Origin: Mesoplasma photuris ATCC 49581
GTDB taxonomy: Bacteria; Bacillota_I; Bacilli_A; Mycoplasmatales; Mycoplasmataceae
Length of the DNA: 64,000 bases
Assembly: GCF_000702725.1 (NCBI RefSeq)
Contig: NZ_JNJI01000002.1
Coordinates: 124,001 to 188,000, forward strand
Direction: 5' to 3'
The translations under genes and the position numbers were made by a program. Positions 1-64,000 of the stretch are shown piece after piece. How positions within the stretch are numbered: position 1 is the first letter of the stretch; each line of letters opens with the position of its first letter. The notes under the pieces are model-generated. The model was not told the DNA's origin, ran no database searches, and saw nothing but the letters and a program-made list of their open reading frames with translations.

Positions 1-90
1 TCTTACTGAACCACCTAAGTTACGGATTACACGAATTTCCTTAGCTCCTGAATTATCTGCTACTTTTAATTTCGAAAGTGTTTGAATCAT
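1..90 (-). CDS. rplN: 50S ribosomal protein L14 (N-terminal part)
   Basis: Only the first 30 codons are inside the window; the gene continues past the left edge. The reading starts Met-Ile-Gln-Thr and contains Val-Ala-Asp-Asn-Ser-Gly-Ala-Lys, the conserved N-terminal signature of L14, a large-subunit protein at the subunit interface. It follows rpsQ, as in the standard S10/spc ribosomal gene order. The identification is secure, but the C-terminal part cannot be checked here. Confidence 0.93.
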
Positions 91-115
91 ATATTTATTC
101 CTCTTCGCCTTCTAA

Positions 116-373
116 TTAAAGAACTGATTCTTCTAAAACTTTAACTAATCTAAAGTTTTTTGTTTTAGCTAATGGACGTGTTTCCATAATTTCAACTTTG
201 TCACCCATTTTGGCAACTCCGTTTTCATCGTGTGCTTTATATTTTTTAGAATATTTAACACGTTTTTTATAAACAGGGTGGTTTTTGTATGTTTCAACTA
301 ACACAGTAATAGTTTTATCCATTTTGTCAGATACAACTTTACCAGTTAGAATTTTACGACTATTTCTTTCCAT
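116..373 (-). CDS. rpsQ: 30S ribosomal protein S17
   Basis: This 85-residue protein has the usual S17 length and the family start, with [11 protein letters not shown] at residues 11-21. S17 binds 16S rRNA early in small-subunit assembly. Its ATG shares one base with the TAA stop of rpmC (TAATG), so the two are probably translationally coupled. It lies between rpmC and rplN in the conserved S10 operon order. Confidence 0.97.
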
Positions 374-777
374 TATTCAGCGTCTCCTTCTTGTTCAGTT
401 ACAGCGTTTGCCATAGCAGCGGCAATTGCATCTTCATCAACTGAAGTTCCAAATTGTTCTGCTTGCATTTTTTCGATCATTTTACGTTGTTTAGCTCTTA
501 CTTCTTTACCAGCTGATTCAGCTTCAGCAACTGCTTTACTGTAATCACCTTTGATTGTTTGGTTAGTGTTTTCACCTGCAAGGCGTTTTTCACTTAATAC
601 TAATTCAATTCTTGCAATTTGTTTTTTAATTTCTTTAATTTTATGAGTTTGTTCTAAGCTTCCTACAGATGCTTGGAATTTTAAAGCGAATAATTCGGCT
701 CTTTTTGATTCACCAGTTTTAATTAATTCTTCAACTGAAAGAGTTTTTAATTCTGCGATTGGATTTGTTTTAGCCAT
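373..777 (-). CDS. rpmC: 50S ribosomal protein L29 with long C-terminal extension
   Basis: The first 65 or so residues are a normal L29, which sits near the peptide exit tunnel and contacts chaperones and SRP. The family motif Phe-Ala-Leu-Lys-Phe-Gln is followed by the [10 protein letters not shown] helix. L29 is usually 60-70 residues, but this one is 134. The extra half is charged and Ala/Glu-rich and ends in an acidic tail, with no domain I recognise. It lies two bases after rplP and overlaps rpsQ by one base. The extension contains no in-frame stop or TGA. Confidence 0.95.
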
Positions 778-779
778 AA

Positions 780-1193
780 TTATTGATCACCTTTCATAAC
801 AAATTTACATTTAATTGGTAGTTTATGCATTGCTAGTCTTAATGCTTCACGAGCAGTTTTTTCACTAACACCTGCGATTTCGAACATTACTGTTCCTTCT
901 TTAACAACAGCTACTCATTTTTCAGGGTTACCTTTTCCAGATCCCATTCTAACTTCAGCTGGTTTTTTTGTCATTGACATGTGAGGGAAAATTCTAATTC
1001 AAGTTTGCCCTTCACGTTTCATATAACGAGTCATCGCAATACGAGCAGCTTCGATTTGGTGGTTGTCAATTCAAGCACCTTCCATAGCCATTAATCCAAA
1101 TTGACCAAAGTCAATTTGTTTTGCTCCTTTTGCTTTTCCTTCATAAGAAACTCTATGAGGTTTACGATATTTAGTTCTTTTTGGCATTAACAT
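780..1193 (-). CDS. rplP: 50S ribosomal protein L16
   Basis: This 137-residue protein matches L16, which helps shape the tRNA A site of the large subunit. It starts Met-Leu-Met-Pro-Lys-Arg-Thr-Lys and carries Gly-Gln-Phe-Gly-Leu and the Gly-Lys-Gly-Asn-Pro-Glu-Lys-Trp-Val motif. The Trp in Gly-Ala-Trp-Ile-Asp is encoded by TGA, one of the clearest proofs of the code used here. An alternative ATG two codons downstream gives the more usual Met-Pro-Lys-Arg start. The gene starts two bases after the rpsC stop. Confidence 0.97.
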
Positions 1194-1195
1194 AA

Positions 1196-1900
1196 TTATC
1201 TACGACCTCCTTTTTGAAATTTTGGTTTAGGTTTTTCTAACATTGATGTATCAACGGCATTTTTTCCTAAAACTTCTCCATGGTTAATTCAAACTTTAAC
1301 TCCGATTTGACCATATGTAGTTGGTGCTTCATATAGTGCGAAGTCAATGTTTGCTCTAAGTGTTGATAAAGGTACAGCACCTTCTAAGTAACCTTCAGTA
1401 CGAGCCATTTCAACTCCCCCTAAACGTCCACTTACAGATGTTTTAATTCCTTTAACACCAGCACGTAATGCATTTCTAATAGCTACTTTTTGAACTGTTC
1501 TGAATGAAGCACGGTTTGTGATTTGTTCTCCAATTCATCTAGCTACTAATGTTGCATCAGCATCTGGATTTTTAACTTCAATTACTTGAACTTGAACATC
1601 TAATTTTCTATCTTTAGCAGCTTTTTGAACTGTTAATTTAATGTTTTCGATGTTTTTTCCTTCTTGTCCTAAAACAATAGCAGGACGAGCAGTTTTAATG
1701 ATTAAAGTAATATCTTTTGTTGTTCTTTTGATGATTACTTTAGATACAGCTGCATCGTTTAATAATTTTAATACTGCTTCACGGATTTTAATATCTTGAT
1801 CTAATCAAGTTACATATTGACCTTTTTCAGCGTATCATTTGTTTTCTCAATCTCTAACGATTCCTAAACGTAAAACTTTTGGTGATACTTTTTGTCCCAT
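1196..1900 (-). CDS. rpsC: 30S ribosomal protein S3
   Basis: This 234-residue protein is S3, part of the mRNA entry tunnel. It starts Met-Gly-Gln-Lys-Val-Ser-Pro and holds the KH-domain stretch Val-Leu-Gly-Gln-Glu-Gly-Lys-Asn-Ile and the C-terminal Ser-Gly-Arg-Leu-Gly-Gly signature. Several Trp codons are TGA, including Arg-Asp-Trp near the N-terminus. The ATG is preceded by an AAGGAG-type site and the gene ends Lys-Gly-Gly-Arg-Arg-TAA, two bases before rplP. Confidence 0.97.
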
Positions 1901-1914
1901 ATTTCTGCTCCTTC

Positions 1915-2250
1915 CTATCTAGCGTCACTTACAATAATTGTAATGTGACTTGTTCTTTTTAAAATTTCATATGCTCTACCATGTGCACGTGGACGGAAAC
2001 GTTTTAAAGTTGGTCCTTCGTTTACATAAACAGTTTTTACATATAATTTATCAGCGTCCATACCGTTGTTATTAACTGCGTTAGCGATTGCTGAGTTTAA
2101 TAACTTCATTACTGGTTCTGATGCGTTTTTATCTTGGTTTAATAAGATTGCAATAGCTTTCGCTACTGGTTTGTTTCTAATTGTATCTACAACTAATCTA
2201 GCTTTTCTAGGTGAGATACGAATTAAATTTAAATGTGCTTTTGCGTCCAT
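1915..2250 (-). CDS. rplV: 50S ribosomal protein L22
   Basis: This 111-residue protein is L22, whose extended loop lines the peptide exit tunnel. It carries Ile-Ser-Pro-Arg-Lys-Ala-Arg-Leu-Val at residues 12-20 and the tunnel-loop motif [10 protein letters not shown] near residue 90. Length is normal. It lies between rpsS and rpsC in the conserved order. No TGA codon interrupts it. Confidence 0.97.
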
Positions 2251-2270
2251 GTTATTTTCCTATCTCTTTC

Positions 2271-2531
2271 CTATTTTTTCTTGTCATCTCCGTGACCACC
2301 GAATTTACGTGTTGGAGAAAATTCACCTAATTTGTGTCCAACCATATCTTCTGTCACGAATACAGGAATAAATTCTTTCCCGTTATATACACCGAATGTT
2401 CTACCAATAAATTCTGGGAAAATAGTCGATCTTCTTGATCAAGTTTTAATTACTTCGTTTGGTCCCATTGTTTCAACTTTTTTGAATAAGTGTTCATCAA
2501 CAAATGGTCCTTTTTTTAATGATCTTGCCAT
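2271..2531 (-). CDS. rpsS: 30S ribosomal protein S19
   Basis: This 86-residue protein is S19, a small-subunit head protein. It begins [10 protein letters not shown] and has the motifs Thr-Trp-Ser-Arg-Arg-Ser and [11 protein letters not shown]. The Trp is encoded by TGA, which would otherwise end the protein early. The tail is Lys-rich and stops at TAG. It follows rplB and precedes rplV. Confidence 0.97.
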
Positions 2532-2550
2532 ATCTTTCTATTCTCCTTTT

Positions 2551-3390
2551 CTATTTAGTACGTCTTCTTACGATTAATTTTTGTGAAGATTTTTTCTTAT
2601 TACGTGTTTGTACACCCAATGCATTTTTACCTCATGGAGTTACAGGGTTCTTACGTCCAATTGGAGTACGTCCTTCTCCCCCTCCGTGAGGGTGGTCATT
2701 AGGGTTCATAACTGATCCACGAACTGTTGGACGGATACCTTTTCAACGATTACGTCCAGCTTTTCCTCAGTTAACTAAGTTATATTCTTCATTTCCAACT
2801 TCACCGATAGTTGCGTAACATTCTGCTAATACTTTTCTTACTTCTCCTGAAGCTAAACGTAAAGTAACATATTTACCACTTTCGTCTTTACCTAGTATTT
2901 GAACTTTTGAACCAGCTGATCTGGCCATTTGTCCACCTTTTCCAGGTTTTAATTCAACGTTGTGAACTAAAGTCCCTTCAGGAATGTTTTTTAATGGTGC
3001 AGCATTACCGATTTTAATATCAGCGTTTTCTGATGCAACAATTTGCATTCCAACTTTCATTCCTTTAGCAAATAAGATGTATCTTTTTTCTCCATCTACG
3101 TAATTTACTAAACAAATGAATGCATTTCTATTTGGATCATATTCAATAGTTGAAATTGTTCCAACGATGTCTCTTTTATTTCTTTTGAAATCAATAATAC
3201 GGTATTTACGTTTGTGTCCGCCACCTTTATGACGTGTTGTAATAACCCCGCGGTTATTTCTTCCGGCTTTTTTATTTAATGCAACAGTTAATGATTTTTC
3301 AGGTGTACCTGTTGTTAAGATAGCTGAATAGTCAATTGTTGTCATATTTCTACGACCGTTAGTCGTAGGTTTATATTTTTTAATTGCCAT
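2551..3390 (-). CDS. rplB: 50S ribosomal protein L2
   Basis: This 279-residue protein has full L2 length. L2 is needed for subunit joining and peptidyl-transferase centre structure. It carries Arg-His-Lys-Gly-Gly-Gly-His-Lys-Arg near residue 55 and the C-terminal Gly-Gly-Gly-Glu-Gly-Arg and Thr-Pro-Trp-Gly motifs. Three TGA codons in the last quarter, including the Trp of Leu-Val-Asn-Trp-Gly-Lys, fall where the family has Trp. It ends at TAG just before rpsS. Confidence 0.97.
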
Positions 3391-3456
3391 AATATCCCTT
3401 TCTATAGCTTATGTTTGTTTGTGCTTATAATAGTGTTTCCTTTGGGAAAGGTTTTT

Positions 3457-3741
3457 CTATAAGTCACTTAAGATGTCTAATGTTTCACCATCTTTTAATG
3501 TAATAATCGCTTTTTTGTAAGCGTTTGTTTTTCCAACAAATCTACCCATTCTTTTTTCTTTTCCTGAGTAGTTCATTGTTCTAACTGATTCAACTTTAAC
3601 TTCGAATAATTCTTCAAAAGTTTTTTTGATTTGAACTTTATTAGCTTTTTTATCAACCAAGAATGTATACACACCGTTAGCGTGACCCATAAATGATTTC
3701 TCAGTTAACACAGGTTTTTTAAGTACTTCTGTTAAATGCAT
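3457..3741 (-). CDS. rplW: 50S ribosomal protein L23
   Basis: This 94-residue protein is L23, the exit-site protein that contacts trigger factor and SRP. It shows Val-Leu-Thr-Glu-Lys-Ser near residue 12 and Asn-Lys-Val-Gln-Ile-Lys-Lys in the middle. Its ATG overlaps the rplD stop as TAATG, so coupling is likely. The 66-base spacer to rplB is the largest gap inside this part of the operon. Confidence 0.96.
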
Positions 3742-4367
3742 TATGCGTATACTCCTTCTACTGCTAAAGCAGCTTCTTCTGTCATAACTAATTTTGTTGC
3801 GTTTAATAAGTCAAACATGTTTAAGTGGTTAGCTGGTATTGTTTTAACTTTAGCAACGTTGTTTGAAGATTTAATTAATAATTCTTCTTTATTTAATGTA
3901 ACAATTAATGTTTTTTGACCATCAATTTTTAGGTTTTTCAAAATTTCTACCATTTCTTTTGTAGATGGTTTTGAAAAGTCAAATTTGTCAACGATAATTA
4001 GGTTAGTTTCTTGAGCTTTAATTGATAAAGCTGATTTGAAAGCTAATGCTCTAACTTTTTTATTTACAGATTTTTTGTAGTTAACGTCTGGAGATGGTCC
4101 AAATGCAACTCCCCCACCTCTTCATTGAGGTGCTCTAATTGATCCTTGACGAGCACGTCCAGTACCTTTTTGTTTTCAAGGTTTACGTCCCCCTCCTGAT
4201 ACTTCAGCACGAGTTTTAACTTTTTTTGTTCCTTGTCTTAATGCAGCTTGTTGAGATACAACAGTGTCGTAAATAGCTTGTTGGTGAGGTTCAATTCCTC
4301 AAACAGAATCGATTAATGTAATTTCTTTAACATTTTGACCTGATTGGTTTAATACTTGTAATTTCAT
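3741..4367 (-). CDS. rplD: 50S ribosomal protein L4
   Basis: This 208-residue protein is L4, which lines the exit tunnel and in some bacteria autoregulates its own operon. The tunnel loop Gly-Thr-Gly-Arg-Ala-Arg-Gln-Gly-Ser is visible near residue 70, next to Ala-Pro-Gln-Trp-Arg-Gly-Gly-Gly in which Trp is TGA. Other TGA codons lie at Trp 22 and in Lys-Pro-Trp-Lys-Gln. The stop overlaps the rplW start. Confidence 0.96.
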
Positions 4368-4377
4368 GTTCCCTCTC

Positions 4378-5082
4378 CTATGCTTCTTCAGCTACAACTT
4401 CAGTTTCAACAACTGAAGCTTCTGTAGCTACTCTTGATAATAATGCTGCTGCTGTTAAAGATTTTTTTCCTTTAACATTTTGTTTAATTTGAACAAATTG
4501 GTTTTTTGGTCCTGGGATTGATCCTTTAATTAACATAATGTTGTTTGTTGCATCAATTGCAACAACTTCTAAGTTTTGGATTGTCACTTTTTCGTGTCCC
4601 ATGTGTCCAGCCATTTTTTTAGATTTGAAAATACGGTTGATAATTGCTCCCATTGATCCAATACCACGGTGGTATCCTGATCCATGCGCCATTGGCCCAC
4701 GTGAGTAATTATGTCTTTTGATTGCTCCCGCAAATCCTTTTCCTTTTGATATTCCTGTAACGTCAACGTATTCACCAGATGTGAAGATGTCTTCGGCTTT
4801 AATTTCTGTACCGAATGCAAAACCTTCCATGTTTCTGATTTCTTTTACGTAGCGCTTAGGTGCTGAACCAGCTTTTTTAAAGTGTCCTGTTTCAGGTTTA
4901 TTTACTAAATTAACTCTTTTATCTTGAACTCCTAATTGAGTTGCAACGTATCCGTCTGATTCTAAAGATTTAACTTGTAAAACTGTATTTGGTAAAACTT
5001 CAACCACTGTTACGGGAATTAATTTTCCTGATTCAGTGAAAACTTGAGTCATTTCTACCTTACGTCCTAAGATTCCTTTCAT
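4378..5082 (-). CDS. rplC: 50S ribosomal protein L3
   Basis: This 234-residue protein is L3, an early assembly protein near the peptidyl-transferase centre. It begins [15 protein letters not shown] and carries Lys-Gly-Lys-Gly-Phe-Ala-Gly and His-Gly-Ser-Gly-Tyr-His-Arg at mid-length. The last 25 residues form an Ala/Val/Glu-rich tail beyond the usual family end. It lies 10 bases before rplD. Confidence 0.97.
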
Positions 5083-5155
5083 CTTACTTTCCTCCTAATT
5101 TGATAATCATGTATATCTTGTTATTTTGTGTTTTTTGTATTTCTGAAAATTTAGA

Positions 5156-5461
5156 TTATAGTTTGATTTCTAAATCAACATCTGCCCCTAAGTCTAAACG
5201 TTTTAAAACGTCTAATGTTGTTGCTGATGGGTTTAAGATTTCTAATAATCTTTTGTGTGTTCTCATCTCGAATTGTTCACGTGAGTCTTTGTACTTATGA
5301 ACAGCTCTCAAGATTGTGATAATTTGTTTATCTGTTGGTAAAGGAATTGGGCCTTTTACTTTAGCTCCAGTTCCTTCAGCAGCAGTGATAATTTTTAAAA
5401 TTGATTGATCAAGAATTTCATGATCGTAACTTTTAAGTTTGATTCTTAATTTATCTGCCAT
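5156..5461 (-). CDS. rpsJ: 30S ribosomal protein S10
   Basis: This 101-residue protein is S10, the first gene of the S10 operon. In other bacteria it also acts as NusE in transcription antitermination. It has Ile-Lys-Leu-Lys-Ser-Tyr-Asp-His near the start and the Arg-Thr-His-Lys-Arg-Leu signature. A GGAGG ribosome binding site precedes the ATG. The upstream leader carries a promoter and a small hairpin. Confidence 0.97.
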
Positions 5462-5490
5462 GCTAACCTCCTAAATTTGATAGTTTTTTA

Positions 5491-5514
5491 GACAACCCTT
5501 ATCTGTGTGTTGTC
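5491..5514 (-). promoter_or_regulatory. hairpin in the S10 operon leader
   Basis: A six-base perfect stem (GACAAC pairing with GTTGTC) encloses a 12-base loop about 30 bases upstream of rpsJ. It is not followed by a T run, so it does not look like a terminator. In some bacteria the S10 leader is the target of L4 autoregulation, but this small hairpin does not resemble that structure closely. Any regulatory role is inferred from position only. Confidence 0.35.
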
Positions 5515-5545
5515 TTTATGTACACAAAATATACATGCAATAGTA

Positions 5546-5574
5546 ATTATACCTACTTTTTGCCCTAATTTAAA
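5546..5574 (-). promoter_or_regulatory. candidate promoter of the S10 operon
   Basis: A perfect TATAAT (5551 to 5546) lies 85 bases upstream of rpsJ. The -35 hexamer 17 bases away is a weak TTTAAA. The -10 box is convincing and the -35 is not, as is common in mollicutes. Confidence 0.6.
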
Positions 5575-5600
5575 GTAATTTTATTCAAAAAAATAAAATA

Positions 5601-5623
5601 TAAAAAAATGGCTCTAATCCATT
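5601..5623 (-). terminator. terminator-like hairpin overlapping the stop of the 5614-6642 gene
   Basis: On the minus strand a five-base stem (AATGG/CCATT) is followed directly by a run of T. The TAG stop codon of the gene lies in the loop. The stem is weak, but the layout matches other terminators in this window. Confidence 0.5.
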
Positions 5624-6642
5624 AGTTGGCCATATCTTATTTTTATATTTTTGAACATTTCTATATCAGTTTCAGTTTTTGCAAAACTCATTAAATAATT
5701 GGATAGTTCCGAATTTTCTAAAATTATTTTTAAATAGTTTAATTTTAAATTTTTGAACATTTCAAGCATCAAATTAAAAGAATCTATAAAATCATCTTTT
5801 GAAAAAATAGTTTCAATTTCTTCAATTATATATTTTGTGTTTTCAGTTAAATTATATAAATGTCAGTTTAATTCACTTTTGGGTGAATTAAACTTTATTT
5901 CTTCAATAATTGCTTCAGTAATTTGAGTGGCTAATTTTTTATACTCAAAAAATAATTCTGCTTTAATTTCGTGTTTTCAGTTAAATACATTATCGATATA
6001 AAATATTCCTTTTTTTAAATCAATTAACTTAACTTTCTTTATGATTGGATATTTTGATTTTAAATTAGATAATTTTACATAGTATACTCTTTGATTTTTA
6101 TCAGTGATTTCAATTTTAAAATCATTAGATATTACAAATAAATCTTTATATTTAATATTTCTAGAATCGATCTTTTTGCTGCTTAAGAATCGATCAATCT
6201 TTTGTAAGTTTTTCTTTTCACTTAAAACTGAAATATTATATTCATCAATTTCATTAAAACCAATATTATGATCATCTTCGAATTTAAGATTTCTATTTTT
6301 GAATTTAAAAATATTGTGCATAAAGCTTTCGTGAAATAAACTTTGGTTAATTATCTTTTGGAAAAAGAAATTTTTAGTGATTAAAGAAATATCTTTTTTG
6401 ATGAAGTCTAAGAAAATATCAAAGTTAATCATATAGTAACCTGTTTTGATAATTTCTAAATTTGTTTCAATCGTAAAATATTTTAAGGCACGATTTCAGT
6501 TTGCTCCAATTTCAGAAATTTCTAATATAGATTGAGGTATTGATGCATATATTTGATCACCAATTAAATACTTATGTTTGTTTTTTTCAACGATTGTTTT
6601 AATTTCAATTAAAACCGATTGATTGTTTAAATAGTACATCAT
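5614..6642 (-). CDS. hypothetical protein, 342 residues
   Basis: I do not recognise this family. The protein is read through two TGA codons (Trp in Gly-Ala-Asn-Trp-Asn-Arg near residue 50, and one after Asn-Val-Phe-Asn near residue 222). It is rich in Ile, Lys, Asn and Phe and has no convincing membrane segment or signal peptide. The last 120 residues look helical and charged. The start is the first of two adjacent ATG codons after GGAGAC. It lies between the S10 operon and alaS, separated from alaS by a terminator, so it probably has its own promoter. Confidence 0.8.
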
Positions 6643-6654
6643 GTCTCCTTCCAT

Positions 6655-6683
6655 AAAAAATAACTTGTCTAGCAAGTTATTTT
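6655..6683 (-). terminator. terminator of alaS
   Basis: On the minus strand AATAACTTG pairs with CAAGTTATT around a five-base loop and runs into T residues. It lies 10 bases after the alaS stop and just before the next gene. Confidence 0.85.
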
Positions 6684-6692
6684 AATTTTACA

Positions 6693-9377
6693 TTATTTAG
6701 AGTATTTACCTTGTGCTAAATTTGCGTTTCCGCCACCTTTAGCATTTAATGGTAAGTTTTTAAAAATATCAATTGCTTTGTGTTCGTTTTGAATAGATTC
6801 ACTAACTGCAACAACTAAGAATGACTCATCTTCACCCTCTGAAGCTAAAATTACAATTAAATTTTCGAATTTATTTCTTAAATCATCAGCAAGATTTTTC
6901 AAATCTTTAATATTTAAACCTGTTGTTGTCAATTTAATTTCATTAATGCCATCTTTATTTAAAGTTGGCTTTAAATCTTTAAATTTAGCTAATTTAGCAG
7001 CTGTGATTAAATCACTTGCTTTTTTATCAAATTCTTTATAAGCAAGTTTTAAGTCTTCAACCAAATTTTTTATAATTTCTAAATTTTGTTTTGAAATTTC
7101 AAGTTCTTTAATATTTTGGTAAATAGTATCAATGTTTTGATCAACCATAATTGATTTAGCATCATTATATTTAGTCATCACTTTATCAGCTTCTTCAATA
7201 AATTTATTAAATTGTTCTCTTAAATATTCTCCAACTGTTTCATTTGAAGTTAAACATTTAACTCTATATAAACCAGAACCTTTTGACTCAACTCCTGTAA
7301 TAATAAAGTCTTCAATATCTTTAGTATTATCGACGTGAGTTCCACCACATAATTCTGATGAAAAATCACCAAATTTAACAACTCTTACAATATCATCATA
7401 TTTTTCTGTAAAGAAAGCTAAAGCATGATATTTGTTAACTGCATCATCCATTGAACAGAAATAAACTTCTCGATCGTGTGCTTCATTAATACGCTTGATT
7501 ACTTCATCTTGAGTTTTTTGTAATTCCTCTTCAGTTAATTGTCTGTTAAATGTAAAGTCCATTCTTAAACCGTTTTCATCATTATATGAACCAGCTTGCA
7601 TAACACTATCGCCAAGAACATCTCTTAGTGCATAGTGAACCATATGAGTTCCGGAGTGGTTCTTCATTGTTAATGTTCTTTTATCTTCATCAACTTTTGC
7701 TTCAACCACGTCACCATTATTTACAGTTCCAGTTAGTTTAACTCTATGAATGTGTTGTTTATTTGGTCCTTGTTGAACATCTAAAACATTTGCTTTAAAG
7801 TTTTGACCAATAATAATTCCTGTATCAGCTGCTTGACCACCTTTTTCGGCATAGAATGGTGTTTTATCTAAAATGATAAATCCTTCTGTATCTGTTAAAG
7901 ATGCCAATTCCTTATCATCAGTGAAAAGGAAAACTACTTTTGCATTTTCTCTACTTGTTTCTTCTCAACCAGTAAATTCTGATTCAACATGTAATTTAGT
8001 AAATAGTTCATTTTGTTTGTCTCAAGCTTTTAAATCTTTTCTAGCGTTACGAGTAGCTTCTTTTGTTTCTTCTAGTAATGCTTCAAATCCAGCAAGATCA
8101 ACATTAACTCCACGTTCTGCTGAAATTTCTAATGTTTGTTCGATTGGAAAACCAAATGATTCAAATAAAAGTAAGGCATTTTTAGCAGAAACTTCTTTTT
8201 CATCATTAATTATTTTTTCTAAAAGATCATAACCCTTAGAAAGAGTTTTTAAGAATTTTTCTTCTTCGTTTTTGATTGTATCTACAATAATTGTTTTTTT
8301 ATCAGAAAGATATGGGTAAAATTCTCTCATCGCTTTAATTACTTCATCAACTAATTTATATAAGAATGAAGTTGTGATACCTATTTCTCTACCATAAATA
8401 GAAGATCTTCTGATTAAACGGCGAATAATATATCCGCGATCTTTATTACCAGGAAATACTCCATCAGCAATAGCAAAAGAAGTTGCTCTTACGTGATCGG
8501 CAATAACTTTAAAAGCCGTATTAATTCTTGTTTGCTCTTTTGTTGGATTTGAATAATTTTCGATTGAGTATTTAAATTTAGGATTACAGATTGTTTCAAC
8601 TTTTTTAATTGTTGGGAAAAATATATCTGTTTCAAAATTAGTTGGTGTATCTTGGAATATTGAGGCAATACGTTCTAAACCAGCACCAGTATCTATGTTT
8701 TTTCTAGGTAACTCAGTGTAGTTATTGTGACCATCATTATTAAATTGAGAAAAAACAACGTTTCATACTTCAATATATCGGTCATTTTCGATATCATCAG
8801 CAATTAATCTAGGACCAATATTTTCGGGATCTCATTTTTCTCCACGATCATAAAACATTTCTGTATTTGGACCACAAGGACCTTGACCAACATCTCAGAA
8901 ATTAGTATCTCTTCCTAATGAAAAAATATGATCTTTAGCAATTCCGATTTCTTCAGTTCAGATTTTGTAAGCTTCATCATCTTCATTAGAAACTGTTATA
9001 TATAATTTTTCAGCAGGAATATCAAATCATTTTGAAGAAGTTAATAACTCTCAAGCAAAATGAATTGCTTCAGTTTTAAAGTATTCACCAATTGAAAAAT
9101 TACCCAACATTTCAAACATAGTTTGGTGACGAGCAGTTACTCCAACATTTTCAATGTCATTTGTTCTAATTGCTTTTTGTGAGTTTGTTAATCTAGGTGC
9201 TGGTGGTGTTTTTCTACCATCAAAGTATGGTTTTAATGTTGCAACTCCTGAATTAATTCACAATAAAGATGCATCATCAACAGGTATTAAAGAAACTGGG
9301 GCTAAAAAGTGGTGGTGTTTTTCTTTAAAGAAATCTAGTCACATTTGTCTAATTTCATTAGTTGATAATTTTTTCAT
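6693..9377 (-). CDS. alaS: alanyl-tRNA synthetase
   Basis: This 894-residue protein charges tRNA-Ala. The class II catalytic core is at the N-terminus ([10 protein letters not shown] start, Phe-Leu-Asn/Ala-Pro strand, Gly-Pro-Cys-Gly-Pro-Asn near residue 155). The editing domain has the zinc-type His-Ser-Gly-Thr-His and Cys-Gly-Gly-Thr-His motifs, and the C-terminal end has a coiled, DHHA1-like region with Lys-Gly-Gly-Gly-like residues (Ala-Lys-Gly-Gly-Gly-Asn). Length is typical. Many Trp codons are TGA, mainly in the first 300 residues. It appears to be transcribed alone, with its own terminator. Confidence 0.97.
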
Positions 9378-9522
9378 ATTTCCTCTTTCTATTTTATTTT
9401 TACGCTTTAATAATTATAAACTTTTTAAATCGAGTTTTAAATACAGTTTTCAAGTTTAAAGATATTAATCTTTGTTTGCAAAATTATTGTTTGTTATGAG
9501 AAAATTACTACGAGGTATATAT

Positions 9523-10401
9523 ATGAAATTAAGAAATTTAGATAAACAAAGATTGATACTTGTAGACCTAGATGGTACTACTTTGAGAGATAAAGATGAT
9601 GAAATTCACGAACATACAAAAAAATCTTTAATCAAGGCAAAAAACGATGGTCATAAGATTTGTATTGTTACAGGTAGACCATGGAGAGCAATTCAACATA
9701 TTTATGAAGAATTGGAACTAGATACAATTGTTACGAACTTTGATGGAGCACATATTCATGATCCAAAAAAACAAGAGTTTAAACGTATTGTTTTTTCAAT
9801 CAACAACGAAATTATTCAAGCAATAATTTCAGAACCCGAAATTGAAGAATCAGTTGAAAATATCTTAATTGAATACTACGATAAAACTCTTATTTGAAAT
9901 TCGGATGATAAAGATTTGTTTAACTTTTTCCATTTAAATGATATTGGTGATAAAGAAAAATTTATTGAAGGTGATCCTAAAGTTATGTGAACAGGACCTT
10001 CAACAAATATTGTTTTGAAATTAAAAAACAACAAGAGAAAAAATATGGTCTTAAGAAAATTGGCTAAATATCAAAATGCAGTAAAAATCCAAAGCGATAT
10101 TTTATATGGAGTTAAATCAACAAGTGAAAAACCAGTTATTACTCTAACTAATAAAAACGCCACTAAGGGTGAGGCTGCAAATATATTGGCTCAATATTAC
10201 AATAAAGATATTAGAGATGTTATAGCTTTTGGTGATCAATTAAATGATTTTGAAATGTTACAAAAAGTAGGACATGGTATTGCAATGAAAAATGGAAGTG
10301 ATTCTTTAAAATTTGTGGCAAAAGGTATTACATATAAAACCAATGATGAAGGTGGTTTAGGTTTATACTTAGATATAATGCTTGATGGAAGAGAATTATA
10401 A
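9523..10401 (+). CDS. Cof-type HAD-IIB family phosphatase
   Basis: This 292-residue protein is a haloacid-dehalogenase phosphatase that probably acts on sugar phosphates or related small metabolites in the cytoplasm. Motif I is Val-Asp-Leu-Asp-Gly-Thr-Thr at residues 13-19, motif II is Val-Thr-Gly-Arg-Pro near residue 50, the motif III Lys is in Thr-Lys-Gly-Glu-Ala, and motif IV is Gly-Asp-Gln-Leu-Asn-Asp near residue 238. Two TGA Trp codons lie in the cap region. The start at 9523 follows GAGG; an in-frame ATG upstream at 9496 lacks such a site. The exact substrate cannot be told. Confidence 0.9.
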
Positions 10402-10428
10402 AAGCACTCTAAAATGAGTGCTTTTTTA
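10400..10428. terminator. bidirectional terminator between the HAD gene and the DUF4256 gene
   Basis: AGCACTC and GAGTGCT form a perfect seven-base stem flanked by A on one side and T on the other. It works for both converging genes, and the stop codon of the minus-strand gene is in the T tract. Confidence 0.9.
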
Positions 10429-10929
10429 AATTTCAAAATATGTTCTAAATGACCTTGTAGAATAATAAGAATCTGATCCGTTAGCACCAATAAATGTTCT
10501 ACCAAATCTTTTTTCACCCGTTAAAGCCCCACCTAAATTTAATATTTGATCAGGTGTTTTTAATCAAGAACTGGTTTTAGTATCAATATTTTCAATAGAT
10601 TGCATTTGAGTATATAATTGTTCATCAATGATATCTAAATTATTTTTTTGACAAAGTTCTAAAGCAGAAGATTCAGGAGGAAATTTTTTTCTTCCCATTC
10701 TTGATTTTTGATCATAACAGACACTTCTTCTGTTCGGAGATTCTTTTGCAAAATCAACAAAAAATATTTTATTATTGAAACAAAAAATATCTGGTTCTCC
10801 ACCCGTTTCTTCCATTCAAGAAAGTTTTTTAATATGTTCACTAGTTATTTTGACTTCTATTGTTTCTCAATTTACTTCTTTATGTCTATTTAAATTATTT
10901 TCAAATCTTGTTTTTAAAATTTCTTTCAT
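10426..10929 (-). CDS. DUF4256 family protein
   Basis: This 167-residue protein matches the DUF4256 family by memory of its motifs: Arg-Phe-Glu-Asn-Asn near the start, Glu-Thr-Gly-Gly-Glu-Pro-Asp at residues 40-46, Ser-Pro-Asn-Arg-Arg-Ser-Val-Cys-Tyr-Asp, Lys-Thr-Ser-Ser-Trp-Leu-Lys-Thr-Pro, and Gly-Arg-Thr-Phe with Ala-Asn-Gly-Ser-Asp-Ser-Tyr-Tyr near the end. The function of the family is unknown. An earlier in-frame ATG at 10944 exists, but AAGGA lies just before 10929. It begins 24 bases after pepF and is probably co-transcribed with it. Confidence 0.88.
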
Positions 10930-10953
10930 ATTTTCCTTAATCATTACAATAAA

Positions 10954-12750
10954 TTATTTGATTAAATCTTTCAATTGTTGAACTAATCGATCAATTCCAT
11001 CAATAAGTGGCATATATGTTTCTTCTTTAGTGAAATCAATTCCAGCATCCACCATAATTTTCATTGGTTCTTTATGACCACCAGCTTTTAAAAAGTTTAG
11101 TGTAGTATCGATGTTTCCGTTTTTAATGTCATTATACAATTTAAAACTAGCTGTTACATCAATAGCATACTTGTATACATAAAACGGAGAGTGGAAGAAG
11201 TGAGAAATTCTTGGTCAACCAAAACTTCCCTTTTCTTTTTCTTCAGTTTTAACTTTATCAAAAATTTCATAACCATATTGTTTTTGAATTTCTGTAAATA
11301 AGTCATTTAAACTTTGAGCGGTTAACGGTGTTCCCGCTTCAACTAATTTGCTTGCTTGATATTCAAAATCAGCAAATTGAATTTGTCTATAGAAAGTACC
11401 AATTAAATCTCCAATTCTTTGTTGTAGTAAATAAATTTTCTCTTCTTTTGTTTCTGATTTATTAAACATATAATCAAATAAAATATGTTCATTGATAGTT
11501 GATGCTACCTCAGCTAAAATGATTGGATAATCATTTAAAGGATACGGTTGATTTTGATCAGCAAATAAAGTATGAACAGAATGACCAGATTCATGAGCAA
11601 GAGTAGCTACAGAACTAAACTTATCATCTCAGTTCATTAAAATGATAGGATCAACACCACTTCCTCCAGTAGAATAAGCGCCATCTCTTTTATTTGTATC
11701 TTCATAAAAATCAATTTTATTGTCACTTCACGCTATATCTAAATTGTTTAAATATTCTTTTCCTAAAATTGATAATGCATCTTTTATTAACTCTTTTGCT
11801 TCTTCAACTGTAAATTCTTTATTGTATTCTTGAACTAATTTTAATGATGAATCAGTTGGATAAAATTTATCGAGTGCAAACTTTTCTTTAATAAGTAAAT
11901 TGAAATCTTGGAAAGGTTTTATATATTTTTTTCCAACTTCTAATAATTTTAAATAAATATCTGGTGATACAGAATCACTTGATAAACTAGATTGCAAATG
12001 AGATTCATAATCTCTTAATTTAACTGATTCATATCTTGATTGAAGAATTCCTTCGTATATTCTTGCAAATGAATGCTTTTTATCTTTAAAATTTTTAACA
12101 AATAATTTTGAAGCTTCAACTCTAAATTCCTGATCTTTAATCGGATCTGAATCTTCCATTATTTTTGAATATAAAGTTCCTGTAAGTATTTGAGTTTCTC
12201 CATTATAAATAATTTGTTCTTCTTGTCTATCAGCATATGCAAGAGAATCATACATATCATTAATAGCTCCACGACTTCTTGAAACTTTTGTCAATAATTC
12301 TTCCTGGTCGTCACTTAAAATATGTTTTTCTTGTTCGAAAAACTTTTTAAATCCATATTCATGATTTTTAAATTCCGGTTTTTCATTTAATCATTTTTGA
12401 ATTTTATCAAAACCAATTTCTTTAATTTCTGGCGAAACAAAAGAAATCTTTTCTGATACTTTTTGATACTCATTTGATAATGTTCCTTCAAGAATTTGAT
12501 AAGATTCATCAGTTTGATCAGTATCGCCCATTCTTAAATAAGTAACTAATTTAGCAGCCATTTTATCTATCTTTGTATCTAATTCTAAATATTTATAAAA
12601 CGAATCTTGATCACTTAGTTTACCCTTAAAATTAGCAAGTTCTGATGCTGTTTCAATTAATAACTTCATATCTTTTTTTCATTCATCATGATTTTTATAT
12701 AAATCAGAAAAATCTCATTTATATTTTGATTCTGCTTCACTTCTCTTCAT
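10954..12750 (-). CDS. pepF: oligoendopeptidase F (M3 family)
   Basis: This 598-residue zinc metallopeptidase cleaves short peptides in the cytoplasm, recycling imported or internal peptides. The M3 zinc motif His-Glu-Ser-Gly-His lies near residue 388 and is followed about 25 residues later by Asn-Glu, the usual third-ligand region. Gly-Gly-Ser-Gly-Val-Asp-Pro and the C-terminal Phe-Tyr-Val-Tyr-Lys-Tyr-Ala also fit PepF. TGA Trp codons occur throughout. The start follows AGGAG. The next gene downstream encodes a DUF4256 protein. Confidence 0.95.
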
Positions 12751-12764
12751 ATATTTCTCCTTTA

Positions 12765-12787
12765 AAATAAAAACACCCTTGGTGCTT
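12765..12787 (-). terminator. terminator of the 12786-13463 gene
   Basis: On the minus strand AGCACC and GGTGTT pair around AAG and lead into a T run. It separates this gene from pepF. Confidence 0.75.
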
Positions 12788-13463
12788 ATTTATTCTTTTT
12801 TAATTCTTTTAATTCTTTTTCTTGTTTAACAATTAACTCGTCCATTTTTCGAACGGTTTGATCAAAGAATAAAATTAAATTAGATTGTAAAGTACTCAAA
12901 TTTAATGTTTTTTGAATTCTTTCATCAGCTGATATTGATGGATTGCTTAATTCGTTTGTTTTACCATAATATTCATTCATTCCAGCAGTCAATGTATTTA
13001 ATAGTTGCGCAATTGACATTGATTTAATATCCATTTTTGTAAAAATGTCTTCTGAACTTCTCAATTTTTCTTCTGTTGAATAGTCTTCAGTATCAAATTC
13101 AATTGATTCAGATTTAATGAAAATATTATACATTTCAATTATTTTTTTAATATTATCATCTCTTAATGGTTTTTCTGAAAAATTATTTGTTGAAATAACT
13201 GCATCACTTACTGAATCAATTTCAACAAAACCTATCTTTTCACCCATCATTTTAAAAATAGCATCATGAGTTAATTCTTTATTTTGAAGATCTGCCATTA
13301 TTTGAGCAGCTCCCTCTAAAGATATTCCAAAAGTTAATAACCTATTTGGTTTTTGAATATCCGGTCTTAAGTTTAATAAAATAAACTCTCCTTCAATTGT
13401 ATTTTTTCCTTCAATATCAATTAAGTTTGTTGCTTTATAAAAATGTCATGTCTTTAATTTCAT
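12786..13463 (-). CDS. hypothetical protein, 225 residues
   Basis: I do not recognise the family. The start is Met-Lys-Leu-Lys-Thr-Trp-His-Phe-Tyr, where Trp is TGA. The first 80 residues look like a mixed alpha/beta domain and the rest is helical. A charged coiled-coil-like tail (Lys-Glu-Leu-Lys-Glu-Leu-Lys-Lys) closes the protein. No membrane segment or signal peptide is seen. It lies between pepA and pepF with terminators on both sides, so it is probably transcribed alone. Confidence 0.8.
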
Positions 13464-13494
13464 ATTTTTTCCATCCTTGTATATATCTTATCAA

Positions 13495-13520
13495 ATAAAA
13501 AAGCACCACAAAGTGCTTTA
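13495..13520 (-). terminator. terminator of pepA
   Basis: On the minus strand AGCAC and GTGCT pair around a short loop and are followed by a run of T. Confidence 0.85.
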
Positions 13521-13523
13521 AAA

Positions 13524-14879
13524 TTATTTATTTAATAATTCAAATAATGTTTTAACCATTATTCCTGTTCCACGTCCATTTACACTGTCCATTCCAGCGA
13601 TATCTAAATGAACGTATGGTTTTTCTTCAGCGAATGCATTTAAGAATGCAGCAGCTGTTGAAGATCCGGCCTTACGTCCTGGTTCTGAGTTTGTCATATC
13701 AGCTAATTTAGATGCGTTTTGCATTGCTTCTAAATGTTCTGGTCAAACTGGCATTCTTCATAATTTTTCACCTGTGAATTCAGAAGCTTTTTCAACTTCT
13801 GATCATAGTTTATCATTTGTTGTAAATGCTCCAGCTGCTCAGTCACCTAAAGCAACAACGATTGCTCCTGTTAAAGTTGAAGTTTCAATAATTCGATCAA
13901 CTTTTTTCTCACGTAATGCATATGTCATACCATCAGCTAATACTAAACGACCTTCAGCATCTGTATTGTTAATTTCAACTGTTAATCCGTTCATAGATGT
14001 AATTACTGATTCTGGTAAAGTTGCATCTCTTCCAATACGGTTATCTGTAAACATTGATACTGAAACAACGTTTGCTTTTGCACCACTTTTAGCTAATGCC
14101 ATAACTGTTGCTGCCATAATAGCACCACCACTCATGTCGTATTTCATACCCTCCATGAATTGTGATGGTTTTAAGTTGTATCCTCCAGAATCGAAAGTAA
14201 TTCCTTTTCCAACTAAACCTGTTTTTGGTAACATTTCGTCACTTGTATATTCAATAATAACAGCTTGTGGTTCATAAGGTGATCCAGCATTAACTGATAA
14301 GAATAATCCCATCCCTAATTTTTCACATTCTTTTTTACCAAGAACTGTAACTTTTAATCCTTTAATACCTTTAGCATCTTTTACTAATTTATCAGCGATA
14401 TACTCACTTGTTGCGATGTTTGGTGGAGTATCTTGTAAATCAGCTGCATAAACTACAGCTTCGTTTTTAATCATTGCAGTTTCAAATAATTGTTTAAAGT
14501 CTTCTTCAGAAACTAAATTATAAATTGTTTCATTAGCTGTTGCATTTTGTTTGTATGAAACTTTTGTATGTGTATCGAAGAAAATTGTTTCGAAAATAGC
14601 GTTAAAAATTTGTTCTTTTGTAAATTCTTTACCAACAATTTTAAAGAAAGAATCTAAATCAATATTTACATCTAATTTGTTTGTTGCAACAAATTTTGAA
14701 ATTGCTTTTTTAATTTCGTTTCTTTTATTAACTTTATCTTTTTTAATTACCATATAGATTGTTTTATCATCTACAAGTAATGTTGTAGTTCCATTATCTG
14801 TATTAACAAATTTTGGAGCTTTTTCACCAGTTATTGCAACTAGTGTTAATATTTGTTTTTTACCTTTTAAAGTTATCAT
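13524..14879 (-). CDS. pepA: leucyl aminopeptidase (M17 family)
   Basis: This 451-residue enzyme removes N-terminal residues from peptides with two metal ions per active site. The M17 signature Asn-Thr-Asp-Ala-Glu-Gly-Arg-Leu is near residue 305. The metal-binding Lys in Gly-Lys-Gly-Ile-Thr-Phe-Asp-Ser-Gly-Gly is near residue 225. Trp codons after Val-Ala-Leu-Gly-Asp are TGA. Length is slightly short for the family because the N-terminal domain is reduced. Together with pepF it fits a peptide-scavenging lifestyle. Confidence 0.95.
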
Positions 14880-14911
14880 AAATAATTCCTCTTTTTCTAT
14901 TTATTAAATGT

Positions 14912-14920
14912 ATTATACCA
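14912..14920 (-). promoter_or_regulatory. candidate extended -10 promoter of pepA
   Basis: On the minus strand TGGTATAAT lies about 30 bases before the pepA ATG. This is an extended -10 element (TGnTATAAT). No good -35 box is visible. Confidence 0.5.
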
Positions 14921-14924
14921 CCAT

Positions 14925-17900
14925 TTATAAAACTGAGAATGCTTCTCTTGGTTTTTGTCGTTTTGAATATAGTCTTACAGAAGTTAGCACTGCGGTAATG
15001 AATATTCCTAACGTTATTAAAATCATATTTAGGTATGATCAACTTCATGAGAATGTAAGTGATACCCCTATAATACTTGATGTCATAGGAGAAGCAACTT
15101 TATAAATTAATAATTGAGATATTAAAATAGCAAATGCCATAGCTAAAATTGCTGATAAAACATATCCGGTTGATAGTTTTTTATTAACCTTATTATTTGA
15201 GTAACCTAGTGCTTTAAATAATAAAATATTTCTCTTATTTTCTAGAAGAATTAACATAATTAATATTAATGAAATCGATAGAGTTATTAAACAAGTGATA
15301 ACTGTTATTCTTTGCATTAATACAATGTAAAATTCAGAACCATTAACGAGTCCTTTGGTGATTTCTGAAAAAATGAAAACACCATTTGCTATGTTATTTA
15401 TTAAATATTCATTTTCATTCTTATCAATATAATCTAATAGTTGACTACCTGCTTGATCTTTATTATTACTTTCATTTTTAACTATTGGTAAGGTAAAGTT
15501 TTTTAAATCATCAGGTATTTTTGTGTATGAATAATTTGAATTATTATATATTTTACCAGATTCATCAGATTGTAGTTTTGTATAAGCTTCTAAATACGTT
15601 TCATTATTTTCATATAACAATTTAAAGAATGCTTCTTTTGCGAAAGACAATTCTTTTGTGAAGTTATTTTTTTGATCAATTGAATTTATATAAAACGGAA
15701 TCAACATTTGTTCTCCATCATTTTTGTATCCATTTAAATTAATTCAATTTAATGTTCCTGATTTAAATCCTAAATCTTTCATTAATTTATGAGATGCATT
15801 TGCTTTAATAGCTTTTACATATTCATATTCATTTTTATTTTTGTTAAATGATCTAACCATTTCAAATTCTTCATCAATAGATTTGGGTTTTTCTTCCCCA
15901 ACCATTTTTTCATAAAAATCATCACTTTGTTTTATTGAAACTGCTTTGAAATTTAAACTTTCATTTTGAATGGTTTTTCCTCAACCACCTAAAAAACTGT
16001 TATCAGTAGTTAATTTTGATCCGAAAAGAATATTAACTTTAAGTTCTTCTTCGGTTATATTTTCAATATCACTAAATGAATTTTTAATATTTTGAAAAAC
16101 ACCGAATAACATTTCAACAAATTGTTCTTTTAATTCAACTTCGTTTTCTTCAAATACTTCTTCTGCAATTGCTTTAATCGTTTCTAGCATAACCAAATTA
16201 TTTTGATTCAATATTATTTCGGTTAATGAACTATCAATATAATAATCTCTGATATCTATTTCAGGATTTTTTAATTTTTCAATCAAATCATTTTCATCAT
16301 AAATTCCGGTCAACTCATCCATAGAGTTAATATTTTTAAATCTATCAAATTGTTGGTCCTCATCATAAGAATAAATTTGTAAATTGGTTTCTAATTTTAA
16401 AGATTCAAAAGGCTTATTATGTTGTTCAAAAACTCTAGTCGCATAATTTAAAGAACTCGAAAATTGAAGTGAAAATAATGTTAAAGAAAATGCTAATAAT
16501 AAAACTATAAATGTTGTGATGTTTTTATAAATATTATCAATAGTAAAGGAAATATTTAATCTTGTATTAACACTCAAAAATGATATTCTTAGCATTATTT
16601 TTTGGAAAAATTTAGCAGGAGCTTTGCTTGCACCAATTCTTGATAGTGTTAAAGATTTTCCTTTAATAATTATCAAATTCATAATCACAAATATAATGAA
16701 AAGCGAAGCCACAATTAATATCATAATTCCTGCAGACTTTAAATCAAAAAATCATTGTGGAAATAATATACTGTAATCTGTTTTTACAACACTGAAAAAT
16801 ATTCCAGACACATACATTGATATTGGTATTGCAACTAGCATACCAACTATCATAGGAATAAGTAGTGAACATGTTGTTAAAATACTCAATACGACATTAC
16901 CTTGACCAATATTTTTCAAGAAATATAATGTATTTTTTTGAAGTTTGATAAATTGAGCTGTCATGAAATAAAATACAAATAATAATAATACTAAAAGACC
17001 TATAGAAATAACAATGAAAACTGTGGTTATTATACTTGCTGTTCTATTGTGTAGAACCTCCAATAAATTAGATGATCAATTGTCTAAGCTTAAATATTTA
17101 ACACCGCTATCATTTTTACTGACAAAATAATTACTTAAAATTTTTTCATTAAGAGATCGTTGTCCTTTTTCGATATCTGAATCATAACCAGTATCTATAT
17201 AAAAATTTTCAATCGCAAAAGAATCATTTAAAGCTTTTTCACCATCATAGTTTGGTGAGTTTAATTCTTCAAAATTACTTATACCAAGTATTTTTTTAAT
17301 ACCAATTGAAATATGTGGTTGAGTTTTTTTTCCATAAATAGTTTGTCTATTATAGTATGTTCCTCCAAGATACAATTCTTCTTCTTTACCATTAATTAAA
17401 AATTTATATTTAGAACCAACTTTATAATTATTTTCTTTTGCAAAGGTTGGACTGACAAAAACATAGTTTTGACTGTCAAAATCTTCTTTATGATTTTGTT
17501 CTAGTCACTTAAAATCCATCAATTCTACATAGACATTCTTGCGCAAATCATTAGCTTTAAAAATCTCAGGAAGTAGATCTCATTCTTCATTTGAATACAT
17601 AAATTTTTCTGCAAATGCTAAACTAGAACCAACACTTATTTCATCAAATTTAAAATTCGCAACATTAGTAATTAAAAATATGTTTTCTTGCTTATATTCT
17701 TTGATTGAATCTTGTAAAGTGAAATAAGAAAAATAATTTTTTGTATATGGATACATTTTTTCATTTGCTTCTTTAGCTAGCTCTTGTAATTCTTTAGAAC
17801 TATCAGCGAAACTTTCACTATAAACATTACCATAATTTTGACCAGTGATAGTAATAAATTCATTTCAAACTTCATCAGAATATTCTTTATTTGAAAGTGT

Positions 17901-18179
17901 TTTAATTTTATTTAAAAATTCATCAGAAACATTTCAATCAAATTCTTTTTCTAATTCTTGATCATCAACATTGTTATTAAATTTTATTGCGTTTGAAAAT
18001 GCATTAACTGTTCTACCATTAAAAGCAGCATCAACTTTTAAATTATATGTTGTTAAGAAACTTAATAGACCAACCATCATACCAAGAGATAAAGCTAAAA
18101 ATACTGTAAAAACTGCATACAGCGATTTTTTATTTGAAAATTCTTTATAAGATTGTTTGATTATAAATTTTAAATTCAT
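14925..18179 (-). CDS. large FtsX-like ABC transporter permease
   Basis: This 1084-residue membrane protein has the layout of MacB/FtsX-type permeases. There is one membrane segment near residues 20-45 and then a large outside domain of about 330 residues. A membrane cluster follows at roughly 382-505 and 548-566, a second large outside domain ends near 950, and a last cluster lies near 955-977, 1003-1022 and 1047-1068. The C-terminal block with Leu-Phe-Lys-Ala-Leu-Gly-Tyr-Ser is typical of FtsX. I followed the frame through all TGA codons and found no stop before 14925. No ATPase subunit is adjacent. Transport substrate is unknown; lipoprotein release or peptide export are possible for the family. 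Confidence 0.82.
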
Positions 18180-18212
18180 TTTTTCCTTAATATATATATT
18201 TTAGCAAATTTG

Positions 18213-18240
18213 AAAATAAAAAAGACCCCTAGGTCTTCTT
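18213..18240 (-). terminator. terminator of tuf and the str operon
   Basis: On the minus strand AGACC and GGTCT pair around a TAGG loop followed by six T. It lies about 20 bases after the tuf stop. Confidence 0.88.
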
Positions 18241-18261
18241 TAATGTTTCTATTAATTATAA

Positions 18262-19449
18262 TTATGCTTCAATAGCAATAACTGTTCCGGCACCAATAGT
18301 TCTTCCACCTTCACGGATTGAGAATTTTGTTCCTTCTTCAATAGCAACTGGTTTAATTAATTTGATTGAAATTTCAACGTTATCTCCAGGCATAACCATG
18401 TCGATTCCCGCTGTTAATGTAACTTCTCCAGTAACGTCAGTTGTACGGAAGTAGAATTGAGGACGGTAGTTGTTGAAGAATGGTTTATGACGACCACCTT
18501 CTTCTTGAGTTAACGCATAAACTGATGCTCTTAATTGAGTATGAGGTTTAATTGTTCCTGGTTTAGCAATAACTTGACCACGTTCAATTGAGTTACGGTC
18601 AACACCACGTAATAATGCTCCAACATTATCCCCTGCTTCAGCAAAGTCTAATAATTTTCTGAACATTTCTAATCCAGTAACAACTGTTTTAGTAGCAGCT
18701 TCATGTAAACCAACGATTTCAACTTCTTCGTTAACTTTAACGATTCCACGTTCAATACGTCCAGTAGCAACTGTTCCACGTCCTGTAATTGTGAATACGT
18801 CTTCAACAGGCATTAATAAAGTTTTATCAACGTCTCTTGTTGGGTTTGGAATGTATGAATCTACTGCTTCCATTAATTCTTCGATAGCTGCCACTCATTT
18901 AGCATCACCATCTAAAGCACCTTTAGCTGATCCACGGATAACTGGTGCTCCGTCTCCATCAAAGTCGTAAGCTGATAATAAGTCACGAACTTCCATTTCA
19001 ACTAAGTCGATCATTTCTTCGTCTTCAACGATATCACATTTGTTTAAGAATACTACCATTTTTGGTACTCCAACTTGACGTGATAATAAGATGTGTTCTC
19101 TTGTTTGAGGCATTGGTCCATCTGTTGCAGCTACTACTAAGATAGCTCCATCCATTTGAGCAGCCCCTGTAATCATGTTTTTAACATAATCGGCGTGTCC
19201 AGGACAATCTACGTGTGCGTAGTGTCTGTTTGCTGTTTTATATTCAACGTGTGAAGTATTAATTGTAATTCCACGTTCTCTTTCTTCTGGTGCATTATCA
19301 ATGTTTGCGTAATCTTTGAATTCTGCTCCACCTTTTGTAGCTAATACTTTAGTAATAGCTGCTGTTAAAGTAGTTTTCCCATGGTCAACGTGTCCAATTG
19401 TTCCAATGTTAACGTGGGGTAAACTACGGTCAAAAGCTTCTTTTGCCAT
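18262..19449 (-). CDS. tuf: elongation factor Tu
   Basis: This 395-residue GTPase brings aminoacyl-tRNA to the ribosome. The P loop Gly-His-Val-Asp-His-Gly-Lys-Thr is at residues 18-25, the G3 motif is Asp-Cys-Pro-Gly-His, and the G4 motif is Asn-Lys-Cys-Asp. A single TGA Trp codon at residue 185, in Ala-Lys-Trp-Val, joins the two halves. A GGAG ribosome binding site precedes the ATG. It is the last gene of the str operon and is separated from fusA by a 130-base spacer with a stable hairpin. Confidence 0.98.
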
Positions 19450-19511
19450 ATTTATAGTCTCCTTATTTATTTAATAATAGCGGTATTAGATTTACTTTCT
19501 AGTACCATTAC

Positions 19512-19527
19512 CGCCCCCGTAGGGGCG
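19512..19527 (-). promoter_or_regulatory. GC-rich hairpin with UACG tetraloop between fusA and tuf
   Basis: The minus-strand transcript forms CGCCCC-UACG-GGGGCG: a perfect six-base GC stem closed by C(UACG)G, one of the very stable UNCG tetraloops. It stands out in a spacer that is otherwise AT-rich. No T run follows, so simple termination is unlikely. Its place in the operon suggests an mRNA-processing or stability element, or control of tuf relative to fusA. That role is inferred. Confidence 0.6.
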
Positions 19528-19579
19528 CATGTATTTATAATATTTTAATATATTTATAAATGAATTGGTAATAATTTAA

Positions 19580-21649
19580 TTATTTACCAGCTTTTTTAAT
19601 AATTTGCTCAGCAACTGATCTAGGTGCTTCAGCATAGTGACTGAAAATCATTGTGTAATTTCCACGTCCTTGAGTAAATGAACGTAATTCTGTAGCATAT
19701 CCAAACATTTCTGTTAACGGAACTTTAGATTTAACTGTTTGAGCATTTCCTCTTTGTTCTGAACCTTCGATTAATCCACGTTTAGATGAAATGTTTCCCA
19801 TTACATCTCCGTAGTATTCATCAGGAATTGTTACTTCAACATTCATGATTGGTTCTAATAATACTGGGTTCATTTTTTTACATGCTTCTTTTAAAGCCAT
19901 TGAAGCAGCAATTTTATATGCCATTTCATTTGAATCGACATCATGCATTGTACCATCGATGATTGTTGCTTTAACATCAATCATTGGGAATCCGGCAACA
20001 ATACCATTTTGTAATGCGTTTTCTAAACCAACACGTGCAGCGTTGATGTATTCTTTAGAAACACGCCCACCTGTAATTTTATCAACTCACTCAAATCCTT
20101 TATCAGGGTTTGGTTCGAATTCGATAACAACGTGACCATATGATCCACGTCCTCCAGATTGTTTAATGTATTTACCTTCTGCTTTAGCAGCTTGTTTAAC
20201 TGTTTCACGGTAAGAAACTTGAGGTGCTCCAACGTTTGTTTCAACGTTAAATTCACGTTTCATACGGTCAACAATAATATCTAAGTGTAATTCACCCATA
20301 CCAGCGATAATAGTTTGACCTGTTTCTTCGTCTGTATATGTTCTAAATGTTGGATCTTCTTCAGATAATTTATTTAAAGCAATTCCCATTTTTTCTTGAT
20401 CAGCTTTAGTTTTTGGTTCTAATGCTAATTGAATAACTGGTTCTGGGAATACCATTGATTCTAAGATAATTTCAGCTTTTTCATCTGATAAAGTATCTCC
20501 AGTTGTTGTATTTTTAAGACCTACAGCTGCAGCAATATCTCCAGCATATACTTCTTCAATTTCAGTACGGTTGTTTGCGTGCATTTGTAAAATACGACCA
20601 ACACGTTCTTTTTGTCCTTTTGTTGAGTTTAATACGTAGCTACCTTTAGATAAGATACCTGAATAAACTCTAAAGAACGTTAATTTACCAACAAATGGGT
20701 CAGTCATAACTTTGAAAGCTAAAGCTGAGAATGGTTGGTTATCATCAGAAATTCTTGTTGCTTCTTCACCGTTTGGTAAAATACCTTTAATTGCAGGTAC
20801 ATCAATTGGTGATGGTAAGAAATCAATAATAGCATCTAATAATAATTTAACACCTTTGTTTTTGAAAGCTGATCCAGCTAAAACTGGGAAGAATTCAGCT
20901 CCAATTACCCCTTTACGAATTGCTGATTTTAATTCAGGGATTGTGATTTCTTCACCATCTAAGAATTTCATCATTAATTCTTCATCATATTCAACTGCTG
21001 CTTCAATTAATTCTTGTCTTAATTGTTTAGCTTGGTCTAATAAATCTGCAGGGATTTCAATTTCTTTAACGTCTTCGTTTTCTTTTCCATCGTATTCATA
21101 CGCTTTCATTTCAACTAAGTCGATAATTCCTTTGAAGTTTTCTTCAGCTCCAATTGGTAATTGAATTGGTGCAGCTTTTGCTCCCAATCTATCTCCAATT
21201 GATTTAACTGAATAAATAAAATCTGCTCCTGTTTTATCCATTTTGTTAACGAATACAATACGAGGAACTCTATAAGTAGTTGCTTGTCTTCAAACAGTTT
21301 CTGTTTGAGGTTCAACCCCAGATTGTCCATCAAGAACAGCTACTGCTCCATCAAGAACACGTAATGAACGTTCTACTTCAACAGTAAAGTCCACGTGTCC
21401 AGGAGTATCAATAATGTTATAACGGTGGTCTTTTCAAGTAGCTGTTGTAGCAGCTGAAGTGATTGTAATACCACGTTCTTGTTCTTGAGCCATTCAGTCC
21501 ATTTGTGATCCACCATCATGAGTTTCCCCAATTTTGTGGATTTTACCTGTATGGTATAAGATACGTTCAGTAGTAGTAGTTTTTCCCGCATCAATGTGGG
21601 CCATAATACCGAAGTTACGAGTATCTTTTAAACTAAATTGTCTTGCCAT
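19580..21649 (-). CDS. fusA: elongation factor G
   Basis: This 689-residue GTPase drives translocation and ribosome recycling. The P loop is Ala-His-Ile-Asp-Ala-Gly-Lys-Thr-Thr at residues 16-24, G3 is Asp-Thr-Pro-Gly-His, and G4 is Asn-Lys-Met-Asp. Later domains include Gly-Gly-Arg-Gly-Ser-Tyr-Gly-His and a C-terminal Gly-Arg-Gly motif. Four or more TGA Trp codons lie in the GTPase domain and domain IV. It starts 32 bases after rpsG. Confidence 0.98.
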
Positions 21650-21681
21650 AGTTTTCTCCTATATTTAATATTTTGTTGAGA

Positions 21682-22149
21682 TTATCAACGGTAGTGTGCA
21701 AATGCTTTGTTAGCTTCTGCCATTTTGTGAGTATCTTCACGTTTTTTAACTGATCCACCCATGTTGTTTGATGCATCAATGATTTCGTTAGCTAATTTAA
21801 CTGTCATAACTTTTTCGTTACGTAGTCTTGAGTAGTTGATTAATCAACGTAATGCTAAAGTAACTTTTCTTTCTTCTGATACTTCAACAGGAACTTGATA
21901 GTTTGCTCCCCCAATACGACGAACTTTTAATTCTAAATGAGGTTCAATGTTTGCGATTGCTTTGTTGAATACTTCAATTGGATTTTCACCAGTTTTTTCT
22001 TTAATGATTTCAAAAGCATCATAAATGATTCCTTGTGCTGTTCCTCTTTTACCATCTAACATAATTTTGTTAATAGCACGAGTAACTAATTTTGAGTTGT
22101 ACACTGGATCTGGTAAAACGTCTCTCTTTTCAGCTCTATTTTTACGCAT
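21682..22149 (-). CDS. rpsG: 30S ribosomal protein S7
   Basis: This 155-residue protein starts assembly of the small-subunit head. It has Met-Leu-Asp-Gly-Lys-Arg and the [11 protein letters not shown] signature near residue 82. It ends Ala-His-Tyr-Arg-Trp, where the last Trp is TGA followed by TAA. This matches the usual S7 C-terminus and is strong evidence for UGA as Trp. It lies 99 bases after rpsL. Confidence 0.97.
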
Positions 22150-22230
22150 ATTTGTGTTCTCCTTTCATTCTTTATTTATGGTTATCTAATTTGTGGTTCG
22201 TTTTTTTCCACGACATAGTATATTTTGTTT

Positions 22231-22248
22231 TCTTAATTAAATTAAGAT
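22231..22248 (-). promoter_or_regulatory. AT-only inverted repeat at the start of the rpsL-rpsG spacer
   Basis: An inverted repeat, TCTTAATT against AATTAAGA, lies directly after the rpsL stop. Further along the spacer GTGG and CCAC can also pair. In Escherichia coli the rpsL-rpsG spacer is the mRNA target of S7. Whether this shorter spacer does the same is not shown by the sequence. Confidence 0.35.
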
Positions 22249-22662
22249 TTATTTTTTAGGTCTTTTTGCTCCGTATAATGAACGTGATTGTTTACGTTTA
22301 TCAACAGCTTGAGTATCTAATGTTCCACGAATAATGTGGTAACGTACCCCAGGTAAGTCTTTAACTCTTCCCCCACGGATTAAAACAACACTGTGTTCTT
22401 GTAAGTTGTGTCCTTCTCCTGGGATGTAAGCGTTAACTTCCATTCCGTTTGTTAATCTAACACGAGCGTATTTACGTAACGCAGAGTTGGGTTTTTTAGG
22501 TGTCATTGTAGCAACACGAGTACATACCCCTCTTTTTTGTGGAGCTGAAACTTTAGTAACTTTTTTCTTTAGAGAGTTAACTCCTCTGTTTAAAGCAGGT
22601 GCTTTAGTTTTTCAAGTTTTAGCTTTACGGTTAGTTTTTACTAATTGATTGATTGTAGGCAT
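22249..22662 (-). CDS. rpsL: 30S ribosomal protein S12
   Basis: This 137-residue protein controls decoding accuracy. It begins Met-Pro-Thr-Ile-Asn-Gln-Leu-Val and contains [11 protein letters not shown] and [13 protein letters not shown], the regions where streptomycin resistance arises in other bacteria. Lys 43 and Lys 88 equivalents are Lys, the sensitive type. A TGA Trp is at Lys-Thr-Trp-Lys. It is the first gene of the str operon and has a strong AGGAGG site. Confidence 0.98.
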
Positions 22663-22679
22663 AATGAATTCCTCCTTTC

Positions 22680-22700
22680 ACATTGCCGTGTGTATCGAAC
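22680..22700 (-). promoter_or_regulatory. hairpin in the str operon leader
   Basis: On the minus strand GTGTG and CACAC flank a nine-base loop between the -10 box and the rpsL start. It has no T run. It could be a target for autogenous control or simply a stabilising 5' structure. Confidence 0.35.
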
Positions 22701-22713
22701 TCACACAATATAT

Positions 22714-22719
22714 ATTATA
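22714..22719 (-). promoter_or_regulatory. candidate -10 box of the str operon
   Basis: A TATAAT on the minus strand lies 52 bases before rpsL, directly after the terminator of the preceding gene. The -35 region is only T- and A-rich. Confidence 0.5.
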
Positions 22720-22751
22720 TATAAAAAAATGTATTTTAAAATAGGTTTTTG

Positions 22752-22780
22752 AAAAATAAAACAAGCATATCGCTTGTTTT
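22752..22780 (-). terminator. terminator of the cls operon
   Basis: On the minus strand AAACAAGC pairs with GCTTGTTT around a five-base loop, followed by T-rich sequence. It separates the 22785 gene from the str promoter. Confidence 0.85.
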
Positions 22781-22784
22781 GATT

Positions 22785-23351
22785 TTATGAATTTGATAGT
22801 TCGTAAAGAATCTTTGTTTTATAGAAATATTCACTCAAAATAATTGCATATTCTTGTTCAATTTTAGTATTTAAATCTTTAAATTTATTAACTTTATCTA
22901 ATTCAATATTCAACTTAAGCAATTTATTAGTTAATTCTGATTTTAAGTCATCAGTATTTAATTCAAAAATATCGGTAATGACCTTATTTAAATTTTCAAA
23001 ACAAGATAATTTTAAATAATCATTTCTAAAATTAATATAAATCTCAGCATTTAATTGCACCAATGTTTCACAAACATTAAATTGATTATTTAAATTAACT
23101 AAATTTATTAAGAATGTAATCCTATTTAAATCTATTAAAATTTCAGCATAAATTGGCAGATCCAATAATCTATTTTTTTCGCCTTCTTCATATATTTTAG
23201 ATAGTGTATTTTTAAGCTCAATAAGTTCTGATAAATTTGTAATTGAGAAAACTTTTTGATTAAATTCTTTTCACGAATATAAGTAAGAAAATATTTTAAG
23301 ATTTTTTAATTTGTGACATATAAGATTTGCATTTATATAAATAATATCCAT
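22785..23351 (-). CDS. hypothetical protein, 188 residues
   Basis: I do not recognise this protein. It is very rich in Leu, Ile, Asn and Lys and looks all-helical, with a single TGA Trp near residue 27 (Tyr-Ser-Trp-Lys-Glu-Phe). No membrane segment, signal peptide or Cys motif is clear. Its AGGAG site overlaps the cls stop region and it starts eight bases after cls, so it is co-transcribed with cardiolipin synthase. A functional link to the membrane is possible but rests on position alone. Confidence 0.78.
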
Positions 23352-23359
23352 AAAATCTC

Positions 23360-24898
23360 CTATAATAACGGAATCATTAAATTGCTACATGCAATTGCTG
23401 ATTTATAAAATAAATTTAATTCATCATTAGGTCTTAAATGGTATTTAAAACTTTTATCTCCGTCATGAATTATTTTTAACGCTAATTCTTTTGTTAAAGT
23501 TTTTGATTTAACCAACAACATTGTTTGTTGATCTGAAAATAATGATCTAAAGTCTAAGTTTGTTGAACCAACAAACGAAATATCATCATCAAAGAGAAAA
23601 GCCTTAGTATGATTGAAAGTATTATAAATCGAATATATTTCTACTCCTGCATCATATAATTCTCTTGTTCATCTTTTTGATACCTCTAGTACGAGGGTTT
23701 TATCTGTTTTACCTGGAAGTAATATCTTAACATCAATTCCAGAAATCGCTGCTGATTTTAAAGCGTTTATGATTTCCATTGGTGGAACAAAATAAGGGGT
23801 TACGATTCAAATTCTTTTTTTAGCGTTTGTGATTAAGTTCATCAAAGCATCTAAGTGAATGCTTGTTTGATGATTTGGTCCTGTAGTCATAACTTGAACA
23901 AAATCGTCATTAACACTTACTGTTTTATTTTTCTGACATACAGACGGTTCGAGATCTGTTATTTTCTGTTTATTTTTCATACAGAAATATCAATCACTTG
24001 CAAATGTTTTTTCAATTCCTCTAACAGCATCGCCTGTTAACTTAATTTGCATATCGTTTCAAAATCCAAATTTTTTTGAAATATTAATATATTCATCGCC
24101 GATGTTTATTCCACCAATATAACCAACTCTCCCATCAATTGAAACGTCTTTTCTATGGTCACGATAATTTGCAGTTCAATTTATAAATGGTAAATGTATC
24201 TTAGAAAAAGGAATGACTTTCATACCACTTTCTTTCATTCTTTTAATTGTTTTGTTAGAAAAAATAGTATAGCAACCTAAAAAGTCATAAATTACATAAA
24301 CATTGACTCCTCTTTTTGAAGCGATTTCTAATTCATTTATTAGATTTTGAAGCAGTTCACCATCTCTAATAATATAAAAATTCATTAAAATGTATTTTTC
24401 TGATTTTCTGATTTCTTTAATCAAATCAGTGAAAAAATTTGCTCCGTTATCTAAAATTTGCGTTTGTGTGTTTTTAAAAATAACATCATTTTGCAAAGCA
24501 TTTGCATTTAAGAAAGCTTTCGCAAAATGTGGTGAACTCATTTCTAAATTTTCGGTTATGTCTTTTGATGTTAATTCGGTTTTTTTGTTTGTAAAATCTT
24601 CAATATTTTTATATTTATAATGAGCAGTTTTTTTGTACTTGTATGCTTGTCCAAAAAATCAGTATGATACTATTCCAAATATAGGTACTAAACAAATAAA
24701 GGCAAATCATCTTGTTCTAGTTTCAAATCTTCTATTCTTTCTACATAAAATGAAAGTAGCAAAAACAGCTGAAGAACCATGTATAGCAAATAAAATAGTC
24801 ATAAAATAAGGCGAAATAACTATCGTTAATACCAATATAGTTACGATTACACCAAATAAAAAAATCAGCGATAGTAAAACTCTAATTTGTTTTCTCAT
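23360..24898 (-). CDS. cls: cardiolipin synthase (phospholipase D family)
   Basis: This 512-residue membrane enzyme joins two phosphatidylglycerol molecules to form cardiolipin. Two hydrophobic segments occupy roughly residues 5-30 and 35-52, with more near residue 65. The two catalytic HKD-type motifs are Asp-His-Arg-Lys-Asp near residue 245, where the usual x position is Arg, and Asn-His-Thr-Lys-Ala near residue 430. Asn-Phe-Tyr-Ile-Ile-Arg-Asp-Gly also fits the family. Several Trp codons are TGA. It lies between two orphan genes in a three-gene operon, four bases or fewer from the upstream one. Confidence 0.93.
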
Positions 24899-24901
24899 AT
24901 A

Positions 24902-25573
24902 TTATCCTTTCTTAATTTTTTTGATTCCCTTAGCTAACTTTTTATTATTTTTTATTATTATTAAGTTAAAGTATTCTGGTGTTATGGTTGATAAATGGTT
25001 AATAAGCTCTTCATATATTTTAATTTTAAGAATAAATAAATCTGAATTTGTAACATCAACATAAAAATTTATGTAGTGAGTCAAATTTATGTACATTGAC
25101 AATAAGTAACCAAATTTATAGTAAAGAGGTTTTTTATCAATATTTAATTTTGAAAAAATATTACCGACACACATATACACTTCATTAAAATTTAAAATTT
25201 TTAATTCAGATTCTGAAAATTTTAAATTTAATTTATTAATATTTTCATTTTCTATATTTAAATTTATAATTTCTGAACCTAAACTCTTATTATAATTAGA
25301 AATTAAATTGAAAAAATCATCATGATTTTCTCCTTTAAATTTTGAATATAGAAAATGGGTTGTTGTTCTTAAAATATTTTTTTCATCAGAAAAATTTTCT
25401 TTATCTTGACCAGAAATTTGTAATAAATAGATAAAGTTTCTAATTGTTAAATCTTGTTTTTCAAGTTTTGTTAATTTAGGAAAATCCTTTCCGTCAATTT
25501 GATTATATTTTAAGAAGTTCTTGTACTCTTTTTTCTTATATCGAATTTTTTTGATCTTTTGTTGTTTGTTCAT
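24902..25573 (-). CDS. hypothetical protein, 223 residues
   Basis: I do not recognise this protein. It starts with a strongly basic stretch (Lys and Arg in 12 of the first 20 residues) and ends with another (Lys-Lys-Leu-Ala-Lys-Gly-Ile-Lys-Lys). The middle is Asn-, Ile- and Leu-rich and predicted helical. There is no Trp, so no TGA. Basic ends could suit RNA, DNA or acidic-membrane binding, which is a guess. It is the first gene of the operon with cls, ending three bases before the cls start. Confidence 0.78.
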   Translation of the reverse strand: MNKQQKIKKIRYKKKEYKNFLKYNQIDGKDFPKLTKLEKQDLTIRNFIYLLQISGQDKENFSDEKNILRTTTHFLYSKFKGENHDDFFNLISNYNKSLGSEIINLNIENENINKLNLKFSESELKILNFNEVYMCVGNIFSKLNIDKKPLYYKFGYLLSMYINLTHYINFYVDVTNSDLFILKIKIYEELINHLSTITPEYFNLIIIKNNKKLAKGIKKIKKG

Positions 25574-25602
25574 ATTTTCCTCTTACAATAATTATACTTT
25601 TA

Positions 25603-25631
25603 AAATAAAAAATAGGTGAAAACCTATTTTT
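25603..25631 (-). terminator. terminator of the 25624-26529 gene
   Basis: On the minus strand AATAGGT and ACCTATT form a seven-base stem around TTTC, followed by T. The TAG stop of the gene lies within the stem. Confidence 0.88.
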
Positions 25632-26529
25632 GTCTAGCAATAATTGGGAATGAAATTTTTATATCAGTTAATTTAGTTGTAATTTCATTGATCAATAAAT
25701 AATTTTTTTGTGTGATCGATGGAGTAACATAATTTTCCATTTTTTTAATATATAAAGAAGGCAGATTTGGTATAAAACCAAATTCAATATATTTCATTTC
25801 TTTTGGAACAATTGTTTTTAATAAAGTCATCAAATCAACATCCTTTTTAGTGAACATAGCAACCAATCTAAAAACATTACCCGAAATAGTAAAAACAACC
25901 GTTGTTGAAAGACTTGGAATATAATATACATTTCTTCTATAGTGTCTTAAAACATTGTATAGTTTAATTTCTGAATCACCGTTTGATGATAGTAATCTTG
26001 CATGTCTTGTAGAATATTTAATTTCTGTTTTCAAAAATTCAATATCTTTAAAATTATCAAAATCTAATTTTTTAACTGCTGATCCAACTTGAGAATCTTC
26101 ACCATTTCAAGGTATAAAATAAATAAATTCTTCAAATTCTTTAAATCCGTTTTCCAATAAAACTGATCTGTCTTCTAAAGAGTGAGTAAATATAATATCT
26201 GCAATATTAGAATATTTATCAATAACTTTTTTAAATAATATTTCTTTAAGACTTTCATTTGGCACACCATCTCTATATAAGATTTCTCCAAATTGATAGG
26301 CTTTAACTTGTTTTTCTTTTATATATAAGTTTGTTTTTATAATTCCCATTGTAATGACGATTTCATTATCATCATTAACTAAAGACGCAGGAATATAATT
26401 ATCAATTCATTGGTTTTTTACCATTCATTCTTCGAAGCAACCTTTTGCTTGTCTTTTAACTAGTGACATCAATTCACTGTTATAGTGTTTGTTATCATGA
26501 TAGTCGCTAATTAACTCGTAATTATCCAT
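25624..26529 (-). CDS. possible GNAT-like acetyltransferase, 301 residues
   Basis: The first 140 residues resemble a GNAT acetyltransferase fold: a strand, then Phe-Gly-Glu-Ile-Leu-Tyr-Arg-Asp-Gly-Val-Pro followed by a helix at the place of the acetyl-CoA loop, then Leu-Leu-Glu-Asn-Gly-Phe-Lys-Glu. The classical Arg-x-x-Gly-x-Gly/Ala is not preserved, so activity is uncertain. The C-terminal half may be a second related domain. Trp codons near the start and after Phe-Ile-Pro are TGA. AGGACC-type spacing and the ATG at 26529 fit the start. It stands alone between terminators. Confidence 0.55.
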
Positions 26530-26598
26530 AGGACCTCCAATATTTTGTTTATTTCACTAAAATTATATTCTAAAAGTTTATAAAATCAAAATACCAAT

Positions 26599-26624
26599 TA
26601 AAAAACACCATTAGGTGTTTTTTA
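26599..26624 (-). terminator. terminator at the end of the prfA operon
   Basis: AAAAAACACC and GGTGTTTTTT form a ten-base perfect stem around a TAAT loop. The stop codon of the last gene (TAA at 26613 to 26611) is in the loop. It closes an eight-gene run. Confidence 0.92.
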
Positions 26625-27297
26625 ATTTAAAAATTTCATAATTAGATAATTTATCCGCTTCTAAAATAACTCTCTCATTTCTCGGGTTTAAAATGTACAT
26701 TTCCGATATTTTAAACTTGTTATTTGACTCAAATAATTCCTTTTGCATAAATAATTCTGCTGAGTATTTTTGATTGTAACTAGTTTTAGATGTTTTAAAC
26801 GATAGTAAAAATCATTCTTTTCCATTAGACATAATAGCATCAATTGTGCCAATATAAACATTTTCAAAATCGTTATTTATAAAAGTTTTATTTGGATAAA
26901 TATATTTTATATCCTTTTTGTATAAAAATTTATTGATATCATGCATTACTGATTTAGCTATCTCTATAATAAATTTGTCTTTTTCATCCATAGGATCAAA
27001 CTTTAAATCTAAGCCATTTCATTTTTCCAAATAATTAAAGATAATTTTTTTGATTCTTAAATTTCTATTTATTAAGCTTTTAACAACATCTTGATTAACT
27101 TTTTCAATGAAAGGAAAAACATCATTAACAATTTCTGGAATAGATTTTATTTTTATATTGTCATTCTCAAGTTTGTTTTTAACTAAATTTTGTATATGCA
27201 AATCAAGTGAAGTAATCGGCTTTATTAAAGAATATTCATATTTTTGATGATTATAAATTACAGAATTAGAAATATCATTAATTTTAGCAACCGACAT
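26611..27297 (-). CDS. PD-(D/E)XK nuclease-like protein, possibly degenerate
   Basis: This 228-residue protein carries a pattern like the RecB/Cas4 nuclease fold: Ile-Gly-Thr-Ile-Asp at residues 149-153, a turn with Asn-Gly-Lys, then a strand with Leu-Leu-Ser-Phe-Lys-Thr-Ser-Lys at 164-171, followed by a helix. In active members the strand reads Asp-x-Lys-Thr; here Ser 166 replaces that Asp while Lys 168 remains. The first Asp is Asp 153. I verified the frame across the whole gene. Its ATG overlaps the tsaC stop (TAATG). It could be an inactive or altered nuclease, or a chance resemblance. Confidence 0.5.
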
Positions 27298-27797
27298 TAT
27301 CTAACTCACTCTCCAGTTATGCTATTGTAGATTCTTGAGGATTGTCCATTTAAAATATCATCATAATATACTTTTATATCCGGATGGAAATTGCTTAATT
27401 CTTTAAATGTTCTCAGGGGTTTTGATCCAGTAATATTTACACTTGTTGAAAATATAGGACCAACCTGATTAATTATTTCTTTGATATCAATTCTATTAAC
27501 CATTCTAATAGCTATGGTTTCATTTTTTAACGGGAAAATGACTGTGGTTGGTTGATCACTCATCAAAATTTTTTTGATGTCTTCTGATAAAGATATTTTA
27601 TTCTCTAGTTGATCTAGTGAAGATATTAAAACAATTAATGGTTTATCCAGATCAGCATTTTTATATGCATTAATTTTTGTCATCAAGTCTTTTTTTAGGA
27701 TAGAAGAAAGTCCATATATAGTATCTGTTGGCAAAATTACGATTTTATTAATTTTAAGCTCTTCAACAGCTGATTTTATTTGTAAGCTAGTCAGCAT
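27297..27797 (-). CDS. tsaC: L-threonylcarbamoyladenylate synthase (YrdC/Sua5 family)
   Basis: This 166-residue protein makes threonylcarbamoyl-AMP, the first step of t6A modification of tRNAs that read ANN codons. It has Leu-Pro-Thr-Asp-Thr-Ile-Tyr-Gly-Leu at residues 22-30, Asp-Lys-Pro-Leu, and Ser-Thr-Ser-Val-Asn-Ile-Thr-Gly near residue 118, all family motifs. It is the short YrdC-type form without the Sua5 domain. It ends Glu-Trp-Val-Arg with Trp as TGA. It overlaps the upstream membrane-protein gene by 11 bases and the next gene by one base. Confidence 0.92.
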
Positions 27798-29358
27798 TCT
27801 TTCTGTTCTCTCTTCTCTTCTTAAGAATATTTCTTTTTAAAATTATTTTTTTAATTTCATCATTCAATTTTTTCTTAGCAACGTTAGTTTTTAAAATGCC
27901 TCTACCTAAAATTAAAAAGGCTGTTATAACTAACGAAAAACTAATAATTGATTCAGAAATAATACCTGCTTTATTTAATCATTCAAATCCTTTACCTTGG
28001 TCGATTCCTAATAATGGAAAAAGTGGATCAATTATTATTTGATTTTCAGAAACGATACCTCTTTCAGTTAATAATTTGAAATCCTCTGGTATTTTAGAAG
28101 AAATATATTCAAGATATTTTTGTCCATTTGAACTTACATCATCAAAAGAATCATTTCAAGTTTGAGAAAGATTTTCTAATTGTATTTTAGAATAAGTACA
28201 CACAGCCACCAATAATATAATCTCAACGAATAAAACAATATATTGAATTAAGAATACATTAGACGATACGTTTTCTCCCCTCACTATAACTGAAATAAAT
28301 GAAAATGTTGATGCAAATGTAAGTCCCATAATAATTGTTGGCAATGATGTTATTAAGAAAGGATCTGGAGTAACGTTTTGGAATGAGTCTAATATTTTAA
28401 GACTTTCTTCATTATTAAAAACTTCATAATCTTTTAATAAGTTTGGTAGCTTATATGTTCAATCAATAAGGGCACTTGATGCTGAATTACCATCAGAAAT
28501 TATGATTACATAAATCAAGTGTGGTGTAATACATAATAGCGTTGTTATAACAGTTCAAGTTGCTAAATTTTTTTCACTAAAATTAAATGTTTTTACTAAA
28601 AGTCTTTTAAAAGGTGATTCTGAAACACTTTTTTCATTTGAAATAATTTTTATATATTTTTCGATTCCTTCTGATTGTTTTTTTCCAAAGATAGAATTTT
28701 GTAGAGAAACTGAAACAGCAAAAATCATTGTAATTTGTATAAACATTGTTCATCAAACTAAATTCATATCTTGTCATTTATATGCATCTTTACCAGATTT
28801 ATAACTTTCAGAAAAATAACGAGATATTTCTTGAAAAACAGGTATTTTAGAGGCTCTATCTATAAGTAAATTTGTCTCATCAATTTGTGTGATTGATTCA
28901 TATAAATAAAAGCTTTCAAATTTAGAATATTGAAATTGAGATAGAGTTGCAAGTAAGAACGCAATTAAAGCCATAAGCACCAAAAGTCAAATATATGACA
29001 TCTTAAGCGTCTTATTAACACCATTTCCACTAACTATAGGTTTAAACATTATAAACATAATTGTTGTAATAACCATAAAGGCGAATCCAGATCAAAGTGG
29101 TCCTTCTATTTCAAATTTACTTGGTAAAACCATATATTCTTTTATTTCATTAAACTTTTCATAATAAAAATCTAAATTAGAATTATTTTCTATGATGTAA
29201 ACGTATACATAAAAAGGTATTAATGCTGTTAAAAAAATAAATAAACCTAGAATAGCCATTTTATACATATTTAAATTTTTTCTTTTGATTTTAGGATCAC
29301 TATCATTAAAACCAAAATTTAATTTAAAGTCGAAATTAAAATCTATTTTTTTATCCAT
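27787..29358 (-). CDS. multi-pass membrane protein of unknown function
   Basis: This 523-residue protein has a basic, Phe/Asn-rich N-terminal stretch and then about seven hydrophobic segments. They lie near residues 35-57, 95-110, 120-140, 205-225, 270-290, 335-360 and 370-395, with another near 470-490. The C-terminal 35 residues are strongly basic (Lys-Lys-Lys-Leu and Lys-Lys-Arg-Arg-Glu runs). I do not recognise a family. It lies between prmC and tsaC, ten bases after the first and overlapping the second by 11 bases. It is therefore transcribed with release-factor and tRNA-modification genes, which is unexpected for a membrane protein. Confidence 0.82.
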
Positions 29359-29368
29359 ATTAACCTCC

Positions 29369-30214
29369 TTATTTTTCTTTTTTTAAAATTACATATCTTC
29401 AGTTTCCGAAATGATCTTTTTTATGTTCTTGTAGATAATTTGATTTTGAAAAAATGCTCTCTATTTCTTCTTTTTGCTTTCAACCATATTCTAAAATGAT
29501 CATCCAATCTTTTTCAAAGTTCATTATTGTATCAATACTATTTAAAATTCTTTTGTAAAATTCTAAACCGCCATCTTCTGCAAATAAAGCTAAATGTGGT
29601 TCATATTTATAAACAGATTCATCAACATCGCAATCATTAATTTGAATATATGGAGGATTTGAAACTAAAACATCTAATTTAATTTTTTCTTTTATAAATG
29701 GTTCTACAAAATCACCAAGTTTAATCTCAACATTTTCAACATAATTGTGATTAATATTTTTTTCAGCAACTTTCAATGCTGGCTCAGAAATATCAGAAAT
29801 ATAAATTTTGCTTTTAGGAAAAATTTTAGCAAGTGATATTCCAATTGCTCCACTACCAGTGCAGATATCACCAATGATTAAACTTTCATTTGAATCATAT
29901 GATGATTTTATTTCGTCAATCAATAATTCGGTGTCATTTCTTGGAATCAGTACATCTGAATTTACGATAAATTCATTTCCGCAAAAATATGTTTTACCAA
30001 TCAAATATGCTAAAGGCATTTTTTCATTTAAAAGGGTTAAATACTTTTCAAACTTATTATAATCGAAATTAAAAATTTCGTCATTTAATGTTATTGGGAT
30101 TTGATCATATTTATCATTTAATAGAAACGCCATAAATTGATAAATATCAGATTGCGATAATCTGATATTTACTCTTTGTTTTATTTCTTTAAAAAGATCA
30201 GATTTTTTAATCAT
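29369..30214 (-). CDS. prmC: release factor glutamine methyltransferase
   Basis: This 281-residue enzyme methylates the Gln of the GGQ motif in release factors. The SAM-binding motif is [12 protein letters not shown] near residue 112 and the catalytic Asn-Pro-Pro-Tyr is near residue 187. The N-terminal helical domain ends with Arg-Asn-Asp-Thr-Glu-Leu. TGA Trp codons lie near the C-terminus. The start overlaps the prfA stop by eight bases, matching its substrate gene. Confidence 0.95.
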
Positions 30215-31301
30215 TATTTTCTTCTAATTGAGCAGCAACTTTTTGTCTTTGTTCTTCATTAATCAAAGCAGTCACCAACTCATCAATTTTACCTTCCATA
30301 ACATAATCAAGTTTATTTAAAGTTAAACCAACTCTGTGATCAGTTACACGGTTTTGAGGGTAATTATATGTTCTGATTTTTTCAGATCTAGCACCTGTTC
30401 CAACTGCTAACTTTCTATTAGAATCAGCTTCAGCTTGTTGTTTTTGTACTTCTGCTTCATAAACTTTAGCTCTAAGCATTGTCATAGCAATATCTTTATT
30501 ATCGAATTGAGAACGACCATCTTGTGATGCTGCAACAACTCCAGTTGGTATATGGGTAATACGAACAGCTGAGTCTGTAGTATTAATGTGTTGACCACCC
30601 GCTCCCGATGCTCGATAAGTATCAATTCTTAAGTCAGCTGCTTTTATTTCAATTTCAACTTCTGTCATTTCTGGTAAAACCGCAACAGTTGCAGTTGATG
30701 TTTGAATTCTACCTTTTGTATCAGTTTTAGGTACTCTTTGAACACGATGCGCTCCTGATTCAAATTTTAGTTTTGAATAAACATTGTCACCTTTCACCAT
30801 AAATGATATTTGTGAGAAACCTCCAGCTTCTGAAAAAGAAGATTCCATAACCGAAAATTTTCAACCTTGTTCTTCACAATATAATTTATACATTCTGAAA
30901 AGATCACCAGCAAAAATATTTGCTTCATCACCACCAGCAGCACCACGAATTTCAATAATAACGTTTTTATCGTCATTTGGATCTTTTGGTAAAAGTAAAT
31001 TTTCAATCACTTTAGAAAGTATTTCAGCTTGTTTAGAATTTTCATCTAATTCCATTTTTGCTAATTCTAGCATTTCATTTTCTTTTTCATTAGCCAATAT
31101 TTCTTTTGCATCAGCTATAGCTTGTGTACATTGAGCATATTCTTTATATTTTTCTACAACTTCTTCTAAATTGGCACGCTCTTTGTTTAAACTAGTGAAT
31201 TTTTTTATATCTTTTAAAATATCTTCACTTTGTAAATCATTATTGATTTGGTCTAATCTTTTAGACATCGTCTCCAAAGCTTCTATTGTTTTAGGATTCA
31301 T
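30207..31301 (-). CDS. prfA: peptide chain release factor 1
   Basis: This 364-residue protein ends translation at UAA and UAG. The GGQ motif lies in Gly-Ala-Gly-Gly-Gln-His-Ile-Asn near residue 233, and the N-terminal half is a helical bundle. One TGA Trp (Glu-Gln-Gly-Trp-Lys-Phe) joins the halves. Since UGA codes for Trp here, RF1 is expected to be the only class-I release factor. It is followed directly by prmC, as in many Firmicutes, and preceded by tdk 12 bases upstream. Confidence 0.97.
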
Positions 31302-31313
31302 ATTTCCAACTTT

Positions 31314-31931
31314 CTATTTTTTAGGAAGTTTGTAGCAATTTCTACATCTTGCTTCATAACTATCTGTTTCACCAACCAACACAATTGGTGAGTCTCAATT
31401 AGCGGGTTCTCCATTGATTATTCTTTGTGTTCTATTTGCAAAATTACCACATTTATGACAAATTGCAGTTAGTTTATCAACAAATTCAGCCAACACTAAT
31501 AATTTATCTACGTTTTGGAAGGGTTCACTTCTAAAATCTTTATCTAATCCAGTAACAATTACTATTACACCATTATTTGCTAACAACTCAATAAACGGAA
31601 CAATTTTTTTGTCCATAAATTGAACTTCATCAATTCCGATTATATCAATCGGTGAAATCGCATTTTCTTTTTTATATATTTCAATCAATTGTTCAACAGA
31701 ACTTACTGGATATGATTTTAAAACGGCACCAGAATGTGAAGCGATTAAATCTTCAGAATATCTATTATCAATAGATGGTTTAAAGGCAACCACTCTTTTT
31801 TTTGCATAATCATTTCTTCTTAATCTTCTGATAAACTCTTCAGTTTTACCAGCAAACATACAACCTGTAATCAATTCAATGCGACCTAATTTATTAACTG
31901 AATTTGAATTAACTTCTTGTTCTCTAATCAT
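31314..31931 (-). CDS. tdk: thymidine kinase
   Basis: This 205-residue enzyme phosphorylates thymidine for nucleotide salvage. Walker A is Gly-Cys-Met-Phe-Ala-Gly-Lys-Thr near residue 23, followed by Ile-Asp-Glu-Val-Gln-Phe. The zinc lasso is shown by Cys-His-Lys-Cys and by Cys-Arg-Asn-Cys near the C-terminus. One TGA Trp is in Ala-Asn-Trp-Asp-Ser-Pro. It starts two bases after the DHH gene stop. Neighbourhood with prfA is common in low-GC Gram-positive bacteria. Confidence 0.95.
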
Positions 31932-31933
31932 AT

Positions 31934-32893
31934 TTATTTACCTTCCTTACCGTTTTTAACTAACTTGTCTAAATCTTTTGTTAAACTAGAAATTTCATCA
32001 AAAGAATTTAATGATGCACCAGATGCTACTCGGTGACCACCGCCATTATATTTTGTAGCAACACTATTAACATCATAATCACGACTTCTTAAAGAAACTT
32101 TTATTTGACCATTTTCCATTTCGATAACAGTAAATCAAATTACAATTTCATGCATACCTGACATGGTTGCTAATGCGCCTTTAACTTCATTGTAGTCTAA
32201 ATCTCAACCAGCATAATCCTCTTTTTTAATAACAATTGAAGCAACTCCATGTTTTGATAAAGTCATTTTACTGAAAGCAAAGTTTGATCATTTTCTATTT
32301 TTTAAATCATTTACAAAAATGTAATCATGTGCTTTTTTTAGATCTGCACCTTGTTCTAATAATCTAGCAGCTACTCTAAAAGTTACTGGATTTGTTTTTG
32401 GAAATAAAAATCTACCTGAATCAGTTAATAAACCTAAGTATAAATTGTGGGCACCCGCTGCTGGAATTTCTAATTTCATCATTTCTGCTCATAATGTAAC
32501 AACTTCTGTACATGCAATTGCAGATTCCATAACAATCTGGTTATTTGCATACTTATCAACATCAATATGATGATCAATTTTAAAAGTATCTCCAGCTAAA
32601 TCATATTTATCGAAATCAAGTCTAGCTTTATTTCCTGTATCAACCGTAATAACCAATGCCGATTTAATAAAATCGTTTGTTAATTTTTTCTTTGGTAAAA
32701 AATCTTTATCATCATTTAATCTATCACCTACTACAAAAATATTTTTATTTTCAAAATTTTCTTTAATAATGTGAGCAAGACCCATCGCACTTCCTTGCGC
32801 ATCTCAATCAGGCAATTGATGTTTCACGATAATAATGTTTTCATGACCTTTAATTTTTTTTACTAATGTTTTTGCGTCTTTTTTATTAATCAT
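31934..32893 (-). CDS. DHH/DHHA1 phosphoesterase (NrnA-like)
   Basis: This 319-residue protein belongs to the bifunctional oligoribonuclease/pAp or cyclic-dinucleotide phosphodiesterase family. Motifs are Asp-Trp-Asp-Ala-Gln-Gly-Ser near residue 30 (Trp from TGA), Thr-Val-Asp-Thr-Gly, Ile-Asp-His-His near residue 105, and the DHHA1 Asn-Gly-Gly-Gly-His-Arg near the C-terminus. It probably degrades nanoRNA, pAp or pApA. A fast choice between these is not possible from sequence alone. It lies 18 bases after the 34789 gene. Confidence 0.9.
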
Positions 32894-32911
32894 TGGATTC
32901 TCTTTTCTTTT

Positions 32912-34789
32912 CTATATTATTTTACTAATTGTTTTAGTATTTACATAGATAAAAATTCTTTTATTTTCTGTTAAATTTCTATCTAATGAGTAAAAGTAAA
33001 TTTCTTCACCTTTTTCAGTAATGATTCTTCTCATTCTTTTATCAGCATAAGCGTTAGAATTTTTAATAAAACCAATAATTGGTAATTCATCTTTCTTAAC
33101 ATTGTCTGATGTTGTTTCTATTTCAAAAGGATTTAATAAAAATTTACCTTCTGTTTTTTGAGGTTCAATATTTGCATTTCAAAACCTGTTATTAACCTCC
33201 AAACGGTCATTAACTATCTTAAAATTTATTGTATTTGAGGTTAAATTAAATAAACTTTGGATATTTATATGTGGTTGTTCAATTAAGGTTTTTGGTGCAA
33301 TTGATCTTAAAACATTTTTAGCATCAATTGCATAAACTTCTTTGTTAATTTTACTAATAGTTTTAAAGTTATCATGTAACATCATGAAAGAAATATTTGG
33401 GTATACTGTATTTATTTTTTTGATCGCATTATTTAAGTGCTCTAAATCTTTTGAAGTTAAAAGATTCAACATATTCCAAAAAACAATGTTTGTTTTATTC
33501 ATATTAATAGCTTTTAAAATTTTGATATAAATCATATTTAATGACGAAATCTTAAATCCATTTTTTAAAAATCAATCGAATTTCATATCTAATTGTTCTA
33601 AGTTTTTTCCAGTTCATTCAATAGCTTGAGTAAAAGTAGAATGAATATCTTTTTTATACTGTTTTTTGATTTTATCATATTCTTCTATGTCGCTATAATT
33701 AACATTACCTGTTAATAATTTTTTATGATATTCGTGAATTAAAAAAGATATTTTACTTGCAACTTCTTCACCACGTTCATTAATTATTTTAAATAATTCT
33801 TTTTGCTCTTTAGTAAAGTCGTTTCTTTTATCTCTTGTAAATCTTTGTGCATTTAAATACTCTTTTTCAATATTAGATTGTAATTCCTTAGTGATATCAT
33901 ATTTAGAATAAAAAGTCTTAAATTCTTTTTTCAGTTGTTTATCAACTTGTTTAAATTTTCACTTCGCTTTTAAAATTTTAAATCTCAATTCATTTATATA
34001 AAAAGAAATAAATTTTAATCTTTTTTCTACCATGTACTTAGTTTGAATATATGAAAATTTCTTAGAGAATTTTCTTAAATATTTGTTACTTGATTTTGCA
34101 GCATTATATTCACACGTACAAGTATTTCTTAAATCGTTAAATAACGATACATTATCTCAAAGTAATTGATTAAAAATTAAAGCAGTTTCATTAATTTTAA
34201 TTTCCTCATAAAGTCTTGATTTTTCTCTTGTTAAAACTTGAATTTGAGGTGACAAGTCTTTAAAAATTTGAGGTATTTTTCGATCCCAATAAGTATTTAA
34301 TTCAAGTTTAAGTTGTTTCAAAATTTTCTTTTCAGGATTTGTTGTTTCATCAATAAAATTATTTATTGATGAATCTATTTTTACTCTCAATTTTTGATCA
34401 GTTAAATCATTTTTTGAATCAAGTATTGAAAGATAATCATATTTTTTGTCGATCGTTCTCAATCTAGCTTTTCGCAAAAATTTAGCATCAAATAAAAGTG
34501 AAGCCACTAAAATTATTTTCGATGGTATTAAACGTTCAAAAAAAGTGTCTGTTCCAATAAATTCAACACTTCTTTTAGCATATCTTTTGTTGACAACATC
34601 TAAATTATTTATTTGATATCTACCAGAATCAAATTTTTCTTTACCCTTTAAGACTTTCTTAAAAAATTTCATCTTTTCTTTAGAGTCAATAACAACATTT
34701 GCTGTTTTTCCATCAATAGTTTCTATATTTATTCCTAAGATAGGAGAATCTTCACTTTTAAATACTATTTTATCAATTTTGTAAGTCAT
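32912..34789 (-). CDS. ABC-type ATPase-like protein lacking the ATP-binding motifs
   Basis: This 625-residue protein follows the outline of an ABC ATPase, but the catalytic motifs are missing. The end of a P-loop helix, then Lys-Gly-Lys-Glu-Lys-Phe-Asp-Ser-Gly-Arg at 48-57, matches the usual Gly-x-x-Pro-x-Ser-Gly. The Walker A place (about 34-42) reads Asp-Ser-Lys-Glu-Lys-Met. Walker B is Ile-Val-Phe-Trp-Asn-Met at 435-440 instead of an acidic Asp-Glu, and the signature Leu-Ser-Gly-Gly-Gln is absent. A His at 472 in Met-Leu-His-Asp fits the H loop. A long charged coiled region (about 100-400) sits between. Trp 438 uses TGG. It leads the operon with DHH, tdk and prfA. Confidence 0.7.
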
Positions 34790-34835
34790 AATTCCTCCTA
34801 CTTATAATATATTTTATCATTCATATCTTTAAACA

Positions 34836-34860
34836 AAATAAAAAGGCATACGCCTTTTAA
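34836..34860 (-). terminator. terminator of rpmE
   Basis: On the minus strand AAAAGGC and GCCTTTT pair around a GTAT loop with T-rich sequence after. Confidence 0.88.
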
Positions 34861-34874
34861 TTATTAGTTTAAAA

Positions 34875-35156
34875 CTATTTTTGTTTTTTAGCGTTTTCAG
34901 CTTTTTGCGCTGCTGAATCTGATTCAGCTGATGCTTTAATAGCATCTTTTCTTGCAAATTTTGTTTTAAATTGTTCAACACGTCCAGCATTGTTTAAGAA
35001 TTGTTGGTTTCCTGTGTAGAATGAGTGACAGTTTGAACAAACGTCAATACGCACTTCTTCTCCCTTAGCAGTTCCACAAATAAATTCGTTTTCACAAGTT
35101 GTACATACAAATTTAGCTTCTTCGAAGTAATTTGGTTGAATATCTTTTTTTGGCAT
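34875..35156 (-). CDS. rpmE: 50S ribosomal protein L31 (zinc type)
   Basis: This 93-residue protein is L31, which bridges the subunits. The four zinc-binding cysteines are in Cys-Thr-Thr-Cys at residues 18-21 and Cys-Ser-Asn-Cys at 39-42, so this is the C+ type. His-Ser-Phe-Tyr-Thr-Gly-Asn-Gln and Arg-Val-Glu-Gln-Phe follow as in the family. The last 20 residues form an Ala/Lys-rich tail beyond the usual end. The gene has its own promoter and terminator. Confidence 0.96.
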   Translation of the reverse strand: MPKKDIQPNYFEEAKFVCTTCENEFICGTAKGEEVRIDVCSNCHSFYTGNQQFLNNAGRVEQFKTKFARKDAIKASAESDSAAQKAENAKKQK

Positions 35157-35212
35157 AGTCCCATTTTCCTTTACTATGTTCTCATATAGATACCTATATC
35201 AGTACTAAAAAA

Positions 35213-35218
35213 ATTATA
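35213..35218 (-). promoter_or_regulatory. candidate -10 box of rpmE
   Basis: A TATAAT on the minus strand lies 57 bases before the ATG. A weak TGTACA lies about 18 bases further up. The leader contains the small inverted repeat ATATAG-GTAT-CTATAT. Confidence 0.5.
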
Positions 35219-35245
35219 CATTATTTTTAAAAAAATTGTACATGC

Positions 35246-35269
35246 AAATAAAAAAGGCATAAGCCTTTG
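35246..35269 (-). terminator. terminator of fba
   Basis: On the minus strand AAAGGC and GCCTTT pair around TTAT with six T after. Confidence 0.87.
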
Positions 35270-35284
35270 TATTATTATTTATAA

Positions 35285-36190
35285 CTATTTTTTGATTTCG
35301 TTAGCTTTTCCTTTTGATCCAAATCATGTAACTAAGTTTTCGATTTCAGCTTCAATAGCGTCTGTTCCTGGTTTTAATAATTTACGAGGGTCAAATCCTT
35401 TTTTAACCATGTCTTGATCAGCACCTTTTTCAATGTATGCTCTTGTAGCTTTTTGGAATGCTAATTGTAATTCTGTATTAACGTTAATTTTTGAGATACC
35501 TAATGAGATAGCTTTTTTAACTTGCTCTTGAGGAACACCTGAACCACCATGCATAACCATTGGGAAGTTAATTTCTTTTTCAATTAAATCTAATTGTTCA
35601 AATGCTAATCCTTCTCAACCAGCTGGGTAAGGACCATGAATGTTTCCAATTCCTGCTGCTAAAAAGTCAACTTTTAAATCAACGATTTTACGAGCTTCTG
35701 CTGGATCTCCTAATTCACCTTTACCGATAACACCATCTTCTTCTCCACCAATAGTTCCGATTTCAGCTTCAACTGAAACTTCATATTGAGCTGCGAATTC
35801 AACAACTTCTTTAGTCATTTTGAAGTTATCTTCAAATGAATAATGTGACCCATCAAACATAACTGATGAGTAACCAGCTAAAATACATTCTTTTGCTGAT
35901 TCAACTGTTTGACCGTGGTCTAAGTGTAATGCAACAGGTACTGTAATGTCCATTTGTTCCATTAATGCATTAACCATAGCAACAACTGTTTTAGCTCCAC
36001 CCATGTATTTCATTGCACCTTCTGAAGTTGCGATAATAACTGGAGTGTTAGTTTTTTGAGCTGCTCCCAAGATTGCTTTTGTTCATTCTAAGTTATTTGT
36101 GTTAAAATGCCCAATTGCGTATTTACCTGCATAAGCAGCATGTACCATATTGTGAGCATTAACTAATCTATCACTGTAAATTTTTGCCAT
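35285..36190 (-). CDS. fba: class II fructose-1,6-bisphosphate aldolase
   Basis: This 301-residue glycolytic enzyme splits fructose-1,6-bisphosphate using zinc. The active-site motif Leu-His-Leu-Asp-His-Gly is near residue 92, Glu-Ala-Glu-Ile-Gly-Thr-Ile-Gly-Gly-Glu-Glu-Asp near residue 148, and the zinc-ligand/phosphate motif His-Gly-Gly-Ser-Gly near residue 220. The N-terminus Met-Ala-Lys-Ile-Tyr-Ser-Asp is typical. TGA Trp codons occur at the N- and C-terminal ends. It has a clear promoter of its own. Confidence 0.96.
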
Positions 36191-36222
36191 ATAAATATGT
36201 CTCTCTTTCTTTATTCTTATTA

Positions 36223-36251
36223 ATTATAGTAATGTTTGAAGATTTAATCAA
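36223..36251 (-). promoter_or_regulatory. promoter of fba
   Basis: On the minus strand TTGATT (36251 to 36246) and TATAAT (36228 to 36223) are 17 bases apart, 32 bases upstream of the start codon. This is among the best sigma-70-type promoters in the window. Confidence 0.8.
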
Positions 36252-36274
36252 TCAATATTTAGATATTGAGATAA

Positions 36275-37867
36275 TTACCCTTTAATTATCGCTTCAACGA
36301 ATCCTTTAAACAACGGATTTGGTTTATTTGGTCTTGAAGTAAATTCGGGGTGATATTGAGAAGCTACAAAGAATTTATTTGAAGGAATTTCAATAACCTC
36401 AACTAAGTTTTTTTCTTCATAAATACCTGAAAATACAAATCCTTTTTCTTCAAATAATTCTTTAAATTTATTATTAAATTCGTAACGATGTCTATGTCTT
36501 TCTAATGCAATTTCTGAATTATATAAAGCTTGTACTTTTGTTCCTTTGATCAATTTGGCAGGCATTTTTCCAAGACGTAAAGTTCCACCTAAATTATGTT
36601 GATCAATTCCTGAAATATAATCAAAAATCGGTGATGAAGTTAAATCATCAAACTCTGTAGAATTGGCATCTTTCATTCCCAGAATATCTCTTGCAAATGA
36701 AATTGTAGCAATTTGCATTCCTAAACAAATTCCTAAGTAAGGTACGTCATTTTCACGAGCAAATCTTGATGCTAACATCATCCCTTCAACTCCACGATTA
36801 CCAAATCCACCAGGTACTAAAATTCCTTTTGAATTTTTCAAAATTTCTTTATAGTTTTCTTCAGTAATTTCATCAGCTTGAATTCAATTTATTTTTAAAT
36901 TTTTATTGAACTCTCAACCAGCAATTTTCAATGATTCAATTACAGATAAGTAAGCATCACTTAACTCGATATATTTACCAACGAATGAAACTTCAAATTC
37001 TTCAGTTGATGATTCAATTTTTTTAGTGAAATTTTCTCATCCAGAAATATCTGTTGCATTTGTTTTTAAATTTAAATGATCAATGGCAATTTTGTGTAAA
37101 TTTTGTTTCATCATCGCTTCAGGAATTTTATAAATTGAATCCATATCAATAGCTTCAATAACATTTTCAACTGGAACGTTACAGAAAAGAGATATTTTAT
37201 CTCTTAATTCTAATGGGGCTGATTTATCTGATCGAGCAACAATCACATCTGGTTGAATTCCTAAACTTAGTAATTCTTTTACAGACATTTGAATTGGTTT
37301 TGTCTTATATTCTTTTGAAGCTGATAAAAATGGTAATAAAGCCACATGAATGAACATTACATTATCTTTACCTTGCTCCATTCTCACTTGACGTAAGGCT
37401 TCAAAGAAAGGTTGTGATTCAATATCACCAACTGTGCCACCAATTTCTGAAATAATAATATCAGCTTTACTATTTTCTGCGGCTCCATAAATTTTTGATT
37501 TAATTGCATCTGTAATATGAGGCACAACTTGAACTGTTTTTCCACCTCAATCACCACGACGTTCAGCATTTAAAACATCCATGTAGATTTTTCCTGATGA
37601 AGTTGATGAAAATCTAGAAAGATTTTCATCGATAAATCTTTCATAATGACCCAAATCTAAATCGGTTTCGGCACCGTCATCGGTTACAAAAACCTCACCA
37701 TGTTGATAAGGACTCATTGTTCCTGGATCAACATTTAAGTATGGATCAAATTTTTGCATGAAAACGCTTAAACCACTATTTTTAAGTAATGTTCCTAATG
37801 AACTAGCTGTAATTCCTTTACCAAGTCCAGAAACAACCCCTCCTGTTACAAATATATATTTTGACAT
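36275..37867 (-). CDS. pyrG: CTP synthase
   Basis: This 530-residue enzyme makes CTP from UTP with Gln as nitrogen donor. The synthase half starts [16 protein letters not shown] (residues 3-18). The glutaminase half has Leu-Gly-Ile-Cys-Leu-Gly-Met-Gln with the nucleophilic Cys near residue 380, and the His-Pro-Glu triad near 505. Length is normal. Trp codons such as the one after Arg-Gly-Asp are TGA. A strong hairpin ends about 24 bases before the start codon, which suggests control by attenuation. Confidence 0.97.
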
Positions 37868-37884
37868 AAATCCTCCTTTTTTAT

Positions 37885-37929
37885 AAATAAAAATAGTTGT
37901 TAAAACACTGTTTTTACAACTATTTTTGG
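37885..37929 (-). terminator. strong terminator-type hairpin just before pyrG
   Basis: On the minus strand AAATAGTTGT pairs with ACAACTATTT, and inside that AAAACA pairs with TGTTTT, so nearly the whole segment is one long stem, followed by T-rich sequence. Its T run is about 15 bases before the pyrG ribosome binding site, leaving no room for another promoter with a normal leader. It may be the terminator of the upstream gene and at the same time an attenuator of pyrG. Confidence 0.8.
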
Positions 37930-38036
37930 GTCTTAAAAATTAACACATCTTTTGTTTTAACATTAGATGTAATTACAATATCTAAATCGATTTCAATCAC
38001 GGATGTGATTTTTGTAATATTTGTTAATCTATTCAT
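37920..38036 (-). CDS. possible small protein or leader peptide, 38 residues
   Basis: An open frame of 38 codons begins 11 bases after the HD gene stop and ends inside the hairpin before pyrG. It reads Met-Asn-Arg-Leu-Thr-Asn-Ile-Thr-Lys and contains no Trp. No Shine-Dalgarno sequence is obvious, and there is no family I know. The fit between two features suggests that it could be translated after the HD gene, or act as a leader of pyrG, but it may be a chance frame. Confidence 0.35.
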
Positions 38037-38047
38037 AATATTTAATT

Positions 38048-39259
38048 CTATACTATTTCTTTAGGAAATAAATATTTTTTAATAATTTTGCTGCCATTAA
38101 TATCATCAATTGAATTCTTAAGTAATGTAAGTTCTGAAAGCGGTTTTATGCTACCATCTTTATCTTCGATATAGATTGTTTCGTCTTTTCCAGACTTGGC
38201 ACTATCTTTATAGATGTTTAATTTTTTAGGAGTTGAATCAATAAAATAATATTTAAGAACAAATCCTGCATTTGTAATTTTTGACTTCAATTTAGATGCT
38301 GTGATTTCATCAGCTTCTCTTAAAACAAATAAGTCTCTATTCAAAATTCTTCTTGATAAATCACTTAAGATTGAATCGCTATCTAATGTGCAAATTTTAA
38401 AAATATCATACATAGTATAATCATCAAACTTTAGATAATCACTTACTGAAAGCTTTTCACCATTTAATATTGGACCGAATAATTTTAAAACTCTAATGTC
38501 AAAAAAATCATGATTCAAATTATATAAATCTTTGACTCTTTCAAATCAAGTAAAAAACATAGCATCAAAAGTGATTGAAAGTTTATGGTTATAAACTTGA
38601 CGATACATGTGATATCTACCTAGCAAATATGATTCAATTGCAAAAATTGATTTTTTGTTAAAAACAATTTTGTCATCAACAATTTTTGAATTTCTAACAA
38701 TTCAGTTAATGTCTAAATTTGCATAACTTACCCCACAGCTGTAAGAGTCTCTCATTAAATAGTCTAGTCGATCAGCATCTAGTTGGGAACTAACTAATAA
38801 ATTAATTACTTTATTTGGATGTTTACCATTTATAACACTAACAATTTCTTTTGGATCAATTTCATGTTTTTCTAATATTTTAAAAATGTTTCCCTCTTTA
38901 TTTAAAATAATTTCTGCTGTATATTGTTCGTGATTTACACCAGTAACTTTTTCAAAAGTATGTGAAAAAGCACCATGTCCCAAGTCATGCATCAATCCTG
39001 CTAATTTAACTATCAACTTATCATGATCAGATATTTCTTTCATTCCTTGAGATTCTAAAAATAATGAAACAACATGATAAACTCCCACTGAATGTGAAAA
39101 TCTATTGTGTGTTGCACTTGGATAGGCAAATTGAGCACCACCAAGTTGCAAAATTCTTCTTAATCTTTGAATTTCAGGAGTGTCGATGATTTCTCATACT
39201 ACTTCATCATTTACTCTTATGTCACCATGAACACTATCTCTAATTACTTTTTCAAACAT
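38048..39259 (-). CDS. HD-domain phosphohydrolase (dGTPase-like)
   Basis: This 403-residue protein is related to deoxyguanosinetriphosphate triphosphohydrolases and SAMHD1-type enzymes. It starts Met-Phe-Glu-Lys-Val-Ile-Arg-Asp-Ser-Val-His-Gly-Asp-Ile, a hallmark of the family. It then has Arg-Phe-Ser-His-Ser-Val-Gly near residue 53, His-Asp-Leu-Gly-His-Gly-Ala-Phe-Ser-His near residue 88, and Leu-Asp-Ala-Asp-Arg-Leu-Asp-Tyr. The metal-binding HD pair is intact. It probably degrades dNTPs; the natural substrate is not known. An AGGAC site precedes the start. Confidence 0.92.
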
Positions 39260-39310
39260 TTTAGTCCTCCATATTATATTTTAAGTATATATTATTTGTT
39301 TAACAAAAAG

Positions 39311-39330
39311 AAAAAGAGTATTTCTACCCC
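39311..39330 (-). terminator. terminator of gltX
   Basis: On the minus strand GGGGTA and TACTCT pair (two G-T pairs) around a GAAA tetraloop, followed by TTTTTC and more T. The TAG stop of gltX lies in the hairpin. Confidence 0.65.
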
Positions 39331-40778
39331 TTTACTGTTTGAATGTTTTTTAACACTTGGTTTTTACCTAATAATCAAATCACATCAGCTAATGACGGTC
39401 CATGTTCTGATTTAGAAGCATATATTCTGATTGGCATAAATAAATTTTTACCTTTTACATCTGCTTCAATACCAGAAGTTTTGATAACTTCTTTAATTTG
39501 ATCAACATTTCAATCTGACAAACCATTAATTTTAGATTCAAAAATATTAATCAAATCGATATGACCTTCAAGTTCTTTTAATTGTTGTTGTGATTCTTCA
39601 GTTAAAGTAATATCATTGAAAAATAAATCAAGATGATCATTGATTTGGTTACCAAATTCAATTTCTTTTTTAAACAACATCAACATTGTGTTTAATCAGT
39701 TAGTTTCTTTATTAGAAATATCATATTTAGTTTGATCAATAAATTGTTTAATAAACACAAGATAATCTTCATCACTCATTTTTTTCATATATTGAGAATT
39801 TATTCACTTCATTTTAACCATATCAAAAGTTGATGGTGATTTTGAAAAACGATTTTCATCAAACATATCAATTAGTTCTTCTTTTGATAAAATTTCTTTT
39901 TCGCCTTTTGGTGATCATCCTAATAAAGCAATGTAATTAAACATAGCTTCTGGTAAATAACCTTGTTTTCTATATTGTTCGATAAAGAACAAAGAGTTAC
40001 CACTTCTTTTTGATAATTTTTTACCTGTATCATCAACGATTAAAGTTAGGTGACAAAATATTGGATATTCTCATCCTAAAGCATCAAAAATCATCATTTG
40101 TCTTGGAGTGTTAGAAATATGTTCTTCACCACGAACAACGTGAGTGATTTCCATATCATAATCGTCAATTACAACTGCGAAATTATATGTAGCAATTCCA
40201 TTTGTTTTTAAAATTACAAAATCACCCAAATCTTTTGCATCAAAAACAACTTCACCACGAACAATATCGTTAATTGTTCATGATTCATTTTCAGGAACTC
40301 TAAATCTGATTAAGAATTCTTTTCCTTCAGAAATTAATTGGTCAACTTCTTGATCAGATAAATTTGAACATTTTCCATTATATTTAGTAGCAACAATACC
40401 TTTTGCAGTTTGTTCTTCGTAATCTTTTTCTAAATCTTCAGAAGTACAAAAACATTTATAAGCTTTTTTTTCATTAACTAGTTTGTTTGCATATTTAGCA
40501 TATACATCAAATTTTTGAGATTGCATATATTTACCATATTTTTCATTACCTGGATTGTAAATAGATTCGTCTGGGATAATTCCAATTCAATTTAAATTAT
40601 CAAATTGTGATTCAATAGCTCCTTCAACATTTCTCGCCATGTCAGTATCTTCAATTCTAACAATAAAATCACCGTTATAATGTTTTGCAAACATATAACT
40701 CATTAATGCTGTTCTTGTATTACCAATATGTAAAAATCCTGTTGGTGATGGTGCATATCGTAATCTGTATTTGTTCAT
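39324..40778 (-). CDS. gltX: glutamyl-tRNA synthetase
   Basis: This 484-residue class I enzyme charges tRNA-Glu. [11 protein letters not shown] at residues 10-20 is the HIGH region and Lys-Leu-Ser-Lys-Arg near residue 250 is the KMSKS region. The C-terminal part is the helical anticodon domain. Many Trp codons are TGA. Whether it also charges tRNA-Gln cannot be told here. It lies after the yfcC-type gene and a terminator. Confidence 0.97.
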
Positions 40779-40821
40779 AAAATCTCCTATTTGTTTTAAA
40801 TATTATAATACTTTCTTTTCA

Positions 40822-40848
40822 AATAAAAAAATGGAATAATCCATTTTT
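40822..40848 (-). terminator. terminator of the YfcC-type carrier gene
   Basis: On the minus strand AAAATGGA and TCCATTTT pair around a TTAT loop with further T. Confidence 0.87.
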
Positions 40849-40854
40849 CATTTA

Positions 40855-42618
40855 TTAAGCAACGAAACTTGGTGCGCCCAGTTCTTTTGCTAATGCAACG
40901 TTTAACATTAATGACCCAATTATCATTAGGAAAACTACTATTAAAGGTTTTCACATTGTTTTTAAGTAAGTTAAGTAATCTATTTTCGCAACTTGTAATC
41001 CTCCGACCAACGGAGTTGACATTGGACTGAATAAGTTTACAAAACCATTTGCTAACACGAATGCTAAGATAGCACCAGTTGCTAATCCAGGAATTGCTAC
41101 TAAAACTGTTTCTCCAGCAGCATTTACTGATTCAGTAGAAACGATTGGCACAATTAATGGGAAAACTAGTGTTGCAAATCCCGATGTTGATGGAATTAAG
41201 AATGAAATTCCAACAAAGAAGAAGAATAAGATTAAGATTTTTACATAATCATTATCAAATGATGATATAGAATTTTCTAATCCTGCAGTAATTAAGTATT
41301 TTAAGTTAGAAGCATCTAATCCCGCTGCAACTCCTGCTGCAACAGAAATAACTAACACAACTCCTACGAAGTCAGCTGCTCCATTCATGAATTCTTTCAT
41401 GAATCCTTTTTCACCCATACCATTAATAACTCCTAATACAATCGCAGCAATTAAGAAGAATGAGGCTACTTCTGGTAAATAACCTTCATTAATTCCAAAT
41501 CCAGGAATAATTCCTGAAATGAATCATAAGTGTTCATCTGCTCAAGCTGCAGCGTTTTGGAATTGTTCTTCCATACCCAATAATGAACCTCAGTTAATCA
41601 AGTAAACAACCATCAATATAAATGATAGGAAGAAAACAATTAATGTTAATTTTCTTTTTCATGTCATTTGAATTGTTTCGTTTGTTTGAGATAAGAAAAA
41701 TGCATTATCTTTTTCTCTTGTTTGAAAAACAACAGATAATTGTGGGTTTCTTTTTACTTTTCTAGCATACATCATAGTAAACGCAATACCCGCTGCTGTA
41801 AATAATGTTCATACAAGTACTCTCATGATTAAACCATCACCGATTGATAATCCTGTAATACCATTTTCTAATAAGTTTTGAATAGCAATTGATACTGAGA
41901 ATGGACATAAAGTAGCTGCCATAGCTCCAAGTCCAACTCCTCCAAAAATAACTAATAGAGAAGTGAATGTATCAAATCCAGCCATTAATAATAACGGGAT
42001 ACAAACTGCGTAAAATGCGATTGACTCTTCAGCCATACCTTCAACTGATCCCATGAATGAGAAAAATGTAAATAATGGAATAATCGCGTAAATTTCTTTA
42101 CCTTTTAATTTCATTGTAATACGTTGTGCCATACCTTCAAGTGCTTTTGTAGATATAACAACAGTAATGAAAGCACCAATCATTAATATGAAAATAATGA
42201 TTTGTACTTGATTCATGAATCCTTTTATTGGAAGCATAAATATATCTGCTAAACCTAGTGCTTCAACACTACCAATAGTTGTTGGGCCACCATCTGTGCC
42301 AGGTATTTCAACTTCGATACCAAGGTTCCCTAGTATCATAGTAATAAATACTACTATTGCAACAATCACCATCAAAATAGTAATTGATGATCACATTTTC
42401 TTTTTACGTTTTTTACGAGCTTTGTTTGTAAGTTTGTTTTCTTCAACAGCTCCCGTTTCAGCAATCCTTTGTCGGACTTCAGCTGCGGCCATATTTAGTT
42501 TTTCAATGTTCTTGGCCTTCATTGGATTTTCTAATGCATCCGATTTTTCTTCTTCAGCAATTTTATAATAAATGTCTTGCAACATTTCGGTCAGTCTTTC
42601 AACTTTGCTATTGTCCAT
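40855..42618 (-). CDS. YfcC family C4-dicarboxylate/amino acid anaerobic carrier-like transporter
   Basis: This 587-residue membrane protein belongs to the YfcC/DcuC-like group. After a charged, non-membrane stretch of about 75 residues ending in a basic run (Lys-Ala-Arg-Lys-Lys-Arg-Lys-Lys-Lys), about 12 hydrophobic segments follow. Two re-entrant-type motifs are Gly-Gly-Val-Gly-Leu-Gly-Ala-Met-Ala-Ala-Thr and Pro-Ser-Thr-Ser-Gly-Phe-Ala. The family carries arginine/ornithine, dicarboxylates or related solutes; the substrate is unknown. The start at 42618 follows AAAGGA. It ends with two TAA codons in a row. Confidence 0.88.
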
Positions 42619-42720
42619 AAGGATTCCTTTCAATTTTTGTATAATATTTCAATTATACCTATTATTTATAATAATAGTTTTTAAACACTGGTTTTTTTAA
42701 TATTTTTTTATTTATTTTGG

Positions 42721-42750
42721 TTGAAAAAAATTAAAAATAGTTGTTATTAT
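42721..42750 (+). promoter_or_regulatory. promoter of topA
   Basis: TTGAAA at 42721-42726 and TATTAT at 42745-42750 are 18 bases apart. The ATG follows 29 bases downstream with AGGAGG in between. Confidence 0.7.
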
Positions 42751-42778
42751 ATAGAATGTAGAAAAGTAGGAGGACTAT

Positions 42779-44746
42779 ATGAAAATTTTAGTTTTACTTG
42801 AGTCACCATCAAAAGTTGAAAAAATAAAACATTTTCTAGAAGAAGGATTTCCAGAAAACGAATTTGAAGTAATGGCGAGTGGTGGTCACATTAATAAATT
42901 ACCTGATCGAGGTACATGAGGATTAGGTATCGATATTGAAACAATGACACCAGAATTTGTAATCGAACGTGGTAAATCAAAAAATATCACTGCAATTAAA
43001 GCAGCTGGTAAAAAAGCTGATTTAATTGTTCTTGCTTCTGATCCAGACCGTGAAGGGGAAGCTATTGCATGACATTTATCTAATTTATTTGACGGAATGA
43101 ACAAAGAAATTAAAAGAGCTTCATTCAATGAAATTACAAAAGATGCTGTTATTGAATCTTTTAAAGATTTAAGAGAAATTGATATGCATTTAGTTAAAGC
43201 TCAGTTATCAAGACAAATGTTAGATAAAATTATTGGATATTTAGTTTCAAGCTCACTACAAAAATCTACTGGTTTAATGAGTGCTGGGCGTGTACAAACT
43301 CCAGCTTTACACATTATCACTGAAAGAGATCGATTAATTAAAGCTTTCAAAGAAACAATTTATAGAAAAATATTTGTTGTTGATGAAAACAGAAATATCA
43401 ATTTATCTCTAAATAAAGATTCAAATAAAAAATTAGTTAATACTGAAAAAACTTATTATATATCAACAGAAAAAGCTGAAGAAATTATTAATACACTTTC
43501 TACAGAATATAAATGTAGTGAGTATATTGCTAAAGAATTTGAAACAAGAAGTTTTAAACCATATTCGACAGCGGGATTATTACAAGATGGATTTAGTAAA
43601 TTAAGATTAAGTTCTAGTCAAATTACCATGGCTGCTCAAAAATTATATGAAGCTGGACTTGTTACTTATATTCGTACAGATTCAACTCGTTATTCAAATT
43701 CATTTATAGTTGAAGCAAAAGAATATATTAATACTAACTTTGAAGGTAACTTATACAAAGACCCTTTAGTTGGTAAGAAGGATTCCTCAGCTCAAGAAGC
43801 GCATGAGAGTATTCGCCCAACAGATATCTCTATGACACCAGAAAAAGCTAAGTCAAAAATTAATGATGAATTATTTGAAAAAGTATACAACTTAATATGA
43901 TGAAATACAGTTAAGTCATTAATGCGTGGTCCAAGTGGTTTAAATCACAGATGAACATTCATGAATGAAGGTTATGAATTCAAACAATCATGACAAGAAA
44001 TTACTGATTATGGATATCAAAATATTATTAGATCATCTAGTGATGAAAATATCGAATTAGATGAAGACGAAAATGAAGTATTACAAAAAGCAGTAAATCC
44101 AAAACCAAGTCTTCCAACCGAAGTTGATGCAGTTGTTTCAATTGAAAAAAGTAAAATAAAAAATGATGAAGCAAAAACAATGCCACCAAATATGTTTAAC
44201 CAAGCTAGTCTTATTAAAGAGCTTAAAAACTTAGGTATTGGTAGACCATCAACATATAACCCTATTCTTTCTAAATTGAAGGAACGTGAATATGCAATAT
44301 ATCACAAAGGTAAACCAATTGAAATGACAGATAAAGGTTATACAGCAAATGATTTCTTATACGAAAGTTTTGATGATTTCTTTAACTTAGGCTACACAGC
44401 CAATATGGAAGATACTCTGGATAAAATTGCGGCTGGAGATTTTGACTATCAAACATGATTAAAAGACATTTTCACTAAATTGGATGTTAGGGTTCGTGAA
44501 GAAAAAGAAAAAGCTAAAACAAATGGAGATCCATGTCCAAGATGTGGGGAAGGAACTCTTGTATTTATCAAATCTAAATTCAATCGTGGCCGTGGTTGTT
44601 CGAATTTCACTACAACAAAATGTGGTTATAGAGAATATGAGCAATCAGATGGAACATGATTAGAATATGTTCCACCAACTAAAGAACAAAAGGCTGAATG
44701 AGCAGCTGCTAAAAAAGAAAAAGATAAAGAAAAAACTAAGAAATAA
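42779..44746 (+). CDS. topA: DNA topoisomerase I
   Basis: This 655-residue enzyme relaxes negative supercoils. The TOPRIM domain includes Leu-Glu-Ser-Pro-Ser-Lys near residue 6 and Ala-Ser-Asp-Pro-Asp-Arg-Glu-Gly-Glu-Ala near residue 83. The active-site Tyr is in Val-Thr-Tyr-Ile-Arg-Thr-Asp-Ser near residue 297. One C-terminal Cys4 zinc finger is seen (Cys-Pro-Arg-Cys-Gly, then two later Cys). Many TGA Trp codons occur. The gene is short because only one zinc finger is kept. It is one of four main plus-strand genes in the window. Confidence 0.97.
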
Positions 44747-44762
44747 TTCTTAGTTTTTTTTA
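44728..44762. terminator. bidirectional terminator between topA and the YgjP-type gene
   Basis: AAAACTAAGAA pairs with TTCTTAGTTTT, an 11-base stem with an ATAA loop. Both genes end in or beside it, and the topA stop is in the loop. Confidence 0.92.
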
Positions 44763-45446
44763 TAGTCCGGCCGAATTTAATTCCTTTTGTAGTTCTCTAT
44801 AATTTGGTAAATATTTTTCTACAGTTCATCAAAAATCTTTTGAGTGGTTTGCAAATTTTAAATGTGCAAGTTCATGAACTATTACATAATCTATAATTTC
44901 AATTCTAAAGTGCAATAGTTTTGTGTTAAATATGATTTTTTCTTGACTTGGATAACATACACCTCATTTTAAATTCATCTCCTTAACTGTAAGATTTTTA
45001 AAATTAACACCCATTATTGATGCTCATTGATTTGATCTATAAATGAATCAATTCTTATATTCTTTTGCTAAAAAGTTATACATTTTATCCAATTGTATAT
45101 TTAGATCTTTATAGTTTTTCATGTGAATACCATCTATATCTTTTTTAGAATGAATATTTTCATCGTGAATAAAAATATTGACATCGTTGTCAAAAATTTT
45201 AACTCATGGGTTCATACCGAATAAATCATATTTTTGTCTTACTTCATAATTATTTTGAACAGAGGTAATTTTAGAGATGTTTTTATAAATTAATTGTTCA
45301 ATTTCTCAATCATTTACATTGATTGGTGCAGAAACTAATATTTTTCCTTCTCTAACTCTTAATATGATATTTTTTTGATTACCATATTTAACATAGTAAT
45401 TTATCATTTCGCCTTTTAGACTCAATTGTTTTTTAATATCCGCCAT
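44760..45446 (-). CDS. YgjP/DUF45-type metal-dependent hydrolase
   Basis: This 228-residue protein has the zincin motif His-Glu-Leu-Ala-His-Leu-Lys-Phe-Ala-Asn-His near residue 190, followed by Ser-Lys-Asp-Phe-Trp, as in the YgjP (DUF45) family. Asn-Leu-Lys-Trp-Gly-Val-Cys shortly before it is also conserved there. TGA codes for several Trp, including two in a row after Asp-Phe. The family is widely distributed but its substrate is not known. It follows the ychF terminator. Confidence 0.88.
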
Positions 45447-45460
45447 AAATACCTCCTTCC

Positions 45461-45486
45461 AAAAAAATAAACCTTAGGTTTATTTT
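45461..45486 (-). terminator. terminator of ychF
   Basis: On the minus strand AAATAAACC pairs with GGTTTATTT around a TAAG-type loop, with T after. Confidence 0.87.
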
Positions 45487-46579
45487 AATTATTAAATTTA
45501 AAGAAGCAAACGTCCCCATCTTGCATAATGTATCCTTTTCCTTCAAGTCTCATTCTACCGTTTTCTTTAACAGCTTTTTCTGATTTAAATTCTTCTAAAT
45601 CGCTAATGTGATATATATCAGCTTTGATAAATCCTTTTTCAAAATCTGTATGAATAATACCAGCACATTGTGGTGCTGTTGCTCCTTTAGGGAATTGTCA
45701 AGATCTAGCCTCTTGTGGTCCAGCTGTGAAGTAAGTTTGTAAACCAAGTGTTTGGTATGCTGCTTGAATTAAAGAATCTAGCCCTGATTGTTCGGCACCT
45801 AAATCACTTAAAAATTCATTTCTTTCTTCTTCAGAAGCTTCGGATAAGTCCTCTTCAATTTTTGCACAAATCTTAACAACAAGTGAATTGGAATTTTTAG
45901 CAAATTCTTTAACTAATTTTACATATTCATTGTCTTCTATTAACTCATCATCATTAACATTACATACATAAATGAATGGTTTAGCAGTTAATAATTGAAA
46001 GCCGCTTAAAATTTTAGTTTCATCATCGCTTAAATCAAGAGTGTTTAATAAATTTCCATCATACAAACATTTTTCCAATTTAACTAAAACATCATGTTCT
46101 GCTTTAAAGTTTTTGTCTCCACCCCTAACTTTTGGTAGAATTCTTTCAATTCTTTTTTTAATTGTAGCTTCATCAGATAACATTAATTCTAAGTTAATTA
46201 TTTCAATATCTCTAATAGGATCAACAGAACCCTCAACGTGAGTGATATCTTTATTTTCAAAACATCTTACAACTTCACAAATTGCATCAGTTTCTCTAAT
46301 GTTTGCTAAAAAAGCATTCCCCAATCCTTCACCTTTACTTGCACCTGCAATTAGACCTGCAATATCAACAAATTCTATTGTTGTCGCTATTTTTTTCTTT
46401 GATTGAAAAACTTCTGCTAATAGATCAATTCTAGAGTCTGGAACTTCAACCACACCAACATTTGGTTCGATTGTTGCAAATGGATAATTTGCTGCTTCTA
46501 CTTTAGAATTTGTTATCGCGTTAAATAATGTCGACTTACCAACGTTTGGTAAACCAACTATTCCTACTTTTAATGCCAT
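45485..46579 (-). CDS. ychF: redox-regulated ATPase YchF (Obg family)
   Basis: This 364-residue ribosome-associated ATPase has the P loop Gly-Leu-Pro-Asn-Val-Gly-Lys-Ser-Thr at residues 9-17, the G3 region Asp-Ile-Ala-Gly-Leu-Ile, the G4-like Asn-Val-Asn-Asp (the altered form typical of YchF, which prefers ATP), and a C-terminal TGS domain. Two TGA or one Trp codons are in the last third. It starts one base after the DUF951 gene, so the two are tightly coupled. Confidence 0.96.
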
Positions 46580-46580
46580 A

Positions 46581-46772
46581 TTATATCTCCTTAATTTCTT
46601 TTATTTGTTTATTCATCACTTCTCTTGATAACTCTATAAATAGATCGTTTTTGATAGAAGATTGAAACTTAAATTTTGCACCTTTTCTAATTAATGTTCA
46701 TCAAATAGTTTTGCTTGGGTGACTTTTTTTAAGTGATATTTGATCACCTATTTTTAAATTTTCATATTTCAT
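46581..46772 (-). CDS. DUF951 family protein without the usual cysteines
   Basis: This 63-residue protein matches the DUF951 family: Gly-Asp-Gln-Ile-Ser-Leu-Lys-Lys-Ser-His-Pro-Ser near the start, then two Trp (both TGA, Ile-Trp-Trp-Thr) and Arg-Lys-Gly-Ala-Lys-Phe-Lys. Most members have a Cys-x-x-Cys and a Pro-Cys-Gly; none of these Cys is present here. It lies one base after rsmG and one base before ychF, the same company DUF951 keeps in other Firmicutes. The function is unknown. The two TGA codons and short length make it easy to miss. Confidence 0.8.
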
Positions 46773-46773
46773 A

Positions 46774-47472
46774 CTATTTACTTTCTTTTTTTATTTGAGA
46801 GTATTTTCTTGGATACATATCACTTGTAGATTTCGTTTTAAGATAGAACAAATTAACTCTAACTCCAAAACCAGTATCTGCTAAAACTTGCTTGTTTTCT
46901 AAACTTAATGCTAGTCTTTTGTCTTTACCTTTTAAATCAAGAATTTCTTCCTCAGCTCTTGGCCCTTTTAATGCAATGAAATGTCCACCAACTTTAATTA
47001 GTTGAACTCCAATTTCTAATAAAATATCTAAGTAAGCAACAGCTCTTGATATTACAATATCAAATTTTTCTTTTTGAATTACTGATATTTCTTCAGCTCT
47101 TTGATTAGAAACTTCAATATCTTTTAAATTTAATTTTTGAATTAACAAATTTAAAAAATTAACTTTTTTACCATTAGATTCAATCAGGGTTATTTTTGTA
47201 TTTGGAAAAAATATTTTCAAAACAACACCAGGAAAACCGGGACCAGTTCCGATGTCTGCAATTTTTTGATCTTTAATTTTAAAATTATTTGTAAAAAGTA
47301 AAGAATCTAAAAAATGTTTTTCGAATACTTCATCCATTTCTGATATTCTTGTTAGATTATATTTACTGTTTTCTTCAATTAAAATTTCATAATATCTATT
47401 TAGTTTACTTTTAATATCGTCTGTTAGTTCGATGTTTTCTAATTCATCAAAAATTGTTCAATTTGTAAACAT
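46774..47472 (-). CDS. rsmG: 16S rRNA (guanine-N7)-methyltransferase RsmG
   Basis: This 232-residue SAM-dependent enzyme methylates G527 of 16S rRNA. Phe-Leu-Asp-Ser-Leu near residue 58, Ile-Ala-Asp-Ile-Gly-Thr-Gly-Pro-Gly-Phe-Pro-Gly near residue 70, and Ile-Ser-Arg-Ala-Val near residue 140 are family motifs. One TGA Trp is at residue 5. It starts 8 bases after pgsA and is followed by the DUF951 gene and ychF, giving a four-gene operon. Confidence 0.94.
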
Positions 47473-47480
47473 CTTTCCCC

Positions 47481-48104
47481 CTAAAATAAACTTGGTCTTG
47501 CTTTGATAAAGTAAACTGCACCACTATAAATACTAAAGAAAGTTGCAATATACATTGGAATCATTAATAATTGATTTTCTCAACCATATTCTTTTCAACC
47601 ATCAACGAATTTGAAATTTACAAAGAATAAAATTGATAAACCAATCATTTGGAATGTCGTTTTTAATTTACCACCCATTCCAGCAGCAAGGGTAACACCT
47701 TTTTTTGAAAGAATCATTCTGATGAAATCTACCAAAATATCTCTTAAAATTAAAACTAAAGTCATTCACACCGGCAACATTCCAGTAGTTGCAAATAAAA
47801 TTAATACAGAATTAACTAAAAGCTTATCTGCAATTGGATCAAAGAATTTTCCAAAGTCAGTTACTTGATTATTTTTTCTTGCTAAATAACCATCAAGAAA
47901 GTCTGTAAATGATGCTAAAACAAATACCAAACCAGCTACTAGTCATAATATTGGTAATTTGAATTGTCCTTCTCCTAAAACTCATTTAAAAGTAGGCATT
48001 TCTGCATAATGACTAACCAATATCAGTACTATTACAACAGGAACTAATGCAAGTCTAACAAGAGTTAAAATATTCGGTAAATTCATTTTTTGTTTTTGTT
48101 TCAT
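47481..48104 (-). CDS. pgsA: CDP-diacylglycerol-glycerol-3-phosphate phosphatidyltransferase
   Basis: This 207-residue membrane enzyme makes phosphatidylglycerol phosphate, the precursor of phosphatidylglycerol and cardiolipin. The CDP-alcohol phosphotransferase motif Asp-Gly-x2-Ala-Arg-x8-Gly-x3-Asp-x3-Asp is complete from residue 70 onward. About five hydrophobic segments are seen. It starts [12 protein letters not shown]; the second Met at residue 7 would give the common family start. Trp codons are TGA. Confidence 0.94.
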
Positions 48105-48133
48105 AGCAACCTCATTCTGTATTAATTTTATCA

Positions 48134-48163
48134 CAAAATAAAAAAGCCTACTAATGTAGACTT
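48134..48163 (-). terminator. terminator of the amino-acid permease gene
   Basis: On the minus strand AGTCTAC and GTAGGCT pair (one G-T) around ATTA and lead into six T. Confidence 0.85.
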
Positions 48164-49754
48164 AATCTATTTGCCCTTCAAATCCATCGGTAAATGGATC
48201 CTTTTTAAATTTATATTCTTGAATGAAGTGAGCAATTGTTGTTGCTGCAATTCCTAACACAAATAACAATAAGAATATTGGTCCATCTGATTTAATTCAA
48301 GATACCGTAGGGTCTCCACCCATTTCATACATCACGTTCATTGGAACTAAAAATCCGAAGATACCTAATCCAACAAATGCAGCGATGAATATTGAACAAA
48401 TAATTGCAATCGGTACGAAACCTTTGATTTTATCAACTTTAACTTTACCAGTTTTTCTGTTTCTTAATCCAGCAATCATTAATAATGTGAACATCATGAA
48501 TGATAAACATGGGGCTGTTGAAGACATTATTCCAATAAACTTAGTCATGTTTCCTGCAACAGAGCCTATGTAACCTGAAAGATCTTCTGAACTTGCAGGA
48601 ATTTCTGTTGCAACCCCTTTTCAACTATCATTAGTTGCTAATAATCCAACCGTTAAGAATAGAACAAATACAACAACTGAAAATATCATTTGAGTGTATC
48701 CCGCTCTTGCATAATTCATATTACGGTTTTTTGAGTAAATTAATTTTGCTTTAGCATCTGAATCATAACCCACAACACCAATTCTTGAGAAAATATTAAT
48801 TCCTAGAACACAGATAATCATTAAAATGATGTTTGATAATATCGTTGCAACTTTTGCTGCTGTTGAAGATGCATCTTCTGGCATTACACCACCATTAAAT
48901 AATTTAGCTAACATATTTTGGATTGATCCATCTTCTGAACCCATGAATAATGAAATAGCCATTAATATATATAGAACTGCTACGAAAATCATACCAATCA
49001 ATAGCGCTTTAGGAACTACTTCTTTATGTTTGGCTGTTTTTTGGTAGTTTGCTATATAAATAAATCCATCAAATGAGAAAAGTATTCCACCAAATCCTCT
49101 TAAGAACAATCCTCCATCAAAGTCTGAAGTTGATCATGGGTGATCACCTTCTCCAGTAGCGCCGCCTACATTACCATTACCGAAAACTCCATCTTCAATA
49201 TTCATTGCACCAATTACAAATCCTGCAACAAGTGCTATTAATAAAGGTATGAATTTAAATACAGTACCGAAAACTTGGATTCTGTTTGATCAATTCATCG
49301 CATACATGTTAACGAATAAACCAATAACTATAATTGATATACCAACACATGTATAAATAATAAACATTTCAGTAACTGACAACGGAACGTTCATAGCTTG
49401 AAATAAATAAGTTATAAATCCTGCTGTAAAAACCGCTTGACATGATGGTATATAAACAATTAGGTAAATTAATGAGAAAAACGATGCTGTTTTCCTACCA
49501 ATAAACAACTTAGTTCAATTGGCAACGGTTCCGTTCCCAAAATGTTTAGTTGCTGATGAAATCTCCATAAACACATACACCATCGCTACAGCTACCATAC
49601 CAACAATTGCTCATAATATAATAGCAATAATAGGGTTAGCTGTCGATGTTAATAATTCGTTGTTTTTCATGTATATACCTGAACCAACAACTGTTCCAAC
49701 AACCATTACAAATAGCGTTAGAAATTCAAAGAACTTTGCTTTGCTTTTTATCAT
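48162..49754 (-). CDS. APC family amino acid permease
   Basis: This 530-residue inner-membrane protein has the N-terminal Gly-Thr-Val-Val-Gly-Ser-Gly-Ile-Tyr motif at residues 20-28 that marks amino acid/polyamine/organocation permeases. At least 12 hydrophobic segments follow. Conserved stretches such as Gly-Gly-Ile-Leu-Phe-Ser-Phe-Asp-Gly-Phe fit this family. A large outside loop with Gly-Gly-Ala-Thr-Gly-Glu-Gly lies near residue 185. Substrate is not known. Trp codons are TGA in several loops. It begins 76 bases after mgtA. Confidence 0.88.
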
Positions 49755-49830
49755 AAATACTCCTTCTCAAATTGATAACTTAAATAAATGATACTATAAA
49801 AAGCAAATACAATACAATTTATTTTTTTTA

Positions 49831-52512
49831 TTACAATCAGGAATGAAATAGTTTTTGATAAGAGGTTTTAAATATTTCTGAAACAACTCACGAAATTGGT
49901 ATTAAAAACAATAATCACAACCATCAAAATGCATATTTTTGATTGATCATTGCATTAAATCCTAAATTATTTTGTGGCATTACAAGACCATCAATAAAAA
50001 CAAATAATAATGCTATTGAAATAAATCCCAACATACTTAAAAATAGCATTTTTGAGGGTCTTGATTCAATAAACGATAACTTGTGTGTTCTATAAACAAA
50101 AATTATCATTACGTGTGTTATCAATGATTCAACAAAAAATCCAGTTTGAAACATTTGTAAATTTTGATTATATTCTTGTGATCCAATAATTCCTGTGATT
50201 TGTGATCCATTACTTAATAGACCAAAGACAAAACCCATAACAACGAAGTTTAAAATTGTAATAATAGTTTCTGCTAAACCTGTAAACAAACCAAAGGGAA
50301 TGATTGACTTAGCATTTCAAGTTTTAGGTTTTAAAATGGTATCTTCATCAACTGTGTCAAATACAAAGATTAAATTAGCAAAATCAAAAATTAAATTTTG
50401 TATTAAAAGTTGAATTGGAGACATCGCAGAAAATTCAAATCACAAAGCACTTATGAATAATGAAAGCATCAAACCAAAGTTTGCTGCAACAGTAATCTTG
50501 ATGTATTTGATTGCATTTGAAAATATTTTTCTACCTTTAACAAAAGAGTTTTCTAAAACTCTTAAGTCTTTTTCCAAAAGAATAACATCTGCAGCCGACT
50601 TAGCTAATGGTGTTGCATTATTAACTGATATTCCTACATCAGCTTTTTTAAGTGCTGCTGCATCATTAACTCCATCACCCAAATAAGCAACCACATGATT
50701 TTCTTTAAAAGAGTTAATTAGTCTGGCTTTGTCTATTGGTGATAGTCTTGTGAATAATTTAGAAAATTCGATTACTTCTTCTAATTTTTGGTCATTTAGT
50801 TTTTCAATTTTTGAACCTTCTAAAACTTCTGAAGCAGAAATATTTAAATCTCGGGCAACTTTTTTAGATACTTGAGTGGCATCACCTGTTAGTATCTTTA
50901 AATCGATATTATATTTTTTGATAAATTCAACAGCTTCAATAACACCTGGTTTTAATACTTCAGCAAATGCTGCCATTCCTTCATATATCATTTCTGATTG
51001 AGTAATTTCATTAGTAGTTTTAGACGCAATTAAAATTGTTCTAAAACCATTATTCATCATTTCATTGTTTTGCTTGTTTATTTCCTTGATATGAACTGGT
51101 GTTATATCAACAATTTTGTTGTTGATTCTGACTTTAGATATCATGGTCATCATTTCAGAAATGGAACCTTTTGTTATTTGTAGTGTTTCTTGGTTATCTC
51201 TTACTAAAACTGTTGTGATTCTTGTAAGATGATCAAATGGTACTGATTCTATAAGTTCTAAATTATCAAAAGATATATTAATATTTTTCAAAATTGCTTG
51301 ATCCATTTTGTTTATTAAGTTTTCTTGATAGAAAGAATTGATTTGAATTAATTTTTTAAGCAATTTCGATTCCACACCATCAAAATTTTGCAAATAGTCT
51401 AAAGATATATCATCTAATGTTAAAGTTCCTGTTTTATCAGTTGCTAGAATGTTTACACTTCCCATATTTTGGACCACAGACAAGTTTTTAATAACAACTT
51501 TCTCTTTTGCTAATTGCTTGCTTCCTAATTTTAAATTTGAAGAAATAATTGCCGGAAGTGCTTCGGGTGTTAAAGCAACAGCAATTGATAGAGCAAAAAC
51601 AAGTGGTTGAATTCAATCTGATCAACCATTTTTTCCAAAAGCAGCAATAAATATTACCGGTACCATTACTAAAATTGAAAAAACTAATATTTTTGTAATT
51701 TTAGCAAGACCTACCTCGTAATCAGATTCAGTTTCTTGATCAGACATTTCTATTATTGAATTTGCATAATTATCTGAACCTAAGTTAATAATAATTGCCA
51801 GACACGTCCCTGTCAAAATAGTTGTTTGAGAAAAAATTATATTTTCTAATTCAATTAATCTTTCTTTAGTATTATTAATTTTTTTAAAAATTTCGTTGCT
51901 TTCTCCCGTGAGAGAAGATTCATCTACAGAAAAATCCTTCGTTCAAATCACTCTCGCATCTGCAGGAACTATATCCCCTTGGTGTAGAACAATGATATCT
52001 CCATAAGTTAAACTTGATTGCTCAATTTGAATTAAATCATCTTTAATTGTTAAGAAATTTAATTTATCAATGTTAGTAACTTTTTTGTTCAAAACAAAAA
52101 AGTTATTTTCTATCATTTTATTTAATTCAATATTCATTTTATGAGCTTTAACCTCTTGTAAAAAATCCACAGTACCAGCTATAAAAATCATGAAGATAAC
52201 AATCAGGGCAGAAATTAAATTTATAATATCTAAATCGATAAAGAAGTAAATTAGCATTTCTGATAATCCTATAGCTAAAAGTAACAAGTTAAATGGTTCA
52301 GTGATTACTCCAAAAAGTTTTTTGAAATATGGAAACTTTTTAACTTGAACTTCATTTTTGCCAAATTTTTCTTGAATTTTCTTTCTACTATCATAATCAA
52401 TTCCAATTTGAGAATCAAAACTCTCTAGTAAATCATCTTTATTCATATTCGAAATTTTAATAACTTTAGACTCATTAGAATATTTCATTTCAGTGTTTTT
52501 TTTATTCTTCAT
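49831..52512 (-). CDS. mgtA: magnesium-transporting P-type ATPase
   Basis: This 893-residue membrane pump belongs to P-type group IIIB (MgtA/MgtB). The phosphorylation motif Asp-Lys-Thr-Gly-Thr-Leu-Thr is near residue 360, the actuator loop is Leu-Thr-Gly-Glu-Ser near residue 200, and the hinge is Gly-Asp-Gly-Val-Asn-Asp-Ala-Ala-Ala-Leu. The latter is followed by membrane segments with Leu-Leu-Ile-Gln-Asn-Leu-Ile-Phe-Asp, as in MgtA. I extended the end through a TGA to TAA at 49831. The start follows AGGAG. It probably imports Mg2+. No clear magnesium riboswitch was seen upstream. Confidence 0.93.
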
Positions 52513-52559
52513 GTGGTCTCCTATAAAATAATTTTAGCACTTGGTTTGTTTGGTTTTAA

Positions 52560-52588
52560 AATAAAAAAAGAACTTGCGTTCTTTTAAA
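52560..52588 (-). terminator. terminator of the membrane-anchored HU gene
   Basis: On the minus strand AAAGAAC and GTTCTTT pair around a GCAA tetraloop, then seven T. Confidence 0.9.
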
Positions 52589-53632
52589 TTAATTCATTGC
52601 TTCTTTTAAAGCTTTTGCTGGTTTGAATTTGGCTGTTGTGTGTTCAGGAACTTCAAGTACTTCACCAGTTAATGGATTTAAACCTGTTCTTGCTTCTTTA
52701 ATTTTTGGTGCAAGTTTACCAAAACCTGGAATAACTACTTCATTGCCTTGCACTAATTCTTTTTCAATAATTTCAAATGTTTTATTTACTAAATTATGTA
52801 AAGCTTTTTTAGTCATTTCTGGATTTTCATCATACATCATAGCTAAAATTTCAGATTTTGAAGTTTGAGGATATTTCTTTTTAGCTTTTTTAATAGAATT
52901 TACAGAATCATTATTTTCAGTAGTTGGAATAATGATTGGTTTGATTGTTTCTGATTTAACAACCGGTTTTGAAACTTCCTTTTCAACCTCTGGAGAAGTT
53001 GTTGTTGTTTTTGTCGATTGTTTAGCAACCGGTGTTTCTTCTTCATCGATCAAAGTAATTTCTTCTGTAATTTCTTCAATGATCACTGGTTGACCACTTT
53101 GCAATCTTGCAATAATTTCATCTAAAGTTGGGTTTTTAACATCTTTATGTTCAACTGGTTGTTCAACATTTTCGATAACTGGTGTTTCTTCATTTTCACA
53201 TTCACAAGCACCATGACAACCACAACCACAATCGTAGTTGATGTAAGCGTCTTCTTCATTTTCTTCAGAAATAACAATTTTTTCACCTCTTGAGTAAACT
53301 GAAATAATTGATAATACTGCTCAAATAAAGAATGAAGCAGGAACAACAGCCAATAAGTAGATATTTGCTGCGTAGTCTAATTTAAATGCTATTTCTGGAA
53401 TAGTGGTTGAGGCTGAAATTGCTTCATTCACTTTATCAATTGATAAAGTAATAATACCCATTGGTCCCATCATAAAATCTGATGTTAAACCACCTTCGTT
53501 GTAAACAGCTTGATTGATCACTTTTAATAATAGTGTAATAACAACCGATGTTAAAAACACTGTTAAGAAAAATATTAAAGCATATTTTAATACTTTTTTA
53601 CTATTTGAATTTTCTAATACTTTGATTTCCAT
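52589..53632 (-). CDS. membrane protein with C-terminal HU/IHF DNA-binding domain
   Basis: This 347-residue protein combines parts rarely seen together. Two hydrophobic segments lie at about residues 15-37 and 88-112. A Cys-rich cluster (Cys 135, 137, 139, His 140, Cys 143, 145) follows, then an acidic, Pro/Thr/Val/Lys-rich linker. Residues 257-347 form a complete HU domain: Thr-Ser-Lys-Ser-Glu-Ile-Leu, Ile-Pro-Gly-Phe-Gly-Lys-Leu, and the DNA-binding arm Ala-Arg-Thr-Gly-Leu-Asn-Pro-Leu-Thr-Gly-Glu. I checked that the two halves share one frame: TGA at codon 104 encodes Trp in Phe-Ile-Trp-Ala. With this topology the HU domain would face the cytoplasm. GGAGG precedes the ATG at 53632. Tethering DNA to the membrane is inferred. 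Confidence 0.85.
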
Positions 53633-53670
53633 AAAATCCTCCACATATTCAATATATTTAAATGATAGCA

Positions 53671-53692
53671 TTTACAATAAATCATTTGTAAA
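53671..53692 (-). promoter_or_regulatory. inverted repeat upstream of the HU-domain gene
   Basis: TTTACAA and TTGTAAA, seven bases each, form a perfect inverted repeat with an eight-base spacer, 39 bases or more before the ATG. Downstream on the minus strand TATCAT could be a -10 box, so the repeat overlaps the promoter zone. It could be an operator or part of a promoter; no factor is known. Confidence 0.4.
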
Positions 53693-53784
53693 TAAAAATC
53701 TATAAAAAAGTAAAAGAATCATTAAAAATTGCATTTTGAGGTATTTTTGATATGAAAAAGTAGTCAAAAGTAAATTTGTTACAT

Positions 53785-53816
53785 TTAAAAAAGAAAATCT
53801 GCATATGCAGATTTAA
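53785..53816 (-). terminator. terminator of mnmG
   Basis: On the minus strand AAATCTGCA pairs with TGCAGATTT in a near-perfect palindrome followed by T-rich sequence. Confidence 0.87.
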
Positions 53817-53818
53817 TT

Positions 53819-55696
53819 TTACTGATTAGCGTATTCGTTTTTTAAATAGAATAGCAACATTTGAATATCAGCCGGATTAACACCCGTTATTCTTGATGCT
53901 TGACCAATATTTAGCGGCTTAACTTTGATCAGTTTTTGACGAGCTTCGCTAGCTAAATTAGCAACTTTATTATAATCAATATCAAATGGTATTTTTTTCT
54001 TTTCAAGTTTAGTTAATTTAGCAACTAATTCCCTCTCTTTTTTAACATAACCCTCGAAACGTATTTCAATTGCAATTGATTGTAATTGGTTAATTCTTAA
54101 GTTTTGTAACCCTGGAACAAAAGGTATTAATTCATTAATATCCACTGTTGGAATTTTAATAATTTCATAACCACTATAACCATGAGTTAATGTTGCTTGA
54201 CCTTTTTGATCAAGAATTTGTGCTAATTCTGATTTTGGTGTGAAGCGAACTTCTTTTAATTCACTAATTGCATTTCCAATTTGATCATTATATTCTTGAT
54301 ATTCTAGTCACTCAGCTTCTGATATTAAACCGATTTTGTAACCATATTCTTTTAAACGTATTTCGGCATTATCGTTTCTTAACAACAATCTGTGTTCTGC
54401 TCTTGATGTTAAAAGTCTATATGGTTCTCAAACACCCTTGTTAATTAAGTCATCAACAAGAACTCCAAGATAAGCTTCATCTCTTCTTAAAATTAATGGT
54501 TCTTTATTATCAATTTTTCTAACTGCATTGATCCCTGCTAATAAACCTTGACCAGCAGCTTCTTCATAACCACTAGTTCCATTAATTTGACCAGCAGTAA
54601 ACAAGTTTGCGACTGAATCTAATTCTAAATTTGGCATTAACTGCATTGGATCTATACAATCGTATTCAATTGCATAAGCTCAATTTTTCACTCGCATATT
54701 TTCAAATCCAGGAAGTGATTTTAGCATTAGTTCTTGCACTTCGATTGGCATAGATGTTGAGAAACCTTGAATATATCAAGCATCATCACTAAGTGATTCT
54801 GGTTCGATAAAAATTTGATGAGTTTCTTTATGTGGAAATCTTACAATTTTATCTTCAAAACTTGGACAATATCTTGGTCCAATAGATTCTACATTACCTG
54901 AATACATCGCTGATTTATGCAAGTTTTCTTCAATGATTTTTTTTGTTTCTTCTGTTGTATGTATTAAGTAACATAATTCTTGTTTTTCAATTGGTGTGTA
55001 CTCTTTAGTTGAAAAACTAAATGCTAATGGAGCATCAGTCCCGGGTTCTTTGATTGCTTTTGATAGATCAACAGAATCAATATAAACTCTCGCTGGCGTT
55101 CCTGTTTTAAACCTTAACAATGATATTCCTAATTCTTTTAATGATTCAGAAATACCATTAGTTGTTTTTTCATCATTTGGACCAGATTCATATCTTTCAA
55201 CACCCTTTAGTATTTCAGACTTTAAATAAGTTCCGGTTGTTAGAACTACTGCTTTTGCATGAATTTCTGTTCCATCAGCTAATAATACACCATAAGCTAC
55301 TCTATTTTTTATTAATAAACTAGTTACAGTGTTTGCAATCAAATCTAAGTTTTTTTGATTTTTAACAGCTCTTTGCATGTATTTTGAATATTCAATTTTA
55401 TCTGATTGAACTCTAAGTGCTCAAACACCGGGTCCACGAGATGAATTTAATAATTTTGTTTGTAATGCAGTTGCGTCAGCAGCTTTTGCCATTTCTCCAC
55501 CAAGAGCATCAATTTCACGAACAACAATTCCTTTAGCAGGTCCTCCAACACTTGGATTACATGGCATAGCAGCAATTTTATCTTCATATAAATTAATTAA
55601 CGCGGTTTTTTTACCAAGTCTTGCAGAAGCTAACGCAGCTTCTACTCCAGCATGTCCTCCACCAACAACTACAACTTCATAGTTTTGTATTTTCAT
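53819..55696 (-). CDS. mnmG: tRNA uridine 5-carboxymethylaminomethyl modification enzyme
   Basis: This 625-residue FAD enzyme, working with MnmE, modifies U34 of several tRNAs. The FAD-binding Gly-Gly-Gly-His-Ala-Gly-Val-Glu-Ala at residues 12-20, [10 protein letters not shown] near residue 47, and [10 protein letters not shown] near residue 365 are clear. Length is normal. TGA Trp codons occur at six or more places. It is divergent from pncA. Confidence 0.97.
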
Positions 55697-55762
55697 AAAT
55701 ATAATTCCTCTGTAATTTATATCTTTGACATATAAACAATAATGTATATAGTTATTAATCCT

Positions 55763-55791
55763 TTGACAATTATAACTAGACTTATTATAAA
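55763..55791 (+). promoter_or_regulatory. promoter of pncA
   Basis: A consensus TTGACA (55763-55768) and TATAAA (55786-55791) are 17 bases apart, 29 bases before the ATG, with AAGGAG in between. Confidence 0.82.
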
Positions 55792-55820
55792 ATAATAATA
55801 ATAATTTTAAAAGGAGTTTT

Positions 55821-56318
55821 ATGAAACACGCATTATTAATAGTTGATTATCAATATGACTTTGTAAGTCCAAGGGGGAATCTATATGTTCCTGGAGCAGA
55901 AAAATTAAGTGACTACATCGGTGAACTAATTTCTAAGTTTAAATCTAATAATAAATTAGTTATAGCAACAAAAGATTGACATCCTGCTAATCATTATTCA
56001 TTTAAACAATGGGGTAATCATTGTGAGCAAAACAAAATTGGTTCTACATTGTTTTTTGATGAAAAATTAGCCGATCACATTGTATTAAAAGGAATTGATC
56101 CAATGATTGAAAGTTATAGTGGTTTTTATGATGAAAAAGGTGGTTCAAATGGGCTACACGAAAAACTTCAGTCACTTGACATCAATGAATTAACAATCGT
56201 TGGTGTTGCAACAGATATTTGTGTTGCCAACACTGTTTCACATGCAGTAAAATTAGGATATAAAGTTCATTTAGATCTAAATGGTTGTGCTGGATTTGAG
56301 CAAATCATAACATTATAA
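55821..56318 (+). CDS. pncA: nicotinamidase (isochorismatase family)
   Basis: This 165-residue hydrolase converts nicotinamide to nicotinate for NAD salvage. The catalytic Asp is in Ile-Val-Asp-Tyr-Gln-Tyr-Asp-Phe near residue 9, the Lys in Ala-Thr-Lys-Asp-Trp-His-Pro near residue 50 (Trp is TGA; His is a metal ligand), and the Cys in Val-Ala-Thr-Asp-Ile-Cys-Val-Ala-Asn near residue 132. All three catalytic residues are kept. It is slightly shorter than typical. A shared terminator follows. Confidence 0.93.
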
Positions 56319-56340
56319 AAGACCGTTAGGTCTTTTTAAT
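56317..56340. terminator. bidirectional terminator between pncA and the GIY-YIG gene
   Basis: AAAGACC and GGTCTTT form a seven-base stem around a GTTA loop with T on each side. The stop of the minus-strand gene is within the hairpin. Confidence 0.88.
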
Positions 56341-57174
56341 TTTATTTAAGAAAAGTTCAAAAAATGATATTAAAGACTCTTTATCTTTTCCCGAATAATA
56401 ATATTTTGTAAAAAATAGTGAAAAATCTAATAAATTTATAAAATTACTTATTCCATACCCATTAAATATTCATTCTGCAATATTTTCTGAAATAAATTCT
56501 TTAATCTTTAAAAGATCGTTAGACATTTGCTTTATCAAATCTAAAATTTGATTATCTTGTAATTTTATTTTATCAATACTAAGAATATTTGATTTTTGTT
56601 TAATCATGCTTTGAAGCTTGTGAAAATCTACTATGAATTCAAATTGATTTAAGCCAAATCTTATAGAATTTATACTTTTAATATATTTTTGTTCAATTTT
56701 TAATAACTTAGATTCTTCAATTGATTCACAAAATTCTATTACTCTAAATTTAACATTATCAACTGAAAGATTGTTTTTTATAAGTATTTTTCCAATTTTT
56801 GAATATAAATGTTTACCATCCCATCTTCCTGAAAGAAGAGTTTTTTCAATTCCGTGCTCGTCTGCATCACTTATAAATTTCCTGATTTCAGTTCTATGAG
56901 AAGTTCATCTAGAAGACATACCTTTTTTATTTCTTGATTTACCAATATAAACAGGGATTATTTTATTATTATAAAAATCATAATTAATTACTTCATCTAT
57001 ATAAATCATATATATTCCTGATTTATTTTTTCTTTCTTTTATAGGTTCAAATTCTTCACTAGTCAAATAGTGAATATATTTAATATATGATTCTCAATAA
57101 TCAGTTTCATTATCAAAGTTTATAGAGCTGTTTATTTCTTTAACTCTTTGAATATTTTTGGCTGTTTCGTTCAT
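56326..57174 (-). CDS. GIY-YIG nuclease domain protein
   Basis: This 282-residue protein has the complete GIY-YIG catalytic pattern: Gly-Ile-Tyr at residues 53-55, Tyr-Ile-Gly at 76-78, Arg-Trp-Thr-Ser-His with Arg 89 and His 93, and Glu-Gln-Lys-Tyr-Ile with Glu 161, followed by Gly-Leu-Asn-Gln at 175-178. I translated the gene codon by codon. Trp 27, Trp 90 and one near 237 are TGA, while Trp 118 is TGG. The first 50 residues and the last 100 match nothing I know. It starts 13 bases after metG and is probably co-transcribed with it. It could act in DNA repair or defence, or be a homing-type remnant. Confidence 0.82.
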
Positions 57175-57187
57175 TTTTAAAACTCCT

Positions 57188-58714
57188 TTATTTTATTCTT
57201 TGGAAAATAACGGCTTTTTCACCTAATTTATTAAACTTAATATTTTCAAATGTTTTTATATTATCAAAATTTAGTGAGTCCGTTTTTAAACCACATTGTT
57301 CCAACATAATTTCTGAGTTTTTAACCAAAATCGGACTTAATAGGAATGAAATTATTGAAATCATACGTTGCAATGTAATCATTACAACTTTTAATTCTTC
57401 TAATTTTCCCTCTTTTTCTAAGTTTCAAGGAGCTTTATCTTCAATATATTTATTCGTCGTTTGACCAAGATCTAAAACAACACGAATAGCTTCAGAAATT
57501 TTATATTGATCCATTAGTAATTCAAATTTTTCAATTGATTTATTTGCTTCGTCCAGCATAATTTTGTCAACCAAATTTAAATCATCACCTAAATGACCAT
57601 CGAAATATTTAGTGATCATATTATTTGTTCTTGAAATTAAGTTACCAATGTTATTAGCTAAATGCGCATTGAATGATTCAGTAAATAAATCCATTGTGAA
57701 ATTACCATCTTTATCTGTTGGCAAGTCGTTTGCAATATAAAAACGTAGTGCATCAGCACCGAATTCATCAATTAAAGCAATTGGATCAATTACATTACCT
57801 AAAGATTTAGACATTTTAGTATCTTTAGATAAAATTCATCCATGACCAAGTAAATGGTTTGGTTGTCTTAAACCTAAACCTTCTAACATTATTGGTCAAT
57901 AAATAGCGTGAAAACGAATAATTTCTTTACCAGCTAATTGTAGAATTTCAGTTTCAGGATCTTGTCAGAATTTTTTAAATAAAGAATCGTCGTTTTGATC
58001 ATATCCTAATGCAGTAATATAGTTTGATAGGGCATCGATTCATACATAAACCACGTGTGAAGGATCTTGATCAATTGGTATACCTCATTTAAAAGTAGTT
58101 CTTGTAACTGACAAATCCTTAATTCCTGGTTCGACAAAGTTTTTCAACATTTCATTTCTTCTGTATTCTGGTAGTAGGAAATCACTTGTTAAAACTTTGG
58201 TTGCAAAATCTTGAAATGCACTAGTTTTTAAAAAGTAAGTATCCTCTTTTACTAACTGTGGCTTTCCACCAGATATTTTACAATTTCCATCTTCTGTTAT
58301 TTGATCGGCATTTAAAAATTCTTCACAAGAAACACAATAAAGACCCTCGTAATCGCCTTTAAAAATTAAACCTTTTTCTAATAGGGTTGTGAATATTTTT
58401 TTTACAGTTTGTTCATGGTAATCATCAGTCGTTCTGATAAATTTAGAATATTTAATATCTAGTTTTTCTCAAAGAGTTTTGAAATTAGCAATTTTATCTT
58501 CTAAATAAACCATTGGTTCTTGATTTGCTTCTTTAGCTTTTTCTTCTATTTTTTGACCATGTTCATCACTACCTGTTAAAAAGAATGTTTCATATCCTTT
58601 TGTTTGTTTATATCTATTTAAAATATCAGCTAATGTTGTTGTATAGGCATGTCCTATGTGTAAATTACCACTTGGATAATAAATTGGGGTTGTTACATAA
58701 AATTTTTTTGGCAT
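57188..58714 (-). CDS. metG: methionyl-tRNA synthetase
   Basis: This 508-residue class I enzyme charges tRNA-Met. Pro-Ser-Gly-Asn-Leu-His-Ile-Gly-His at residues 14-22 is the HIGH region and Lys-Met-Ser-Lys-Ser near residue 303 is the KMSKS loop. The zinc-knuckle region has only Cys-Val-Ser-Cys, plus a later Cys, so it is the one-knuckle type. TGA Trp codons occur often. The C-terminal tRNA-binding dimer domain is absent, as in other short MetG forms. Confidence 0.96.
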
Positions 58715-58759
58715 ATATGATACCTCTTTCTATAATTAAATTTATTTTATCATTTTAGC

Positions 58760-58788
58760 AAAATAAAAAACAAACTTTAGTTTGTTTT
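58760..58788 (-). terminator. terminator of pth
   Basis: On the minus strand AAACAAAC and GTTTGTTT pair around TAAA with T after. The TAA stop of pth is at the loop. Confidence 0.87.
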
Positions 58789-59352
58789 GGGGGCATTATA
58801 TTTGCTCATTATTTTATTAAAGGGTTCTTCATTGGTTCAATCATTTAAAAATTCAATATTCTCAACAATTGATTTTTTCATTTCAAATAATTCATCTTCT
58901 TTTATTTTTGATAAAACTCAATCAACAATTTGTCAACCTTGCTCTGGTTGACCAATACCTATTCTATAGCGTTTAAAATCTTCACCATTTAAATATTGTA
59001 TGACTGATTTTATACCATTGTGACCAGCAGCAGAACCTTGAAATTTTAATTGATTTTTTCCTATTGGAAAATCTTTTTCATCATGCAAAATAATCACATC
59101 TTCTTTGGAAATTTTATAGTAATCCATAATAGCTCTAACAGCTATTCCTGATTTATTCATAAAAGTTTGAGGTTTAACAAACAATACTTTTTCACCATTA
59201 ATTACTGAAAAATAAATTATGGAATTATGTTCTGATTTTTCATTATTAAATCCATATTTTTCTAAAAGAATATCAACAGCAATTCAACCAGCGTTATGTC
59301 TAGTTATTGCATATTCTTTTCCCGGATTTCCTAAACCAACTATTAATTTCAT
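58777..59352 (-). CDS. pth: peptidyl-tRNA hydrolase
   Basis: This 191-residue enzyme frees tRNA from stalled peptidyl-tRNA. It begins Met-Lys-Leu-Ile-Val-Gly-Leu-Gly-Asn-Pro-Gly and has the catalytic His in Thr-Arg-His-Asn-Ala-Gly near residue 20, Lys-Pro-Gln-Thr-Phe-Met-Asn-Lys-Ser-Gly near residue 61 and Gly-His-Asn-Gly-Ile-Lys-Ser. The Trp of Ala-Gly-Trp is TGA. It starts one base after prs, so coupling is likely. Confidence 0.95.
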
Positions 59353-59353
59353 A

Positions 59354-60391
59354 TTAGCAAGATTTAACAAATTTTAGAGTTTTGTTAATAATGGCTTCTT
59401 TTTTATTTTGATAAACTTCAGTTAATGATTCGTGATTTAATGATGCTTTTATCATGTCGGCTATTAATTCAACAACTGTAATAATTCTTAATCCTTCAAA
59501 TCTTTTTTCCATAGGAATATCAATTGTGTCAGTAACAACAACCTCTTTTACTCAACCTTCTTTAATTGCTTCTTCAAATCTTGATTTAGCAGGACCATTG
59601 AATAATCCGTGTCCAGCAAAGATATAAACATCTTTAGCCCCTTCAGCTTTTAGAGCTTTTGCTGCATTTATAATTGTTCCACCTGTATCAATCATGTCAT
59701 CTACAACAAAACAAGTTTTATCTTTGATATCACCTAAAATGAATTCAACTTCAGCTTTATTTGGTTCAGGACGACGTTTTGCAATTGTAGCAATACCGTT
59801 TGTCATAACTCCTGTATATCCATCAACTTTATGAACTCTATTTAATCCTCCATGATCTGGTGAAACTAAAATACAATTTTTGTGATCTAATTTATTTGAA
59901 ATAATTGTATTTACAATTTCTTCAGCCATTGTTTGTGAAGTTTGGAAATTATCCATAGGAATATCAAAGAATCCCATTGTTTGTTGAGAGTGAATATCAA
60001 CTGTAATAACTCTATCTGCTCCAGCTCTTTCAATAATATTGGCAACTAATTTAGCTGTAATTGGTTGTCTACCTTTAGCTTTTCTGTCTTGGCGTGCATA
60101 TCCAAAGTAAGGAATTACCACATTAATTTTATCTGCGCTTCCTCTTTTAAAAGCATCAATAGCAATTAATAACTCCATTAAATTATCATTCACTGGCGAG
60201 CAAGTTGATTGAATTACATAAATTTCTTTTCCACGAACTGATGCTAGCGATTCAACCAACATTTCACCATCAGCAAATTTAATTGTGTTAACTTCTTTCT
60301 GTTCAACTCCTAAGTAATCGCAAATATCATTTGTTAATTTTTGACTTGCGCTTAGACCAAAAATTAAAATATCATCTTTTTTAACCATCAT
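59354..60391 (-). CDS. prs: ribose-phosphate pyrophosphokinase
   Basis: This 345-residue enzyme makes PRPP from ribose-5-phosphate and ATP. It has Asp-Ile-His-Ser-Gln-Gln near residue 134, the PRPP-binding Val-Val-Asp-Asp-Met-Ile-Asp-Thr-Gly-Gly-Thr near residue 225, and Tyr-Ala-Arg-Gln-Asp-Arg near residue 102. A TGA after Lys-Glu-Gly must be read as Trp to keep the last 65 residues. It is about 25-30 residues longer than typical Prs because of this tail. It is followed by pth. Confidence 0.95.
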
Positions 60392-60448
60392 TTTCCCCTA
60401 TATGCTTTAATCATATCAAAACAAAGATATTTTAAAAACCTATAAATT

Positions 60449-60480
60449 AAATAAAAAAGGCATATTTATGCCTTTTTTAG
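60449..60480 (-). terminator. terminator of the MATE gene
   Basis: AAAAAAGGCAT and TATGCCTTTTTT form a long stem around AAA. The MATE stop codon is in the loop. Confidence 0.92.
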
Positions 60481-62376
60481 ATTGTTTTTCGTTTCTAATT
60501 CTATTAAATACTTTTCATGGGCAATTTTTACTGATTCAGGTTCTTCTTTTATTGTTATTCTATTTTTAGCTTTTGATCTCTTATAGAAAAGAATAATTAG
60601 CGGAAGAATAATTAGCGCAGAAATTAAATCATTTAATCCAACAAATAGGAAGTAGAAGAATGGGTTTCCTGTTGCAATTGAAACTGCAAAACCGATTCCA
60701 ACAAGTGGTAAAAACACCAATATAGTTCTTAATGATGATATGAAAATAGCTATTTTAGTTTTTTTAGTACCTTGGAAAATTGGTAATGATATATATGTAA
60801 ATGCTACTAAAATATATCACATAAAGAAGAATATTAAGTATCAATATAGTGTTGATCCGTATGATATATCATTTGGATCAAATGAAAACATTACTAGCAT
60901 TCCTGGTCCAGCTGAAGCAATTAATATTACAACACCAACCATTCAAATTGTCATTAATAGGAAAGCTCTTTTAGAAATTTCAATAATACGCACTTTATTA
61001 CCAGCACCATAGTTGAAGGCGATGATATTTCTTGCTCCTTGATTTAAACCAATACATGCTGATGTAAATAGTGCTGATCAAGGTGTTAATGATGACATAA
61101 AGTTTTGGAGTAAGGACACACCATCTTTATCAGTGAATCCTTGTGGTAGTGGTAATTCTGTTAACACTGCCGTTGAAACGAATATGTTTATAAATATCGC
61201 AAAATACATAATAAAGTTTGGTAATCCAGCTTTTACTGAATAAATTCCATTTTTAAAATTTAATTTATATAAATTTTCTAATTTAAATTTTGAATATGAT
61301 CTTTTTCCATAAAACATAAGGATCAAACAATATAATAGTTGATACAAGAATGAAATTACACTTCCTAACATCGCTCCAGCTAGTTCCATTCCACCGAATT
61401 TCATCGCCATAATAGATACAGCAACTTTAACAAATATAGATGTAATTGACATAGTTAAGACGTGGTACATTTTACCTTCACTTCTTAAAACGTTCATTGT
61501 TACATTCGCCATAAACATAATTGGTAATCCAAAAATTAAAGGTTCAACATCTTTTCAAGCTAATTCTTCAATTACTAAATTTACTTTGTCACCCATTTGA
61601 GAAGAAATTAATACTTGACCTCATGGTCTATACGAAATTGAAAATAACAAGAATGCTACGAATAAAGAAACCATTAAAGAAAACATGATACCGTTTCCAG
61701 AAATTTCTTTTAGTTTTTCACGGTTACCTTTTCCAAATTCAACAGCGAAATGCATTCCAGCACCAATTCCCATTACTTGTGAAAAAGCAAATACTAAGTT
61801 ATATGACTGAGTAGTATACTGAGTTGCTAAATTGATGTAAGTTTTCATCGCTTTTTCAGAAATCGTGATTTGATTATTGTCAAATAAGTTTTGTACAGCC
61901 GTTTTAGTTGCTTCTAAACTTGTGTTTCCCTTCGCTCAATCTAATAAGATTTGTTTAAGGGCTGGGTTTGTACTTTGATCAAATAGTCTTGCGAATCAAT
62001 CTGCTTCACCATTGTAAGCAACACCATTGATAGCATCATTATGAATTCCTTCTAAAACAAGCGAATGAGTTCCATCTCCTGAACCAAATATTAATGAATA
62101 AATATGTTGTCAATTTGTAACGGCATGTTCTGTTGCGAATATTAATGATAAGTTCTTATCCAAAATATTAAACAACCCTTGAACAACCATCATAATTACT
62201 GTTGGTAAGCAGAAAAACAAAATTGCTTTTCAAGGAGTAGAATAACGTAACATCGCCTCTCTATGTGTCATGGGAGAAATTTTACTATAATCTATTTTTT
62301 CTTGAACGTCTTTTGATTCAATTTTTTGGTCTTTTTCATCAAACATTCAATCTAAAAATTTATTATCTTTTTTCAT
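60466..62376 (-). CDS. MATE family efflux transporter
   Basis: This 636-residue membrane protein belongs to the multidrug and toxic compound extrusion group. A charged N-terminal stretch of about 50 residues precedes about 12 hydrophobic segments in two similar halves. The halves share Gly-Ile-Gly-Ala-Gly-Met-His and Cys-Ile-Gly-Leu-Asn-Gln-Gly-Ala-Arg-Asn near the middle of each. The insert near residues 85-190 enlarges the first outside loop. TGA Trp codons are common. Substrate is unknown. The C-terminal tail is charged. Confidence 0.87.
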
Positions 62377-62409
62377 GTTTTCTCCCTTCTAAAAATTAAC
62401 TTTAAATTT

Positions 62410-62415
62410 AGTATA
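62410..62415 (-). promoter_or_regulatory. candidate -10 box of the MATE gene
   Basis: On the minus strand TATACT lies 34 bases before the ATG. No good -35 box is visible. Confidence 0.4.
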
Positions 62416-62447
62416 CTCCACTTATTTTAAAAATGAATTTATTTATA

Positions 62448-62458
62448 TATAATATAAT
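62448..62458 (+). promoter_or_regulatory. candidate -10 boxes of the ABC-F gene
   Basis: Two overlapping TATAAT hexamers (62448-62453 and 62453-62458) lie 36-47 bases before the ATG. The -35 region is weak. Confidence 0.45.
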
Positions 62459-62494
62459 TTAGTGAAATTATTTCAAATGAATAAGGAGGTTATT

Positions 62495-64000
62495 ATGAGT
62501 ATTGTTCTATTGGAAAATATTACTCACCAAAACGGTGGTAAAAAATTATATGTCGATTCTTCAATGAGAATAAATAATGGAGAACATGTAGCCTTGGTTG
62601 GTCCAAATGGTGCTGGTAAAACAACTTTATTAAATATTATCGCAGGAAAAATTGTTCCTGATCATGGAAATGTTGAATGACATCCAAAATCAAAAATGGG
62701 ATATTTAGATCAACACCAAGAAGTTGATATGACAATTTTAGCAGGAGATTATTTAAAAGATGCTTTTGCACATTTATATGATATTGAAGCTCAAATTCAT
62801 CAAATTTATGCTGATATGGCAATCGAATATAAAGAAGAAGATTTAATAAAAGCTTTAGCTATGCAAGACGAGTTAAATGTTAAAGGTTTTGATCAAGTTG
62901 AAAAAATAATCGGTAACTTAGTTTCTGGTTTAGGAATTAATGTAGAAAACTTAAGCAAGCAACTAGGTCAGTTATCTGGTGGTCAACGTGGAAAAGTTTT
63001 ATTAGCAAAACTTTTATTAAAAAATGATGATTTCATTTTACTTGATGAACCAACAAACTTTTTAGATGTTGAACAAGTTGAATGATTAGCAGGATTTTTA
63101 AATACATATGAAAATGCATTTTTACTTGTTTCTCACGATGAGGAATTCATAAACAAAACAGTTGGTATTATTTATGCAATTGAAAATTTAGAAATTAATC
63201 GTTATGTTGGTAACTTTGAAAAATATTTAGAATTATCTGAATTAAGAGCCAATCAATATGATCGTGATCGAGAATCACAACAACAACAAATTGGTAAACT
63301 AAAAGAATATATTGCTAAAAATGGGGCTCGTGCCTCAACAGCACGTAGTGCTGAATCGCGTAAAAAACAATTAGAAAAAATTGATGTTATGGATGAGCGA
63401 AAAGTTCAAGCGAAACCAAAAATGAACTTTAAATACCGTCGACCAGCTTCAGCAGTTATTGTTAAAGCTGAAAATTTGGAAATTGGTTATGATTTTGCAT
63501 TAACCGATCCATTAACTTTCGAATTACGCGAAGGAGAAAAATGTATTGTTAGAGGTTACAACGGAATTGGTAAAACAACATTCTTATCAACTGTTAGCGG
63601 TGATTTAAAACCGATTAGTGGAAAAATAATGGTGGGTAATGGAGTTGAAACTTCATTCTTCCACCAAATCGAAGATTATGGAGATATGACGCCAATTGCT
63701 TATTTAATGTCAAATCACCCAAAAATGTTGGAAGGTGAAGTCAGAGCAACAATTGGTAGATTTGGTGTTAAATCAGAATTGATGATGAACCCCATGAAAT
63801 TACTTTCAGGAGGAGAACAAACTAAAGTTCGTTTAGCTTCTTTAAGTTTAGAGCCTGCGAGTTTATTAATTTTCGATGAACCAACAAACCACATCGATAT
63901 CTTAGCAAAAGAAGCTTTATTAGAAGCAATTCAAGCTTTTGAAGGGACTGTTTTATTAACAACTCACGACATCAACTTTGAAACAAACTGAGCTGATAAA
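62495..64000 (+). CDS. ABC-F family ATP-binding protein (C-terminal end missing)
   Basis: At least 502 residues lie in the window and the gene runs off the right edge. It has two ABC ATPase domains without membrane segments, as in ABC-F proteins that act on the ribosome. Walker A motifs are Gly-Pro-Asn-Gly-Ala-Gly-Lys-Thr near residue 35 and Gly-Tyr-Asn-Gly-Ile-Gly-Lys-Thr near residue 355. Signatures are Leu-Ser-Gly-Gly-Gln-Arg and Leu-Ser-Gly-Gly-Glu-Gln, and Walker B is Leu-Leu-Asp-Glu-Pro and Ile-Phe-Asp-Glu-Pro. The linker is charged. The start at 62495 follows AAGGAGG. The exact subfamily is not clear. Confidence 0.92.

Follow-up and report, generated by a model that had tools for sequence, protein, structure and literature searches.

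An ABC homologue without ATP-binding motifs, probably a retired importer ATPase, encoded beside an NrnA-type phosphoesterase in Mesoplasma photuris and its relatives

Profile comparisons identify the product of one gene in the 64,000-nucleotide stretch of DNA analysed here (the window) as a true ABC homologue by descent, and its alignment with intact, insert-bearing ATPases indicates that it is a retired importer ATPase. This ancestry by itself gives the protein, which we call pseudo-ABC, an origin: an importer ATPase taken out of service, now with a new fixed Asp/Cys/Cys/His site. Its present role is a more tentative matter, and in the reading we prefer, it is not an ATPase but a scaffold or regulator, probably with bound metal, that serves the nanoRNase encoded next to it.

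The gene occupies 32912..34789, where the initial annotation had correctly placed it, and is encoded by the minus strand (34789 to 32912); its product (P0001) has 625 aa. TGA encodes Trp in the host, a mollicute whose 779-kb genome is assembled in ten contigs, and the frame is open only under this code (five TGA codons). All 60 genomes of its own family (f1) carry pseudo-ABC. A profile of the insert described below, searched against 248 genomes of the order, matched 75, namely the 60 of the family, 5 of family f9 (the insert is in all 5 seen), 9 of f5 and 1 of f3; the lone f3 match is weak and likely due to chance. Acholeplasma multilocale and Mesoplasma seiffertii are named species close to the window genome, and the gene is also carried by M. 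grammopterae, M. lactucae and Williamsoniiplasma lucivorax.

That pseudo-ABC is a decaying gene kept by chance is barely credible. A frameshift does split it in two of the 47 f1 copies (L046 in genome G044 and L047 in genome G050, both g8), where the pieces are otherwise readable in two frames and the break may reflect sequencing error or recent decay. Against this stand the retention of the gene in 60/60 family genomes, four invariant residues at 17-47% identity, and an apparent orthologue counted among the minimal-genome proteins of unknown function (PMC6629657).

ABC descent and the former ATP site

As a single sequence, P0001 had no Pfam match up to E 10, and a PDB search with it gave nothing useful. 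A family profile was built from 30 relatives, the 29 compared members of which share 17-47% identity with P0001. Against the PDB, this profile matched EcfA2 at 9.3e-13 (profile stretches 1-71 and 391-497), a ModC-type ATPase (3d31) at 1.3e-11 (3-96 and 396-565), and PotA at about 2e-10 (best 394-597). The matches to these solved ABC ATPases flank the insert on both sides, so that homology to the nucleotide-binding domain (NBD) is found on either side of the gap between Q-loop and signature. Since a profile of the insert only had no PDB match below E 0.096, the ABC signal stems from the NBD halves. Pfam ABC_tran was matched by 5 of the 30 members at E<=1 (best 0.0016), and NCBIfam UgpC, CysA and similar models were matched by 6-9 of the 30, some at 1e-14 to 1e-18.

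The full AF2 model, made with six sequences, has a mean pLDDT of 70, with values of 36-58 in the first 100 residues (NBD) and mostly 80-93 in the insert. In a Foldseek comparison with the PDB, the best matches were PotA, GlcV, CysA and MsmX at probabilities of 0.94-0.99, with E values of 1e-3 to 8e-3, none reaching 0.001, TM of 0.12-0.21, and an NBD part that is modelled at low confidence. VIA gave Z up to 8.0 on the full model, mostly from helices. The initial annotation had called the protein ABC-like and had named a fold unrelated to ABC ATPases as what would refute it; the best relatives in the fold comparison, on that low-confidence NBD, are ABC ATPases, and the claim is borne out by the profile match at 9e-13, the paralogue alignment given below, and Foldseek.

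The PotA/MalK/GlcV/CysA family of NBD-plus-TOBE proteins supplies the best structural and profile relatives of pseudo-ABC. Unlike pseudo-ABC, these proteins possess the full set of ATP motifs and lack a long insert. The beta-rich C-terminal part of pseudo-ABC (approximately residues 568-625; 32915..33088, minus strand, approximate border) lies in the TOBE/OB place of PotA/UgpC. Here, profile 394-597 aligns to PotA 110-339, the AF2 strands are of low confidence, and P0001 has no Pfam TOBE match.

The former NBD consists of an N-terminal half (residues 1-99; 34493..34789, minus strand) and a C-terminal half with linker (residues 401-567; 33089..33589, minus strand, approximate border). Where the intact paralogue has GPSGCGKST at Walker A (residues 34-42), LSGGQQQR at the signature (414-421) and VLLLDEPLSNLDAK at Walker B (434-447), pseudo-ABC has IDSKEKMKF, ISSLNMIY and NIVFWNMLNLLTSK, respectively; its Q-loop place (78-86) reads IGTDTFFER. 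The short stretches on which the initial annotation relied are present as it gave them, with DSKEKM at residues 35-40, GKEKFDSG at 49-56, FWNM at 437-440 and SKD at 446-448. ABC proteins with a dead ATP site are not new in themselves.

The loss extends across 58 aligned members, comprising the 47 f1 loci (drawn from the 60 genomes of the family) minus the frameshifted copies of G044 and G050, plus 5 f9 and 8 of the 9 f5 members, with first copies kept for two f9 duplicates and L049 represented by L130. The P-loop G-x4-GK[ST] is found in none of them (0/58), nor is the catalytic Glu at its aligned place (0/58) or the H-loop His at position 473 (0/58), which is Asp in P0001. Many residues occupy the Walker A Lys place, with Lys in 12/58, and the Walker B Asp place holds Asp in 8/58 and Trp in P0001. 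Gln is kept at the Q-loop place in a single member (1/58), and the first Gly of the signature in 7/58, P0001 reading ISSLN. As aligned, pseudo-ABC lacks every mark of an active ABC ATPase (Walker A, Walker B with its Glu, LSGGQ and the H-loop His), and the earlier statement that all ATP-binding motifs are gone holds family-wide. The His that had been assigned to the H-loop does not hold its place: H472 comes immediately before the aligned position, D473, and its own column holds His in 9/58 members.

This state of the former site also bears on whether pseudo-ABC could be a nucleotide sensor, with a remodelled NBD face that binds pAp, pApA or c-di-AMP and signals through the insert. NrnA-type enzymes are described as acting on these ligands (PMC7373297, PMC6609329), and the DHH neighbour is of this type, but the former ATP site has no new conserved pattern and the Walker A positions vary freely, unlike a ligand pocket. 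We consider such a sensor very improbable.

Origin and fixed residues of the insert

The window genome also encodes an intact, insert-bearing UgpC-type ATPase (638 aa; L151:3895-5808), in an operon with the order DHH - lipoprotein - ATPase - permease - permease. The full-length profile of pseudo-ABC matched the intact paralogues at E 1.6e-19 and was collinear across 590 columns. For the inserts, comparison of the pseudo-ABC profile with that of intact UgpC-type ATPases gave E 3e-6 (probability 88), improved from E 8e-4 (probability 25) with single sequences; the best of 12 column shuffles reached 0.099 and the reversed profile 0.085. Two f9 genomes have a second, weak match of the insert profile inside an intact UgpC-type ATPase, with the insert at the same place. 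The insert match together with the collinear full length makes pseudo-ABC a paralogue of the insert-bearing UgpC-type importer ATPase. The L151 protein resembles pseudo-ABC in being collinear, insert included, and in having a DHH gene in its own operon. It differs in its intact Walker A, signature and Walker B, in being encoded with two permeases and a lipoprotein, and in having no CxC.

Operons like that of the intact protein also occur in f3, where the DHH gene follows the permeases, and in f7. We take the insert-bearing importer operon to resemble the MG187-MG190 genes. In hominis-group mycoplasmas, an ABC transporter co-transcribed with a surface nuclease is thought to be an importer of nucleic acid precursors (PMC3585158). 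A still larger insert at the same place is found in two intact UgpC-type ATPases of g5 (L165:3482-5857 and L166:2913-5297), which have 792-795 aa and approximately 530 residues before the signature.

The initial annotation suggested that pseudo-ABC may assist a genuine ABC protein as its structural partner. Read as a non-catalytic NBD or regulatory subunit paired with an ABC importer, this would suit the importer-type ancestry of both the NBD and the TOBE place, and there is precedent in asymmetric ABC dimers that contain a single dead site. However, both halves have lost their motifs entirely, which would exceed the one dead site of a heterodimer. MalK, UgpC and PotA are characteristically encoded with importer permeases, and no permease gene adjoins pseudo-ABC in the window or at the inspected loci. 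The intact insert-bearing paralogue, its nearest intact relative, is found in 21/60 family genomes (E<=1e-55) versus 60/60 for pseudo-ABC, which speaks against obligate partnership with that importer. The suggested partnership was thus not borne out, and we regard the importer subunit as unlikely but worth keeping in view; a different ABC protein may still be its partner.

The insert itself (residues 100-400; 33590..34492, minus strand) is homologous to the insert of the intact UgpC-type ATPases. It had been described as a coiled insert of about 300 residues; the size stands (approximately residues 100-400), whereas the predicted form is a bundle of long helices. For the insert alone, AF2 gave a pLDDT of 89.5 and a pTM of 0.81, and the matches listed in fold searches with it were generic helical bundles only (best VIA Z 9.0, best Foldseek E 0.033).

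All four invariant columns of the alignment lie within the insert, each kept in 58/58 members: D212 (34154..34156, position computed from the residue number), the two Cys of C224-x-C226 (34112..34120), and H355 of H352-x-Y354-H355 (33725..33736), in which Y354 is present in 56/58; all are encoded on the minus strand. No CxC occurs in the inserts of intact UgpC-type ATPases (0/13). In the AF2 insert, one long helix has D212 close to its end and is followed by a short segment with C224 and C226, whereas H355 is close to the end of another. Judging from the helix order and topology, these helix ends should lie together, with D212, C224, C226 and H355 close to one another. Their invariance makes a putative Zn-type metal site the natural guess, although CxC and His could serve structure without metal.

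The DHH neighbour and a possible role

On the minus strand of the window, the genes run in the order gltX, HD, pyrG, fba, rpmE, pseudo-ABC, DHH, tdk, prfA, prmC, a membrane protein and tsaC. All names but DHH are presumed from the translations, that of tdk also from synteny with tdk/0140 of the minimal cell. The kept upstream neighbour, which we take from its sequence to be rpmE (ribosomal protein L31; 34875..35156, minus strand), is separated from pseudo-ABC by an intergenic region with a terminator-like hairpin (34841..34858, minus strand). A gap of 18 nt leads from pseudo-ABC to the DHH gene (31934..32893, minus strand), and tdk (thymidine kinase; 31314..31931, minus strand), prfA, prmC, the membrane protein and tsaC follow with almost no gaps. 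The earlier proposal that pseudo-ABC leads an operon with nuclease and release-factor genes agrees with this arrangement by layout only, that is, by the hairpin after rpmE and the tight cluster.

With rpmE, prfA, prmC and tsaC as cluster mates, pseudo-ABC might be a translation- or RNA-associated factor that binds the ribosome or tRNA; ABC-F proteins are ABC-related, have helical arms and bind ribosomes. The neighbours are of mixed function, however, with tdk and DHH among them, and rpmE and prfA may be mere operon company. ABC-F proteins have two tandem NBDs, and pseudo-ABC has one split NBD in 625 aa. A single NBD without ATP motifs would not work by the ABC-F mechanism, and we judge a translation factor distinctly unlikely.

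The DHH gene is directly downstream of pseudo-ABC in 60/60 genomes inspected (47 of the 60 f1, 5 f9 and 8 f5). Its product in the window is an NrnA-type phosphoesterase with DHH and DHHA1 domains and intact catalytic motifs (DxD, D, DHH and GGGH), which scored 198 bits against the NCBIfam NrnA equivalog, below the cut-off of 350 bits. The window genome contains exactly two NrnA-like genes: the first adjoins pseudo-ABC, and the second belongs to the operon that encodes the intact insert-bearing ATPase. Because rpmE and tdk are also conserved neighbours of pseudo-ABC, the DHH adjacency may be plain operon conservation. At 30 DHH loci from 18 other-family genomes without a listed pseudo-ABC match, neither rpmE nor tdk was found within approximately 1.5 kb of DHH (0/30). 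A mirror-tree comparison of 28 genomes (L001-L030 minus the g4 genomes L017 and L018, omitted beforehand) gave no specific signal, with a partial correlation for pseudo-ABC and DHH of 0.386 versus 0.390 for tdk and 0.381 for rpmE. The DHH tree gathers the seven importer-linked proteins into a single group (96/94) that is separate from those linked to pseudo-ABC; being midpoint-rooted and having open deep forks, it does not date a putative duplication of ABC and DHH as a pair.

The core point about pseudo-ABC has already been published for MMSYN1_0138 of JCVI-syn3.0 (Mycoplasma mycoides), described as an ABC homologue with lost ATP motifs; the available text of that report draws no origin, insert or partner for it (PMC6629657). 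In the minimal-cell numbering, FBA 0131, ytqI/0139 (DHH) and tdk/0140 surround 0138 in the order found here (PMC6609329). By its description and its number between these genes, MMSYN1_0138 is the apparent orthologue of pseudo-ABC. Its DHH neighbour ytqI/0139 is described as quasi-essential and as probably acting as a pAp phosphatase (PMC6609329), and has been called a nanoRNase (PMC4993169). We found no publication on the protein besides PMC6629657 in the open-access literature, and as far as our searches go, its ancestry, the invariant residues of its insert and its position beside a nanoRNase gene have not been described.

Our preferred reading, a scaffold or regulator of the adjacent nanoRNase, would begin with the duplication of a MalK/UgpC-type importer ATPase that already had a helical insert of approximately 300 residues between Q-loop and signature. 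One copy would have been kept in the importer operon, while the other, pseudo-ABC, would have lost ATP binding and hydrolysis and turned into a cytosolic non-enzyme. The fixed Asp/Cys-x-Cys/His set of the insert, likely of Zn type, would stabilise this scaffold or regulator, which may work with the NrnA-type DHH protein by holding or gating the enzyme or its short nucleotide substrates. We infer all three of metal binding, contact with the DHH protein and an effect on DHH activity. If pseudo-ABC is the partner of nanoRNase 0139, one minimal-cell unknown would be reduced to a simple pull-down question, and there would be a documented importer ATPase turned non-ATPase partner of an RNA-degrading enzyme.

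Rad50/SbcC and SMC proteins resemble pseudo-ABC in having a helical arm between the NBD lobes and an adjacent phosphoesterase gene. In contrast to them, pseudo-ABC has no ATP site, and its arm is a short bundle where theirs is a long coiled coil. The Rad50 zinc hook is a CxxC; pseudo-ABC has a predicted helical bundle with an invariant CxC and no invariant CxxC, its VIA Z scores are below 10 (helical matches), and Rad50 ranks 7 in the Foldseek comparison of the AF2 model, with a probability of 0.38. It is a long shot that pseudo-ABC and DHH form a nuclease module laid out like Rad50-Mre11/SbcCD and born in a mollicute importer of nucleic acid precursors, of which one copy would still power import and the other, off the membrane and ATP-less, would steer the nanoRNase by means of its arm, converted into a metal-loaded clamp. 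If so, MMSYN1_0138-0139 would make up a single minimal-cell machine.

Several minor features of the DHH genes and the cluster were also observed. Motif I of the DHH proteins (residues 28-35) reads PDWD or PDFD in 23 of 39 pseudo-ABC-linked rows and PDGD in the other 16, and it is PDGD in 7/7 importer-linked proteins; the Trp or Phe of one lineage perhaps reflects a change of substrate. Mesoplasma lactucae has a tandem DHH pair directly after pseudo-ABC (L083:7923-8870 and 8895-9836), and a further juxtaposition of DHH and ABC is seen at L202 (725-2944; G092, f11), where two ABC ATPase genes or halves flank a DHH gene. Four neighbour proteins in the window (27787-29358, 26611-27297, 25624-26529 and 24902-25573) had no Pfam match at E 0.01. 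The product of 27787-29358, which is membrane-like and has 523 aa, is encoded in the same cluster in 5/5 named relatives (L081-L085).

Follow-up and report, generated by a model that had tools for sequence, protein, structure and literature searches.

A membrane-anchored HU-domain protein conserved in Mesoplasma and two further genera is a candidate nucleoid tether

The window analysed in this study is a 64,000-nucleotide stretch of the genome of Mesoplasma photuris ATCC 49581, and its minus strand carries at 52589..53632 a gene for a protein of 347 residues, here called tmHU, when read with genetic code 4 (start ATG at 53632; stop TAA at 52591-52589, included). A sequence-only reading of this DNA had described the protein in one frame with exactly these coordinates and without naming the strand; the plus strand of 52589-53632 is full of stops. 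The 347-residue start was preferred over an in-frame ATG at 53671 because a Shine-Dalgarno sequence, GGAGG (53638..53642, minus strand), precedes the ATG at 53632, and the longer 360-residue frame returned by a mechanical ORF scan is unlikely. The sole tryptophan of tmHU, Trp104, is encoded by TGA (53321..53323, minus strand). The same site is a TGA-coded tryptophan in all four orthologues of the window's genus, and the long frames of the window contain 156 TGA codons vs 6 TGG; therefore this genome reads TGA as tryptophan, as the earlier reading had supposed. That reading had also named a frame error between residues 104 and 257 as a possible source of the unusual architecture, and none was found there. 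An artefact of frame or code was ruled out by the architecture conserved across species, the dN/dS values and the conserved TGA-coded tryptophan, and chance is excluded because the whole architecture recurs in 11 other species, with dN/dS pointing the same way.

The surrounding genes also lie on the minus strand. On one side is mnmG (53819..55696), a conserved neighbour, and on the other is a gene for a P-type cation ATPase (49831..52512), a neighbour conserved in the genus, followed by the rest of the cluster, APC permease - pgsA - rsmG - ychF (45485..49754), from which parA-parB is absent here. A hairpin scan detected a terminator-like hairpin between mnmG and tmHU (53795..53814, minus strand). 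A second hairpin, AAAGAAC-GCAA-GTTCTTT followed by a T-run, lies 3' of the tmHU stop (52567..52584, minus strand); it was read by eye, its GC pairs being too few for detection by the scan. With hairpins on both of its sides, tmHU is probably transcribed alone, as its own transcription unit.

The protein begins with two hydrophobic segments. Transmembrane (TM) helix 1 is placed at residues about 15-37 (53522..53590; about 18-36 by hydropathy) and ends in an invariant K37-x-x-N40, and TM helix 2 is placed by hydropathy at residues 94-112 (53297..53353), in agreement with the 15-37 and 88-112 given earlier. Between them lies a loop of residues 38-93 (53354..53521), predicted from charge to be on the outside, with a near-invariant G56-P57 and invariant D86 and N90. 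A flexible linker, residues 113-255 (52868..53296), follows. It had been described as a long acidic linker, which is correct near the membrane (26 D/E vs 7 K/R in residues 113-215) but not near the HU domain, where it turns basic. Within it a Cys/His cluster, CGCGCHGACEC, occupies exactly the residues first reported, 135-145 (53198..53230), with Cys 135, 137, 139, 143 and 145 and His140 (C5H). The C-terminal part, residues 257-347 (52592..52864), is an HU domain with the DNA-inserting arm NPLTGE and the C-terminal KFKPAKALKEAM. All of these parts are encoded on the minus strand. An AF2 model built from two sequences places helices at residues 10-44 and 78-114, with low confidence (pLDDT 41).

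The earlier description of a full HU domain with a DNA-contacting arm was borne out by a PF00216 match over the whole domain (residues 258-347; E=1.9e-24; 86.2 bits vs a cut-off of 22.4; profile positions 2-90 of 90), and in alignments the arm NP-x-(T/N)-G and the DNA-contact residues FK..K.LK are conserved. A first impression from NCBIfam of an IHF-beta-like protein was rejected, as the scores against the IHF equivalogs fall below the cut-offs (beta, 57.6 bits vs 115; alpha, 49.9 bits vs 111). Likewise, the Pfam families of CCDC81-like HU and HU-HIG (PF18174, PF18175 and PF18291) give 12.3-12.9 bits vs cut-offs of 26-35. With 347 residues and two predicted TM helices, tmHU also departs from ordinary HU in size and solubility. 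By its domain, tmHU therefore classifies as a putative member of the HU/DNABII superfamily that is not an ordinary HU, an IHF, a CCDC81-like HU or an HU-HIG protein.

It had been proposed to look for a normal soluble HU elsewhere in the genome, and one of 90 residues is present at G000:C4:75709-75978 (G000 is the window genome). Therefore tmHU is an addition, and a second HU is not required for general compaction. A tree built from HU domains has a 100/99 branch that separates 21 membrane-type domains from soluble HUs; the soluble HUs of the three congeners (G001-G003) exist but were left out of this tree. A derivative lacking the TM part, G001_HUonlyLong, groups with the membrane-type domains, and G005_HU_KELI groups with the soluble HUs on a long branch. 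Soluble HU and tmHU share a complete HU domain, the arm and the C-terminal DNA-contact region, whereas soluble HU has about 90 residues and tmHU has 347, a TM hairpin, a long linker and a branch of its own.

The topology prediction that had been called for places the HU domain in the cytosol. All core tmHU members have a basic N-terminus and a loop that is acidic or close to neutral. Some tmHU paralogues have a strongly basic flank after TM helix 2, and the one of KELI type in G007 has strongly basic stretches on both of its cytosolic sides. However, the flank after TM helix 2 is acidic in the window protein, which makes the call for this protein alone weaker. G007, a Mesoplasma relative, also encodes a fusion (L132:6862-8130, plus strand) in which an N-terminal HU-like domain is followed by KKIKRKKK, one TM segment and a surface repeat domain. 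The arm of that HU-like domain is deleted, and the gene sits between surface-protein genes. Because of the basic N-terminus, the low-charge loop, the two TM helices and this fusion, tmHU is predicted, from hydropathy and charge, to be an integral membrane protein with its HU domain inside. The reverse arrangement, a surface protein with HU outside catching extracellular DNA, would have some background in the HU-like proteins found at the surface of certain bacteria and in the nucleotide requirement of mollicutes. It is very improbable for tmHU, since two TM helices and a basic N-terminus place the C-terminus inside and the HU-TM-surface fusion agrees.

In Mesoplasma orthologues Lys-rich repeats make up the linker, which has a weak likeness to the histone H1-like HC2 that stays under the Pfam cut-off (E 0.001), and at locus L015 it contains tandem arrays of 15, 60, 75 and 135 bp. 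The sequence-only reading had suggested that the protein might sense redox state or metal through its Cys cluster. The C5H cluster of the window protein would suit such a sensor, but the three congeners have 3 Cys in another spacing, and the cluster is absent from all Mesoplasma orthologues (0 Cys) and from that of G004. The cluster is lineage-specific, and because it is not conserved the redox or metal idea fails; it is largely refuted for the family and can be given hardly any probability.

When the full protein was searched for among relatives, the same architecture was found in 11 further species of three genera, so that homologues do carry the membrane part, whose constant absence had been named as evidence against the fusion. 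In the window's family (f1), 12 of the 60 species examined have the full TM+HU protein: all four of the window's genus (g1), the one species of g2 and all seven of Mesoplasma (g5). No TM+HU match was found in the other 48 species of the family, nearly all of which have a soluble HU. The order mnmG-tmHU is found in the window genome, g2 and Mesoplasma; in G002 the order is mnmG-purA-purB-tmHU-ATPase-permease, and matching pieces occur in G001 and G003. By gene order, tmHU evidently occupies one ancestral locus across the three genera. At the tmHU position, G022 has a protein of 326 residues that resembles transporter-type membrane proteins and was rejected as an HU. A phage or plasmid origin was likewise rejected: only the HU domain gave matches there, none of them covering 80% of tmHU. 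In the MnmG tree, g1, g2, g3 and g5 group together, and g3, which lacks tmHU, falls inside. The most economical history is one gain of tmHU followed by one or two losses, with horizontal transfer as an alternative.

In five species pairs dN/dS was 0.07-0.16 for the HU part and 0.08-0.29 for the TM part. For the linker it was 0.24-0.35 in four of the five pairs, and the ratio of 2.3 in the fifth is meaningless, as dS there is 0.04. The HU and TM ends are thus kept under purifying selection while the linker drifts. The conservation of tmHU across every examined species of the three genera probably reflects a real device for holding the chromosome at the membrane.

The TM module itself seems not to be a mere generic anchor; it may interact with a partner or ligand. 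In 20 copies of the module, some of them without HU, K37, N40, D86 and N90 do not vary and G56-P57 hardly does, and none of the copies tested matches a Pfam family over the cut-off. Where HU is missing, the module stands by itself, is doubled or is joined to other cytosolic parts (L033, L034, L035, L036 and L118). It was found in this family only, in g1, g2, g5 and two g3 genomes, apart from a few weak matches near 1e-4. In the window genome, a gene at L118:1807-2739 (minus strand; contig C2) has two TM modules and no HU, and is flanked by a topoisomerase/gyrase A-like gene and an ABC exporter. The conservation of the TM hairpin and outer loop (K37, N40, D86, N90 and GP) goes beyond what an anchor alone would need, and this raises the possibility of a membrane one-component regulator that works like ToxR or CadC, with the outer loop sensing and the cytosolic DNA-binding domain altering transcription. 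However, the domain is of HU/IHF type and not a sequence-reading HTH, there is no conserved regulated neighbour, and the outer loop is short, at about 50-75 residues, and its identity between genera is low, so that such a regulator seems quite unlikely.

Membrane anchoring combined with DNA binding is very likely for tmHU. The data fit best with the proposal, made in the sequence-only reading, that the protein tethers the nucleoid to the membrane: the membrane part is conserved together with the HU domain, the HU domain is predicted on the cytosolic side, and a soluble HU is present beside it. An integral-membrane nucleoid tether is thus the reasonably probable main function of tmHU. The two N-terminal TM helices would fix the protein in the sole membrane of the wall-less cell with both ends inside, and the long flexible linker would extend the HU domain into the cytosol. 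There the domain would dimerise, with itself or with soluble HU, and would bind and bend DNA with no strong sequence preference. Patches of the chromosome would in this way be held at the membrane, which would aid positioning of the nucleoid. Since HU is not sequence specific, a role at a particular locus would need something else.

Some Mesoplasma paralogues adjoin surface-protein genes, which points to an envelope role for those paralogues. Several TM-HU paralogues lie directly downstream of secreted-type spiralin-domain proteins of 1250-1375 residues (L059:7177-11814, L060:7138-12154 and L061:6484-11149) or beside lipoproteins, and in one case HU and a surface repeat protein form a direct fusion. 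This would agree with a factor for envelope or surface-protein assembly that unites the membrane with surface-protein genes or mRNAs in a transertion-like manner, chromosome anchoring being secondary. However, the core orthologue, that of the window, has housekeeping neighbours and no adjacent surface protein, which leaves an assembly factor improbable as an explanation of tmHU itself.

Nucleoid tethering has a possible connection to the loss of ParABS. ParB was found in none of the 18 genomes of g1-g5, whereas the 40 genomes counted in g6-g12 have it. The distribution of full-length chromosomal-type ParA is the same, with none in g1-g5, and weaker or partial ParA-like frames remain, for example in G002 and G027. 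The ParB-containing relatives that were read have rsmG-parA-parB-ychF, usually near mnmG, and the g1-g4 genomes read have rsmG-ychF. tmHU lies a few genes from the site of parAB loss in the same cluster. Where one contig carries both tmHU and dnaA, as in ten genomes, the two are about 14-79 kb apart. tmHU and ParB never occur together in family f1, but the naive p-value of 2e-8 for this exclusion means little, as it reflects one or two evolutionary events. The position beside the site of parAB loss is only suggestive for the same reason, and because the cluster is origin-side anyway. Furthermore, the sister genera g3 and g4 have neither ParAB nor tmHU, and f22, another family, has both ParB and a membrane HU, so that tmHU-like proteins are neither confined to genomes that lost ParAB nor always found in them; this weakens a simple exchange for ParABS. 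A takeover of anchoring and segregation by tmHU, following deletion of parABS from this same origin-side cluster in the common ancestor of Mesoplasma and its sister genera, is unlikely. A segregation role of any kind, in which tmHU would perhaps aid separation of sister chromosomes in cells without ParABS, is speculative and rather doubtful.

PMC8339304 describes the minimal cell Syn3A as having no parB and no annotated DNA-membrane attachment protein, and cites earlier work that counts Mesoplasma among groups in which no complete parABS system exists; PMC10445541 likewise concerns a related minimal cell without ParB or an annotated DNA-membrane attachment protein. For chromosome attachment and separation in wall-less, near-minimal bacteria that lack ParB, tmHU is a concrete and conserved candidate attachment in Mesoplasma, and it is probably also present in the near-minimal model M. 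florum. In the literature searched, which excluded most subscription journals, no membrane-anchored HU of mollicutes is described, and a word search of the main text of M. florum papers found no mention of one.

Several known systems share features with tmHU. HupB of mycobacteria and HupS of Streptomyces are soluble HUs with a Lys-rich, H1-like tail after the HU domain. They resemble Mesoplasma tmHU in having an HU domain beside a Lys-rich H1-like stretch, but their tail is C-terminal of HU, whereas in Mesoplasma tmHU the Lys-rich stretch is the linker and there is a membrane part. Noc and ParB, which bind DNA and function at the membrane or pole, are analogous to the proposed working of tmHU in bringing chromosomal DNA to the cell boundary; unlike them, tmHU has no ParB fold, no sequence-specific site and an integral TM anchor. 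CCDC81-like HU and HU-HIG proteins, some bacterial members of which are linked to the membrane or to a SPOR domain, also have HU-superfamily domains inside larger proteins, but the domain of tmHU is classic PF00216. Roles in chromosome partitioning have been proposed for these clades (Burroughs et al. 2017, as cited in PMC5906684).

A second, independently built membrane HU is found in f22, where all five sampled genomes (L157, L158, L159, L160 and L161) encode proteins of 420-538 residues in which an N-terminal TM hairpin is followed by a long linker and two HU-type domains. These share with tmHU the N-terminal TM hairpin, the long charged linker and the C-terminal HU. They differ from it in having two HU domains, a Cys pair in the outer loop, the standard code, one ParB kept in the genomes and a TM part unmatched by the A3 profile. 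The f22 genes adjoin lplA/lipA-type or gcvT-type genes. In G249 (f13), an extracellular domain and one TM segment precede a C-terminal partial HU. Judged from these architectures, the fusion of HU to a membrane anchor evidently arose at least twice, and loss of ParB is not required for it. The convergence in f22 supports membrane tethering as a common function, weakens the idea of a ParABS substitute and suggests that HU-membrane tethering is a recurrent solution.

Further arrangements of these modules were observed. A domain with the pattern RAK.DGS..I.E...EL...MTKKELI.FMKKI, for which the copies tested gave no Pfam match, is fused with HU and/or the TM module in varying order (L043, L046, L047, L049, L050, L008, L119, L124, L138 and L117). 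In G001, a TM-HU paralogue (L062:7286-8154, plus strand) has stops between its TM and HU parts, and the copy in G003 is whole, so the G001 copy appears to have decayed recently. Tandem pairs of long HU proteins of about 230-245 residues with no obvious TM segment occur in g10 (L048 and L052). Small XRE-type regulators directly follow KELI-HU membrane genes at L139:6092-6316 and L140:6094-6318, beside lipoproteins and an ABC permease.
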